Positions 1 to 64,000 of a stretch of 64,000 nucleotides of DNA are shown piece after piece (within the stretch, counting starts at the first letter, position 1; each line of letters begins with the position of its first letter). This DNA is from Chrysoporthe austroafricana (Eukaryota; Ascomycota; Sordariomycetes; Diaporthales; Cryphonectriaceae), in assembly GCA_001051155.2 (NCBI GenBank), contig JYIP02000017.1, positions 208,231 to 272,230 on the forward strand, written 5' to 3'. The notes below the pieces were generated by a model that had not been told where the DNA came from, searched no databases, and was given only the letters and a program-made list of their open reading frames with translations. Both the position numbers and the translations under genes were made by a program.

Positions 1-1
1 C

Positions 2-1312
2 GATCGTGTACTAGACTCGCTTCATTCGGTGCTTAGCATTCCCACATCATCTACTTCGCCGATCAGATTGCTACACCTCTCTTTCCGCGACTTCTTACTA
101 GGTCCTGAAAAGGACAATAAGTGCGATAAGCACTGTTTCTGGATTGATGAAAAGCTACGCCACAAGGAGATATTTGCGAACTGCCTGCGGGTAATGAACA
201 AAAGCCTTCGAAAGGATATATGTCATGTCCAGGCACCAGGAACACCCCGCTTAGCTATCGACCCTGACTGCATCAGTACACGTCTCCCGCCGGAAATACA
301 GTATGCTTGTCGCTATTGGGTTTACCACCTCAGAGAAAGCAAAGGCACAGTACAGGATGACGACCCAGTTGATAAATTCCTTCATCACCATCTTCTACAC
401 TGGCTTGAAGCTCTAAGCCTCTTAGGTCGTATTCATGAGAGTATTGAAATGATAAATGGTTTATTACATTTGCTTCAGGTAAACATTGTACTCCCTGTCT
501 TCAATTATAAGTAATTCTAATAGTCTATTTAGACCGAAAATAGTAACGATGTAGCTGCATTTCTTTACGATACCAAGCGTTTTCTTCTGAACAGTATGCC
601 GGCCATTGATGCTTCACCGCTTCAGATATACTATTCTGCAATAGTATTTGCATCTGAAAACAGCCCAGTTCGGAAGCAATTCAGCAGCGATCTTTCGACA
701 TTTATATCTCGGCTGCCACAGGTAAATCTAGAATGGGACGCCTGCATTTCAACGCTCGAAGGCCATAGCAGTCTGGTTCAATCTGTCGCTTTCTCGCCCG
801 ACGGCCAGCGTATAGCTTCAGGATCAATCGACAAAACTATCAAGATCTGGAATGCAGAGAGCAGCGCTTGTATTTCGACATTCGAAGGCCATAGCAATTG
901 GGTCAGATCTGTCGCTTTCTCGCCCGACAGCCAGCGTATAGCTTCAGGATCAAGCGACAAAACTATCAAGATCTGGAATGCAGAGAGCGGCGCTTGTATT
1001 TCAACGCTCGACGTTGGCAAAAGAGTTCAGTACCTGAAATTCGACTTTGCTGGTTCAAACCTCTATACAGACACTGGAACGATTCCATTAGAATTCTCAT
1101 CGAATATAGCTCTATCGCAAGCTTCAATTGCCTTTCAGCAGCTAAAGCAATGTGATTATAGTATAAGATATGACGGCTCATGGATTATGTCGGAAGGTTG
1201 CAATTTGCTTTGGCTGCCGCCAGAGTTTCGGCCAACTGCATTCGATATATTGCAGCAGACTATATGTATTGGATGTTCATCAGGTCGGGTATGGAGTATC
1301 AAATTTGATTAG
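2..1312 (+). CDS. NACHT-WD40 NLR (HET-D/E-like), 3' part only
   Basis: The 3' end of a fungal STAND/NLR gene that runs off the left edge. Exon A (2-478) is open from the first bases and carries the usual post-NACHT block ([10 protein letters not shown], then the helical ACRYWVYHL and WLEALSLLG motifs). A 54-bp intron (479-532) joins in frame to exon B (533-1312), which continues [20 protein letters not shown] and then two complete 42-residue WD40 repeats (746-871 and 872-997) plus a degenerate third. The NACHT ATPase and the N-terminal effector domain lie outside the window. In characterised relatives the WD40 end recognises a partner and NACHT oligomerisation triggers cell death. Two repeats are few for a propeller, so a contracted array is likely. 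The C-terminal tail of about 100 residues is not a WD repeat. Family assignment is firm; the effector type cannot be known from here. Confidence 0.85.
746..997 (+). repeat. Two near-identical 126-bp WD40 units
   Basis: Each unit encodes 42 residues. The second half (from VAFSPD through IWNAES) is almost identical at the DNA level, while the first third differs strongly (SSLVQ against SNWVR). Such clustered differences on a conserved frame are known from the HET-D/E/R family. Confidence 0.85.
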
Positions 1313-1996
1313 ACTTTTCTTTTTCTTCCGATACTTCAACACTTTTATTAACGCATTATCTTTTTTAGTTCTGATTTGTTTCAAATGAAAGAATTCTAAA
1401 AGAAGGTGTTGCTATTTATTTTCTTTTAGTTTATATATTGAATGTTTGAGAGTTTTCAACATTGAACCAGAAATGGTGTCAGCTTCTCATGCCAACCACC
1501 AGACCTTGGGCAGTAGGCTCGAACAACCTAAGCGTGCGTACAGCCAGATGAGGGAACCAAACGAAGCAAAAAGAAAATCTGTGCCTATGACCTGGCCTGG
1601 CGTCGTCGAGAAGGCAAGGGCGATGAAAGGCTTAGATGAGAAGAGAGACGCCGTCGGAGCAGTCGTTAAAACAAGGCAGTAGCCGGACTGGCTTACCGGC
1701 CTATCGACGAAATAATTATACAAATTCACGGCTTGTAGACGGAAATTAGATATTTCGGCGATGCCTCGCATCTGGTCAGATGTGTATCAAAGAGAAGACA
1801 ACGCATTGTCCCCCTTCCTCGGGTGTAAAAAGAGCTAAAGTCGAGGATCAATCTACTTATATCTCTGACACTATGCACCTGTATAGTTTGCAAATCAAGC
1901 TTTTCTCTCTTTTGACTTGCAAATTTATATTATCTGTGGGTTTGCTTTTGCTGTTGAGCCTGCCGGACAGCAGGGCACGTGATAGTATGTTGCCCG

Positions 1997-2024
1997 TGCA
2001 ATATGGGCTATAGCCCATATTGCA
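1997..2024. repeat. 28-bp perfect palindrome
   Basis: The half-site TGCAATATGGGCTA is followed directly by its exact reverse complement, with no spacer. It could be a cruciform or hairpin, a symmetric protein site, or a relic of a mobile element end. Confidence 0.9.
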
Positions 2025-2684
2025 TTCTCTCGTCTGGGCCACGATAGATAGTTGTTTGTTCCTTAGACAACCAACAAGCAATATACACGAATCCCACCAC
2101 CTTTTCGTACGTACGAACAAGCCCAGCCAACATTATCATTATTTTTAATTTAGCGTGTTGTTGCTTTGCTGCAATGCCGATAAAGCACTCACTGTGCTTG
2201 AAAGCTAATCGGGTCTATTCGCTCTGTTCCTATTGCTCTTCTTCTACGGTTTGTCGCTACACATCGTTAGCCCAGCTTGGCTACCGCATAGGACAAAACA
2301 ACAAGCGCGTTTCAAATTTTCCTTTCCGCATTTCTTTCTGTTGTAATACAATAACGCGTTTTGCCCTTTTCGCTTAGTGGTAGTTTACTTAAGTGCAAGT
2401 CTGTATGCATGTAATGCTTTGCTTTACGAAATGTGTATGGAATATATGCATGCCCGGCCAGGAGTTGGCGGGGTTATGGTGCGGGCGCGGTGGCAGATGA
2501 GTTTGGTGAGCGTGAGTCGATTTTTTTGCCCGCCCACCATACAAATAAATGTGTCGGCAATCTCAAACGTGCTCCTGAGCCTGTTTCAGCGTGCTTCGGG
2601 GTAAACCAATGTCAGAGGGTTTATGAAGGGGCAAAAAAGCTTGACCCCAACTTTTGGTTGTACAGTCAGGCAGTTAGATCGGCA

Positions 2685-2808
2685 ATTACAGTGGGCATAG
2701 CATTAACGGTGGGCAGAAGGTCATGTATTTACAGAAACCATTACAGTGGGCATAGCATTAACGGTGGGCAGAAGGCCATGTATTTACAGAAACCATTACA
2801 GTGGGCAT
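2685..2808 (+). repeat. 55-bp tandem repeat, 2.25 copies
   Basis: Unit 1 is 2685-2739 and unit 2 is 2740-2794, with one visible difference (ggtcatg against ggccatg). A 14-nt partial third copy follows. There is no coding role that I can see. Confidence 0.9.
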
Positions 2809-3580
2809 TATGAGTACGTATTATCATTTGCGAAATTCCAGTGGCTGTTTTTGATAATAGTAACACTTGTAACATACGTTTCAGCTTTTGATACTGAGGC
2901 TCGGCGGGATAAGCCGTGAAGCCCTCGCAGATTAGTGGGTCTTGCTGCCTATCAGGGATTTGCATGCGCTATCAACGACACTTTATATGTTCTGATCAAG
3001 GATCTTAATGGGATTGCATAGCCTAGCGCCACTGACAGGCGGTTATTTAAGCACTGTCAATTGAACTTGAACCCCAAGATTTGGGTTTTTGGCAATGGCA
3101 TGCGTGGCGGCAGGTGAGTTCGGTAAGCATGGGTCGTTTTACTTTGTCGGCATTCCAAATGTGCTCCTGAACCCACCTCAGCGTAAGCCAATGTCGGAGG
3201 ATATGTAAAGAGGGTTTATAAAGAGTGCGGCCACATTCGGTGGCGGCGCTAAGCTTGAGCGGGTCTTTACCAAGTTAAACTATTAATGGGTCACTAGGGT
3301 TACAATACCGTCTTACTCTCGCCCTTGGGGGGTTGGCTGTCGGGCTGATCTCGGCACCTCGTTCCTAAGCATACGCTCTTTGGAAATGCGTGAACGCTCC
3401 TATATTCCATTGGTTAGCTGGCTTGATGGCTTGGAATGCGGAAGATCAAATAGACGGAACCAAAGCTTTATTACTTCCGTTGTTGCTCTGTTGGTTCGAA
3501 CTGAAGCTATCCTCCGAGCTCTCTGAACTTTGACGACTGGATTTCTCTTCAAAAAAGCTTGTATCCATTTCTTTCCACAG

Positions 3581-3868
3581 TGTCGGAGTTTTTCTATTAC
3601 AGGCGCCTCGGGATCATGATGTCTGCGTGATGCCGGAGCGAAATAAATGCTTCAGCATGAACGGGTAGCGGTACCGGGGGCCGCATATATAAAATAAGAG
3701 GTAGACGGAATAGGAAAAAAGGAAGGAAAATAGGTCTAGTATCCTTTTTACCTCTCCTCATTGTACGTCAGAGACGCAGGTTTGCATGTGAATATTAGAC
3801 AGACATTAAGACTACTCTCCGTAAGAGGCTAGAACGTGGCTGCTTACTTTTATACACATCAGAGCCGG
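3581..3868 (+). mobile_element. Possible Copia-type LTR relic with primer-binding-like site
   Basis: The segment starts TGTCGGAGT and runs about 278 nt to TACACA, followed at once by TCAGAGCCGG. That string resembles the primer-binding site of Ty1/copia elements, which pairs with initiator tRNA-Met. No second LTR and no gag or pol was found in the window, so this would be a solo or truncated LTR. The call rests on these end motifs only. Confidence 0.35.
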
Positions 3869-3890
3869 ATGCTCTCCCAGTGCCTGCGAT

Positions 3891-5350
3891 TTGGGCTGCA
3901 ATTACCTGACCGCCAATATGTTCCAATCTGTCGGTCAGATTCCCTCGGCTCTCATAGAGGTCAGTGGATCAGCATTGTTTAGACTGCGCAACATGAAGCC
4001 ATCTGCTATATACTTCCCTTTTGATCGGTCGACTAGAACGATCAGGTTGCTGCGATTCAGCGGTGCCTCCACATGTCAAGATGTTTGTTGCATTCTGGAA
4101 GTCCATGATCTCGAGAGTGCCTTTAGCCTCGAATTTGTGGCCCTCTCCTACGTGTGGGGCAAGGACAGGCTTTGCAGAAAGATCAAAATCAACGATGTCT
4201 CTGTCTCCATTTGTGAGAATCTATATCAAGCACTTCACGTCTTGCGAGTGTCCAGCATCATGTTCACAGACGGCCCGTACCCGAACTTTGAGTGGCCCAC
4301 GACGTTCAGCCAGATTATTTCTGGATCGACGCGATTTGAATCAACCAAGACGACCTTCTCGAACGAGGCCACCAAGTCAACTTGATGAAGGAAATCTATT
4401 CTGGTGCAGCCTGTGTTATATCCTGGCTCGGCGCCGAATTCATAAACTCATCCTAGGCCATGGATTGGGCGCACAGCGAGACGAGGAATTACGATCCTGG
4501 GACAGGTCTGACACCATTTTATGTCCTCAACGAGTTGGACTACTGGCGAAGGATGTGGATCATACAGGAATTCATTCTTTCAAGATACGTGCTCCTTATC
4601 TGTGGAAGCAGGGCGACGTGATAGACCCCGGAGTCACAACCTCAGGGTCGGAACTCATTGGAACGTCTCTATCGTCTGAGAAAGAAAATGTGGGGATTCA
4701 GACGATCGCAGGCCTTCAATAACTCTCACGGCGTTAATTTTGAAACGAAGGCAGGGTTCTCCCTGATAGAGCTGCTACAGACATTCTTCTACCCGGAGTG
4801 CAGCGATGTTCGGGATCGTGTCTACGCTTTGTTGCCCCTTGTTTACGACACACCAGGAGATTCTCGCACCCAATCTCGCAGACTGTACTATCACCGTCGA
4901 GCAACTGTATTATCGAGTGCTGCATAACTGCAGAGGGCATCCGAAGTTCACTCTAGAAGGCTTGAGAGTCAGTCTCAGCAACGCCTTAGGTATTCATCGA
5001 GATAGGACGTTCTGGCGTCACGATATTGTTTATGCGACTACCGAGGGATGTGGCCCTCGTCGAATTCTGCAGAATCGACTTGTCTGCAATAGGGATTTTC
5101 GAAGGTTGTGGACAGAGTCATTCCTAGACTTGTTCTTCCACATGCTCTCCGTGGATGCCTCAGGCAAACAATTCTAGAAACCGGGACACATCGTATGACG
5201 AGACAGGCTTTACCCAAGACGCATTGATACGTGCCTTGAGTAATCAGCAAGTAAAGCAGAGGTTTTGCAATGCTTTCATCCAGAATGACCAGGACTTTCC
5301 ACGGCGGGAGGATCCAGATATGTCGGAGTGCTTTGAGCTACTCTTGGGGG
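3891..5350 (+). pseudogene. HET-domain gene, broken
   Basis: HET-domain motifs occur in the right order but in different frames. Block 1 is FVALSYVWGKD with NLYQALHVLR (about 4130-4250). Block 2 is YFWIDAI, then a TGA at 4337-4339, then INQDDLLERGHQVNLM and a run to SWLGAEF. Block 3 is LDYWRRMWIIQEFILSRY (about 4535-4590). Block 4 is LIELLQTFFYPECSDVRDRV (about 4767-4830), and a weakly recognisable C-terminal part continues to about 5350. The TGA replaces the cysteine of the canonical AICINQ motif. At least two frameshifts are also needed. Intact HET proteins act in heterokaryon incompatibility cell death; this copy cannot encode the domain. 5351-5738 holds nothing I can identify. Confidence 0.75.
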
Positions 5351-5738
5351 GGCTATTGGGGCTCCTACGCACAAACTGGGATACTCAATCGGAAACCAGA
5401 GCACCTATAGCAAGCCCACCGTCGGCTGTAAGGTACGGAGGTAATATGTTGAGAAGCGGTGGTTCATCAATCGTAGGGGGGCTGGACCGGTCGGAGTCTA
5501 TGACCTATCGAAGCTCTGAAATGAGAGACCATTTCCAGCTAATTAACTGGACGTGGTCCTTAGTCTATGTTCTGCACGGCTTCGCACCAGGGATAGTGTT
5601 TGGATAATTACCAGAAATCTACTCCAGTCACGCTTGCGGTGAAGACGATCTGTGGTCATCCAAAGAGGGCTATATTCACTTTGTACGGCGGCTAATATAC
5701 ACCGGTTTCGCTATTTCCCTCGATCTATACGGCTCTTC

Positions 5739-7125
5739 TCACGCTGTCGTCGCGCTCACCATCGGAATGAAACTCTCGTTCACATACGTCGGGTTCCGCC
5801 ACTCGCTCCAGTCATGCGTCAACAAACCCCACGTCTCGTCATAATCCTGTATCCCACTCCGGATGTAATAACTCCCCGCGAGCACCCATATCATCCAGCC
5901 GGCGCTGTTCGTCGGCAGCCACTCGGCCAGGCACTGGGTGTACGGCTCCTCCCAGGTAGTCGCGTCCATGAGGAACCCCCACTCGGTCAAGACCACGGGG
6001 AAGTGGTTGTAGGCCGAGTCATTTGTGTTCATGGCCTCGAAGCCGTCGGTGAGCAGGGCGCTCTCGAGCGAGGAACAGTCGGTGGCGGAGTTATCGTAGT
6101 TGTGGATCTCGAGGACAATCTTGTCGGCGGGGAAGTCGGAGAAGGAGAACGTGCTGGTGCCGGGCGTCAGGGCTGTCTTCTCGACGACGGGCGTAAGGTA
6201 AGTGTCGTAGTCAAGGCCCGAGAGGAAGATAAGGGGGTCTGGGTTCGCATCGTTGATCGCTGCCGCGCCTTCTTTCACGTAGGTGTACCAGTATTCCCAG
6301 TTGTACGTCTCCTCATCCAGGGTGGTGTTGTCGGCGGGCTCGCGTGGTTCGTTGCGGAGGGACATGGACGTGAGAGCGGTCCATGATTTGCCCTGGCGTT
6401 TGAAGTCAGTCAGGGCATTGAAGGGGACGAAGAGATAGGGAAGAAACGCCTACGTGGTCAGCCATGTACGCGATACCGCGTGTCCAGTTCGCGATGGAGA
6501 AATACGTGTCTCCCCACCAAGCATTGCCGTCGGTCTCGCTGCAGCACCACTCGCCCTTCGAGATGTGGTTGTCTAAATGCACATAGATCTCATTCGCGGC
6601 ACACTCCTCGGCGATGGCGTCGAAAATCTACACCCACATCGTCAATGTTAGCCACAGGCTCTTCACCTCGAGCCCCGTCTCCTCCGCCGCGCCTTGGTGT
6701 AGTCATCCTGCATGACCTACCTCCAGCCTAGTAATATTCGCCGAGAAAGACGGGTTGGCCGCCAGCACCTCCTCATACACCGCCGTGCCGTTTGTCTCGC
6801 CAAGGGCCTCGACGAACGCCGTCGAGATGGGCACATCCACGCCGCCGTTCTCGTAGATCTGGTCGATGAGCTCGATCGCGTACGTCAGCCGGATGACGTT
6901 CATGCCGGCCTCCTTGAGCTTCGCCACAATGTTGGCGACGGATTGGTACTGCAAGCCTTCCGGGATCATGACGTCCGCTGCCCCGGGCCAGTTCGCGCCG
7001 GCGTACTTCACGGTGTTGCCGGAAGCGTCGAGAATGGAGGCGCCCGACGTCGTGAAGGGGCCATTGGGCCAGGACGCGGCCGTGGCCAGGCCGAGAAGGC
7101 CAGACAATGAAAGGAGATTCTTCAT
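5739..7125 (-). CDS. Secreted glycoside hydrolase family 5 (cellulase type)
   Basis: Three exons on the minus strand: 7125-6721, 6627-6454 and 6392-5739, with introns of 93 and 61 bp and all junctions in phase 0. They encode 410 residues. A signal peptide (MKNLLSLSGLLGLATAASW) heads the protein. The GH5 TIM-barrel signatures are clear: ANWPG near the N-terminus, MNVIRL, the acid/base glutamate in LRNEP (Glu208), EIHNYD, and the nucleophile glutamate in VVLTEWGF (Glu330), followed by GWMIWVLAGSYY. GH5 enzymes cleave beta-1,4- or related glucans outside the cell, and both catalytic residues are present. The exact GH5 subfamily and substrate cannot be settled by eye. The gene stands alone, and its neighbours give no pathway hint. 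Confidence 0.88.
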
Positions 7126-8120
7126 CCTGACCTTGGGTGCCCTTGGAGGTAATGTCTTGAAGCGATAGGGATGAGCGGGCCCAGCGTGCCTTGCAGAGAC
7201 GATCGGCCGGCGGGCCCCTCGTCTTCTTAAAGTTCAGGTGATTGTTACATCCTTGACTATGTCGCTACCCAAGTCGCGCCACCAACCGCGAAGAAGGCTA
7301 TCGTCACCGGCAACCCTCGGTGGCCCAATGCTACCACAGATGTCGACGTGACTGGTCGAGGGGAGTCGGATTGGGCCGAGCTGATCGACATAGCACAGGA
7401 ACCGACCCAGATTGTCGAGATTCTTCCTGCAATGAGCTGCACGCGCTTCAGAAGCTCCAGCGTGCGTGCCCCCACTGCCAGGACGCGATCCGGGGATGTG
7501 GTGCCGGCTGTGGTGGGGAGCACGGAGCCATCAGGTGGTGGTGATATCGCGCCGGCTCCTGTATCCCCGAGGCAATTATGGAGCCGCTGGCTTAAGCTTC
7601 CGACCTATACCGACCGATAGCTAGGGCGTAACTCCCACAGAGGATAAGGGCTCGAGAGCCGTTCCATCAATACACCAAGCGCTTCGGGTCAAGTGACCAC
7701 TAGCCCCGTAAGCGTCGTCGTCAAGCTCAGGGGCCACCGGCATCATCCAAGAGTCTACGGCAAGGATTCCCCACAGCCTCCCCTTGTCGAGGCCGGACAG
7801 GGGATCCGGATGTGGCTGGCCTCGTGACGGTTGGATGGTGGATATCCTCGGCATTGGTTTCCCCCTAGGTACCGCTGGTCCTGCATGCGTCCGTGTGGAG
7901 TCTTGCATGGTGACCCGACTGGAGCGCAAGTGAAGGTTCTCCCGGACAGGCAGGACAATGTGGACTTGATGTATTGCTATGCTTTCGTCAGTCTTGGGAG
8001 CGAGGCGGTGCCCACGCCGTTGTCCTCCGGCCTGCTCGGTCGGAGCTGCTCGGCAGCGGTGCTCACCACCAAACGGCATCAGCTGCGCGAGACTGGCGTA
8101 GGCGGGCCGGATGGCCTCGT
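7126..8120. other. Intergenic, no gene seen
   Basis: GC-rich spacer between the divergent 5' end of the GH5 gene and the 3' end of the P450. Several overlapping short open frames on both strands look like chance products of base composition. Confidence 0.5.
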
Positions 8121-9887
8121 TCAGATCTCCTGTCTCCTCCTAAAATCAACCATCACGCCCTCCTTCCAACTCGTGAAGGTATCGACCAGCTGCATCTCAT
8201 CCCTCCTGTCCCGGCCCCACACCGCACCACTCTTCCCGCCCTCAGCCGGATCGGCTATGCCCACCGCCTGCCTCACATCATACAGCCACAGCGTGCGTGC
8301 CAGCGCCGTCGTCATCTCGACATACGCGAGCCCCTTCCCGATGCACCCCCTGGGCCCGATGCTGAACGGGCAGAAGGCCCCCTGCGCAGCCGCCACGTCC
8401 GCCTCGCCCACCACGCCGCCCGACGGCAGCTTGGAGCCGGCGGCCCACCTCTCCGGGACGTAGCGGAACGGCTCCGGGAAGTAGGCGGCGTTGTGGTGGA
8501 TCGCGTAGTGCGGGACGCCGACCACGGTCCCCTCGGGCACGTGCACGCCGTCGACGGTCATGCCGCCCGCGAGGACCTCGCGCGGGACGATGCCGCCGAC
8601 GGACGGGGACATGCGCATCGCCTCGTCGATGCAGGCGCGCAGGTACGCGCAGCCGCTGAGCGCCGCGCCCTGCCTGATCTCCTCGACATCGGCGAACCTC
8701 TGCCTGACCTCGGCCACGACCTTGTGCAGGGCGCCCGGGGCCCGGACGAGGTAGAACAGGGTCGCGGCCAGGGCCGTCGACGTGGTGTCGCTGCCCGCGA
8801 TGATGAGCAGGTTCGACTCCCCCCACAGCTCCGGGGTCGAGAAGCCGTGGCCCGTCTCGGGGTCGCGCGCCTTGAGCAGGTGGTAGAAGAAGTCGCGGCG
8901 GTCGGTCTCGTCCCCCAGCTTCGTGCGCTCCGTCAACTGGGCGCGGCTGTAGGCCATGTACCGCGCGCGCCCGGCGGCGATGTTGGGGAACAGGAGGCGG
9001 TCGAGGGAGAGGGTGTTGAGGATAGGCATCGTTCCACACTGCACGCGACACATGGTCAGCCCCTGCTGCTCTGGATCCAGCAAGACGGGGGAGAAGGGTG
9101 CAACAGGAAGAGCCCGGGGGAGTTGGGGGGGGGGGCGGGGGGCGCTTACGATCAGATGCCTATGCGCCGCGGTGCTGACCAGATCGATGGCGAAGCGGTT
9201 GTCCTCCCTCTCCAGCATGTGGAATGCCTTGCCAAAACACAGATCCCCGAGGATGTCCATGCTCAGCCAGCTGAACCAGTCGCTCATGCACTTCGGGCTC
9301 GTCCAGCCCTTGTCCCCGACGCGCAGCCCAGCCCCGATGCCGTCGCAGAACGTCCGGATGTTGGCCAGGATGTACCTCTCCATCTCCTTGATGGCGCCGT
9401 CGCTGAAGGCGTGTGCCATGACCCGCCTCTTCCGCGCGTGCAGCTGCCTGTCGCGGCAGTTGTGCGTGTTGGGGGCGGGGTGGACGAAGGCATCGTAGAA
9501 CTGGGCCTTGCGCACGTTGGACTTGAAGCCGTAGATGTCCTTGAGCGCGGACGAGGTGTTGAAGGAGAGGCTGTTGGGCCCGAAGCGGACCACGGGGCCA
9601 TACCGCTGGTGCAGGCGCCAGAGCTCGAGGTGTCGGTCGCCGCGGTACGAGTGCCAGAGCTGGTGCAGGTCGGTGATCCTCGCGAGGAGGGGCCCAGGGT
9701 GGGAGGAGAGCGGGTGCAGGAAGAGCCGGTAGACAACCACGACAGCTGCCTGTCGGACATCGTCAGTAACTATTGCTTCTCCCCCAGATCCCCGGGGGAG
9801 ATCGGGACTTACATAGAGCACGCCGGCAGAGGCGACCAGGCCCAGCCACGAGAGAAGTGAAAGCAGGAAGAGGGCGATATCAGCCAT
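8121..9887 (-). CDS. Cytochrome P450 monooxygenase
   Basis: Three exons: 9887-9813, 9749-9150 and 9038-8121. The introns (63 and 111 bp) are multiples of three, so the unspliced frame stays open, but both have clean GTAAGT/GTAAGC donors and CAG acceptors. The product has 530 residues. I chose the start at 9887 because MADIALFLLSLLSWLGL forms the usual ER-anchor helix. Visible motifs are LHPLSSHPGP (proline-rich hinge), I-helix AGSDTT, EAMR (ExxR), PERW, and the heme loop FSIGPRGCIG with the ligand Cys457. All catalytic elements are intact. Fungal P450s of this kind oxidise secondary metabolites or xenobiotics; the substrate is unknown. It is about 40 kb from the polyketide cluster, so a link is not implied. 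Confidence 0.92.
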   Translation of the reverse strand: MADIALFLLSLLSWLGLVASAGVLYVSPDLPRGSGGEAIVTDDVRQAAVVVVYRLFLHPLSSHPGPLLARITDLHQLWHSYRGDRHLELWRLHQRYGPVVRFGPNSLSFNTSSALKDIYGFKSNVRKAQFYDAFVHPAPNTHNCRDRQLHARKRRVMAHAFSDGAIKEMERYILANIRTFCDGIGAGLRVGDKGWTSPKCMSDWFSWLSMDILGDLCFGKAFHMLEREDNRFAIDLVSTAAHRHLIVSAPRPPPQLPRALPVAPFSPVLLDPEQQGLTMCRVQCGTMPILNTLSLDRLLFPNIAAGRARYMAYSRAQLTERTKLGDETDRRDFFYHLLKARDPETGHGFSTPELWGESNLLIIAGSDTTSTALAATLFYLVRAPGALHKVVAEVRQRFADVEEIRQGAALSGCAYLRACIDEAMRMSPSVGGIVPREVLAGGMTVDGVHVPEGTVVGVPHYAIHHNAAYFPEPFRYVPERWAAGSKLPSGGVVGEADVAAAQGAFCPFSIGPRGCIGKGLAYVEMTTALARTLWLYDVRQAVGIADPAEGGKSGAVWGRDRRDEMQLVDTFTSWKEGVMVDFRRRQEI

Positions 9888-12634
9888 GTTGGCTCGCATA
9901 TACGGTTCAGGCTGCCAGTAATTAGTACCTTTGATTCCGCGAGGGGAGTAATCGATCACCAGCTGAAGCTCGAGCAGAGAGGCCCGCGAGGAGAGACGAC
10001 ATCATCGCAAGCCGTAGCTCCCGGGGACCACGTCCCCTTTTGCTTTGTCTGAAGTCTCGACTCTTGACCGGCGGCTCGGCTGGACGCGGGACAAGCGACC
10101 ATGCGCCATCGTCTTACTACTCATCCAGACGATGTGATTACCGATCACCGCTAGGACTTGGCCCCATCCCGTCCCACTCGGGCTTCCTACACATTGACAC
10201 CACCAGGGCACGCGGGTCTCCCTGACGTTGCCCCTTGGTGAGGCCGATTGCGAGATGGCGGCATTCATCCACCTCCGGCCAGCTGCGTATGGTTCCTCAG
10301 CTGCGGTCTGCGGCCTCGGCTCCCCGAGACGAGACCAGCTGGCGGCTTAGAGCGAATGCCAGGCCGGGGCACTTGCTATGAACTCCACGTCGACGTTGTG
10401 CTAGTCTCGTGGATCTGGGTGGGTATCCGCGGGAGATCTGGAGACGTCCCGGGGATGATCCACCCAGCTTTCCCCACGGGGCTAAGCAGCGGTCTGCAAG
10501 GGAACATCCCGACATCGACGACGCCGGGTATGGTTGCCGACCAATCTCACCTTTCTTTTCTTGTTATGTGCTTGGGATACTTTCTCGGGAGCATTCGAAC
10601 ACCCGTGTCGAGGAATGCATATAAGGTCTGTTTCAGTCACACTGAATTCCACCGTAGAGGCGGTTGTCGTCGAAATCCAAGGCATGCAGCCCCGCAGACA
10701 AGCCAACCAGACCTACCACGTAGCCGTTCATCTGCGACCTCGTCGACCCATGACAGTCATAAAACACCCGGATCGAATCCACAGGCAGCTGGCTGCCCTC
10801 GCAAGAAGAACGGAAGCCACACATCGTCATGCCAATTCGCTGCGAGCCTGACAACAAGCCTGCGGCAACAACCAGTCACCTTCGGTGCAAACGGTGAGGG
10901 CCGCAACCAAGCACGGGCACCATGTCCAGACAAGGGCTGTCTTGTCAGGCGAACGCGATCGAGTCGTATGCCCTGCACCGCCGTCATGATTGTGCTGTAG
11001 CTTCACAACCAGGATACATATAGTACCTGCAAGTATTTTTTATCGACCTCCAAGTATCACATGGCACGCAGCAATCCGGCCACATAGGTACTATTCACAT
11101 CACAACTTCAAGGCACACGACATCAGGAAAACTGCAATAATTTTAGTCTCCCCCCAACCCCCCCCCCAAAAAAAAAGTCCTCACACGATGAACTCATCGC
11201 TAGAGTGCCCTCATCCCACACCGCTGCCTTGCACGAGGGTCACGATGAGTCCCCTGCGGGATTACATCGCGCCGGCAGCCCATCAGTTGGTCTTGCAAGT
11301 GCTGCACCGCTCATGTGCAGGATGTGCCGTGGTGCCCTGACCCGTACACTCCTTGACTTCGTCACCCAAGGCATTCCAGCATGTTGAGCCCCAGCAGCAT
11401 TGCCAGCCCATGGTTGCAGCGATACCGACAACAACGTTTTCGGTGGGGCTTGCGGAGGGGTCGTATGCTGAGCAGCTCTATCTTCCGCGTAGAACTGTGC
11501 GCGCTCGTGTTGTTGTTTGGATACTTGTTACATGAGGGCGGGATTGTCAGCCTATCAATATTATGATTCCTTGATATGCTACTCATAAAAGATTATTAGG
11601 TCCCAAGAGGGCCCCTAGGATAGTCTCACTTGCTTCTTGCCTCTTGCCTCGTGCAGACGGGCAATTAATGGTGCGAATGATGCTCGTTTTGTATCTGCTG
11701 GTTGGAGTATGAGGTTGGAAACAGTGGTTTGAGTTCTCAAAGGGTCGATTGGTGCTGTTGGAAGTTGGTGAAGACAGGAAAGCAATGAAATCTCTAGCAC
11801 CGTAAGCGCGGCACTCTTATATAGTTGTTTAACGACGGCGGGATGAATCACACTGCCTCTCTCAAGAGGCATGCTGTTACTGTACTGTACTACCATGTTG
11901 TCAAGATCAAGTCAGTTCCTCCCTGCCGACTCATAACCAAGAAGTACTTTTCACTAGACTCGGCGGAGGGCGGTGGATGCTAAGCGACTCGTGACTGGTG
12001 AGGAGACAGAAACGAAGCCTCTGTCGTGACAGGACCCTGAGAACTGAAATTGTGACTGGGGTAAAGAACAGACGCTCACCTGCATTGCAGACCTCCGTCA
12101 TCATCTTATTATTATGTCTAGCACGTGAAGACCCGAGTGGCCAGACGATCAACATGAACCCCTCGATAGTACGGCACCGCCTCGTCTCTCTCAACTACGG
12201 GACATCAATGACGTACAGTCTGGGGTACGGATGCAGGAGACCTCCTCGGTTCCTTATATCCTTCCCCTCATATCCGGCTGCGGGCCGCTGCATGATGTGA
12301 GATCAGACGCGATCACAGTAACCAGCAATGCAATCCTCCAGGGACTCGCAAAGAAGGTCGTTGCAGGCTAAGCCACGGCAGATCATGATCCGTGCCATGG
12401 CTTCCATGCATCGAGGCCATACAGTTACCGGAAGATCAACATGGTCTTTGATGGATATGCTACAAAAGCACAAAAAGAGAACCGTTATTACCACCCTCCC
12501 ACATCCCTTTCCCATATTGTCGAATAAAGTCATTATACGTAACGCATTCCGCCATGCATTGTAAGGGGGAAGAAAATAGAACCCAAAGGTCCAGCTACTC
12601 TCTGCCCCGCCCATTAAGCACCTATCTCTCGTAG
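9888..12634. other. Long intergenic region, no clear gene
   Basis: 2.7 kb without a recognisable gene. A mixed poly-C/poly-A tract sits near 11148-11177. One minus-strand frame (about 10663-10830, peptide containing MNGYVVGLVGLSAGLHALDF) reads more protein-like than its surroundings, but I recognise no family and no start or splice context, so it is not called. Confidence 0.5.
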
Positions 12635-15600
12635 TCACCCCTGCCCGCCAAAATATCTCGGCTCATCGAAGACATGGTAACGATGACCTCTCACGCCCTC
12701 GCCCCTAAACAGGGCTGGAAACCTTGCGCCCTCGGGCACCTCAGCCTCGGTCACCCTCTTATCCCGCACCTCTTCATCCAGGGTCTGTACCCTCGCCATC
12801 TCCTCTTCCGAGCGCGGCACGACAAACTTGCCGACCTGTAGCTCAGTATCGGTGATGGTGCTGCGGCTCACACGCGCGTATCCGACGCGGTTGAGGCCCT
12901 TGTATAGTATGTATTCGCACCACCTGTCCCAGTCTGTAGGGTCGATGTCGTGCATCCCCGAGATTTCTGAGACGTAGGTCTTGTAGTTGCCCTCACCAGG
13001 CTTCGTCACAAGGTATGACAGCAGGATCGCAGGTCGGTTCGTCACGGTCCCCATCAGATTGGACAGATACTCTGTCTGCAGCCTCCTATCCTCAGGATCT
13101 TCTTCCTGCCCGGAATGGAACACGAACACGTCAACCAACTGACCGTACGCTTCGATGGTCGCATGGATTGCCGGCGCGAGTTCGCCCACCGGACTAGGCA
13201 AAAGATGATGCGTCGAGTTGACGATGGGAAATTTGGAGAGAAGCGCAGAACCCCATGTGTGCTTGTTCGGGCCGGGGCCGTAGTCGACGTACATGCCAAG
13301 GTCTTCGGCAAGATACTGGGTGGTATCGCGATTTCCCATGATAATGCGCTGGTTGTCACTCTCCAGCAGACCGACAACGTCTAGCTCAAGCTCTTTGATG
13401 AGGTCGCGCATTCGGATTTCGGAGGACCACATGTCATTGTCCAGTGAGAAGTGGATTGTCCAGATACCCGCCGTGATAAGGTTTTCGTTTGGGTGATGAG
13501 GCTTGTAATCGTTGGTAGGGAAGCGCATGAACGCTGCGCCGAGGAAGAGCAGGTTCAGTACACCAAGAGAAGCAAGGTGATAAATCCTGTGCGGCTTGGG
13601 TGCGGATGTCATGACAGGTCGCTTTCCCGCGCGTCGGCTATTCTTGATGTTGTTGATGTCGAGCACGCCAGCACCAATGAGCAGCCACGTGGTCATCATC
13701 ACCCAGTCAGTGTGTTCACGGACAAGGGGACCGCCGGGGACGAAGGCGTACGCGACGACCCAGACGTGGAAGAGCAGCATGATGTTATAAATGAGGAAGC
13801 CTATTCCGAAGGTTGAAGCGGGACTCTTCTTGGCGGCATTGCTGATGATGGGGAAAGAAACCGCCATCAGGAATGTGGCTGTTATGAGCGCGCCGAGGTA
13901 GCCGAACCAGTGGTGGAAGTAGGTCAGGACCGCAGCACCCACACAGCCAATGGCATAGAAAGTATAGGAGCTGACAAGCTGTGGCCGGAAGAGGCCGAGG
14001 AGAATTCCTCCGGTCATGGCAAAGATAGTGTACCAGGCTGACGTGTTCGCAGTCGGACCACGGATAGGATAGCCATCCCACACCCAGAGGATCATGGTAC
14101 TGGTGTCGGAGAGGAGGGAATGCAGACCAAACATCAAACCGCCGATGCTGCATGCTGATAATAGCACCGAGCCGTCCTTCAGCGCATCGGCACCGCCACT
14201 ATTAAGGACTCCGCGACGTGTGAACCTCAAAGCAGCGGGGACGGCCAAGACAAGACCCGTCAGATTCCAACCTCCATTTGCGGCATGCATGACCGGCCAG
14301 ATGGGGTTGTTGGTCCACCACATGAACTTGACGACGGTCGACATGAGCAGGCCCACGAGAAATGCAAGGATTCTGGACTCGAGTCGCCCTTCGTGAACAG
14401 ACTCAGAGTAGAAGGTGGCTGACCAGCCCAGACATTGCATAGTGACGGCGAAAGTGACAGTGCCGAGACGGGCGACAGGATCGGTAACGAGATAAGCGAG
14501 CAAGCCGGAAAGAGACAGCAGGTGTACTGTCCGCAAATTCCGCACGATCAGCGTCCTCAGCGGCGGGATGCCTAGGAGGAAGGGCGAGATGGTGCCCATA
14601 ATGGCAGCCTCGAAGCCTGATATACCCATATACCATAATGGGAAGACTAGAGCAGTATTAGGTCAGCGCTTTTGATTTTTGCCGCCATTTGGAACGTGGA
14701 GAAAGTCACTTACACCAGACCAACACTCCCAGGCTAGTGAGGATGGACCAAAAGACAAACTGCGGGTTGTCAGTGGGGAATCTGAGTGGACCTCGGGGAC
14801 TGGAATGCGCAACCTACGCCATGGTAGATATCAGCCACAATATCGATGGCCTCGTTCGTGCCGAACTGTGTCCCGAAGACGCCTGCTGTTGCTTTCTCTT
14901 TCCTGCCAAGCAGTCAGACTGGCATGCCGCCGGAAGGGTATATTGATCACTGAGCTTACTCTTTCTCAAGCTCAGCGGAGGAGACGGACGAGAAGTTGGC
15001 ACTAGATGGCGAGACACATTTAGAACCAAGATCATCAGGTAGTTCGTCTGTTTTTATTGTTTGTTTTGTCGGTACACATGTGCCCAGATGTGTGTACATA
15101 CAAACAAGACAAGGGGTTTTCTCTGCTCCATGGAAGGTCTACTTCGGAAGCCAATTGACATACCCCTTGCTGATACCCTTTACATCCCTTATGATCACCT
15201 CGAATGAATTGAAATCAAGAGCCGTGACAGCGTCAAACGCGACATCGAGGAGGACGAGGGACCACTCGAAAAAGGCGTAGGTGGTGTAAGCTAGGGATGA
15301 CTCCTGTCAGCACTCATCGCGCTACCTCTTGCCCCCCACCCAAAGGGCAGAGAATTCTCTCTCTCTCCAGAAACTCTCTCCCTTGCTTCCTGGGCTACTC
15401 ACCTCCGGGGACCCGGTGGACCTTGTGTTGTATGAAGAAGTAGATCAGGGGGATGATGCTACCGTAGAAGGCCCCAGACACGTATTTCCTGTACCTGATG
15501 GCCTGCGGGTTGGGCGGGCTCAGGGCGATGCAGCCAAAAGTCCACGGGATAGTGGCGAGCAGGTAGGAAATCATGAAGATATCGTGCCAGTCGTGGTCAT

Positions 15601-16067
15601 CGGTCGAGGTGATATATGTCCATCCCCCGCATGTGAGCGTCCGGAACAGGCCCCAGAACGCGACAAACCCGGGCAGCCTGTTGCCAGGCTTGCGCGACAA
15701 GAGATACCAAAAAGCGACGAGGGCGAACCTGGGGCCCGATGTTATGGCGATGAAGAGCTGAAAGAAGGACCGCTCGGGGTATCGATCGCCTATCGTCGCG
15801 GAGACGGAGGGAAACCATTCTTGTGGGTAGCCGAACCATTCGTTCTGGACGATCTTGTGGTAGTGGAGGGAGACACCGACGACGAGGGCGCTGAAGAAGG
15901 CGGCTAGAGATCACGGGCTGCCAGTCAGATCAAGGCGCGCGATTGAGAGCGGAGGGGTTCATGTGAGACATACTGTAGGCGACAATGGTGTGTAGCCAGC
16001 TGACCCAGACGCCGTTGAAGCTCAGCAACACGCCGCCGTCCTTGTCCTTGTACTTTGGCGCGGCCAT
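12635..16067 (-). CDS. CWH43: CWH43-like GPI-anchor lipid remodelling protein
   Basis: Seven exons: 16067-15974, 15903-15403, 15290-15164, 15001-14960, 14902-14818, 14759-14714 and 14646-12635. Every phase fits and the product has 968 residues, close to the size of yeast Cwh43p. The N-terminal third has several hydrophobic helices with the FRTLTCGGWTYITSTDDHDW region. The middle is a long multi-pass membrane part (for example WWTNNPIWPVMHAANGGWN). The C-terminal third is soluble and resembles an endonuclease/exonuclease/phosphatase fold (LLESDNQRI, DYGPGPNKHTWGSALLSKFP, VFVFHSGQEED). In yeast Cwh43p exchanges the diacylglycerol of GPI anchors for ceramide in the ER and affects wall integrity. 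It is divergent from UTP6 with about 1 kb between starts. Start choice: MAAPKYKDKD matches the expected short N-terminus. Confidence 0.93.
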
Positions 16068-17099
16068 CGTGATGGTTTGGACTATGGCCGCGACATCCAA
16101 CGGGGAGCGCGCGTGCGTGTGTGCGTGTGGGAAAGAGTGGCAGAGACAGACGAGCTGCTCCTGGGTCTTGTGGAGGTGAGGTCGAGGTCGAGGTCGAGGT
16201 CGAAGAGAGTGAGAAGGGCGCAGGATCAGGTGGGATGAGGGAAAAGAGAAAGCAAGGGAAGATGTCAGCTCCAGGATCGGCCTGGCTGGGCTGGATCTGC
16301 TGAGCTTCTCCGTAGCTGCCGAGCAGGAACCGCCCGGCGGAGGAGACCGTTCCTGCAGAGGTCATGGGAGAGCTACTAGGTACAGCACCACAGTACCATG
16401 TACAGTAGCGTTTCGCGACGCTCCATACCGCGGTACATAGCAGTACAGTACGTAAGTACTATAAACAATACGTACCATAGCAGCAGCCGCCTGCGACCCA
16501 GTACTGTACCGTCCAGTCTTGGCAGCCGGGCAGAGCATTACTAGTAAAGCCCGTCCCTCAGCAGGGGTCAGCGAGGGTATGACGTCCTGAGGGTGGGTTC
16601 TCAGGCGTTATATACATGTATCCGAATCTCATCATCTTAACCTTACTACACCTAAATGACAGGACCATCACAGGCTCACCTGGCGTCACAGGACTGGTCA
16701 GGGCTCTCTTGTAAGGCGTGCAGGTACTGTCATGTCCTCTTTTTATATCGCACGCCAGCTGTCAGGCGAGGGCATGGGCTTCTTCCCCCGCCCCCAGCCC
16801 ACCTGAAAATAAAAGGGAAAACTTAATGTAACGGTATCTCCCGCAGATACCGGCGATATACAGAGAGTACTGGGGTGCTGGGGCGCCTGGGTACCGTGCG
16901 CACAGACAGGGGCCCCCCAGCCTCTTTGGCGCGAGCCCCCGCTAAAAAGTCCAAGAGATCGACCCAGCTTTTTTTGACCTCTGACATTTCGATTCTTTTG
17001 ACTCGACTCGCCCCGCCCGACAGACCTCGCGACAGCCTCAGATCGCTTCTCACGAGGAGCACTACCACCCCTTCTCTTGCAATTTGTCAGCCCTCCGCC
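16068..17099. promoter_or_regulatory. Divergent CWH43/UTP6 intergenic region with GTAC-rich cluster
   Basis: About ten GTAC tetramers lie within 130 bp (16380-16509), many as AGTACTGTAC-like palindromes. I see no gene. A (GAGGTC)-type hexamer run lies near 16176-16202 in the probable CWH43 leader. A role as a regulatory cluster is inference only. Confidence 0.4.
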
Positions 17100-18414
17100 A
17101 TGGCTAACGTCGCAGAGAAGGCCCGCTTCCACCTCGAGCGCGCGGTCCCTCAGCTGCGCGAGTTCGAAGAGAAGGAGATCTTCTCAAAGGTAGGCCGCGA
17201 CATGCATGCACTCTCCCTCGGTGCCCCCTCCGTTATGCTGTGGCTGACATCTCCTCCCCTACCTATAGGAAGAAATCCGCACCATAGTCTCCAAACGTAC
17301 AGCCCACGAGCACCTCGTCCTCGGCCCCCGCTGTACCCCCTCCCACTTCCAGTCCTACGTCGCCTGGGAGCTCTCTCTCGACCGCCTCCGGCAGAAACGC
17401 TGCACCCGCAAGAAGATCAAGCACTCCACCTCCCACGCCTCTAACGCCCGCGTCTTCAACATCTACGAGCGCGGCGTCTTCCGCCACCCGGGCTCCCTCG
17501 CCCTCTGGAAAGAATATCTCGACTACGCTGCCCGAGCGAAAGCCACGAAGCGATGGAGGAAGATCGTCACGCGCGCCCTGAGGCTGCACCCTACGGATGT
17601 TAGCCTGTGGGTCCTGGCGGGACGGAGGGCCGCCGCGGATGGGGACGTCGACGGCGCGAGGGGGCTCTTCATGAGGGGCTGCCGGTTCTGTAACGCGGAT
17701 GAGGAGCTGTGGGTGGAGTATGCGAGGATGGAGATGGAGTGGCTGGGCAGGATGGACAAGAAGAGTAAGGGATCCGGTAAGAAGGGACATGAAGGCTCGA
17801 TGGCCACGCATGCGGTCCAGGAGGGCGACATATTGATGTTTGATGAGGACGACGACGAGGATGAGTTTGGTGACGGTGGGGACGGGGATGTCATCCTCCC
17901 GCAACCGCTGTCGGGTGAACAGAACAAGAAGGCGAAGGAGGCAGTGGAGGTCTTCGAGGAAGAGGCGATCAAGAAGCTCGAGAAGAGCCCCGCGCTCGAG
18001 GGCGCCATACCAAAAGCCATATTCGATGTCGCCAGGAAGCAATCATTTTGGAGCGCAGAGGCGGGCGAGGCCTTCTTCGACATGTTTGCCGGATTCACGA
18101 CCGTCTCGGCACAGCCCGCCATCATCGAGCATGTCCTAGACGCGATGAGGGAGGATTGTCCCACGCACTCTGCGACGTGCAGTTGTCTGATCCGGCAGCC
18201 GCTTGTTGGGGTTGACGTGGCGACGGCCGAGTTCCCGAAGGCGCTGCGCGAGGTATTGGCGAGGATCAAGACACAGATGGAGGCAACCGAGGACAAGGCC
18301 AGACTGGCTACGAAGGTGTCGGCATGGATTGACCCCGTCCTCGCAAGAGAGGATCTGGAAGACGGCCTGCGGACTGTGCTGGAGCACACGAAGCGGAAGC
18401 TCGAGAACCCGTGA
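17100..18414 (+). CDS. UTP6: UTP6, U3 snoRNA-associated SSU processome protein
   Basis: Two exons (17100-17189 and 17269-18414) with a 79-bp intron in phase 0 give 411 residues, near the family's usual length. The N-terminus MANVAEKARFHLERAVPQL with EEKEIFSK and EEIRTIVSKRTAHEH is the characteristic UTP6 opening. It is followed by HAT-type helical repeats (FNIYERGVFRHPGSLALWKE, YLDYAARAKATKRW, ALRLHPTDVSLWVLAGRRAA, ELWVEYARMEMEWLGRM). An acidic linker (DEDDDEDEFGDGGDGD) sits near the middle. UTP6 is part of the UTP-B subcomplex of the small-subunit processome in the nucleolus, needed for early 18S pre-rRNA cleavage. The gene converges on the EVE-domain gene, with 58 bp between stop codons. 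Confidence 0.93.
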
Positions 18415-18472
18415 GGCGGCTCAGCCAGTGTCTCACTATCTACACCTCGCAGAGCAGGGCACATACATGTCT

Positions 18473-19625
18473 TTACCCGGTAGCCCTGCCCTTCTCCTCT
18501 GCCAACGCCACGAGAAACTTCCACTCCTCTTCGCTCACCCGGCTCACGCTCAGCCGCGACTGCTTCAGCATCTGCATATTCTCCAGCGGCCCGCCCGCCT
18601 TCCCCAGCTCGCGCATCTCCTTCAGCTTGATGGGCTCGGGGAACTTAGTGCGGAACTCGACGTGCACGACGCTCCACCTCGGGTCCGAGGGCGAGGACTT
18701 GGGGTCGTAGTAGGGGGCCTCAGGGTCGTGGGCGGATACTGGGGATGTGATCAGCAGGCACATGGCAGGGGAGAGGAACCGAGATAAGGAACATGTGGTC
18801 TGCAGAGACCGCGGGATAACGTACCGTCGGGCGAATGCTCCTGCACAATCTCCATAGTCCCAACGATGCCCGGCTCCTTGCAGTTGGAATGCGAGAAGAA
18901 CGCGAGGTCGCCCTTCTTCATCGCCCTCAGGTTGTTGCGTGCTGTGAAACTGTCAGCCAACGCCGGCCCTTCAGAACCTCGCCCATCAAGACGTCCGGAT
19001 GGACCTACCCACGTAGTTCCTGATACCTGTACCCATAGCACGTCAGTATTGCCCCGCATCATCGCATGCACGTGTTTTGGCCGAGTAGGAGCGCGAACGA
19101 GCAGACGAGTTCGCGTCGCTAGTGAGTGAATGCGAAGGGGAAGAAGGAGAGAGAAGGCGCACCATCCCAAGGCTCGGGCTCCGTCCTGGCCGCCAGGTCG
19201 TCAATCGAGAACGAGATATCCTTGCCCCTCTCGTACCGCGTCTCAGGCTCCGCCTTCATGAGCCAGTACTGCCGGCCACCTGCTTCCGGCGCGTCCTTGG
19301 CCCCCGCCGCCGCCTCCGCAGTCCCCGCCTTGGCCGGTGTATCCCGGGGTGCCTCGTCGCCGACGCCGTTGGTGTCGGCCTTCGTCTGCCGCGCGGCGGG
19401 CTTCTTGGCCGTCTTGCGGGCGCTTGCTCCCTCCTCCTCCTCCGCGGCCGCTGCCGACCTGCCCGGTGCCTTTGCCTTCGCCTTCGCCTTTGCCTTTGTC
19501 CTCGGCATAGAAGGCGGCACAGCCCCCACGCCCTCCTTGGCCGCCTCCGTCCTCTGGCGCGTCGAGCGCCGCCGCGGCGGCGCGTCTCCTGCCCCGTCGG
19601 CCTGGGCCGCCTTCCGCTTTGGCAT
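18473..19625 (-). CDS. EVE-domain protein (THYN1-like)
   Basis: Four exons: 19625-19163, 19026-19009, 18941-18825 and 18738-18473, all phase 1, giving 287 residues. Residues 1 to about 125 are a low-complexity basic tail with [10 protein letters not shown] and other lysine/alanine runs, likely nuclear targeting. The EVE domain follows: [22 protein letters not shown] joined across an 18-nt micro-exon to [21 protein letters not shown], then [17 protein letters not shown] and RWSVVHVEF. Omitting the micro-exon would remove the conserved G-I-R-N-Y segment, so it must be spliced in. EVE/PUA-like domains bind modified bases in DNA or RNA, and human THYN1 binds 5-hydroxymethylcytosine-type marks. 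The ligand in this fungus is unknown. Confidence 0.9.
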
Positions 19626-20951
19626 CCTGGTCAGACCGGCTTTGTCCCGGCGATCAGTCGCGACAAGAATCGGGTGCAAACTCGAGCTTGAGCCTGATGT
19701 GCGGGTCTGGGACGTGAAGTATGGGCCTAGGCGCGATGTGCACGCGAGGCGCTGTGACCGGGGGAGGCCTGGACCATGCGCGCCGGGCAGGGGAAGACGA
19801 TGCAGGGTTGGCAAAGTTTGGCCGGAGACAGCACGCGGGATTGAGTGCGGCATACGAGAGAGGATTGCGTCAGAGGCCGCTAAATGCTCGAGAATAAGTT
19901 CAAAACGCGGCCGTATTCTCACAGAGGTCGCGGCAGGCCTTGTTTGCAAGCACGCACAGCGCCACGTGCTTGTCTCGTACCTGGGAGATAGAGTGAGTAC
20001 TGCACGTAGTGCGGCCCTCTCCTCCCCCCACTAGCGTAGCCTATTCTTTTGATCCGTTGTCCAGGCCCCTTAACAGCGTTGGAAGATGCACTACCCAGTA
20101 TGCCCAGTATTATGCTGCTTCTTGTCCGTGGGGTTTCCCCTCGTCCATCCTTTGTCTTTACTACATATCCTCTCTCCTCACCCCATTGCCTTGCACATTT
20201 CCAGTGGTACACCGGGTCTTCCATTAAGTCTACACAATGCATGACGAATCTAGTGCAGTCTGCCCTGCTGCCGCGAGACGCTGAGGAAGCACGTAGGCGG
20301 CTGAGAAGCAATCAGTGATCACGGCTGCTGCTAAGACTGCCCAAGCAAGCCTGGTGGATAGCCCCCCTGCGCCTGGTCTGGCAGGTTGGCATTATTAGCT
20401 ATCCCCTCGAGATGCCATGGCTGTGGTATGGAGTCTCAACCTGCACTGCGGGGGCGGAGGGGGGAGGGGTGACAGCGCGAACGCAAACAACAGAATCGAA
20501 ATTACTAATCCGCAGAGCAGAGTCTGGTTCCCACAAGCGGGAACCCGCGCGACATCCGGCGCCGACCTGCAGGCGAGGCGGCATCTCCCCATCGCGCGAT
20601 GTCCCTGCATATCACGCAACGCTCGAGGCCGGCGCCGCACCCTCCACCTCCATCGCCCTTCCGATCATTGGCACGCATGTTGGGTCCCGCCTCCGCTTCG
20701 GGCATCTGCGAGACCGTCGCCATGGCCGATCTTGCCCGGCGACAAGCCGCGACATCGTGGGGTCGATAAGCCAGCTTAATAATGTGATCGAGGGGCCGGA
20801 TGATGGAAGCCCTCGTTCCTCGCCTATAAGAACAAGCAAGGTCCTCGGAGATGGCGTCCCGTGTAATACAGACTTGCCACCACCCACCGTCCCCCAGACC
20901 TCTCTCTTTCCTCAGTACATTTTCTGCCACCCTCCTCACGCGTGCCCCAGG
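19626..20951. other. Intergenic, no gene seen
   Basis: Shared upstream region of the EVE gene (minus) and the DUF1993 gene (plus). A TATA-like CCTATAAGAA lies near 20822, about 130 bp before the DUF1993 start. Other open frames here are short and unrecognised. Confidence 0.45.
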
Positions 20952-21541
20952 ATGTCTGTCTACGACACCGTCGCCCCGCTCTTCATCAGCGGCCTGCAGA
21001 CGTACGACCACGTCCTTGCACAGGCTGAGGCGTATGCGAAGGAGAAGGGCCTCGACGTCGATGCCACCTTCTTCGAAGCCCGCCTCGTTGACGATATGTT
21101 GCCTCTGAAGTTCCAGGTCCAGAACACAACCCGCCTGGCCCAGATCAATATCGGACGCCTCATCGGTGAGGACGTCACACCGTTCGAGCCCGACGAGAAG
21201 ACTGTAGCAGACCTGCGGAAGAGGGTCCAGAAGACGTTGGAATTTCTCAAGAGTGTCGATGCTACGAAGGCAGCCGGCAAGGAGGAGACCCTTGTCGACC
21301 TGTAAGTCGCCGCCCCCCCTTCTCCCGAAGACGACGACCCTCGAGAGGTGTTCGTGTTCTGAATCTCGAGGTTTGTAGACCTGCTCTGGGCAAGACGCAC
21401 AAGACTCCCGCCAAGGTCGCGGTCTTGCACCATGGCCTTCCCAACTTTTTCTTCCACCTGAACACTGGATACGCCATCCTCAGGGCCAAGGGCGTGCCGA
21501 TCGGGAAGAAAGACTATCTCACCCCATTCCTGCCATTCTAG
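20952..21541 (+). CDS. DUF1993 family protein
   Basis: Two exons (20952-21301 and 21379-21541), 77-bp intron in phase 2, product 170 residues. The sequence MSVYDTVAPLFISGLQTYDH followed by FFEARLVDDMLPLKFQVQNT and, after the intron, HHGLPNFFFHLNTGYAILR and a terminal PIGKKDYLTPF is the classic DUF1993 pattern, which is normally about 165-175 residues. The family is widespread in fungi and bacteria and adopts a DinB-like helical bundle; the function is unknown. There is no signal peptide, so it is likely cytosolic. A stand-alone gene. Confidence 0.9.
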
Positions 21542-23007
21542 GTCGGAAAGCCGTTCCTGTACTTGTTTGGCGTAATAGCAAGAGCCGGAATGGCGGGAGG
21601 CGTTGAAGAATCCAATGCACTGCAGCTCATATACCAATCTCAAGAAATCATCCACTGCCCACTGAGCAGCATGTCTTTCGGGTGAACAACACCTCGAAGT
21701 GGGCCCGAGGCCTCTGCTACCCTTCCACGTGACTCGGGCGAGTGTATCTCGGTGCTCGGAGACAACTCCGCGATCCTAATCGTTCGGCCGGCATGGCATG
21801 GGCCAAGCGCCTGGTGGAGCTACCTCGACGGCAAGGTGCCCCCTCCTGAGGGGCCGACAGGAGTGCTTCAGGATGTGAGACTCAACAATTCTGGGCTTCG
21901 GGACGTCATCTGGCCGCTCGAGAAGACAGTTTGACCTCACATCTGCCGTTAGCATCTGAGACTATGCCGAACCCCTCGAATGTTTGCACCGCACAAAGTC
22001 GATGGAGTCTCGGAATAAAGTCAGCTCTCCTGCTCATTACAGGGTAATGGTGAAATTCAGACACGCTCAGCGGATACATTCCTTGTCAACGGCTACAGCT
22101 TGCACGCGGGTCAATGACTCGTCATATGCACATATCAATCAAGAGCAATGCAGGCACAGGTCCGGAGAGCCTGATAGGTAAATATCTTACCAGTCTCGAC
22201 TTCGGACGAACCTACGCCAGAAGGCTGCCGACCTCGTTGGCGCCCGCATTCACAAGGCTCCTACCCTCGTCGATGCCGCACGCATCATATAAACAGATGA
22301 GCACGAGCGCCGGAAAATCCAAAAGATCGCCCTGCCAAGAGAAGTGGTCGTGTCACCAAAACCTCGCTAATCGGCACGCCGCGCTGCTGTGCGGATGTAA
22401 TGCTACCTAGCGACGAGTCAGTCGCCACGTTTGAGCAACCTCGCTTCCGTGACCTCCTGCCCCTGACGCATAAAAAAAATATCGCTACGATATCTATGTT
22501 CAGCCACACCCGCGTCATTGGTCCTAGGGGCTAGGAATCCATGTCTCACGGAGGTCTTGTCGAGTTTGGCGCAATGCGACGAACTTTACATAGCCCCGAA
22601 TCCACTGCCCAGCCTTGACTTTATCACCATCTTCATGTCTCACCGTTGAAGTCTGTCCGAGGTCGTCACGCCAAGACTCTTTTGTCTTTCTGCTTATACA
22701 ATGTCTAACTCAATCTGAGTTACAATCACAACGCACGTCCAGGTCTCGACCTCGGATAGACTTTTCACGCGCCCTCATCCTCCCTCACGGGGAGGATCGC
22801 TACCCCAGGAAAGATATTCCATTCACTCGCCATCCACGATTGAGTTAGCAGAGAACGTCGGTCAGGCAAAGAACGAGGGGCGGCCGTCGTGAGAGGCTCT
22901 GCAATACTTATTAAACCGGGCAGACGCAACACAGCCACTCATTTACACAAGTCCCCACGACAACCACGATCCTTCGAAACGGAATTTTGCATACAGCAAA
23001 CAGCAAT
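21542..23007. other. Intergenic, no gene seen
   Basis: About 1.5 kb between the DUF1993 gene and the receptor gene. Only short unrecognised frames are present. The last few hundred bases are the probable promoter and leader of the receptor gene. Confidence 0.45.
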
Positions 23008-24225
23008 ATGTTCGACCTGTATCAAGACTGGGTTGCAATCCCGACTCTTGTGTGCAGCACGCTGTCGGCGATTGCTACGGGGACGGTTATCATGTTATGG
23101 ATCCTGTCACGAAATGACGATAAATGGTCCTTCAGATACATGTTGATCATGAATCTGACGGTTGCTGGTAAGGTTCCATCTAATATCCGTGGGGCCAGAC
23201 TCCTATCCTCTTACCAAGGCACTGGGATATTGAGGTCTCTTGCTAACAATGAAATGATGCCTGTAGAGTTCATTAACTCGTGGAACAACACCATCTCAGG
23301 ATTTCAAGTTGTCTCATCGCAGCAACCACTCCCGCGAGGATTCTCATGTGACCTGAACGGATGGGTCGGCCAGGTTTCGGTCCAAGCTGCCGACTTCTCC
23401 GTCCTTGCAATCGCTATTGTCACAATCATGACTATCAGGTTCAACAGTCTGGCCATGAACAGCACTGTCGAGCAGCAGTTCCTGGCGTGTGGCCTTGTCT
23501 GGGTGATCCCCTGCACCACCGCGACTATTGCACTGGCCACAGGTCACATGGAGCCCGTCACAGGCAATTGGTGCTGGATCGCACGCGAGCCGCTCTATCT
23601 CCGCTACGTGCTGGGCCACGCGTGGCGCTTCACCATCTTCCTGGTGGTCATCAACATCTACATATGCGTCTTCCTAAGCGTACGACGTCGTCTCTCCCAG
23701 CGCGATAGATCGCCAGCCCTCAACCGCGAGTACTCGTTCAAAATGTACACCAGCTCCGCTTCCGACATCAACGCCACGATGATGAACAACGAGCTCATCC
23801 GCGGGAAGCACACGATGCCGAACACGGTGCGGGAGTCGACCACGCGCCACCACTCGCAGCGGAACAGGGAGACGGGGATCGAGGCCGCGCAGGACGCCAA
23901 GCAGGCAGCCCACGCGAGGCTAGGGGTGAACACGCGGGTCAAGATCACGGCGAGCAGCAGCCTGGACCACGACACGAAGCACTGGCTGCTGCTGTCGCTC
24001 TTCCCGCTCGCGTACATCATCGTCTGGATTCCCGGGCTCGCGAACCGCTTCGCGGAGCTGGCGGGCACGCAGTCGTTCGCCCTGGACGCGCTGCAGGCGA
24101 CGACACAGCTGACGGGCTTGGTGAATGCGCTCATATATGGGTTCCGAGAGCACTCCGAGGCACATCGGAGGCGAGGCCAGGCGCGGAGAAGGATGCAGCA
24201 CACGGGGCTCGACTTGAATGCGTAA
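23008..24225 (+). CDS. Seven-helix G-protein-coupled receptor (Git3 / cAMP-receptor-like)
   Basis: Two exons (23008-23167 and 23267-24225) around a 99-bp intron with GTAAGG donor, TGCTAAC branch site and TAG acceptor; the product has 372 residues. I chose ATG 23008 (MFDLYQDW). Hydrophobic helices include IPTLVCSTLSAIATGTVIML, MLIMNLTVAEFINSWNNTIS, FSVLAIAIVTIMTI, CGLVWVIPCTTATIAL, FTIFLVVINIYICVFL, and after a loop of about 120 residues LLLSLFPLAYIIVWIPGLAN and a last helix near TTQLTGLVNALIYGF. The conserved CDLNGWVGQ and NWCWIAREPLYLRYVLGHAW cysteine regions fit the fungal carbon-sensing or cAMP-receptor-like classes. The long third cytoplasmic loop is rich in Ser, Arg and His and probably couples to a G-alpha protein. 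The class is uncertain and the ligand unknown. Confidence 0.85.
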   Translation: MFDLYQDWVAIPTLVCSTLSAIATGTVIMLWILSRNDDKWSFRYMLIMNLTVAGKVPSNIRGARLLSSYQGTGILRSLANNEMMPVEFINSWNNTISGFQVVSSQQPLPRGFSCDLNGWVGQVSVQAADFSVLAIAIVTIMTIRFNSLAMNSTVEQQFLACGLVWVIPCTTATIALATGHMEPVTGNWCWIAREPLYLRYVLGHAWRFTIFLVVINIYICVFLSVRRRLSQRDRSPALNREYSFKMYTSSASDINATMMNNELIRGKHTMPNTVRESTTRHHSQRNRETGIEAAQDAKQAAHARLGVNTRVKITASSSLDHDTKHWLLLSLFPLAYIIVWIPGLANRFAELAGTQSFALDALQATTQLTGLVNALIYGFREHSEAHRRRGQARRRMQHTGLDLNA

Positions 24226-25083
24226 TGGACTCGGCTTGGTTCGGCTTGGTTTTGTTTGATCGCTGAATGTGCTGGTGCCTTGCCTCGGCGGCAAGTTCTC
24301 CGAGCTATTCATTATTACTGGGAAGATTAGCCAAGTAATTAATAAATCATGAGCTATTCAAATGTGAAATCTGCGAAATTCACTGATCAATCTTGGAAAA
24401 CACGCCCTCGCCTTCTTTCCGCAGGTCTGCGGACTCGATTTTGTGCGGATCGAAACTTGAGTCCAATGCGTCCGACAGCAAATCTCAGGTTTGATCATAT
24501 GAGCATTGCCACACGGCGGGACTTTCCAGGAAGAAGATACATGTTGAAAGCCGCTTGTACGTGCAGTTACTTATTAGTATGTTGCCGTAAATTTACAGTG
24601 CCACGCTCAGGGAGAAAGAGACTCGCAGAACTTCCCCGTCCAGAGGTAGATTAGCGACCGCCATCGAGATCCGCGAAGCGCAGCCCCGGCGCGGAAGCTA
24701 TGCGGTTTGTGGTTTAGTCACCGCATGCTCCGGTAATTGTGGGTCAGTCCGCTCTTCGTCGCCGCATCCCCAGCCTGCGGCCTCAGCGGAACTCCTGCCG
24801 CAGAACGTTATTGAGGCCGGATGGTCGTGGACCGGTGCGTAATTGCAGAGGAAGAACACCTGATACACTCCCTGAGCAACGCTCGTCTTCCAAGCAGGAT
24901 TTCGTGGACACATGGCAGTCCGTCAGTCCTTTCCGCAACCGTCCGCAACACCGCGAGACCGCAACATGTATTTAAGAGCGTCCTTATCGAGCTCCGGATG
25001 GGCATCGAAACAAACATCTGCAAGTCACGCATCGCTCTTATCCAAATAACACTTCATTTCATTCACATCGACATTACACAAAC
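24226..25083. other. Intergenic, no gene seen
   Basis: No supportable gene. CA-rich sequence immediately before 25084 is a normal fungal leader. Confidence 0.45.
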
Positions 25084-25959
25084 ATGGCAGACACAAAGCG
25101 CAAGGTTCTCATCACGGGATGCTCGGATGGCAGCTTAGGCGCGGGCCTCGCCGTTGCCTTCCACAAGGCCGGGCTGCACGTCTACGCGACGGCTCGCAAT
25201 CCCGCCAAGATGGCAAACCTCGCAGCCCTCGGCATCGAGACCCTTCCGCTCGACACGACGTCCGAGTCCTCCATCGCCGCCTGCGTCAGCAAGATTCCCG
25301 CGCTGGACATTCTCGTCAACAACGCCGGCGGCATGTATAGAATGCCGATCGCGGACATGAACATTGCAGAAGCAAAGGCCTCCTTTGATCTAAACGTGTG
25401 GTCGTATATCGCCATGACGCAGGCCTTCCTGCCTCTGTTGCTGAAATCAACCCATGGCGGCTTGATCGCGAACCAGACGTCCTCAGCCTCCGTCATCACG
25501 ATCCCGTTCCAGTCCACGTATAACGCGTCAAAGGCCGCAATCGCACAGTTCACGGACTGTCTCCGTCTCGAGCTCGAAGCCTTCGGCATCAAGGTTGTCG
25601 AGCTGAAGACGTCACTTGTCAAGAGCAACATGGTCTCCGACAAGAAGCAGGTGACCGGGCCCAAGTTGCCCCAGGGCTCGATCTACGGGCCGGCGGAGGA
25701 GGTAGTGGAATCTACCCTGCGTGGAGATCCTTTTGCCGGTGCGGGAATTGAGCAAGAGGTATATGCTAAGGACACCGTGGAGGCTCTTTTGAAGGATGAG
25801 CCGCCGATTGTTATTTACCTCGGTCAAGGTTCTGAGGGAGTTCCATCACTGCCTGCGAAGGTCGGGACGATGGATGAGGTCGTGAAGAAAATGACCCAGC
25901 TCGACCAAGTCGAAGAAATCATCAAATTGCATAGGCAATCTAGCATCGGCGGAAAGTGA
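25084..25959 (+). CDS. Short-chain dehydrogenase/reductase (AYR1-like)
   Basis: Single exon, 291 residues. Classical SDR features are visible: cofactor loop TGCSDGSLGAG (from Thr11), NNAG (79-82), catalytic serine in NQTSSAS (about 133-135) and the YNASK active site (Tyr146, Lys150). The extended loop between TG and GAG, and the tail after residue 190, resemble fungal 1-acyldihydroxyacetone-phosphate reductase-like proteins, which use NADPH. No signal peptide or clear membrane helix. The substrate is not predictable; many genes of this type are involved in lipid or secondary metabolism. Start codon context AACATGGCA is good. Confidence 0.88.
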   Translation: MADTKRKVLITGCSDGSLGAGLAVAFHKAGLHVYATARNPAKMANLAALGIETLPLDTTSESSIAACVSKIPALDILVNNAGGMYRMPIADMNIAEAKASFDLNVWSYIAMTQAFLPLLLKSTHGGLIANQTSSASVITIPFQSTYNASKAAIAQFTDCLRLELEAFGIKVVELKTSLVKSNMVSDKKQVTGPKLPQGSIYGPAEEVVESTLRGDPFAGAGIEQEVYAKDTVEALLKDEPPIVIYLGQGSEGVPSLPAKVGTMDEVVKKMTQLDQVEEIIKLHRQSSIGGK

Positions 25960-27353
25960 TCCGTTGAACACAGGCCTTGGTGGACCGGGAATCGTTCCAC
26001 AGGATTAATATCGCTTGTATCTAATGTTGTCTCTATTGGCGATGTGATTTTGTCATATTCGCTATATATTTCCAGATCTGGCATCTCACCTGTATATCCA
26101 ACGCAACCATGACCACGTCAAAATATTGCCGGCGCATGTTTGCAAACTAGAAAGTACTTTTCTCATCATACGTCTGGCCTCTTCATGCCCACTCTTAGCG
26201 GCCCAGGAGAGTTTCTCTCTCCCTCGCGTGCGCGCGCTAGGTAGACCATTTGTAAGCCAAAACTCTTGCTACTTCTTCGTCTTGACTTTCAAAAACCTTA
26301 TTCTGTAGTACGAGGACTGCAGGCACCACCCAACCTTGAGCGAGATCGCTTTAGCTTGGAGAGCCTGGCCCATGGACCTGAGCACCGCCCACATAATGGC
26401 TGAGCCAGGGAGAGGGAAGGCTTGCGGACCGATGAGCCCCTACGCCCGTGTGTTCTAGGTTCAGCAAGAAACCTGTCATCTGGCGGACGCAGAACGAGTC
26501 CGATGGTGTAGTGTTGGCTATAGTACGGGACGAGGTGGTGATGGAAAGTGGCTGTGTCTTTCGGATCCTGAGACGAGTGCGGCGTATTGTCTAATGTGCC
26601 TTATTATGAGGTAGTATTATTATTAGCTGCTTCGAGTGTTCGGTTCTTGACCGGATTCCGCAGAGGCGTGGCTGGATAGGAAGCACAATTTGCAAGGAGC
26701 AGTCTTGAGTACCTAGGTAGCTTTAGGGCCCTCCGTGCCAGTAAGTAGGTACCACGCCGAGGTGGGAGAGAGCTTACCGTACTGCCCCCTGTCGTACTGT
26801 GCCTTGCTCCAACGTGAAGCGCCGACTGACTGCTTCGCCCTCGCTGGGCTTGCACCATTTCTACCCTGGGGGACCAGCGGCGACCGGATGGACGGGTGCA
26901 CGGGTCCAGCAGCTACAGTGCTCGAAGTAGTTAATTACCCATTTGCTTAGCACCATCGCCGGCTCTCAGTGCGGCGGGCCAGCCGTTGTCGCGGATCCTA
27001 GTGCCCACGACCACTACAGCGCTGGATATGCAGGAGGCAAGATTCGGTAAAGACCCGCCGTCCCCGCCGGCTGTTAGCGCCAGAGGGCCCCGCGCCTGAG
27101 CGAGCCGATACAGGCATTCATTCTAGGCGTGACGGCCAAATATCTTGGAAATCACGTGGGAGCTATCCAGGCACTGATGTGATGCGTAGATAGGTTCAGA
27201 AGCCCAAAACTTCACACGCACTCATTTATAACAATCCAATAAAACTCAGCAGCGCCCGACTGGCATCAATAGACGGCGGCCATTCTATGTCGAGCCCCAC
27301 GCCTTCACAATCTTCTTGAAGAGAAACAATTATAACGGAGAAGCGGTTAAATT
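25960..27353. other. Intergenic, no gene seen
   Basis: 1.4 kb without a recognisable gene between the SDR stop and the 3' end of the ankyrin NLR. It marks the left border of the NLR island. Confidence 0.45.
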
Positions 27354-30300
27354 TTATTCGAACAGTTCCACTATGTTCACATCGCCATTTCGAACGGCCC
27401 AATACCGCGGCGTCTGCCCGTCCTTGTCTCTGGCCTCCTTGTCAGCACCCGCTTCGACAAGAAGCTTTGCGACGTTTAAAGAGCCATTCCAGGCGGCCTG
27501 GGAGAGCGGCGTCTGCCCGTCCTTGTCTCTGGCCTCCTTATTAGCACCCGCTTCGACAAGAAGCTTTGCGACGTTTAAAGAGCCATTCCAGGCGGCCTGG
27601 GAGAGCGGCGTCTGCCCGTCCTTGTCTCTGGCCTCCTTGTCAGCACCCGCTTCGACAAGAAGCTTTGCGACGTTTAAAGAGCCATTCCAGGCGGCCCGGG
27701 AGAGCGGCGTCTGCCTGTCCTTGTCTCTGGCCTCCTTGTCAGCACCCGCTTCGATAAGAAGCTTTGCGACGTCTGAAAAGCCATTCAAGGCGGCCTGGGA
27801 GAGCGGCGTCCGCCCGTTCATGTCTCTGGCCTCCTTGTCAGCACCCGTTTCGACAAGAAGCTCTGCGACATTTAAAGAGCCATTCCAGGCCCGGGAGAGC
27901 GGCGTCCGCCCGTCCTTGTCTCTGGCCTCCTTATTAGCACCCGCTTCGATAAGAAGTTTTGCGACGTTTAAAGAGCCATTCCAGGCCCGGGAGAGCGGCG
28001 TCCGCCCGTCCTTATCTCTGGCCTCCTTGTCAGCACCCGTTTCGACAAGAAGCTTTGCGATATCTAAAGAGCCAATCCAGGCGGCCCAAGAGAGCGGCGT
28101 CCGCCCGTCCTTATCTCTGGCCTCCTTATTAGCACCCGCTTCGATAAGAAGCTCTGCGATATCTGAAAAGCCATTCAAGGCGGCCCAAGAGAGCGGCGTC
28201 CGCCCGTCTTTGTCTCTGGCCTCCTTGTCAGCACCCGCTTCGACAAGAAGCTTTGCGACATCTAAAGAGCCATTCCAGGCAGCCCGGGAGAGCGGCGTCT
28301 GCCTATCCTTATCTCTGGCCTCCTTATCAGCACCCGTTTCGATAAGAAGCTTTGCGATATCTAAAGAGCCAATCCAGGCGGCCTGGGAGAGCGGCGTCCG
28401 CCCGTCTTTGTCTCTGGCCTCCTTGTCAGCACCCGCTTCGACAAGAAGCTTTGCGACGTTTAAAGAGCCATTCCAGGCGGCCCGGGAGAGCGGCGTCTGC
28501 CCGTCCTTGTCTCTGGCCTCCTTGTCAGCACCCGCTTCGACAAGAAGCTTTGCGATATCTAAAGAGCCATTCAAGGCGGCCCGGGAGAGCGGCGTCCGCC
28601 CGTCCTTGTCTCTGGCCTCCTTGTCAGCACCCATTTCGACAAGAAGCTTCGCGATGTCTAAGTAGCCGTCTTCGGCGGCCTGGTGCAGAAGATTTGCGTC
28701 CGGCGTATGGTGGCGCACTTCATTCTTCTCCAAGAGATTGTACAAGTATATCCACTGCTGCAAAGGAAAGCCCTGCAAGAAACTTCTTTGAACAATCCCT
28801 TCGGATTCAGCTTTATCTGCATGATGCAGAATGGTACGGACGGCGTACTTGAGAAAGGGGAAAGACTGTTGGGCTAAGCTTCGAATATCAACTGCATTTT
28901 GGCTGGATGCCTTCGGCAATTGTTTAGGCAGACGTAAAATCCCGCATATATCAGCGCAAATATACTTCAGACAGTATCGTTTCAGTTGTTCATGGCTTTG
29001 TCCTTGGAACCGATCTCCCACATCCGGCCAGATTTCTTGCAATCTGTTGTCTTTGAGAAAGAAATCCCGTACCGATTCGTGAATGAACTGGACCACTGGA
29101 GTTTCCGAGTTGGTAGTTTCGGCTAATCCTTTAGAAGAATCCACTATGAATCTCCGAATGATATCAAGGGTAATAAGCCTTTCGTCCCAAGGCCCAAATG
29201 ATTCGTAGTCCGTTTCGGTAAGAATAGCGAAGTACAATTCTTCAGGCCTCAAGGGCTGTTTTGCGAAAAGGATCCATTGAATGCACATAATCATTCCGTA
29301 TCTGTTCCGAGCGTCTCGAGTCAACATATCCCGAAAAAGATCATGCAATCCGGTCGGGATTTCTCGAAGTCGTTTGCGTAAAGCGCGGTTGTTTCCGCGA
29401 TCGTTTTCCTTATTAAGGATATTCACAACCAGGACGACCCACATGAAAACACCTGACGCCTTGGCCCGCAGCTCAGTGATGATCCGTTTTCCGGCCTCGT
29501 CATGTTCGATCTTAAGCTCGCTATGGATATAGTTGGCGATATCTTGATTATGGCCTTCCTGGCCTTCTAAAATCAACTCTATCCCGTGAGCGATAGTAAT
29601 GTGAGGATAGTGTCGGCTGGAAAAGCAGAGTTGGAACCGGATGTTGGACACAATAACCAATTCGCCAATACGCTCGAAAAATGATAACATATCTCGGATC
29701 TCGTCTTCGTTGCATTCATCCAGCGCATCGATGAAGCAGACTACCGATGACTGGCCAAGATTCTGGACGAATTTCTGAAACAGATCCTTAAGCAATTCGA
29801 TATCCCATTGTATCTGGCCATGCTGCGGCCATACAGTCAGACGGATTGAGTCGAATATGACCTCAAGTTCTGGGATGCGTTGTAGTAGTTGCAAGAGCAG
29901 TGATCGGAACATTCCAGCGGTAGATTTCTCGAGCGCCTCGCCACGTGCATTGAAAAAGAATGACAGGATGATCTTGTCGCTTGCCGTCTTTCGCTCTCGA
30001 TCCAACGCATACTTCATCAGCGTCGACTTCCCTGTTCCTGGATGTCCCTTGATCCAGAGGAGCCCATGATGCTCAGTTACCTTACTGGGATCAAGCCAAT
30101 CGCGATACTCGTCTTTCGTATTCAGCCACTTGCAAGTCTTTGCGTGGGCCATCTTAATAGTCATACGGCGTGCATCGATTTGGTGAAATCCTAGAGAATC
30201 CCGCAACTGTTTCCTCTGCTCTTTCGTCAGGGAGGAACTAGCATTGGGAATTCGATTCTCAGGAAGGCTCGCTGTCATTCGTCGGAGGGCGGCAGCGACC

Positions 30301-31314
30301 TTCTTGTACTCGACGTCCTCGGGACCGCTAAAGCGGCACATGCCCATATGATCCCGACCGATATGTTCGGTAGTTTCGACGGCTAGAAAGTTGAGATACG
30401 ACGAGGTATCTTCCACAACCTGAGTACATTGAATGGTTAGTCGTATTGAGATTGAGGACAGAGAGGCTCGCATACTTTGTGGCCGTTCAGAGCCTTGACG
30501 CCTAGGTCTTCCTGAAAAGAGTGTATAGTCCACTGCCGCTCGTGTGCCATAGGACTGAATTCGTCCCTCAACTCTCTTAGGCGTTCGGATGAAGGGAGGA
30601 GGGTGTTTACAATTTCCTTGTTGACCCTGAACCCCATAACCTTGGCTACCAGCTCGGCAGCATGCCTGAGGATACCTCGCGGATCTGCTCCCCCGTGCGG
30701 AGTTCCGAAAAATATGATCCCGGTCGTAGACTCAAAAACACTTCGGAGGTGGGTTTGTCCTTGACAGCATCCGCTCGACCGCCGCAGCAGCTCCTTCACG
30801 ACGATCCCGCCCAGGCTATGGACAACGAACAGAAGAGGGGTTGCAGGTTCCCCTCTACGTTCAGCTTCGAGGGCGACGAGAAAGTCCCACGCTATATCTC
30901 GGACGGTACTGCAGCTGACTGGTTGGCCAACCCAATGCCTGATATGGGTATCGTATCCATAAGTCAGGATTCGGGCATTCGGGACGGTTGTAGGAAGGAG
31001 GTCACGGGGCCAGTATACAGCGGGGCGGGCGCTGTCCTTGGCCTGGTAAGGCGTTGAGAAAGGATTGAGCCGCCGGGCTTTGGGCGGGGGCTCTGAAGTC
31101 TCGTCGTCGTCATGTTCAGACTGCCGAGGATCGCCTCTCTTGTGCGTCCATGTACGCTCTGGATGGCCGGTGAACCCATGGACAAAGACGATACTAATCG
31201 GTCAGCTCAGCATCGGAAACACAAAAACAGTTGCCTGGTGGCGACGTACTCTAGTGTTGGACTGTCGTGGGGTACCACCACGGTCAATCCAGTAGAGGGG
31301 ATCTTTTGGTGCAT
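27354..31314 (-). CDS. NLR: alpha/beta hydrolase - NACHT - ankyrin repeats
   Basis: Three exons: 31314-31250, 31193-30476 and 30419-27354 (introns 57 and 56 bp), 1282 residues. Domain 1 (about 20-260) is a lipase-like alpha/beta hydrolase with IVFVHGFTGHPERTW and the nucleophile elbow VVHSLGG (Ser148), followed by FFGTPHGGADP. Domain 2 (about 370-560) is NACHT: Walker A GHPGTGKST (Lys392) and Walker B VVCFIDALDEC, then SNIRFQLCFSSRHYP. A helical bridge with VQFIHESVRDFFL leads to domain 3 (833-1282), 14 ankyrin units of which about 12 are near-identical. This architecture belongs to fungal NLRs in which a hydrolase effector is released when the repeats sense a ligand; their roles in allorecognition or immunity are known for only a few members. 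All signature residues are intact, so a functional protein is likely. Confidence 0.92.
27357..28706 (-). repeat. 99-bp ankyrin repeat array, 14 units
   Basis: Units encode 33 residues (core TPLSRAAWNGSLNVAKLL, then VEAGADKEARDKDG). Units 2-13 are nearly identical; units 8 and 9 are 32 residues long because one alanine codon is missing. The first and last units are diverged caps. Differences concentrate at a few positions (W/L, S/F, N/I, L/V, V/I, A/T, D/N). Confidence 0.95.
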
Positions 31315-32761
31315 TGTTTGTGCGCTAAAGTGTGCTTGCTAGCAGGGAACCAAGCGCGCACCTCCTCTCCTTTCAAAGCCCGACTGGCTTCGTCTAGAGC
31401 AATGCTGACTGTTGACAAGGCGAGGTTTTAGAGCGGAGGCGACTGGAAGTCAAGTGCGAGTGGTCAAGCGTATCATGCTGTAGAGAGAGGGCAATAGAAC
31501 AAAATAGTATTCTAGGCTGTGCAAACCCATCGATGGGAAGACAATCGCGGGGTTGGCCAGCCTGCAAGTCGGGACAAGGGGGCGAAGCGGGGGCAGTGCA
31601 GTACTTACTGTACGTTCCGTGCCTGTCCGCGGATTCAACGCGAGCGAATCGCTAGAGCGAAGCCGCCTGCCACGAAGACAGATCTGCGCTCTCGGCCATG
31701 AAAAGAGAACGTACAGTACCCAGGGAAAGGGTTGCCGCCGCCTGCTTCAGGAACGATAGTACCGCCTCGCTGGGCTGATTACCAGCCTGGCCATCCGCAC
31801 TGCCATGGTTGGTACAAAAGCTGACTTTATGCCAGGGGCGTCACTAGTTATTGCGAGACAATCTTCCCCCTGGGTCGCAGGCCGCTGCGGGACATGTGCC
31901 GTTTCCAGCTCCTCCCGTGCTCTCAAGAACCCCGGCTCACGCCTGTTAGCAGAATCATATTGCTGCCTGGAAAGATGGACGCGGCCGGGCTCTGGACAGA
32001 TATTCTGCCCGTGCGGTGGCCTAGTAGCTCTGTCCCCCCATGGCTCGTTATAGGTAGGCTCCGCGGGGAGAACGGGGGCGGAGCGCGGAGACTGTATAGC
32101 GTGGCGTGCATTAATTACATCTGCAGCACACGATTGTCGAGGCCACGAGACCCCACCCGGAGCCCTCACACAGCGACTGTGCATGACCAGCGATTGGCAG
32201 AAAGGCGGCAGACGATGGTGCTGTGGCGCCCAATCCCGACTATCTACGTAGGCACCTAGAGTCTTCCCTAGCCAACGCGAGCGTATAGTGCGGGACGCAA
32301 GTGGCAAATAATGCATGCCGCTGACATAGCGTACAAAAGGGACTGTGCATGTGTTGTCCGACAATTCGCTGGAGACGGGCCTGCTTGCTTGGGCAGACCG
32401 CAGCTCTACACACCCCCCGGTACAGACTAAGACTGTAATGGTATACTACCACGGTCAGTCTAAGGTGCAGCTGCCCGTGGGGGATGCCTCCAGGATGAGT
32501 ACAAGGCTGGCGGGTCCAAGACGACACACGGCCAGGCCGGGCTCAGGCTTGGTACCCCGGCACTCAGCAGTCAATTCCAAGTATTATCCTGAAACAATGA
32601 CAGTCTCCCCTTCAGGCAAGCCAGTCGACACGGCTAACTGTCCCGAATGTGGACACAGCAATGCTACGCCGACACAAAGCGTCAAAGCAGGGTGACGGGA
32701 CAAGCACAAGCTTTGGCGGGACGATCAGAATGCATCAATAGCGCCGACCACATAACCTAAT
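31315..32761. other. Upstream region of the ankyrin NLR, partly duplicated
   Basis: No gene recognised. 31361 to about 32420 contains several blocks shared with 34574-34970 in the same orientation and order (see the duplicated-segment entries). The middle (about 31470-32130) is specific to this copy. Confidence 0.6.
31361..32420 (+). repeat. Duplicated upstream segment, copy A
   Basis: Blocks 31361-31465, 32138-32300 and 32365-32420 match copy B at 34574-34970. Shared strings include AAAGCCCGACTGGCTTC, GACAAGGCGAGGTT (GCCAAGGCGAGGTT in B), CCCCACCCGGAGCC, GGCGGCAGACGA, TGGCGCCCAATCC and AGACGGGCCTGCTT. It lies 5' of the ankyrin NLR start. Confidence 0.85.
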
Positions 32762-34267
32762 TTACGATCTCTTGACCGGGTTCTTCCTCTTCTTGGCAGG
32801 CCCTGGTTTTGAGAATGACGTATCCGGAGTTGCTGACTGGTCGTCCCCATCCACAAGCACCGACGCGGAGCCGACCTCGGGTAATGCCAGACGGCCCTCG
32901 AGACCCTGCGAGAGGCCGGTCGACTCAGAAAGCGCCGGGACGTCAAAGTTTATCTCCAACGGCAGTTGGTCGATGGCCGAGCAGATTCGTTTGAAGTGAT
33001 TTGGCATCCAAGTATCGTAGATATTTTTCGTAAACTGGTGTGCCGCCCACTTCTCCTTGCCGTCCAGTTCCGTAAAGTTGAATTTACGGATCGGGTGACG
33101 GTAATACTTAGTATCTTTCCCATCGATTACCGGATAGTGGCCGTAGATCCGTACCGACTCGTGGTCGTGTGAAACAGAGAAGGCGAGGATTTCCCGATGG
33201 ATTTCGCCTTCGCGCTTGACGAGACGAAAGAGCTCGACGATGCCTCGTGCCGCAAGGGTCATGCTGTGGGCATTCTGGCGGTCCGCGATATCCAGTGCTG
33301 CAGCTCCGCACTTCACCTCACAAGCCAGGAAGGGGAAGTACAGATAGTATGTAGCCATGAAGAGGGATTGGTCGCCAGCGATAAAGTCGCCAATGAATGG
33401 CGATAGCTTGGTGAGTTGGTCGTCGGTAAATGCCTCTCGCCGGAACCCGACGGAATAATCCGGCTGCGGACGAGTCCCGGTTAGCGGGATCGAGTTATTC
33501 CATCCCTCGTTTGTGCTTTCGATCAAGCATTTCAGCCCTGTAGCGCCGTATATCACGAGGATTTCTGCCGAGGGAACGATCAAGGGCGTAATATCTCGCA
33601 AGACCCTCGCTTCGTTCCTATCTTCTACACTTCGGCATGTCTGTTCAAAATGGCTATTTTCAAAGAGTGACCCGCTTGGGATCGTCTGCTGTGTGTTGAG
33701 CAAGGCGTGACAGTCTTTCTTGCTCGCCTCGGAGATCCCAAGATCTGACTTGTCCATGAAACTGCCCTTAGTGGCGAGCAGTACCTTGTAGCGCTGGTCT
33801 CGGTATTGTATACTCTTCTCTTCTCGCGGCCTCTGGTCGCTCGGCGTTATAGACGAGGCAGAGTTCGACCGCTTGCGTCCACTGAGGACAGACAAGGACC
33901 GCTTTCGTGCCAGTGCGTGCTCGTACTCCATGTCGGGCTCGAACCACCCGCGGGGCCAGCGTCCTTCTCTTCTCCAGAGGTCGATTGGGTCGTCGGGGGC
34001 AGCGCAGTCTGCTGCGGCGTTGTCGAACGCCTCAGGGGCAGGGGCAGGCGGTCTCGACGTCCTGGGTCGTTTCGGAGAGGATTGGGGACCAAGATCCGGT
34101 ATGTCTTCAGTGGCTCGCTTTCGGCTTTGACGTTGGCGTTTGCGCGTCGGAGCGTCTTGGTCTGTCCATGGTCAGCTGCGGCCTGCCGTCGCTTCATCAT
34201 AAGACATACCCTGATCCTCCAGATTGCGCCTCTTTTTGGCGGCTTCCTGTGCCCGGGTCTGGGCCAT
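32762..34267 (-). CDS. DUF7924-type protein with PD-(D/E)XK-like signature
   Basis: Two exons (34267-34210 and 34161-32762), 48-bp intron in phase 1, 485 residues. The N-terminus is basic and low-complexity (MAQTRAQEAAKKRRN, SRKRATED, SPKRPRTSRPPAPAP). It is followed by the family opening DPIDLWRREGRWPRGWFEPD and HALARKRS. The conserved C-terminal domain has TRPQPDYSVGF, YLYFPFLACEVKCG, DIADRQNAHSM, KYYRHPIRKFNF and DTWMPNHFKRI, then a basic tail ending KKRKNPVKRS that looks like a nuclear localisation signal. The spacing of Pro-Asp (253-254), Glu-x-Lys (301-303) and a following Gln315 matches the active-site pattern of restriction-endonuclease-like folds. I infer a nuclease-like domain; no activity is known to me. 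It sits between two NLR genes and is divergent from the patatin NLR. Confidence 0.85.
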
Positions 34268-35319
34268 AGCGATGAGATAAAAGTTGGGAGGGAGATGGAT
34301 AGACTTATGTGGTTGTTGTCGAACGTCGGGAGGAGATCGCGCTGTGTCTCAACGGGCTCCACACGGCAGGAAACAATCCAGCCGTTACACGCGCACTTCC
34401 GTGCACAAGGATGGAGGGGAGAGGTTGTGAACTGAGGAGATCTGTGGCGCGAACTGAGCACGGCGCCCTTTGTTCCTCCCGGGCCAATCGAAACGCGTGC
34501 CGGCCCGTGGGGTGTGGGCGCGGCGGGCAGCGCAGGGGCAGAGCAAGCAGGGGAGGCGGCGCGTGCAGTCAAGCGCTCCTCTCATTGCAAAGCCCGACTG
34601 GCTTCCTTTGGAGCAAAGTTGGCTGTTGCCAAGGCGAGGTTCTAAAGCGGAGGCGAGTGGAAGTCAAGTGTCCCGGGCAATCTTCCCCCCAGGTCTCCAC
34701 AATCTACAGGAGGAGGCCACGAAGCCCCACCCGGAGCCTCCCACAGGCTACAAGCCATTGTGCATAGCCAACGCTTAGCAGAGAGGCGGCAGACGACAGT
34801 TCTTTGGCGCCCAATCCTAACTAACTACCTAGGCATCGCTAGACACCTAGAGCTTTCGCCCAGCCACGGCGAGCGAATAGTGGGGTGTACAGAGGGGCTG
34901 TGCGCCAGACCTCGCTGCAGACGGGCCTGCTTTCTTGGTCAAGCCGCAGCTGCAGCCCCCTCCCCCTCCCTGGCGAACCAAACAAGAAGCCCGAATCTGC
35001 CTCGCGTAATACTGCGTCCGCCCACCCACCCAAGACACACATGAGTGGCAATTGCAATGGTAGTCAGATTTTGTGGGTCTCTATCCCTGTCGCCCTCTTT
35101 ACCGCCAGCTCCTAGCTGGTTATGGGAAAATGGGACGAAATTATTTCCAGCTGGGCCAGACTCCCACTGGAATCCGGACCGATACACAGTATTGGTCAGC
35201 CCCGCTTGTCCTTGGTTTACCCCTCTTCTTACCCTTCGACATCTGGCGAGATACCCATCAACATTCGAGACAATATATAGCAACAGAGACCAGACTGCAC
35301 CGGACCGAGTGTTACCGCC
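34268..35319. promoter_or_regulatory. Divergent promoter of DUF7924 gene and patatin NLR
   Basis: 1052 bp between two start codons on opposite strands, so both genes are driven from here. It contains duplicated segment copy B (34574-34970). No gene is seen in it. A TATATAGCAA string lies near 35273, about 45 bp before the patatin NLR start. Confidence 0.6.
34574..34970 (+). repeat. Duplicated upstream segment, copy B
   Basis: Same orientation as copy A (31361-32420) but without its central 650 bp. It lies 5' of both the DUF7924 gene and the patatin NLR. Divergence is moderate, with many transitions. Confidence 0.85.
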
Positions 35320-38300
35320 ATGGAGCATCAGCCTCAAACATCGTCCTCGCCTCTCAGGATTCTGTCCCTTGGTAAGAGCTCCTGTATGCTGCAGCTTCTT
35401 TATAGCTGACGAATTTAGATGGCGGCGGTATACGGGGCATTTCTAGCCTCCTGATTCTCGAGCACCTGATGGAAGAGATCCGTAAGGCAGACGGCCTCGA
35501 GCACGTCCCGCTGCCATGCGAATATTTCCACTTCATTGGCGGAACAAGCACCGGAGGGTACTACGGCCCAGACTATGTCGAATTGTTCTCCCGCTAATCT
35601 ACTCGCCAGGATTATTGCTATCATGCTGGGGAGGCTACGTATGACGGTCGACGAGTGTATTAGAGAGTACCGAGAAGTCGCGCAGAAGGCGTTTACGCCC
35701 AAACGATTTTCATTCCTTCCAGCTCCACCAAAGGGTGCCTTTTCCAGTAAAGCCCTCGAGGATGCGGTGAGAAACACAAGCATGAAGTTTTGCACAGAAG
35801 CAGAGTGTGCTAGTCAGCGGCAGCGGGGCAGTTCCACGGTCAGAACCTGCCCCCATAGTGAGGCGGAATTTCGAGACAGCACATGTACCAAGACGTATGT
35901 ATGCTGCGCGCACATTTTGAACCCATCTGAAAGAAGACTGATCCATCATAGTGCTGTTCTCGCCATCACTAAGGACAATGTGGACACTCTGCCGACTCTT
36001 TTCACCACGTACGGCACGTCGGCAGACTTTCGCGGATGCCCTATCTGGCAGGTAGCCCGTGCAACATCGGCAGCCACATCGTTCTTTAAGCCCATCCAAG
36101 TCGGTCGGGATGGGGTCGAGTTTGTGGACGCTGGGTTTGGGTATAACAATCCATGTGAGATTCTCATCGGTGAAGCTCAGCGGCAGTTCCCATCCTATCC
36201 CCGGATCCAGGTCCTTAGCATTGGTACTGGACTCGGAGACATTGTATCCATCGGCAACACGCGAATGGACATCCTTAAGGCGCTGAAGAAGATGGCTACC
36301 AGTTCGAAGGCTGTAGCAGCCAGGATGGATGAGCAATATGGCGACAGTGGAGATTACTTCAGATTCAATGTCGACAGGGGGCTTGACGACGTCACTTTAT
36401 CCGACTGGCAGGAAGCAAGCAAAATCTCAGCGCATACAAAGAACTACATTCGAGAAAACCGGAGAGGAATCAAGAACTTTGTTCGCTGTGCAACCGGACA
36501 ATTTGAAGCAAATGAGACGCCAGCGGGAACAGAAACAGTGGCGGTCGAACAACCGAGAAGTTAGTTTAATAATCCTATCTTTAATCGGACGTTGTCTAAT
36601 TCCGCTGCAGACAAAGTGTTTCATCTAGTACCACTTCCGCAGAACAAGCGCTTTATTGAACGTCGCGAATCAAAAGACCTGAAGCAAATGCTCTCCAAGC
36701 AACAGGGGCAAACAGTTGCATTAGCAGGACTAGGCGGCTCTGGGAAGACGCAAATAGCTCTCGATATCGCCTACTGGACCAAAACTAACTTACCAAAGTA
36801 CTCAGTATTCTGGGTGCCAGCTTACAGCTTTGCAAGCTTCGAGCAAGCGTACACAGACATCGCCAAGGAGATAGGCATCAGTCCGACTGCACAGAACGAA
36901 GATATGAAGACCTTCATCCGACAGTTCCTAAGCTCCGGCAAGATAGGACCTTGGCTCCTGATCGTGGACAACGCCGACGATATGGATATTATATTCGGCA
37001 CTTCAGAAGATCAAAAAGGCTTGAAGGGTTATTTACCACAGAACGAGCATGGTATGATATTGTATACCACTCGTTTCACGGATGTGGCGTTCTCAGTTAC
37101 GGATAATCCTCCGATAAAGCTCTATGAGATGGATGAGAAGGATGCTTTGCGCCTTCTAGAGCGTTCTCTTCACCGGAAAGAACTGCTTTGGGACAAGAGT
37201 TTGGTGACAACTCTCCTGCGATCATTAACCCATCTTCCCTTGGCGATCACGCAGGCCGCCGCGTATTTGAATAGGAACGGGCACGTGTCTCTTGAGAAGT
37301 ACCTCCGATTGCTGCAGGAAACAGAACAGACCCTGGTCAACTTGATGAGATGGGAGTTCCCCGATAAAAACCGATACGATGACTTGCCAAATGCGATTGC
37401 AACCACCTGGATGGTGTCTTTCGACCAGATCCAGCGGACCGACAGCTTCGCTTCCAATTTATTATCCTTCATTTCGCACATCGAGCCGAAATCTATACCG
37501 CAGTCGATACTACCTTGTCCCGGGCCCGAGGTAGATATCGAAAACTCAATTGGCACGCTATGTTCCTACGCGTTTCTGGTGAAACAGGACAAAGACGAAA
37601 CCTTTGATATGCATAGACTGGTACACATCGCAACGCGGCTCTGGGTCAAGGACAACTCAGTAGAGGGCCAGACAATGAAGGGTGCAATTCAGCAACTGGA
37701 CAAAGTATTTCCATCCGACGATTATAGGAATCGTGCTGTCTGGAGGCAGTATATACCCCATGCCCTAAAGGCTCTACAGGAAAGCACAGGAGTCGAAAAT
37801 GACATAAGGTCGAATTTGTACCTGAGAGTTGGGCGATGCCTGATAAGAGATGGACGGGTGAAAGAAGCTGTTAGGTCTTTGGACGAAGGGTTTAAGCTGA
37901 TGAAAAGCTCTCCGATTGAAGATATGCTAAGACTTGCTTTGCAATACGAGCTCGCACAGGCATTCCAAGCAGATGGGCAAGTGAAAAAGGCTATTGAGCT
38001 ACTTGAGCAGGTAGTCGAGATTCAAAAGAAAATACTCGACAAAGAGCACCCTGACCGCCTTGCTTCGCAACATACCCTTGCAATGGCATATCGAGCAATC
38101 GGGCGAACAAAAGAAGCTATTGGGCTGCTCGAGCAAGTAGTCAAGATTCAAAAGAAAACACTCGACAAAAAGCACCCTAACCGCCTTGCTTCACAACATA
38201 ACCTTGCAGTAGCATATCAAGCAAACGGGCGAACAAAAGAAGCTATTGGGCTGCTCGAGCAAGTAATCGAGATTCAAAAGAAAATATTCGATAAAGAGCA

Positions 38301-39490
38301 CCCTGACCGCCTTGCTTTACAATNACGGGCGAACAAAAGAAGCTATTGGGCTGCTCGAGCAAGTAATCGAGATTCAAAAGAAAATATTCGATTTTCTCGT
38401 GGGACTGGCGGAACGAAATGTTATATTGGAACGTCATTGTATAGTTCGTTTGCCCGCTTGTTTTCTTCGATAACCCGACGAGCTCGTTCATGTTGAGATT
38501 CAAAAGAAAACACTTGATAAAGAGCACCCTGACTGCCTTGCTTCGCAATATGAGCTTGCAAGGGCATATCAAGCAGACGGGCGAACAAAAGAAGCTATTG
38601 GGCTGCTCGAGCAAGTAATCGAGATTCAAAAGAAAATATTCGATTTTCTCGTGGGACTGGCGGAACGAAATGTTAATAACCTTGCAGTAACATATCAAGC
38701 AAACGGGCGAACAAAAGAAGCTATTGGGCTGCTCGAGCAAGTAATCGAGATTCAAAAGAAAATATTCGACAAAAAGCACCCTGACTGCCTTCGAAGCGTT
38801 ATACTCGAACGTTTCCGTATAGTTCGTCTGCCCGCTTGTTTTCTTCGATAACCCGACGAGCTCGTTCATCAGCTCTAAGTTTTCTAAACATTCGACAAAG
38901 AGCACCCTGACTGCCTTGCTTCGCAATATAACCTTGCAGTGATATATCGAGCAGACGGGCGAACAAAAGAAGCTATTGAGCTGCTCGAACAAGTAATCAA
39001 GATTCAAAAGAAAACACTCGATAAAGAGCACCCTGACCGCCTTGCTTTACAACATAACCTTGCAATAGCATATCAAACAAACGGGCGAACAAAAGAAGCT
39101 ATTGGGCTGCTCGAACAAGTAGTTGAGATTCAAAAGAAAATACTCGATAAAGAGCACCCTGACCGCCTTGCTTCGCAATATAACCTTGCAGTAACATATC
39201 AAGCAAACGGGCGAACAAAAGAAGCTATTGGGCTGCTCGAGCAAGTAATCGAAATTCAAAAGAAAATACTTGACAAAGAGCACCCTGACCGCCTTCGAAG
39301 CGTTATACTCGAACGTTTCCGTATAGTTCGTCTGCCCGCTTGTTTTCTTCGATAACCCGACGAGCTCGTTCATCAGCTCTAAGTTTTCTAAACACTCGAT
39401 GAAGAGCACCCTGACCGCCTTGCTTCACAACATGAGCTTGCAAGGGCATACCAGGCAGACGGGCGAGTAATGTCGAGTTATGTTCTATAA
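35320..39490 (+). CDS. NLR: patatin phospholipase - NB-ARC - TPR (array disturbed)
   Basis: Exons 35320-35371, 35419-35557, 35610-35894, 35952-36559 and 36611 onward; all phases agree. Domain 1 is a patatin-like phospholipase: LSLDGGGIRGIS, nucleophile in GGTSTGG (Ser61), SFFKPI and the dyad aspartate in FVDAGFGYNNP (Asp218). Domain 2 is NB-ARC: FHLVPLPQNKRFIER, P-loop GLGGSGKTQ (Lys407), GPWLLIVDNADD, GMILYTTRF, LTHLPLAITQAAAYL and FDMHRLVH. Domain 3 is a TPR array of 42-residue units. The frame is clean to 38323. Then come an N at 38324 with 26 bases missing and four blocks that are unreversed complements of the repeat unit, which create apparent stops. Taking these as errors, the frame closes at TAA 39488-39490. 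Related fungal proteins trigger membrane-lipid hydrolysis and cell death. The upstream part is secure; the printed 3' part cannot be translated as it stands. Confidence 0.85.
38324..38324. other. Single ambiguous base N inside the repeat array
   Basis: The distance between flanking repeat landmarks is 100 rather than 126, so 26 bases are missing beside this N. The missing bases restore the reading frame if supplied from a neighbouring unit. It marks a weak point in the assembly. Confidence 0.9.
38393..38491. other. Unreversed-complement block 1 (99 nt)
   Basis: Reads TTTCTCGTGGGACTGGCGG and so on, where the repeat unit in the same direction reads AAAGAGCACCCTGACCGCC. Base-by-base complementation without reversal restores the TPR frame across the block. 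Confidence 0.9.
38645..38675. other. Unreversed-complement block 2 (31 nt)
   Basis: Starts like block 1 (TTTCTCGTGGGACTGGCGG) but returns to the normal strand sense after 31 nt, at ATAACCTTGCAG. Edges are uncertain by one or two bases. Confidence 0.85.
38792..38885. other. Unreversed-complement block 3 (94 nt)
   Basis: Reads CGAAGCGTTATACTCGAACG where the unit reads GCTTCGCAATATGAGCTTGC. It contains the apparent TAA stop that ends the local frame. Confidence 0.9.
39296..39389. other. Unreversed-complement block 4 (94 nt)
   Basis: Same sequence as block 3, exactly 504 bp (four units) downstream. It can be compared base by base with the normal unit starting at 39170, which is 126 bp upstream. 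Confidence 0.9.
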
Positions 39491-40893
39491 TGGATGAACA
39501 GGTCCGGGTCAACCGGCAGCCTCGGCATGTGGTTGCGAGCTCACTGAGGCGCACACGTCTTGCCCGGGGCCGCGCAGCCGTCTCCTGCAGCCCGGGCGGT
39601 GAGCCTGTCGCGCCGTACCAGGATTGAAGCAAGCGCAAGCCGCACCGCAAACGCTCAGTAGATCTCACGTCTTGTCCGGCACGGCCCAGCCGGGACCCGC
39701 GCCGGGGCCAGAAAGGGACAGGCCAGAGACAGCGGGGACAAAAAGGCCGGAGGCGGGGGAAGACAAGAGCGACAGAGACGACCGTCCTCGCCGCGGCGCG
39801 GTCCGGCCGCCCGGCACGCCCGACGTCCAGCACCCGCGGTGCTGCATCCCGCGACTCCCCGCAACGTCCCGTGATGTCGCGGCCGAAATGGGCCGCCCGA
39901 CCGCCCGACAGCAGGTCGGTCCCCCCCCGGACGTCGGGCACAGAGAGGGCGCCGGCGGGGACCGGCACCGTGGGCACGCGCGGCCTCTGGAGGGTGCGCC
40001 GTGTGAGCCCCTGTCGATGCCAGCAGCCGGGGCCGCCCACCAGAAGCTGGACGGGTCGTCCGGCAGAGGCTGGCTAGCAGTTGCTCAAGCCGTCCGGGGG
40101 AAACTGGCCGGTAATTACTTGTGGGTTCGTCGCCGCCGCCCGCTGCTGTCGTCTGGGAGGCCCGCCGCGGCGGGGACAGACGGATGCAGGAATGCACCCC
40201 CGAACCCACTGTGGCACACGCACAAGTCCGGACACTTTCGACAGGCCGCCGTGTTGTCCCGCGGAGGTTGCGAGAGGAGGAGGTGGGGGGGGTGGGACAG
40301 GTATGAGTCCTGCCCGTCCGAGTCCAGGGGAGATGTACGGCACCGCGAAACGTGGCGTGGTGTCAGTGCCAGGCAGATTTACCCGTTCGAATGTGCGACT
40401 TGTAAATATATAGATGTATATGCTAGGTATGTATAAATATATTTCATCGCGTGCGTAGCGGGTTGGCAGTCATGCCTGCTTGTCCCGTCCCCTGCATCTT
40501 CCGGGGAGTATGCGCGCCGAAGTGTACGAAATGGTCGCTGTGGGTCTGACGTGCAGATGGCACCGCACATCTCTTTGGTTAATTACAATTGGCCAGCTGC
40601 AGCCGTCATCAGCTGAAGGCAGGCAGCGTCGTCGAGCGGGGAGGAGACTGCCGAGTTACATATAGCCCGGCCAGCCTGATCTTTGTCTGCGCTTCCCTCT
40701 TCTCGACCGATGCTCTCTCCCCAGCACTTTCTGGCTTGCGACGTCTGCCAGACTGCTCGGCAGGGTCTCGCCTCCGTTGTTGCATCTGCAATAGATCGTA
40801 CGCCACGGCCACGCTCGCGGCCGAGCTCTCGCCCGAGCTCTCGCCCGACCTACCGGAGTACCGGCTCGGGGTCTCGTTCCCGTTGTCGTCGCA
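39491..40893. other. GC-rich intergenic island
   Basis: From about 39500 to 40380 the sequence is strikingly GC-rich compared with the TPR array before it. Open frames run on both strands (for example 39624-40436 plus, 39655-40209 minus), but their peptides are Pro/Arg/Gly/Ala-rich and unrecognised, as expected from composition. I call no gene. Confidence 0.5.
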
Positions 40894-42007
40894 ATGGACG
40901 AAGGCCCTTCGACAGCGGGCCGCGCCATCCGCCCTCCACCCGCAGACACGCCTGGAGTCTCTACGTACATATACCAGCCGCTTCCGAGTAACAGCCACAT
41001 CCGCCGGCTGATCCTGCAGGCGGGTGCTGGCGATGATGCTCTCGACGGACATCTGGAGACCATCGAGTTGAGGCATGCCGACGTATTGTATCCGTTTGAG
41101 GCGATCTCGTACGTGTGGGGAGAAGACATCAAGGATGAAATCATCACGATCGATGGGAGGGTGCTCGCGATCACGAGGAACCTGAAGGAGGCTCTCTGGC
41201 AAGCGAGACGGGACGACAGGCCGCGGGCGCTGTGGGCCGACTCGGTGTGTATCAACCAGGACGACGAGGCGGAGAAGGGGCAGCAGGTGGCGCTGATGGG
41301 CGACATCTACCGGACGTCGCGCTGCACCCTGATATGCCTCGGCCCCGAGCCCGGATGCCAACAGCATGCCCGCGATGTCGCCGCGTTGATAGCCGACGTG
41401 GAGGAAAGAATGGATCGGGTTTTTCACAGCCCGGACTTCTCGTGGGACTGGAACAGCTTTCCGTTTCCGCAAGCCGACGACCCGCTGGTGACCGATCCGA
41501 GGTGGAGACCTTGGTCGGAAATGATAGATCGGCCCTGGTTTTACCGCGGGTGGGTTGTGCAGGAGGCAGCACTCGGGCCGGACGGTCTCGTGCTCTGGGC
41601 GGGCGTCGAGATCCCGTGGCGCAGCGTCTTGCGAGTGTACTGGTGGCTAGTTGAGCGGGGGTCGCCTCTGATGCCGACGTTGGGAAAGTGGAGATTATCA
41701 GAAACTCATCCGCGGACGTACAAACTCGACCAGCGGAAAGAAGCTCGGACGTTCCTTCTCGGTTATGAGCAAGAGCGATTGGAGGCGATGCCGACTCTCC
41801 AATTGCTGGGATACGCCCGGACTCTGGAAGTGACGGACCCGAAAGACCGGATTTATGCGTTTATGGCCATGCGGACTTCGGACGAGGCGATGCCTGCGCT
41901 GCGGCCGGACTACAGTGACGAGGTATCGCACCTGGACGTGTACCGGGAATTTGCCATAGAGTACTTCAAAAAGACGTCGAACCTGGATCTCCTGAGCTTC
42001 GTGGAAC

Positions 42008-42045
<38 letters not shown>

Positions 42046-42807
42046 GAGCTGGGCGCCGCCTCCTCCTTCCCGTCGTGGATCCCGCGCTGGGACCGCGGCG
42101 CTGCCGTTGATCCCTTCTCCCACCGGGTAGACCAGAAAATCGAAAACGGCGACAGTGCAGCCTCCGTGCAGCCCGGTTCCGTCCTCCGGGTCAGCGCCGT
42201 TGCCATTGGCCTGGTCAAATTTGTCTCTACAGAAGCCCAGGACCACCGGCGGGCTTCGGTTTCGGCAGCAGTCGAGGAGGTGGTCCGGCTGTGGAGGGAC
42301 GTCGCGCCGCAGTCCGCAACGCACCCCGGCCCGCACCACCGCCGCCTAAGCTACGCCTTCCTCGTATGCCTCTGTCGGGGGAGGTTTGACGGCCAAGAAG
42401 ACGAGTTCAACGAATCTCAAAAGGCGTTCGCACAGCTTCTGCAGTCCGACCAGCCACCACGCCCTGCGGATACCTATACGCGGGACCGCCGTGCGGTACG
42501 AATCTCGGGATTCGCGATAAATCGGTCGCACCGTCGGCGAGTAATTATCTTTAGTCGCGGCTGCTACGGGCTCGCACCACGTCTCACCCGCAAGGGCGAC
42601 GTGTGCGCCATCATCTACGGGACCCGCACGCCGTTCATCCTCCGGGAGGTCGCCGGCAAGAGAGGCCACTATAGACTCGTCGGGGCGGCGTACCTTCAAA
42701 GTGAGAAAGCCACCTGGGACGGCCGTCCATACAGGCTGGGTCGGGGCAGAGGGAGGAATAACTGGGAAGAGGGGAACTCGCCTGCCGAGCACATCTTCCT
42801 CCACTGA
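40894..42807 (+). CDS. HET-domain (heterokaryon incompatibility) protein
   Basis: Single exon, 637 residues. All three HET blocks are present: FEAISYVWGED (68-78), LWADSVCINQDD (113-124) with EKGQQVALMGDIYRTS, and WFYRGWVVQEAALGP (about 215-229). They are followed by YARTLEVTDPKDRIYAFMAM and a C-terminal region with YGLAPRLTRKGDVCAII and GHYRLVGAAYL that is typical of long HET proteins. A run of Asp residues encoded by GAC repeats interrupts the middle (42008-42047). HET domains are TIR-like folds that cause cell death after non-self recognition. The gene closes the NLR island on its right side and is intact, unlike the copy at 3.9-5.4 kb. Confidence 0.93.
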
Positions 42808-43735
42808 ACAGGGCGGGGCGCACCCCACGCCAGCATCGCCCCCAGGAGCGATGATTACAACTCGAGGTGTCCGCATCGTCCTCGCTGTCCGTCTGCCTGC
42901 ATGGTGCCCGGCAGCCCTCTCTCTCCCTGTGGAGATGTGGCCTACTTGGCCCGTGGCTCAGCACCACGTAGCACCTCGCCATTGTGATGACTGGTCGGCC
43001 TGCAAGACGGCAGATCACAATCACCAAGGCCGATGGAGAGCGACCGTGGAAAAGGCATTGCAAAGGGGGGCCATCAAGGTGGTAGTCGGTGGTGCTAGAT
43101 GTGTGGTAATCCATACTGTACTTGGGCAGAAATGCCCCAGACCATCACCCAAAGGCGGGATCATGCTTTGTCGCCGGTGAAAAGGGAGAGCCATTCTACT
43201 ACACTGTGTGACTACTATGAACGGATGGATGCCTTGCGCACAGGTCCTAGAGTTCGTGGTCCATGCGACCAGTGCGGGCCGTGTCTTTTGCAGCGTCAAT
43301 CAACAACCCGTACCAAACGACCGAACACTGCTGTATGCAGTGGCGTGGGAAGGCTGGAGACATCAAGGCTACACTTGGCGACTAGAGAGGTACAGGAAGA
43401 CCACTAAGGAGGAGGAAAAAAAAGGCCTCACTGAAGCTGGGCAGCATCGTGGCTTTGAGGCCCCCGTGTTGTGATACGAGACGCGGGTTGTAGAGCACGC
43501 CTTCGATCAGCAGATATAAATCTTTCCTGGAATCAACGTCGTCAACCCCGCTAACCAGCAGCTACAGGCCTTCTCTCTCGAGAATCCTGGAGCTCCTCTC
43601 ATCTCTTGCTGTACTGGTCCAACGTCCCTACGGCTCCATACCCCAGGTCTCCTTGATCAGATGCGCCGCCTTCTCCGCAACAGCGGCTGGGACAGCATCA
43701 CGCCCAACGTCACGAACGTGCCCGGGGACGGCGCC

Positions 43736-43768
<33 letters not shown>

Positions 43769-43929
43769 CTGGCGTCCGCAGTTAGTCAATATTGGAGCGG
43801 AAGGAGGGATGAGAGTAAAGACAGAGAGCCCTGGACCGTGTGCTCTGTAATCGTTAAGTAGCTTTGTCTACACAGCGGTAGCAGGAACAGAAGAAAAAAA
43901 AAGGAGGGGGAGGGCTTGTACTCAATGTC
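42808..43929. other. Intergenic, one doubtful small frame
   Basis: No secure gene. A plus-strand 66-codon frame (43661-43861, MRRLLRNSGWDSITPN then a long alanine run) follows a TATAAAT at 43515-43521 and could be a small protein, but it matches nothing I know and its alanine run comes from a GGC/GCG repeat. Confidence 0.4.
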
Positions 43930-44993
43930 ACATACCACACCAGGAAGGCCCTCGACGACGTCGATACCATTGTTCTGGAGCAATTCCTTGTTACCAATGC
44001 CGGATAACTCCAAGAGCTTCGGTGACTGAAACACGCCGGCAGCAAGAATGACCTCCTTGCTGGCTATAGCATTTTTGGTCTCGCCCTCATGCGTATACTG
44101 GACGCCAACAGCTTTAGCAGCGTGAACACCGCCGGCCTTGTTGAAAAGGATCTTCTCAGCATATGCTCCGGTGAGAACATGAAGATTGTCCCGTCCCTGA
44201 ATAGGGCGATAGTAGACCGAGGCGGAAGTGTGGAAAAGTGGAGCAACCCTAACCCTGGCATTTCTGTGCTCTATATATTTATGGCTGAGCACTACACTGC
44301 CATTTTCACTCTCTTTTGTAGAAGACAGATTTCTATCTCAACACCGGAGCAGCCTCGGAAAGAAAGGGGTCTCTGGGCATCTCTTGCCCACTGGCCCGGA
44401 ATGCGTCCGCCCACGCCCGGCGGATGGGGTGGTCCCTGTCACCGGAAAACGAGGTCTGGATCGGCCCGCGGGCAGCATAATTGCTGGCGGACCAGCCGTC
44501 GATTGCAAGGGCCTTCTTCGTAGCAGCATCTGCTGCAGGGCTGGTGTACGATTTGTCCACGTACGCCTTCAGGCCGTCCCAGTTCCAGCCTCGGTTCCCC
44601 AGCAGCTCCCACGCATCGATGAATTTTTTAGTGGGCGGGAGGAATGCCTGAGCGTTGATGGCGCTCGAGCCTCCTAGAGCTTTCCCCTGGTTGAGGACAC
44701 AAACGCGTCCGTTCAGACCTGGCTGTTGCAGTGGTAAGCATCATTGCCTTCGTGCTTGCAGAGGACAGGGCTGTTGGTATGCGTACCTGAGGCTCAGTCC
44801 GAAAACCCCAATCAGCTTCGGACCCAAGTAGCGTCGTGAAGAGGAGCGGAATCTTTGCCCGTGGATCCTGTTGGATGTCGGAGCCTGCTTCCAGAACCAG
44901 GACAGTCTTGCTGGAGTCTTCGGAGAGACGGGCGGCGACAACAAGGCCAGCAGTGCCTCCCCCGACAATTATGAAATCGTATGTCGATGCCAT
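43930..44993 (-). pseudogene. GMC oxidoreductase, truncated and frameshifted
   Basis: Exon 1 (44993-44787) encodes MASTYDFIIVGGGTAGLVVA, the FAD-binding GxGxxG segment. A 64-bp intron leads to exon 2 (from 44722) with the GMC signature NQGKALGGSSAINAQ, which stops at 44333-44335. A second, frame-shifted stretch (about 44240-43930) carries GRDNLHVLTGAYAEKI and KEVILAAGVFQSPKLLELSG, the second GMC signature. The expected continuation after GLPGV (ENLQDH and the C-terminal half with the catalytic His) is absent down to 43600. Complete family members have about 600 residues and oxidise alcohols with FAD. This copy cannot be functional unless large introns or errors are hidden. Confidence 0.75.
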
Positions 44994-45895
44994 TCCAAGT
45001 CATTCTCATTTGTTCTGCGGCCGCGTACGGTTAAAGTGAATGCAGCCCACGCCGTTCACCCTTTACCATAGCCATAGCCACGAGGGTATACTATGTTGAA
45101 CAGCCAGGCGTAGCCTCGCAAAGCCAGCTACCGGTATACGATCTGTCCGACCAAAACAGACTATTATTTTGGGTTTCCGACTACATTTATGTCGGAAGGG
45201 GATATCGAAAGGCTAATTAAATGTCGCCGACTATCCCTTTATACAACATTAACAGGAGAAGTCGTTTCCGAACCGTACGCATAAAGGTCTAGTTGGATAG
45301 CGCCGGCGCCCATCGCGTCTTGTAAGTGCTTCGCCAGCCGGATTTCGTTCGAGTGCTTACGCAAAAGGGAACCTATTGCTTATATCCACTACTTTAGCCC
45401 TGAGGACGCCATCTTCTACATGCCATACAGCTACCAGTCCTACTACCGCGACGACGTTGTTCTCCTCGGCTGAAGAGGAAACAACAAACACGCTCTCCGG
45501 AAAGACAGGGAGCTCACGTCCACCGTCTTCAGCAAGGAGTCGATAGGCTCTCCGAATATTGGGCTGGCGAGTATCGATAGCGATGTCGAGGCAAGTCAGG
45601 TGCGAATTAATCACAAGGTCAAAGAAAGTGCGCTCCCTAAGTAGTGGACACGTCTCCTCGGTCTGAAGCAACAGGTAGCGCCCAAGTCATTGCTGCCACT
45701 GCAGAAGCACTATGAGAATCAAAGTTTCATATTTACGGGTGCCCGGTTCTAGCAGATGGATTTTACCACCCTTTCTGTATATACATAGCATGTGCCCGTG
45801 TGTGGTCATTTGGAGATTTCCCTCAAGTCCATATTCCAGAAATGTCACCCCTGTGCTTCTCTAGGTGATAATGTTCATCGACCGGAAGGTAATGA
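44994..45895. other. Intergenic with an unassigned 104-codon frame
   Basis: The minus-strand frame 45671-45357 (peptide containing SHLTCLDIAIDTRQPNIRRA and ESVFVVSSSAEENNVVAVVG) reads like a real protein fragment, but I cannot name a family. It could be a relic of a larger gene. The rest is AT-rich and unassigned. Confidence 0.4.
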
Positions 45896-46765
45896 TTAGG
45901 TACGAATGTGCCCAAGCGCCTTCGAGACATACTGAAGGCTTATCCAGGCAGTGGCGAGGATGACCGCCCAAGCCAGCACCCCAGTCGCAAAGACAAACCT
46001 CATACGAGCCTTCTTAGTTTTCGCATCATTTTCATGCGGCAAGGGCGTACCAGGCGGCGGCATGCTGTCCGCCTTGCCCACCAGTTTGCACAGCGGCTCC
46101 CACCCCATCCCGGGATGATACTCGATGACGTGCATCCCCCTACTGGCAGCCTGATCCCTGACCCAGACCTGATACCGCTCGTAAAACTCGGGCGTAGCCC
46201 AGTCCAGCCCGGAGCCGGCGCCCGGCCGTAGGCCCAGTCCGGCGAAGCGCGGCTGCTCCGCGTAATAGCCGTAGATGCCCCGTAGCATGACGGAGACTTT
46301 ACGGTGCATGCGGAAGGGGAAGCAGAGACACTTGTAGAAGAGCGAGTGGGGAAAGGCGAACGTGTCATGACAGCTCCGTGCCCACGAGTCCGCACGCCGC
46401 GCTTCCGGCCCGGGCCGGGCATTTAGCAGGACGGCTGCGTCCGGGTACATGTCCATTAGGTCGTCCGCGAAGAGGCTCCCGGGCGTGTCGACCGTGGAGG
46501 CATAGCCGTCGAAAAGGCGGTACAGGATCGCGCGGCGTCGAGCAGCGTCCCCCTCGCGCATGGCGTCGATGACGAGCTGCATCTTATCGGGCTGTGGAAT
46601 GACGACGTGCATGTGCATGCAGGGCCCGCAGTCGAGAATAGGGCCTTCTAGGGCGGCCTGCAAGGATGCCGTGGCGCACCGTGGCAGTCCGACGCCAATG
46701 ACCCTCATCCGGCCGCGAGGGGGCCGTGTTGATTTGGTGGAAGGTGGTGAAGAAGGAGATGCCAT
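45896..46765 (-). CDS. Sulfotransferase-like P-loop protein with C-terminal membrane helix
   Basis: Single exon, 289 residues. It belongs to the fungal Sulfotransfer_4-type family: RVIGVGLPRCATASLQAAL near the N-terminus occupies the PAPS-binding loop position. It is followed by LFDGYASTVDTPGSLFADDL, MYPDAAVLLNARPGPEARRA, FYERYQVWVRDQAA and the typical end GMGWEPLCKLVGK. The usual loop is GLPRTGTxSL; here it is PRCATAS, so a conserved Gly/Thr pair is changed. A hydrophobic helix (about 262-280) ends the protein, suggesting membrane anchoring. The family's activity is largely untested, and some copies occur in secondary-metabolite clusters. It may belong to the adjacent polyketide cluster, but this is inference. 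Confidence 0.82.
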   Translation of the reverse strand: MASPSSPPSTKSTRPPRGRMRVIGVGLPRCATASLQAALEGPILDCGPCMHMHVVIPQPDKMQLVIDAMREGDAARRRAILYRLFDGYASTVDTPGSLFADDLMDMYPDAAVLLNARPGPEARRADSWARSCHDTFAFPHSLFYKCLCFPFRMHRKVSVMLRGIYGYYAEQPRFAGLGLRPGAGSGLDWATPEFYERYQVWVRDQAASRGMHVIEYHPGMGWEPLCKLVGKADSMPPPGTPLPHENDAKTKKARMRFVFATGVLAWAVILATAWISLQYVSKALGHIRT

Positions 46766-49121
46766 GACTCGGATCTATAAATGCCAGTCTGTCCTCCAAT
46801 AGGCCCTCTGATAGGAGGGAAATGTCAAGAGGATCACGCAATTTTGATAATTTGTGTTGTGATTGGGATTACTTGGGACAGCGAAGAGCAAGTAAAGGAA
46901 AATTCAAATAGATCCAAGAACTCATATAAGTATACTGCGGGATTTAGCCAAGCTACTCCCAAGCATGAGACCCGATGCCGGATTCCATCGGTCCTCCTTC
47001 TATTCGTAATACACTACAGCCAAAATTTACTTACCAATAAGTTATTGGTCCCACGTAACATCAAACCATACAGGAAGACCTCGGGTGGTGCACAGGATAT
47101 TGGTCGATGTCCACTTCGGCTCCTCGACAAGATAACCGCTACTTCTCGAAAGTTTCTCACATTCTAAGCTAGAAGGTCACCGGAGACCAGAAATGACACC
47201 TCGTCTCCACCTTCATTTCCAAGGTTGTTTTCAAGGACAGAAAATACGCATCAAAAAGATGAACCTGGGAAGGGGGGCTGGTGTCGAATCGGACCTATTG
47301 AGTAAGTAAAGACCCTGGACAGAGTAAAAAAAAAAAAGTGAAGAAATCTATGGACTGTACTGTGCATGTTTCATGTATGCAGGCCTTTACTCGTAATTAC
47401 TTCATTTGAAGTTGGCGGTGTACTTACGTACTCCCAGCCAACCAGCCAGCTCACCGTAATGGCACGGAAGTAATGGGAAGGAAAAACGCGGTATCATGCC
47501 CATATAGTGTCAAGCTGCGTCCCTGCGAGTCATGTTAGATATTATCTGCGGTGATCGTTGCATTACATCGGCTACGAGTAGATAGGATCGCGGATCTGTG
47601 GTTGCATGCTGACATGAACGCTCTCTAGTCGTTATGGATTATGCTGCTTCTAATAGCAGGCTTTATTCGGTATGATAGCAGTTAATCCATTATGCAGATG
47701 TAGGGATACAGTGGGGCAAAAATGGTTAGGTAGTACGACCCCCACGGCCGAAAGGACATGTATATGTTCCGTACTCCGTACACTACGTACGTACCGCAGT
47801 ACTCACTTAATAAATCATCCCATTAGGCAGGGCTGACTGGAGTACTGACTGAGTGATAGCATGACCCTCTGTTGAAACTATGGCTAATCAGCAGCGGCAC
47901 TGCCAGTGAACTTGCATGAATCCGCAACGCGTGTCACACAGTAAGGAGCTACGGGGTGGGACGTATCTGTATGACCATACCCAGCATGAGTACAAATCGG
48001 GCCTTTTCCCCTGCCGTGGATTTCACAGCTTCTCGTAAGCAAAAATCTATCCACAAATTTGATAATCAACTAGGGCTAGATCGTGGGGGCCTTGTAACAG
48101 CACAACAAATCGTCCGATTACGATGCAGAAGGATACAGTATCATGTCCGCTAGATATATTACCCCACATAAGTGCCGACGAGATGGACCTTGTCCGTATG
48201 CATTGCCGCGTTGCTGTGCCACACTTTAGCAGAATCGGTATTATTGAGCGTCCTGCTTAGGCATTGTGAAGCTTACACAGCGACAACCCGCCCATCAGTA
48301 CTTGCGCTGCAATGAACCGGCTAGGAGCGACAAAATCCATTCATCATATCAACTCAATGCATAAATTTCCCGTAAGGGAAGCGGGGAGAAATTCGAAGTA
48401 TTACCGTCTGCTGACTAATATAAATCTGGCTACTATGAATAGCACCCCTCTTACCAAGCCTCTTAGAGTTCAAGGGGCCAGTAAGACTTAGTAAGTGATT
48501 GGATAGATGGCAGGCATAGGGAGGATCTCCACTGCAGCGGCCGAATGCTACGAAAACACAAATAATAATTGTCTGAATTCCATTGGTGTTAATCAATCCG
48601 AGACTTCAACTCAGTAAATGGACGGGGTGGGGAGGGGTCTAAATGTAACTGGTCACTTTGCAAGGTGGAGTTGACTCCTGTCTGTGGAGCAATATCTCGC
48701 CTGAGTCCACTTTGTAAGTGCACTTGAATTGGCCCTCACCCGGCGGAAAAGGCTCGGAATGACAAGAAGCCGTGTACCATCAAAGTACTACGATGGGACT
48801 ACGTACGCATGAAGTGCAAACAGTATAGAATTAAGGTTGCCATGATCTCAATGCTGTGGTAATTATTTCAAAGGGTATTTTGTCAAGATAGTCAGTATTT
48901 ATAGGAAGTACTTTACAACGAGCAACTGACTTTGATGCTATTCAACACAGCTCGGCGTTTATTCTTTTCTCAGCCAGATGCGGGATGGACATATTACGTG
49001 ATATAAGACGGCTCACGACTTGAGTGCCAAGCCTGGGAACTAATATTGTATATACATAGCCAACATACTGCATCAATTCCTACACTAGATTTAAGCGCCT
49101 TGAGAAGATGAACGTCTGTAG
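46766..49121. other. Long AT-rich intergenic region, no gene seen
   Basis: 2.3 kb with only short unrecognised frames, a poly-A tract near 47326-47337 and a GTAC-rich patch near 47763-47803 similar in character to 16380-16509. Confidence 0.5.
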
Positions 49122-50880
49122 TTACCTAGCCTCCAAAAGCTTGACCTTGACCGGTTTTGGCTCACATACCAACCACGCCCTTTGCTGCAGCCATGTAGAC
49201 GACTCTATCGAATTGGGTTCGGCGAGTTCGAAGTCAAATGTCCATACCAGCCGTGCGATCAAAACCCTTGCCTCGGCCCAGAATAGCCTATATTCGAAAG
49301 GTCAGCATTTATCTCACTCAAAACTCGATATTACGATCTGATCATGTCAGGGAGTGATCAATTTTGCTTAATGTGAGACTTCCCTATTCCCAAGACAACC
49401 TCTCGGCCCAGTTGAAAAAGGCTTAAAAGCCTCCATCTTATCGTTCTCAAATCGAGCATCATAGTAAGGATGGGACTTGTCCAGAAACCGTTCCGGGTGG
49501 AACTCTCGCGGCTTGTGGAAGTTCTCAGGCCGAGTGTGTATGTTGTAAAGGCTCAGGCCCACGACACTACCTGCAGGGATGAAATGACCGGCGACGACCA
49601 AGCCATCCTTGGGCACTATGCGCGGCATGCTGCTCGGAGTGGGATGGTTGATGCGCAGGGCCTCGTTGATGACGGCCTCCAGATAAACTAGGCCCTGCGT
49701 CGAGGTGACCGTGATGTCCGACTCACGGTCAAATGCGCCGCGCACCTCGCGCGCCAGGCGGCCAAGTTGCAGCCGGTATTGCGCGAGCAGAAACGCGGTC
49801 GTAGACAAGGCGATAGTAGTCAGCTGGCTGTGGGCGACCAGTACGGCCAGCTGGTTGACCAGGACCTCAGACTTGGTCATAGTACCCTTGGTGCCGTGCT
49901 CGCTGATCTTGCCCGCTACGGGGGTTATGAAGTCTGACCGGGGCGTCTCCATGGCCAGCCGCCGCTCCATCCGCTCCCAGCTCTCCTTGGCGTTGGCCTT
50001 GCGCTGGTTGGCCGTGGCCCAATTGAGCCAGCCTAGCAGCAGCTGGCCCAGGGGCCAGTACCGGTCGAGACACGTCTTGGTGGTGCCGACAGTTGCGTGC
50101 ATGAAGAAGTTGCGGATGTACTCGTGATGCTCGTCAGGCTTCTCGAGCGTCTTGGGCGACTCGCCGCGCGTAAAGTCTGCGCCCAAATCAAAGGCTGCGT
50201 ACCCCAGGATGCGATGCAGATCGACAACGCCGCGACCCTTGACCATCTCGTGCCTCAGCCGTTGCACGAAAGCGGTCGAAGTATCGTGTATGTTGTCCGT
50301 TTGGTCCCTCAGCGACTTATCGGCAAAGGCACCCACGAAGACACCCTTGATGCGCCGGTGGTCGTCGCCCTGGGCGGTGAATAGCGAGTCAGCGCCAGGA
50401 ATCAACGGCTTCAGCTGCGACCTGGGATCCTTGTCCAGCTGGGGCCTCGTCTTGCTCAGCGCGTAAATGTCCTGCCACGCTTGTGGAGAAATGAAGGTTA
50501 GCTCGTCAGGTGCGATGCGCACTACGGGCCCGTAGATATCGTGGAGCCGATCCATGGCGTGCCAGAGGTCGCCGCGAAGGACGTGGTACGCCCAGGGAAG
50601 GCGACTGATAGCCCATAGCTTAGGGCCAGGGTGGCGAGAGAGAGGGTGGAAATGGACGAAATAAATAGCGCGCAAAGTCAGGATCAGAATCTATTTTGGA
50701 ATTTGGGACGAAGCCACTTGTCAATGCTGTATCCATCGAACCGCGCGAGGTCATGCCCGCCGACGTTGAGATGAAGGCTTGCTGACTACTCACACATAGT
50801 AGCCCTATCACGGTGGATTTTGGGTACTTCAGCACTGGCAGAATGTCAGGCAAGGTGCTGTTGAATACTAGGGCCGGCAT
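49122..50880 (-). CDS. Cytochrome P450 with mutated last donor site
   Basis: Exons 50880-50794, 50690-49384 and 49287-49122 give 519 residues. Exon 1 supplies the membrane anchor. Exon 2 has HFHPLSRHPGPKLWAISRLP, EALR (ExxR), FHPERF and the heme loop FSTGPRGCLG (Cys461). Exon 3 encodes the normal P450 C-terminus (LFWAEARVLIARLVWTFDFE, ending VKLLEAR). Phases fit perfectly if exon 2 ends at AATAG, but the next bases are GGAAGT instead of GTAAGT, so the donor GT has become GG. Read through, the protein would stop after VSH, nine residues past the heme cysteine. The I-helix also lacks the usual acidic residue (VAHSQLTTIAL in place of AGxETT). Divergent from the NR-PKS and probably a tailoring enzyme of its product; either a recent pseudogene or a sequence error. 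Confidence 0.82.
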
Positions 50881-52586
50881 GGCGCTCGCACAGGGGAAGA
50901 GATTGTGAAGAAATCTGTAGCTGAAAGGGAGATGATAATAAAATTGTGACCAGAAGTGTGGATCTCCGAAAGACGAAACAAGAGGGAATCAAAACTACTT
51001 AAGGACATCGCTTTCGCCGGTACAGTCACCGATGATTATTTTCTTGGTGTACTTGTAAACCTTGCACCTTTACGCACTTGCCCACAAGCTACCCAGGCAG
51101 GCCTAAAACGTGGGGTGAATGCGAAAACGGGAAAGAGTACGAAGTCTGATCGTATGGCAAGAGGGATCCATATGACGGGCAAGGTTGCATATCCGGCGTG
51201 CGGAATGCTATAGTAATCCCGAAGTCGCAATCTACTATAGTAATTCCGAAGTTGCAATCTACTATCATGCTATGTTGGGCATTTACTACGCCCCTGCATC
51301 ACCGTGTGGACCACTGTGGAATCAGACATCCGAGTACCTTTTGCAGTCAGTCCTGCGCAAAGTGACAAGGTAGGCGGTCCAGCCCGGCTCGGCGCCACCT
51401 TGGCAAGCATATAATAATTCGGACTCGTCACATGTGCCACAGTAAATGCGAACGGGGGAACTCGCTTACAAAGTCATACGGCATGGTAAGACCTTCCTAA
51501 TACTGCATAGTTTCCACAGTCATATACTTTGCACTAGGTACGGGACGCATACTCCAGTCTGTAAAATTCAGCGTTGTAACTTTGACCCACCGCGTCACAT
51601 AAGTAGGAACGGCGATAAGTCGTCTCAGCTCGCATATCCGCATCGAGCAGGGCGAATTACGGTTGAATCAGTGTGGTAACTGCCGTACTGGAGTGACGAA
51701 CCCTTTGTCGAGTTGTTGGAGTGCTTATCTGCAAGCTTCGCACCGCCCAAGCCGCACCGAGTAACAATTATCTCGTGGATAGCAGCTCTGAGCCCAGATT
51801 AATCCCCCTTGGACAACCTCTGAAGATCAGGTAAAGTCCCATGCCATAAGAACACTGTTTAAGAGCTTGATACTCATGAGTTCGCTCTATACATGGCTCT
51901 TCCGCCGCAATGTGATGCGAGGAAGGGGACTGATACAACCGCTTGTCGAAACCCCCTGCATCTAGCATGGCCTACTTAGCGAGCATCCACATATACCTGC
52001 TAGGGCCATGGTGGATACATAGCAATGTCTCATGCTATATTTTCAAGTCTCCTGTCGGACATCACACCTCATATGTCTGCAAAATCCGAATGAGATCTTG
52101 CTTGGTCAGACCATACAGAGTCTGACATGACTGGAAGTCGCCTGTTTCGCTGGCAAAATGAAACGCCGACGCCAGGCGAGCATTTGAAGCGAGGTAACGG
52201 TACTATCAGCGTAATCTATGGACTAAAAATAAATTCGCTCGTAAGTTGTGCCCGATCGCGATTATTTCTACTGCGCGAGAACCATAACACATTATGCACA
52301 GCGGAGGCCGTCAAGATAAAGAAAAGCTTCCCCTCCCGAGTCTTTGAAAGTGATAGCTCATATACCACTGAAGACCGAGGACATATTTACTCCAGGTGGG
52401 ATCGAGTAATACATATTGTATGTAAAGTTCGGACTTTTCGTTCTGCACTTTGCTGCGTAGAACATATATGCTTTCTCCCACGAACACATCTTCCTTCATT
52501 TAAAGTCTTGGAATATCGTTGTTTGTTGATACAGTCGACCGGCGATAATCGACAGCTTTGGAGCGACATCTCTATAAGTCACTACA
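50881..52586. promoter_or_regulatory. Divergent P450 / NR-PKS intergenic region
   Basis: 1.7 kb between two start codons on opposite strands. No gene is seen. A 27-bp tandem repeat lies at 51208-51261. Shared regulation of the two genes is likely from the layout alone. Confidence 0.5.
51208..51261. repeat. 27-bp tandem repeat, two copies
   Basis: 51208-51234 and 51235-51261 differ at two positions, both C/T transitions. Core: CCGAAGTCGCAATCTA. It sits between the P450 and PKS starts. Confidence 0.88.
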
Positions 52587-55500
52587 ATGGCTACTGTGTC
52601 CTTGGCCGTGTTTGGACCTCAGTCCCGGGCACCAAAGCCGGCCGATCTGGCTTCTGTCCGTTCCTTCGTGGCAAAGCATAAGCTGCTTTGCACTATTCCG
52701 CAGACGATCAGGTCGCTGTACGGTGTTCTGTCGCTGCTCGTAGTCGACGACCCATCGCTAGCACAGTCTTTGCCCCAAGCGCATCGCTATACGGAACTGC
52801 TGGTCAAATGGCTCGAGGGTGGCTCATCGGATAACGATGACACGGTAGTGCTGCGCGAGGTTGCGTCTCAGAGCTCGGGGATCGTGGCCCTCCCGCGCCT
52901 TGCTATCGTTCAGCTCGCCCAGTACTTCGACTTTCTCGAAGCCGAGGGCCTAGCGCACAACACCTTTTTGGATCACGTTAAGACCACGGGCGGCGGAATT
53001 CAGGGACTTTGCGGTGGGCTTCCGGCTGCGTTTGCGGTCTCACTCTGTAATTCCGCACTGGACGACAAGTCAGATGAATCAGAGGCGGACAGGAAGGTGA
53101 TTATGACAGCTATCCGTCTAGCTTACGCTATTGGGCTATACGCAGAGCTCGGCGATGACTCGACCATACCCGGAACGACGAGCCTATGTCTCAGGCTGAA
53201 GAGGGAGGAGCAAGCTCAGGAGCTTGTTTCCAGGTTTCCTCGTGTGAGTCAAGGTCCAACTTCGAAGTGCAGCACTTTCGTTTTCCTTTCTCAACTTCGT
53301 CTTCCTCGCTCTATCTGGAATTGCAAGCATTACTAACTTCAAAGGGGGGGGGGGAAAGACATATATTGGGACTGTTATAGATCCTAAATTAGTAAGTCTC
53401 GTTGGCCCGGCCAAGGAGATGGCCGAGTTGGAGTCATACGCTGTACAACAGCTCGGTTTGGCATCGAATGCTGTGGACCTCCGCGGCAAGACACACAACC
53501 CGGAAAATGCGGATCTCGCAAACCATCTCTCAGCCGTGGCCCTAGAGTCGGACCTCCTCGCTCTCCCCGACGCCTCGTTGCTGAGGGCACCGCTTCGGTC
53601 GAACCAGACATCCGAGTTCTTGGCGACAAGATCTCGCTCCTTGACCGAGGAGCTCATTTTTTCAATCCTCGCATGCAGAGGCGAGTGGTACAACTTATTT
53701 TGCCATATTGCCGAGGACCTGAAGAGCTCAGGGGCGACATCTCAGAGTAACGGCCCGCCGAGCGATATTTCCAGCAGTCATACGGTTGTTAACTTTGGCA
53801 TTGGCGAGTGTGTCCCTTTGATGCCGTTTAACAAGGCCGGCATCCATTTGAGTAAAATGGACTGGGGCCCCCAGAGCTTCAAGAGGCTTCCCAGGTCGCA
53901 TAACTACCAGTACCCTAGCGATGCAGTGGCCATCATCGGAGCAGCCTGCCGGCTCCCTGGCGCTAGAAACCTGGAGGAGCTCTGGGAGCTTGTGGCTGGA
54001 GGTCAGGATCGGCACCAAGAGTTATCAAGCCTGTCAGAGAGCCGCTTCTCCATGGCTAAATCATGGCGCGCCGGTGACTGGGGCCGGCAGCGCAAATGGT
54101 ACGGCAACTTCCTGTCCGATGACGACGTTAAGGGTTTCGACTACAACTTCTTTGGCAACAACCAACGCGAGGCGGCCTACATGGACCCTCAGCAGCGAGT
54201 CCTGCTCGAGGTCTGCTACGAGGCCATGGAGTCGAGCGGCTATACGCGCCACCACGCCAAGGGAGCCGAGCCGTACCCCAATGGCGACGATGTTGGTGTT
54301 TTCGTGGGCCACACGTACGTCGAATACCTCGAGAACACCAGTGCGCGCCCTCCTGCCACGTATACATCCACTGGCACCATCCGCGCGTTCGTTGCTGGGC
54401 GTCTCAGCTACTACTTTGGCTGGACTGGCCCGGCTGAAGTGATCGACACCGCGTGTTCGTCGTCGGTAGTGTCCATTAACCGTGCCGTCAAGGCGCTCCA
54501 GGGAGGCGAATGCCGCATGGCCGTGGCCGGTGGCGTCAACATCATCACAGGTGCCAATAACTTCTTGGACCTGGCCAAAACAGGCTTCCTGAGTCCCACG
54601 GGCCAGTGTAAGCCCTTCGACGTCGGCGCCGACGGCTACTGCAGGGGAGAAGGCGCGGGGCTGGTGGTACTCAAGCCGCTCGCGCGGGCGCGCGAGGACG
54701 GTGACAGGATCATGGGCGTAATCGCGGGTGCTTCGCATAGACAGGGCGGCCTGTCGCCTGGGATCACGTACCCAGATGTTTCCACGCAGGAGAACATCTT
54801 CCGAGACGTGCTCAGGCAGGCCGGTGACATGAGCCCCGGGACGGTCACATACATGGAGGCGCACGGCACGGGTACACAAGCCAACGACTCGACCGAAGCA
54901 GTCAGCGTGCGCAGTGTCTTTGGCAATCCCAATCGGCCCGTCAAGCTGACAATGGCGTCTATCAAGGGCAACATTGGCCATCTTGAGGTAGCTGCCGGCA
55001 GTGCTTCTCTGATCAAGGTGCTGTGCATGCTCGACAGAGGCACCATCCCTCCCCAGGCAAGCTTCAAGATGTGGAATCCAAAAATACCGTCTCTCGATCC
55101 TGACAGAATCGTGATCCCGCGTCAACTGTGTGCATGGGACACACCGTTCAGAGCTGCCCTGGTGAATGGTGCTGGTGCTGCTGGCTCTCATGCCGCTCTC
55201 TTGATCTGCGAGCCACCACCGAGGCCCATCTCGAGCTTCAGGAAGTTCAAGCAGCCCATCATTATCAGCGCAGCCACAGCCACCAGCCTGCAAAAGTACA
55301 AGGACGCGCTTCTTAGCTACCTAGACACCAAGAACACCGCGAATTCGAACCGCCATTCCAAATCGAGCCTGCCCTCCATACAGGCAGTGGCATACACCCT
55401 GAGTGAGAAACGCCAACGTAACAAGCACAGAATCATCTTCGAGGCAGATGATACGCTGCACCTGGTTAAGACACTAAGAGCTAGCGGGGACAACAATAGC

Positions 55501-58500
55501 AGCAGGAGCAACAGCAGCATCCATGTTGTATCCCCCCAACCCGGCGGAAAACATCGGCACGAGAGCTGCCGACCCGTCATTCTCGTCCTGGGTGGCCAGA
55601 GTCAGAAGTCTGTCAACCTAAGCAGAGTCCTGTACGAGACTTATCCGGCTTTCCGAGCCCGCCTTGATGAGTACAGCGACATAATATTGAACAAGCTCGG
55701 TGGCCCAGCCATCCTTCCCGCCGTTTTTGGTGACTCTGCTGCCGTAGATGGCACTACGGGTGCAAATTCTGTTGATATTGTGGTCTTGCAAACCAGCTTT
55801 GTGGCCATTCAGATCGCAGCTGCCTTGACCTGGCTCGAGTCCGGCCTCAGGGTCGATACTATCATTGGGCACAGCCTCGGTGAGCTTACAGCCCTGGCCG
55901 TTAGCGGTGTTTTGTCGGTCCACGACTGCTTGCGGCTTGTCTGTGGGCGCGCGAAGCTGATGCAGAAGCTCTGGGGCGAGGAAACTGGTAAGATGACTGC
56001 AGTCTTTGCGACGAGGAACGAGGTGGAGCGCCTGCTTGCCGCTTCTACTGTTGGCCATGGCCCAGACAGTGAGCGGAGACTGCAAGTCGCGTGTTATAAC
56101 GGAGATACAAGCCACGTCGTTGCCGGCGATACAAAGGCCATCGAGGCCTTTGAGGCAGAGATCAAGGCCGCCGGCGTCAAGTTCATGCCCGTCGATACAA
56201 CCCACGGCTTCCACTCGCATTTGGTTGACCCCGTTCTCGACAATGGTGAGCTGGACCAGCTCAGCGCGTCTCTGGACTGGGAAGAGGCTCACATTCCCGT
56301 CGAATTGTGCGTCAACACTAATACACGTGATGATACTGGCTTGCTCAAGCTGCCTTACAGCGTTTCGGGCCACGCACGCCAACCCGTCTTCTTCTCGGAC
56401 GCTGTGCAGAGGATCGAGCAGCGTCTCGGTCCCAACTGTATCTGGCTCGAAGCAGGGTTTGATACCCCCTGCATCAGCATGACGAAGCGAGCCTTATCTC
56501 CGAAGCAACAACATCAACATGTTATGGTGGCAGTATCACCCAACAAGGAGAAGACACACCCTGCCGATGCTATCACCCGTGCGGTATGTGGCCTCTGGAG
56601 ATTCTCGCATGACGTGACTCCGTGGCATTTCTTGCCCTCAAAGGATGATAGGCAGGCATTGCCACCTCATGTCTATCTTCCCCCTTACCAGTTTGATCAC
56701 GGCACCACGAGCAACGGGAACGCTTCTCTTTGGATCAACCACGAAGACTCCGCTACTGTGCAGCAGGACCGAGCAGACCTACTTCAGAAGCAGGTGGACA
56801 GGCTCCAAGCTCGGATCCAACAGCTTGAATTGCAGCAACAGCAAATAGCCAAAATGGCCGGGTCGAGACTTCAGCCACTACCACTGTCAAAACTGGTCAC
56901 CAGGTTGCCTTCCACGGAACAAGACAGACTAGGAGCAGACAGCAGCACATATCATTTCGCCATTAACAGTCGCAGTCGACGTTTTCAGACGATCGTGTCT
57001 GGTCATGCCGTCTTGCAGAAGCCGCTGTGTCCCGCCTCGCTTTACATGGAGTGTGCTGTGATGGCCATCGACATGGTATTATATGGCGAGGAACCGTCAA
57101 ATAAATCACGACTGCACAACGCGCAGCTCGACTTCCAAGACCTGGATATCCAAGCCCCTCTAGGTACTGCCGCCGTCGACATCGAATTGGTCCTACGCCA
57201 AATACCTCAGTTAGGCTCCAACACAAAGCAGTGGGAGGCGACCGTATCGAGCATAAGTGATAAGCACAATATGATTAAGAAACAACGGACCCAGCACGCA
57301 AAGGTCAAGGTCAGCATAACACCCTGCAGAAAACACCCGCGCCGCTCATCGCACGCAAGGCCCCTCGCCCGCCTGGCTCGGAAGAACATGGACGCCCTGC
57401 TCGCATCCGGAAGCAACGGGTACGACGACAAAGTCGAACGAATGGGAAACGAGAGGCTGTATCGCCTGTTTTCCAGTTTGGTTTCATATAAGCCCTTCTT
57501 CAAAGGCATAATATCAGCCCGCCTGAGGGGCTCCGAAGCTGTTGCCGACATCCGTGTTCCTTCCCAGGCCGAGTGTGGCCTAGAAGAGACAACCGTTGCG
57601 CGTGTATGCGAGACGGTGACGCTCGACAATTTCATCCATATCGTCGGCTTCCTCATCAACTCCAGCAGCCTAGTGCTCGAGAACGAGGTAATGGTTTGCA
57701 ACGCCGTTGAGGAGTTTTCAATATTGAATGCTGGCAACAGCAAGAACAATGACGGCGGCTCACAGAGCTCTCCAGGTGTCGACTTTCTTGACGGCAACTC
57801 CTACAAGGTCTATGTATCTTACACGATGTTGACTCCTACCCAGGCTGACTGCGACGGTTATGCCTTTACGGAGGACGGAGAGCTTGTGGCAACTTTTGCT
57901 GGTTGCCGATTTGTCAAGGTAGAGTCGCGAAGGTTGGAGAAGTTGCTTGATCATGCACAAGATGAGGTTCACAAGACTCAGACTGTATCCCCTGGGCCGT
58001 TGCCAGCACCTCTAGCTGCGCCTGCGCCATCTCATCCCTCTGTGCCTCTTCTTGCAGCTGCTGAGTTGAAACTCTCAAATCATCCTGTCGATCCGGAGAC
58101 TCCAACCCCAGGCACTTCCACACCAGGATCTTCCTCTAGCGGCATCGAAACGAAGTCAAGATCCAGTTCAGGCAATGACAGCTCCATAAAGCTCCGCCAA
58201 CTCCTCGAGGTCTATACCGGCATGCCGGCTAACACCCTTCCTGACAATGTCGCCTTAGCCGACCTAGGCGTCGACTCTCTCGCGGCAACCGAGATGACTG
58301 AGGAGCTGCTATCTACCCTAGACATCAGGGTCCATGGTACAGATCTCGTGTTAATGACATTGAAGAATCTTCTGGCTCTGGCCCCAGCTGGCTACGGTGA
58401 CGGCGACAATGACGACAGTGTATCAGTGCCAACTAGTACTACGGGGTCCACTGGTGTCGTTACAAGAATACCATCAACGACAGCTGTTACTCTTGCCAGG

Positions 58501-60162
58501 ACGACCATAGCCAGTCCCCATGCACCCGTCTGGACTGAACAGACATGGGCTCAGACTTCCTCCTCACCCATAACAGCCAAATTGACAGAGCTGCTGGTAG
58601 AGGTAACGGGTGCCGATCCATCACTTATCAAATCAGAGCTTAATCTGGCCGACCTGGGAGTCGATTCGCTGGCTCTGAAAGAAATAGTGTCAACACTGGG
58701 GGATTTCTGTCCCGAGCTGGACGGAGGAGACGTATCAACCGAGACCACCGTTGGAGAACTTCTCACTCTGCTTCTTGTTGGGGATGACATCGGTGGATCG
58801 ACATCTCCCGGAGAGCCTACTTCTAGGTCATCGTCGATGTTGTCGTCACCATTATCCTCACCATCAGTCTCCGATGCAGGTTGTGTCTCAACGAATGTGG
58901 GCAGCAGCAGTAAAGTCGGGAGCACACAGAACTCAACAGCAGCAGCAGCAGCACCTACAAGTGTAAGCACAAGCAGCTTCGATGTCATGACCGCCGTGTA
59001 CAAGCGAGTCGGCCCTGTAGAAATCAAGGCTGACATCTATGTTCCGAGACGGAGTAGGATCCTCGATCCAAATAATATCCACCCTCATCAACCACAACAA
59101 CAACAACAACAACAACACTCCCCCATGCCCATCGCCCTCATGATCCATGGTGGCGGCCACATGACCCTGTCCCGCAAGGCCATCCGCCCTGTGCAAGCCG
59201 CCTACCTCCTCTCCCACAATATTCTGCCGGTGAGCATTGACTACCGCCTATGTCCCGAGGTCAACCTCCTCGACGGCGCCGTGGCCGATGTACGTGACGC
59301 TTACATCTGGGCCCGGGAGGAGCTCCCGTCGCTGCTGTCATCACGACGACACAACAGCACAGCCACACCGCTCAGAGTAGACACGGAGCGCATGGTCGCC
59401 ATCGGCTTCTCGACCGGCGGGCTTCTAGCCACGACACTCGGTTGGACGCTCGGCGAGCTGTCGCCTAAACTCCAATCAACACCACCGCCCAAGGCAATAT
59501 TGTGCTTCTACTCCCCTTTCGACTTCACGACTACAGACTACATCGAGCTTATGTCTCAGGCCCGGGCTCCGTCCCAGTCCAGCCGTGGGGACAGCCACGA
59601 CAATAGCAACCCGATGGCTACTATGGCCCACGCCCTGTCACGAGAGCACATCCTCAACATCGAGCTGCGCCCTGAGCCTCTGACGAATTACATGGTAGAC
59701 GGCTTCGAGAACGCCGAGCTCGGCTGGGTCCGGCCTGGCGACACGCGCGCCGAGCTGCTGCTCTCCTTATTCAGGGAGCCCACCGCGTTTGCCCTGTCCC
59801 TGTGGCTCAACGGACCCTCTTCGTCAACCGACTCCACCTCGCTACCCCTCCGCGTCGCTGACCTCGTCACCGCACCTGCGCCCGCTTCCAAGGTCTCCGC
59901 CATCTGCCCCATGAGCCATCTCCTCTCCGACGCGTACACGATCCCGACGTACGTCGTGCATGGCCAACGTGACGAGGTCGCACCATTCCAGGCCGCCGCG
60001 AGCTTCTACCAGGAGCTGCGCAGGCGGGGCATCCAAGCTGGATTCCTAGCGCTGCCACGAGCACGGCACCTGTATGACCTGAAGCTCCGACCCGGCACGC
60101 GCGCCTGGGATGAACAGGTCGAGCCGGCGTATCGGTTTTTGTTCAACGTCCTGGGGTGTTAA
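52587..60162 (+). CDS. Non-reducing polyketide synthase (SAT-KS-AT-PT-ACP-ACP-esterase)
   Basis: Two exons (52587-53243 and 53359-60162), phase 0, 2486 residues. SAT domain with GLCGG (Cys142). KS from about 405 with DTACSSS (Cys585), EAHGTGT and GNIGHLE. AT with GHSLGE (Ser1058). Product template with VSGHAVLQKPLCPAS (His1435) and DNFIHIVGF (Asp1642). ACP1 LGVDSLA (Ser1859) and ACP2 LGVDSLA (Ser1989). The C-terminal alpha/beta hydrolase resembles hormone-sensitive-lipase/feruloyl-esterase folds: HGGGH (2149-2153), GFSTGG (Ser2237), RDEVAP (Asp2424), ARHLYD (His2456). There is no C-methyltransferase and no reductive domain, so an unreduced aromatic polyketide is expected, released by the esterase. 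The intron 3' end contains a poly-G tract; the GAAAG acceptor before ACATATATT keeps the frame. Every catalytic residue checked is present. The neighbouring P450, NmrA-like and sulfotransferase-like genes are plausible partners. Confidence 0.95.
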
Positions 60163-61550
60163 GTTTATGTCACAAACTTACTTCGGCTTTCTGTAAAGGC
60201 GGCGTTATTTAGGTATCGAAACTTTGTATTGTTCAAGATACGGGATCATTCCCCGAGAAAATATACTACCAATAAAGGTCGTCCTAAGAAGGAATAAATG
60301 AATGGGTTGTCGTTATCGTCAGGACGCTGCTTTGCCTTTACAAAGTCAAGATGTCAAACGACTACAAAGCCCCAAAGATCACTGTTCCTCACGACAGTAT
60401 CTTCTTTCTTTAAGGTCGCTATTTCTTATTTTTCAACAGCGCTTTTCGATAAGTAAATCAAATTTCAGGTCTTCCAGGCATGCTCAATATCCTGGGAAGT
60501 CCTCGTTTTGGAACGTACCGTTCTTTACTAGATATGCTAGCTAATGCTTTGAAAGGTAGCACCCTATATCGTCTGCCAGACTGATAAGGCCGTTTGGGTT
60601 ATAAAATACGTATTAGTAATCGTTCTTGCTAGCAATTCTCCTTGATAAATTGTTAGATTCAGATTTTATACCGGATATAGCTATTTCCTATAATAGTCCT
60701 GCTAATTGTATCGAACAGTGTTGGAAGGTACCACTGCGCCATAGATCAAAAAGATCAGCTAATATTCGAACTCCTTGTTCAAATATCCCTTACAACCGTA
60801 TATATAGAGCTTACGCCTAAACCACGGGTCGTAATACTCTGAAAAGCAAGCTCGTAATTAATATCGTCGCGGGCTAGACCCGCCCGGCAATAGAGACCCT
60901 ATTGAATAGAGGGGAAGCCGCTGTACTAGCCGAGAGCTGCGTCTGGGTTATCCGTACGCTACCAAATATCGCAGCAGTCATTTCTCAGTCTATCACAGCA
61001 ATCGAAGAACTTGCTTCGAAAACCCCTATGCAGTTTCTGCAATTAATTACGGCTATTTTCGATCGTATCGGCAAGACCGTTTATATTCCCCCGCAGCTAA
61101 TAAACGCATTCATAGCCGTAAACGGGTCGACCCTTGCCTTCTTTGCCGTTATTTGCGACGTTCTAGTAAATGCGGCAGTTGCTGCAGAGCGGCGTCCATT
61201 CAGGTATGCTTGAGGATTAGGGTACCTTACCTGAAGATTGTACTATCGGCGGTTTCAATAGCACTGGGAAAAGCTGGTATTAGAGGATATCTGGGCCGGG
61301 GCCTGCGGGAAGCAATAACTATTGCCCGACTTATAAGCCTAGCATCTTATATTAATAATACCAGGCAATAAACAGAAGAGGATCGAGTACATTTCCTCGA
61401 TTGATTTCGTCGAATTATGGACAAAGACAGTTCTTGAATATCTTCCGGTATTGTATACTCAAGGAATATAGCTGCCTTCCATAACATTTACTAGCCGATT
61501 TTAGCATAAATCGGGCCAACTTTGTCTTCGAGATCCGGTACGTAAGGGCA
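60163..61550. other. AT-rich spacer with unassigned fragments
   Basis: The plus-strand frame 60902-61213 (peptide containing NIAAVISQSITAIEELASKT and LINAFIAVNGSTLAFFAVIC) reads protein-like but is unassigned and lacks a clear start. It may be a relic of a gene or element. Nothing else is recognisable. Confidence 0.4.
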
Positions 61551-62476
61551 CTAGCGTTTGCCAATCATTTTCTGGCCTTCAACCTCGTCACTTATAGCCA
61601 CCGCTATATCAAAAAGCGAAATCCCATGCAATCGTCCTTCGAAAGCAGCCATATCCCCAACTTTCCCATTTTCAGGTTCCAGAGGCATTATATCCACAGC
61701 GATTTTGTAAGCTCCGGTACGCTTACCGGGTCGATATAACGGCGGCGGAGCTACATATGTCCATTTGAACGAGGTATTTCCGTCAAAGAACATATATGTA
61801 GCACGTGATCCGGTAATGAAATCGACCCCAGGACCGCCCATATCGATTATATTGTCGATTGCTCGAAGCACTTCGCGAGTTTCGTCATTGCCGTTGCCTT
61901 CTTGCTCAGTAACGAGGGCTGTTCGAGCGACCCGAAATCGTGCAGCATATTCTCCGCCCCACTCTTCACAGTAAGCTATATAAGATTCACTCGCAATTTG
62001 TCCGCGGATATAAGCGTAGAAGAATCTCGGATCTTCGGCTGCCGTAAGAAACGGCTTATCTGGCATCTCCATGCTACCAGCGCCACCCACCATCAGAAAG
62101 TAGGGTATATTGGCCGCCTTTGCAGCAAGGATAATTTTTCGGGTAGCCTCAACGTAAGGTCCTTATTAAATAATAAAATGAAATGTACCAATATTGCTAG
62201 GCAGCGCCACTTACTATATCCCAATGAAGGACCCAGCTCACTATGCGGGCCGTAAGCATTGACAACGACGTCCAACAATTGCAAGACCTGCGCGACATCC
62301 GCGACAGATGCGGCGACAAGGTCAATAACTCGGCTTTCGTATCGTTCATGTTTTCCAAGCTTCTGAGGATTCCGACAAATTCCAATGACCTGATGGCCCT
62401 TGTTAAGCAACTCAACAGCCACGTGAGAGCCTGTCATTCCGGTAGCTCCGATAACACCAATCCGTAGAATAGCCAT
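61551..62476 (-). CDS. NmrA/NAD(P)-binding Rossmann oxidoreductase-like protein
   Basis: Two exons (62476-62215 and 62161-61551), 53-bp intron in phase 1 with an AAG acceptor, 290 residues. The N-terminus RIGVIGATGMTGSHVAVELL holds the GxxGxxG cofactor loop (Gly10, Gly13, Gly16). ICRNPQKL and DVVVNAYG follow at the expected strand ends, then ATRKIILAAKAANIPYFLMV and GGAGSM. The second half (YAYIRGQIASESYIAYCEEW, GVDFITGSRATYMFF, AVDIMPLEPENGKVGDMAAF) fits atypical SDR/NmrA-like or NAD-dependent epimerase-like proteins. There is no Tyr-xxx-Lys motif in the classical place. The gene is convergent with the NR-PKS, 1.4 kb away, and may act on its product; the reaction is unknown. Confidence 0.82.
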
Positions 62477-62808
62477 CGTAATTACTGAATAACGGTATTG
62501 ATAATTTCAAGTAATGCAGATTCTCTAATGCTTCAAGTTGTTGGTAATAAGGCAATAAAGATTGTAATGGAACTTCCTTGAGCACATTTTATATATTTCG
62601 TCCCGTACCAAGACAAGGTTTAATACAAAGATTTCGGGCATTACAAGCGACCCGAATGCTGAAAGTGGAAACATGTTCGGGGTGGTCCAGGAGTCCGACG
62701 GTAAATGATTAATTCTTATAATTTCGCAAAGCTATATATAAACATTTTGTCTTCAACTAAGAAAGTGTAATGAGCATTGCGGTAGCACGAGTACTTAGTA
62801 CATATAAG

Positions 62809-63000
62809 GTTTATGCTAAGCAAGGGCAGTGTCAAGTACAATCTACCGTATACGGAACAACAGCAAGGATTGGTTGGAGGAATAGTGCAAGTGTTTACTA
62901 TCCATATTAAATACCAGGTGTAAGGAACTGATACGTAAATTGACGACTGAAATCTATCTGACAGTAAGAAATGTTTCAATCTTATATATCCAGCTCTTTC
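62809..63000 (+). repeat. Diverged direct repeat, left copy
   Basis: Shares in order with the right copy: GTTTATGCTA, AAGTACAATC, GCAAGTGTTTA, GTAAGG, ACGACTGAA, AATCTATCTG and CTTATAT followed by TCCAGCTCTT. Spacing between copies is about 1 kb. It could be LTRs of a deleted element. Confidence 0.65.
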
Positions 63001-63806
63001 TGGCTTACCTGGTAATTCAATTGATCCATCCCTGTATGTGCCTGGTTCTTGTACTTGGATCACCTGGCCCATTTAGTGATTCAAGTGATCTAAAACTTAA
63101 CCTTTGACTGTGTAATGCCAAATGCCTGGCATTCTTATATAAGAAGCTTGCATGCCCCGGATGTTGGATCCGGGCCACGTTGGTCCTGGATTTACAGACC
63201 CGGCCTGTTCTTATAACCTGAACCGTTTGTTAGTTCATAATACATACCCTTTCAGAATTACGAATAGTAATAACACGAAAACGAAAGAATCAGTGTTACG
63301 GTAAGCAGTGCAGGGTATTAGCTTCGGAAAATGCACACCCCCCCCTTACATTCGAACTTATAAGTAGACGGAGCTTTAGCTTTGACCCTCTTACGTACGA
63401 GGGAGGGAGGCAAGAGACATATCGCGTTCTTTTCTCTATCCTGCTTGACTAAATTCTAAGCATTGTTGAAATACTGAAATTCCGTCTATACGCTGTAAAT
63501 TTGCTATAACCATTTCGTTAATAGCTCTATTAGCTAATCCGACCTATATTTTATTTCGGCGACGGTTCTGGCAGCACCCCCCCCCCATTCAGATCTACGC
63601 TTTTAATGCTTTTCCCGTCTTGATAACGTCTAAATAAGCTGCAAATACTGTTAATTTAACTAAATTTCGCTTGTTTGTTTATCTAAGCGCACACTCATAT
63701 TGCTTGAGCCTATTGCTCCGGATATAGTAGTTATTATACGGTGCTGACATTATATCTGTGTTATGAACGCTGCAGCAATCCTAAGATGTACCGTAAGGTC
63801 AAAGGA

Positions 63807-63998
63807 GTTTATGCTAGCAAGTACGGTGCTAAGTACAATCCCTGGTGAATAAGGAAACAATCAAAGAGTCTCTCGAATGCAAGTGTTTATAAGCGGTAAG
63901 GCTATTACCTGTATGTAAGGTGATACTTAGATTTACGACTGAAGAGCTATAGTAATCTATCTGGTAAATGTTCCGTCCTTATATGTCCAGCTCTTCAG
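63807..63998 (+). repeat. Diverged direct repeat, right copy
   Basis: Counterpart of 62809-63000. It may continue beyond the right edge of the window. Confidence 0.65.
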
Positions 63999-64000
63999 TT

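Follow-up and report, generated by a model that had tools for sequence, protein, structure and literature searches.

We found that four blocks within a tandem array of TPR-coding units in the Chrysoporthe austroafricana genome assembly are written as the complement of the repeat unit without its reversal, and we conclude, with a probability of about 98%, that these blocks are not a real feature but an assembly artefact, in which the overlaps of joined K=99 contigs were complemented and not reversed. The blocks lie in a 64,000-base stretch of DNA, referred to here as the window, which corresponds to positions 208231-272230 of contig C9 in a genome of 48,151,211 bases and 22 contigs. Within the window, units of 126 bp follow one another from about 37990 to 39466 and code for TPR repeats downstream of an NB-ARC domain. 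An earlier note on this DNA had named a consensus or finishing error, complementing without reversing, as the likeliest cause of the blocks; our results support that view and narrow it to the overlap zones of contigs joined at K=99. Three things were observed directly: the geometry of the blocks, a 99-bp signature at three places, and the coincidence of the blocks with predicted contig overlaps.

Four blocks of the TPR array are complemented in place

The four blocks, all read on the plus strand, occupy positions 38393-38491 (block 1, 99 bases), 38645-38675 (block 2, 31 bases), 38792-38885 (block 3, 94 bases) and 39296-39389 (block 4, 94 bases). We compared each block with positions 37000-41499 and found that, as an in-place complement, each matched one place: block 1 at 98.0%, block 2 at 31 of 31 bases, and blocks 3 and 4 at 97.9%. 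The best reverse-complement identities of blocks 1 to 4 were 46.5, 54.8, 44.7 and 44.7%, and the best identities after plain reversal were 43.4, 54.8, 44.7 and 44.7%. The earlier note had described the blocks as in-place complements of the repeat, related to it neither directly nor as reverse complements. With identities of 97.9-100% in place versus 44.7-54.8% as reverse complements, that description holds, and the block limits given with it are right to the base.

Read directly, the blocks scored highest against one another or against sequence that runs into a block: 100% for block 2 with block 1 and for block 3 with block 4, and 69.7% for block 1. Outside such sequence, the best direct identity was 39.4% for block 1 and 40.4% for each of blocks 3 and 4, while block 2 reached 64.5% over its 31 bases, at 41436. 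On these identity comparisons, we rejected the readings of the blocks as inverted, reversed or directly similar sequence. A source for the blocks by ordinary identity, which the earlier note had named as a finding that would speak against it, was not found in 37000-41499, where direct identity outside the other blocks was at best 39.4-64.5%. We also complemented the whole window in place and searched it against the window by BLAST on both strands, with low-complexity filtering and E values up to 1e-3: all matches fell inside 37936-39466, and the best had an E value of 1.67e-76. Accordingly, within the 64,000-base window this search at E up to 1e-3 found no in-place-complement pattern outside the TPR array.

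The eight switch points into and out of the blocks are sharp to the base, their coordinates being confirmed by alignment columns at most 8 bases from each block end. At the block ends, the unflipped units of the array back the direct base outside the block and the complement inside it; the one exception is position 38680, outside a block, where both are backed. With the unflipped units as reference, bases never seen at their register numbered 97 of 99, 31 of 31, 91 of 94 and 91 of 94 in blocks 1 to 4 as written. By the same reference, complementing the blocks back left 0 of 99, 0 of 31, 1 of 94 and 1 of 94 such bases, the single novel base in blocks 3 and 4 being at the same position of the unit.

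Block boundaries coincide with contig overlaps predicted at K=99

In de Bruijn assemblies, contigs overlap by K at repeats. In the model that we used, an exact repeat of length L equal to or greater than K forms its own node, the contig to its left ending with the first K bases of the repeat and the contig to its right starting with the last K. If the repeat node is skipped, the flanking contigs overlap by 2K-L; with the node in the path, its overlap with the neighbour is K. The array holds two pairs of such repeats on the plus strand. The first, R1, is 167 bp long and lies at 38325-38491 (copy A) and 38577-38743 (copy B), its two copies being exact after complementing back; the second, R2, is 104 bp long, lies at 38787-38890 (copy 1) and 39291-39394 (copy 2), and is exact as written too. 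In the window and the 93 repeat loci fetched from the genome, each taken singly, exact direct repeats of at least 99 bp occurred only in the TPR array and in an array on contig C6 that holds the other N of the fetched sequence.

At K=99, the model predicts overlaps at 38393-38491 (99 bases), 38645-38675 (31 bases, 2x99-167), 38792-38885 (94 bases, 2x99-104) and 39296-39389 (94 bases), and these are the four blocks. Block 1 thus corresponds to the overlap of the R1 repeat contig (38325-38491) with the next contig. The other three each fall where two unique contigs overlap across a repeat copy: R1 copy B for block 2, R2 copy 1 for block 3 and R2 copy 2 for block 4. All eight block boundaries were matched at K=99, versus one of the eight at each of the 19 other values of K in 90-109; the one boundary matched at every K tried is the end of block 1, which is true by construction.

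The overlap rule was formulated with the blocks already known, and the eight boundaries are not independent of one another: the end of block 1 is the end of R1 by construction, the 167 bp of R1 are reached only once its block is complemented back, and a single repeat, present in two copies, underlies both block 3 and block 4. At R1 copy A, but at none of the remaining three copies, the repeat contig was let into the path, on the ground that R1 starts immediately after the N at 38324; had it been skipped there, the overlap would end at 38423. The prediction for R2 is independent of complementing, since its 104 bp come from the raw sequence and the value of K from C6. From this geometry, the scaffold path would run from a left contig ending at 38323, through the N, to the R1 contig at 38325-38491, and then through contigs at 38393-38675, 38645-38885, 38792-39389 and 39296 onward.

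A 99-bp duplicate flanks the N joint once block 1 is complemented back

The only N in the 64,000-base window is a single letter at 38324, an unmerged contig joint that the first reading of the sequence had left unused. We found that, as written, 68 bp are shared exactly across it (38225-38292 with 38325-38392). With block 1 complemented back, the exact share grows to 99 bp: the end of the contig left of the N (38225-38323, plus strand) is identical to the start of the contig right of it (38325-38423, plus strand), the last 31 bases of which lie within block 1. The register of the array breaks at this joint. The earlier note had the blocks keeping their 126-bp register exactly; this stands for the array after the N and fails across it, where a landmark recurs at a spacing of 100 instead of 126 (38272 to 38372) because of the 99-bp duplicate plus the N. 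Because the 99-bp duplicate requires that 31 bases of block 1 be complemented back, the contig still carried the normal bases at the cutting of the graph, and the complementing is the later event.

The second N site in the fetched sequence, at C6:474039, gave the same signature. This position (1708 of locus L068) belongs to a WD40 array with a 126-bp period close to where contig C6 ends, and the single N there is likewise an unmerged contig joint: it is flanked by a 99-bp duplicate that is exact as written. In addition, contig C20 ends in 99 bases that have an exact copy in C6, the identity ending at base 100. A duplicate of constant length, 99 bp, is thus found at three places: the C6 N, where it stands as written, the C9 N, where block 1 must first be complemented back, and the end of C20, which shares it with C6. 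Exact overlaps of one fixed length at contig ends are a mark of de Bruijn graph assembly, and we infer that 99 is the K of the graph. The conventions for k and K in de Bruijn assemblers are treated in PMC5368935. Contigs C20 (L067, C20:4590449-4592248) and C6 (L068, C6:472332-475084) both end inside WD40 arrays of the same family, and these ends may reflect one array broken in two or breaks in close paralogues.

Searches for the same fault elsewhere

We fetched 93 repeat loci from the genome, some of them inside the window, amounting to 285,375 bases counting overlaps and to 161,550 distinct 31-mers, and compared their in-place complements with their direct sequence by BLAST. Of 4,095 matches, 3,808 lay in the TPR array, 284 joined the array to loci L028 and L029, which are one TPR array on contig C12, and 3 lay elsewhere (two 22-base self-matches on the minus strand and one 23-base match). 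Among the matches listed, every pair between the array and L028/L029 that carried window coordinates fell within block 1, 3 or 4, which is what a flip of the TPR array alone would give.

Searches of the whole genome gave a similar picture. The letters of block 3, as they stand, matched three places, all in the TPR array. The in-place complement of seven array samples (1,318 bases) gave no match in the genome, an empty result that by itself shows nothing. Normal-sense controls were run for two families only: the TPR unit returned 12 matches, 10 in the TPR array and 2 on C12, and a WD40 sample from C6 returned 11. With the queries used, which covered part of the repeats of the genome, no second genomic case of complemented blocks was found.

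Beyond this genome, the in-place complement of a 22-base universal 16S stretch was found in 0 stretches of prokaryote genome contigs, versus at least 116 for its normal form. A complemented 16S probe of 64 bases had no match in E. coli genomes, where it was run without a normal-sense control. Since these 16S probes came back empty, the fault is uncommon at the 16S site.

Origin of the complemented blocks

How might an assembly come to hold these blocks? Our results are best explained by a sequence of steps in which de Bruijn graph contigs with K=99 overlaps would have been set end to end through near-identical 126-bp TPR units. At four joins, with overlaps of 99, 31, 94 and 94 bases, the software or a script would have output the complement without reversal, so that each of the four merged overlaps would have been written complemented in the forward order. 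At a fifth joint, the 99-base overlap would have been left unmerged and one N inserted between the contigs. The step of contig joining is most likely where the complementing happened, and the fault would lie in a routine that handles the overlaps of contigs from opposite strands. Unmerged or badly merged contig overlaps in de Bruijn scaffolds give a K-length duplication around a gap, and the C. austroafricana assembly likewise has an exact 99-bp duplicate at both N sites and overlap zones set by K and the repeat length; its overlaps differ in that they are additionally complemented without reversal.

The WD40 array on C6 carries comparable structures without the fault. Its 107-bp repeat (474348-474454 and 474978-475084, the latter being the contig end) holds no complemented stretch, and at its N joint the 99-bp duplicate is present while a complemented stretch is absent. 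From the unflipped repeat and joint on C6, together with the zero count of the 16S probe, it follows that the fault is local or rare; it presumably had a trigger, for example contig orientation. SOAPdenovo2, SPAdes, ABySS and MaSuRCA were considered as candidate assemblers, and the literature that we searched for such a fault yielded no published description of overlaps complemented without reversal.

We weighed three other kinds of explanation. A gap filler or polisher might have closed gaps at the repeats by working leftward along the opposite strand from the contig on the right, adding bases in front without complementing them. Such a routine would by our reasoning likewise yield an in-place complement, and the blocks do sit in exact repeats of at least 99 bp, where gaps and ambiguous mappings are expected. 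However, the block sizes equal the predicted contig overlaps (2K-L or K), and in such overlaps a gap would be surprising, as the contigs on either side already contain the bases in question; we therefore regard this explanation as most unlikely.

The same exchange of letters has been claimed to arise in living cells. Exchange of A with T and C with G has been described by Seligmann as 'swinger DNA' in nuclear and mitochondrial genes, for example in the 16S rDNA of the Kamimuria wangi mitogenome (PMC4942731). The earlier note had called the pattern unprecedented if real; as a claim about sequence this does not stand, since swinger DNA had already been reported (PMC4942731). According to the same paper, swinger DNA has been detected so far for the A<->T + C<->G rule only (PMC4942731). 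This rule is also exactly what a plain software complement without reversal puts out. As in swinger DNA, the C. austroafricana blocks are in-place complements embedded in regular sequence with sharp switches (PMC4942731), and the outward definition, an in-place complement of homologous regular sequence by the A<->T + C<->G rule with sharp switches, describes them well.

Could the blocks then be real swinger DNA, a polymerase having put in the complement of the normal base for 31-99 bases at a time, with the product then fixed in the genome? The form agrees in its abrupt switches and its exchange rule (PMC4942731). However, nothing in this idea would place the eight switch points at the K=99 contig overlaps, or make the 99-bp duplicate at the N return only on complementing back, and the near lack of other changes in the blocks would demand a very recent event. 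Switch points made by a polymerase are expected to be independent of assembly parameters; here they follow K=99, and for this reason the case is not evidence for swinger DNA, which we hold to be extremely unlikely as an explanation. The switch points of the C. austroafricana blocks differ from those of swinger DNA in being contig-overlap boundaries, and therefore the cause is computational. Less likely still, and scarcely credible, is that the blocks are physically in the chromosome through a polymerase mode that gives the complement in short bursts inside a tandem array, the agreement with K=99 being accidental. Finally, ordinary biology in the form of inversion, gene conversion or unrelated insertion found no support and has a negligible chance of being right, given reverse-complement identities of 44.7-54.8% and plain-reversal identities of 43.4-54.8% at best, and given that beyond the N the blocks stay in the 126-bp register.

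As contig overlaps complemented by software, the blocks are without importance for biology. They are of some diagnostic use, in two questions: do the switch points lie where contigs overlap by 2K-L or K, and does a K-length duplicate stand at a nearby gap? Both can be asked of in-place-complement ('swinger') DNA as claimed in the literature, and also of tandem-repeat genes that are oddly interrupted in draft assemblies.

The host gene and its neighbours

The array belongs to an NB-ARC/TPR gene whose coding sequence upstream of the joint spans 36592-38323 on the plus strand (Pfam NB-ARC, 1.7e-8; TPR_12, 1.4e-28). Among the matches listed, its top relative is from Colletotrichum chlorophyti, at 64% identity, and the relatives that carry an organism name are from species that we take to be ascomycete fungi. 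We assessed the reading frame from 36592 under four treatments of the sequence. As written, with the N taken as an unknown base, the frame is open for 634 codons. Collapsing the joint alone gave 593 open codons, and complementing the blocks back with only the letter N removed gave 965. When the blocks were complemented back and the N joint was collapsed, the frame was open for 932 codons. Gene prediction on the present assembly would give a model that ends too early, at the TPR array.

For comparison, Colletotrichum relatives among the matches listed measure 877 aa (P0001, partial), 771 aa (P0007), 965 aa (P0013, partial), 954 aa (P0022) and 969 aa (P0114). In the best 120 of 3,033 matches, protein lengths run from 608 to 1,004 aa, the search taking proteins of 0.55-1.75 times the 577 aa of the query; because of this admission range, the lengths of the relatives are weak evidence.

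Directly upstream of the NB-ARC/TPR frame (36592-38323) lies a reading frame with a patatin domain (35536-36564; Pfam, 7e-7). Two of the Colletotrichum relatives, P0022 and P0114, have a phosphorylase domain (PF01048) where the C. austroafricana locus has patatin, which suggests that the N-terminal domain was exchanged; such exchanges are known in other fungal NLR-like genes. Like fungal NLR-like proteins with NB-ARC and TPR, the host gene combines these two parts and, the assembly fault aside, we saw nothing odd in it. The locus looks like an ordinary fungal NB-ARC/TPR gene that is broken on paper alone.

Two further features of the window were recorded. Near the NB-ARC/TPR gene is a frame with a HET (heterokaryon incompatibility) domain (40894-42807; 1.3e-31). 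Further away, at 27407-28661, is a tandem array with a 99-bp period (12.7 copies, about 90% matches), which overlaps ankyrin (Ank_2) matches in a minus-strand frame of 1125 codons. An ankyrin unit has 33 aa, and the period of this array equals K by coincidence alone.
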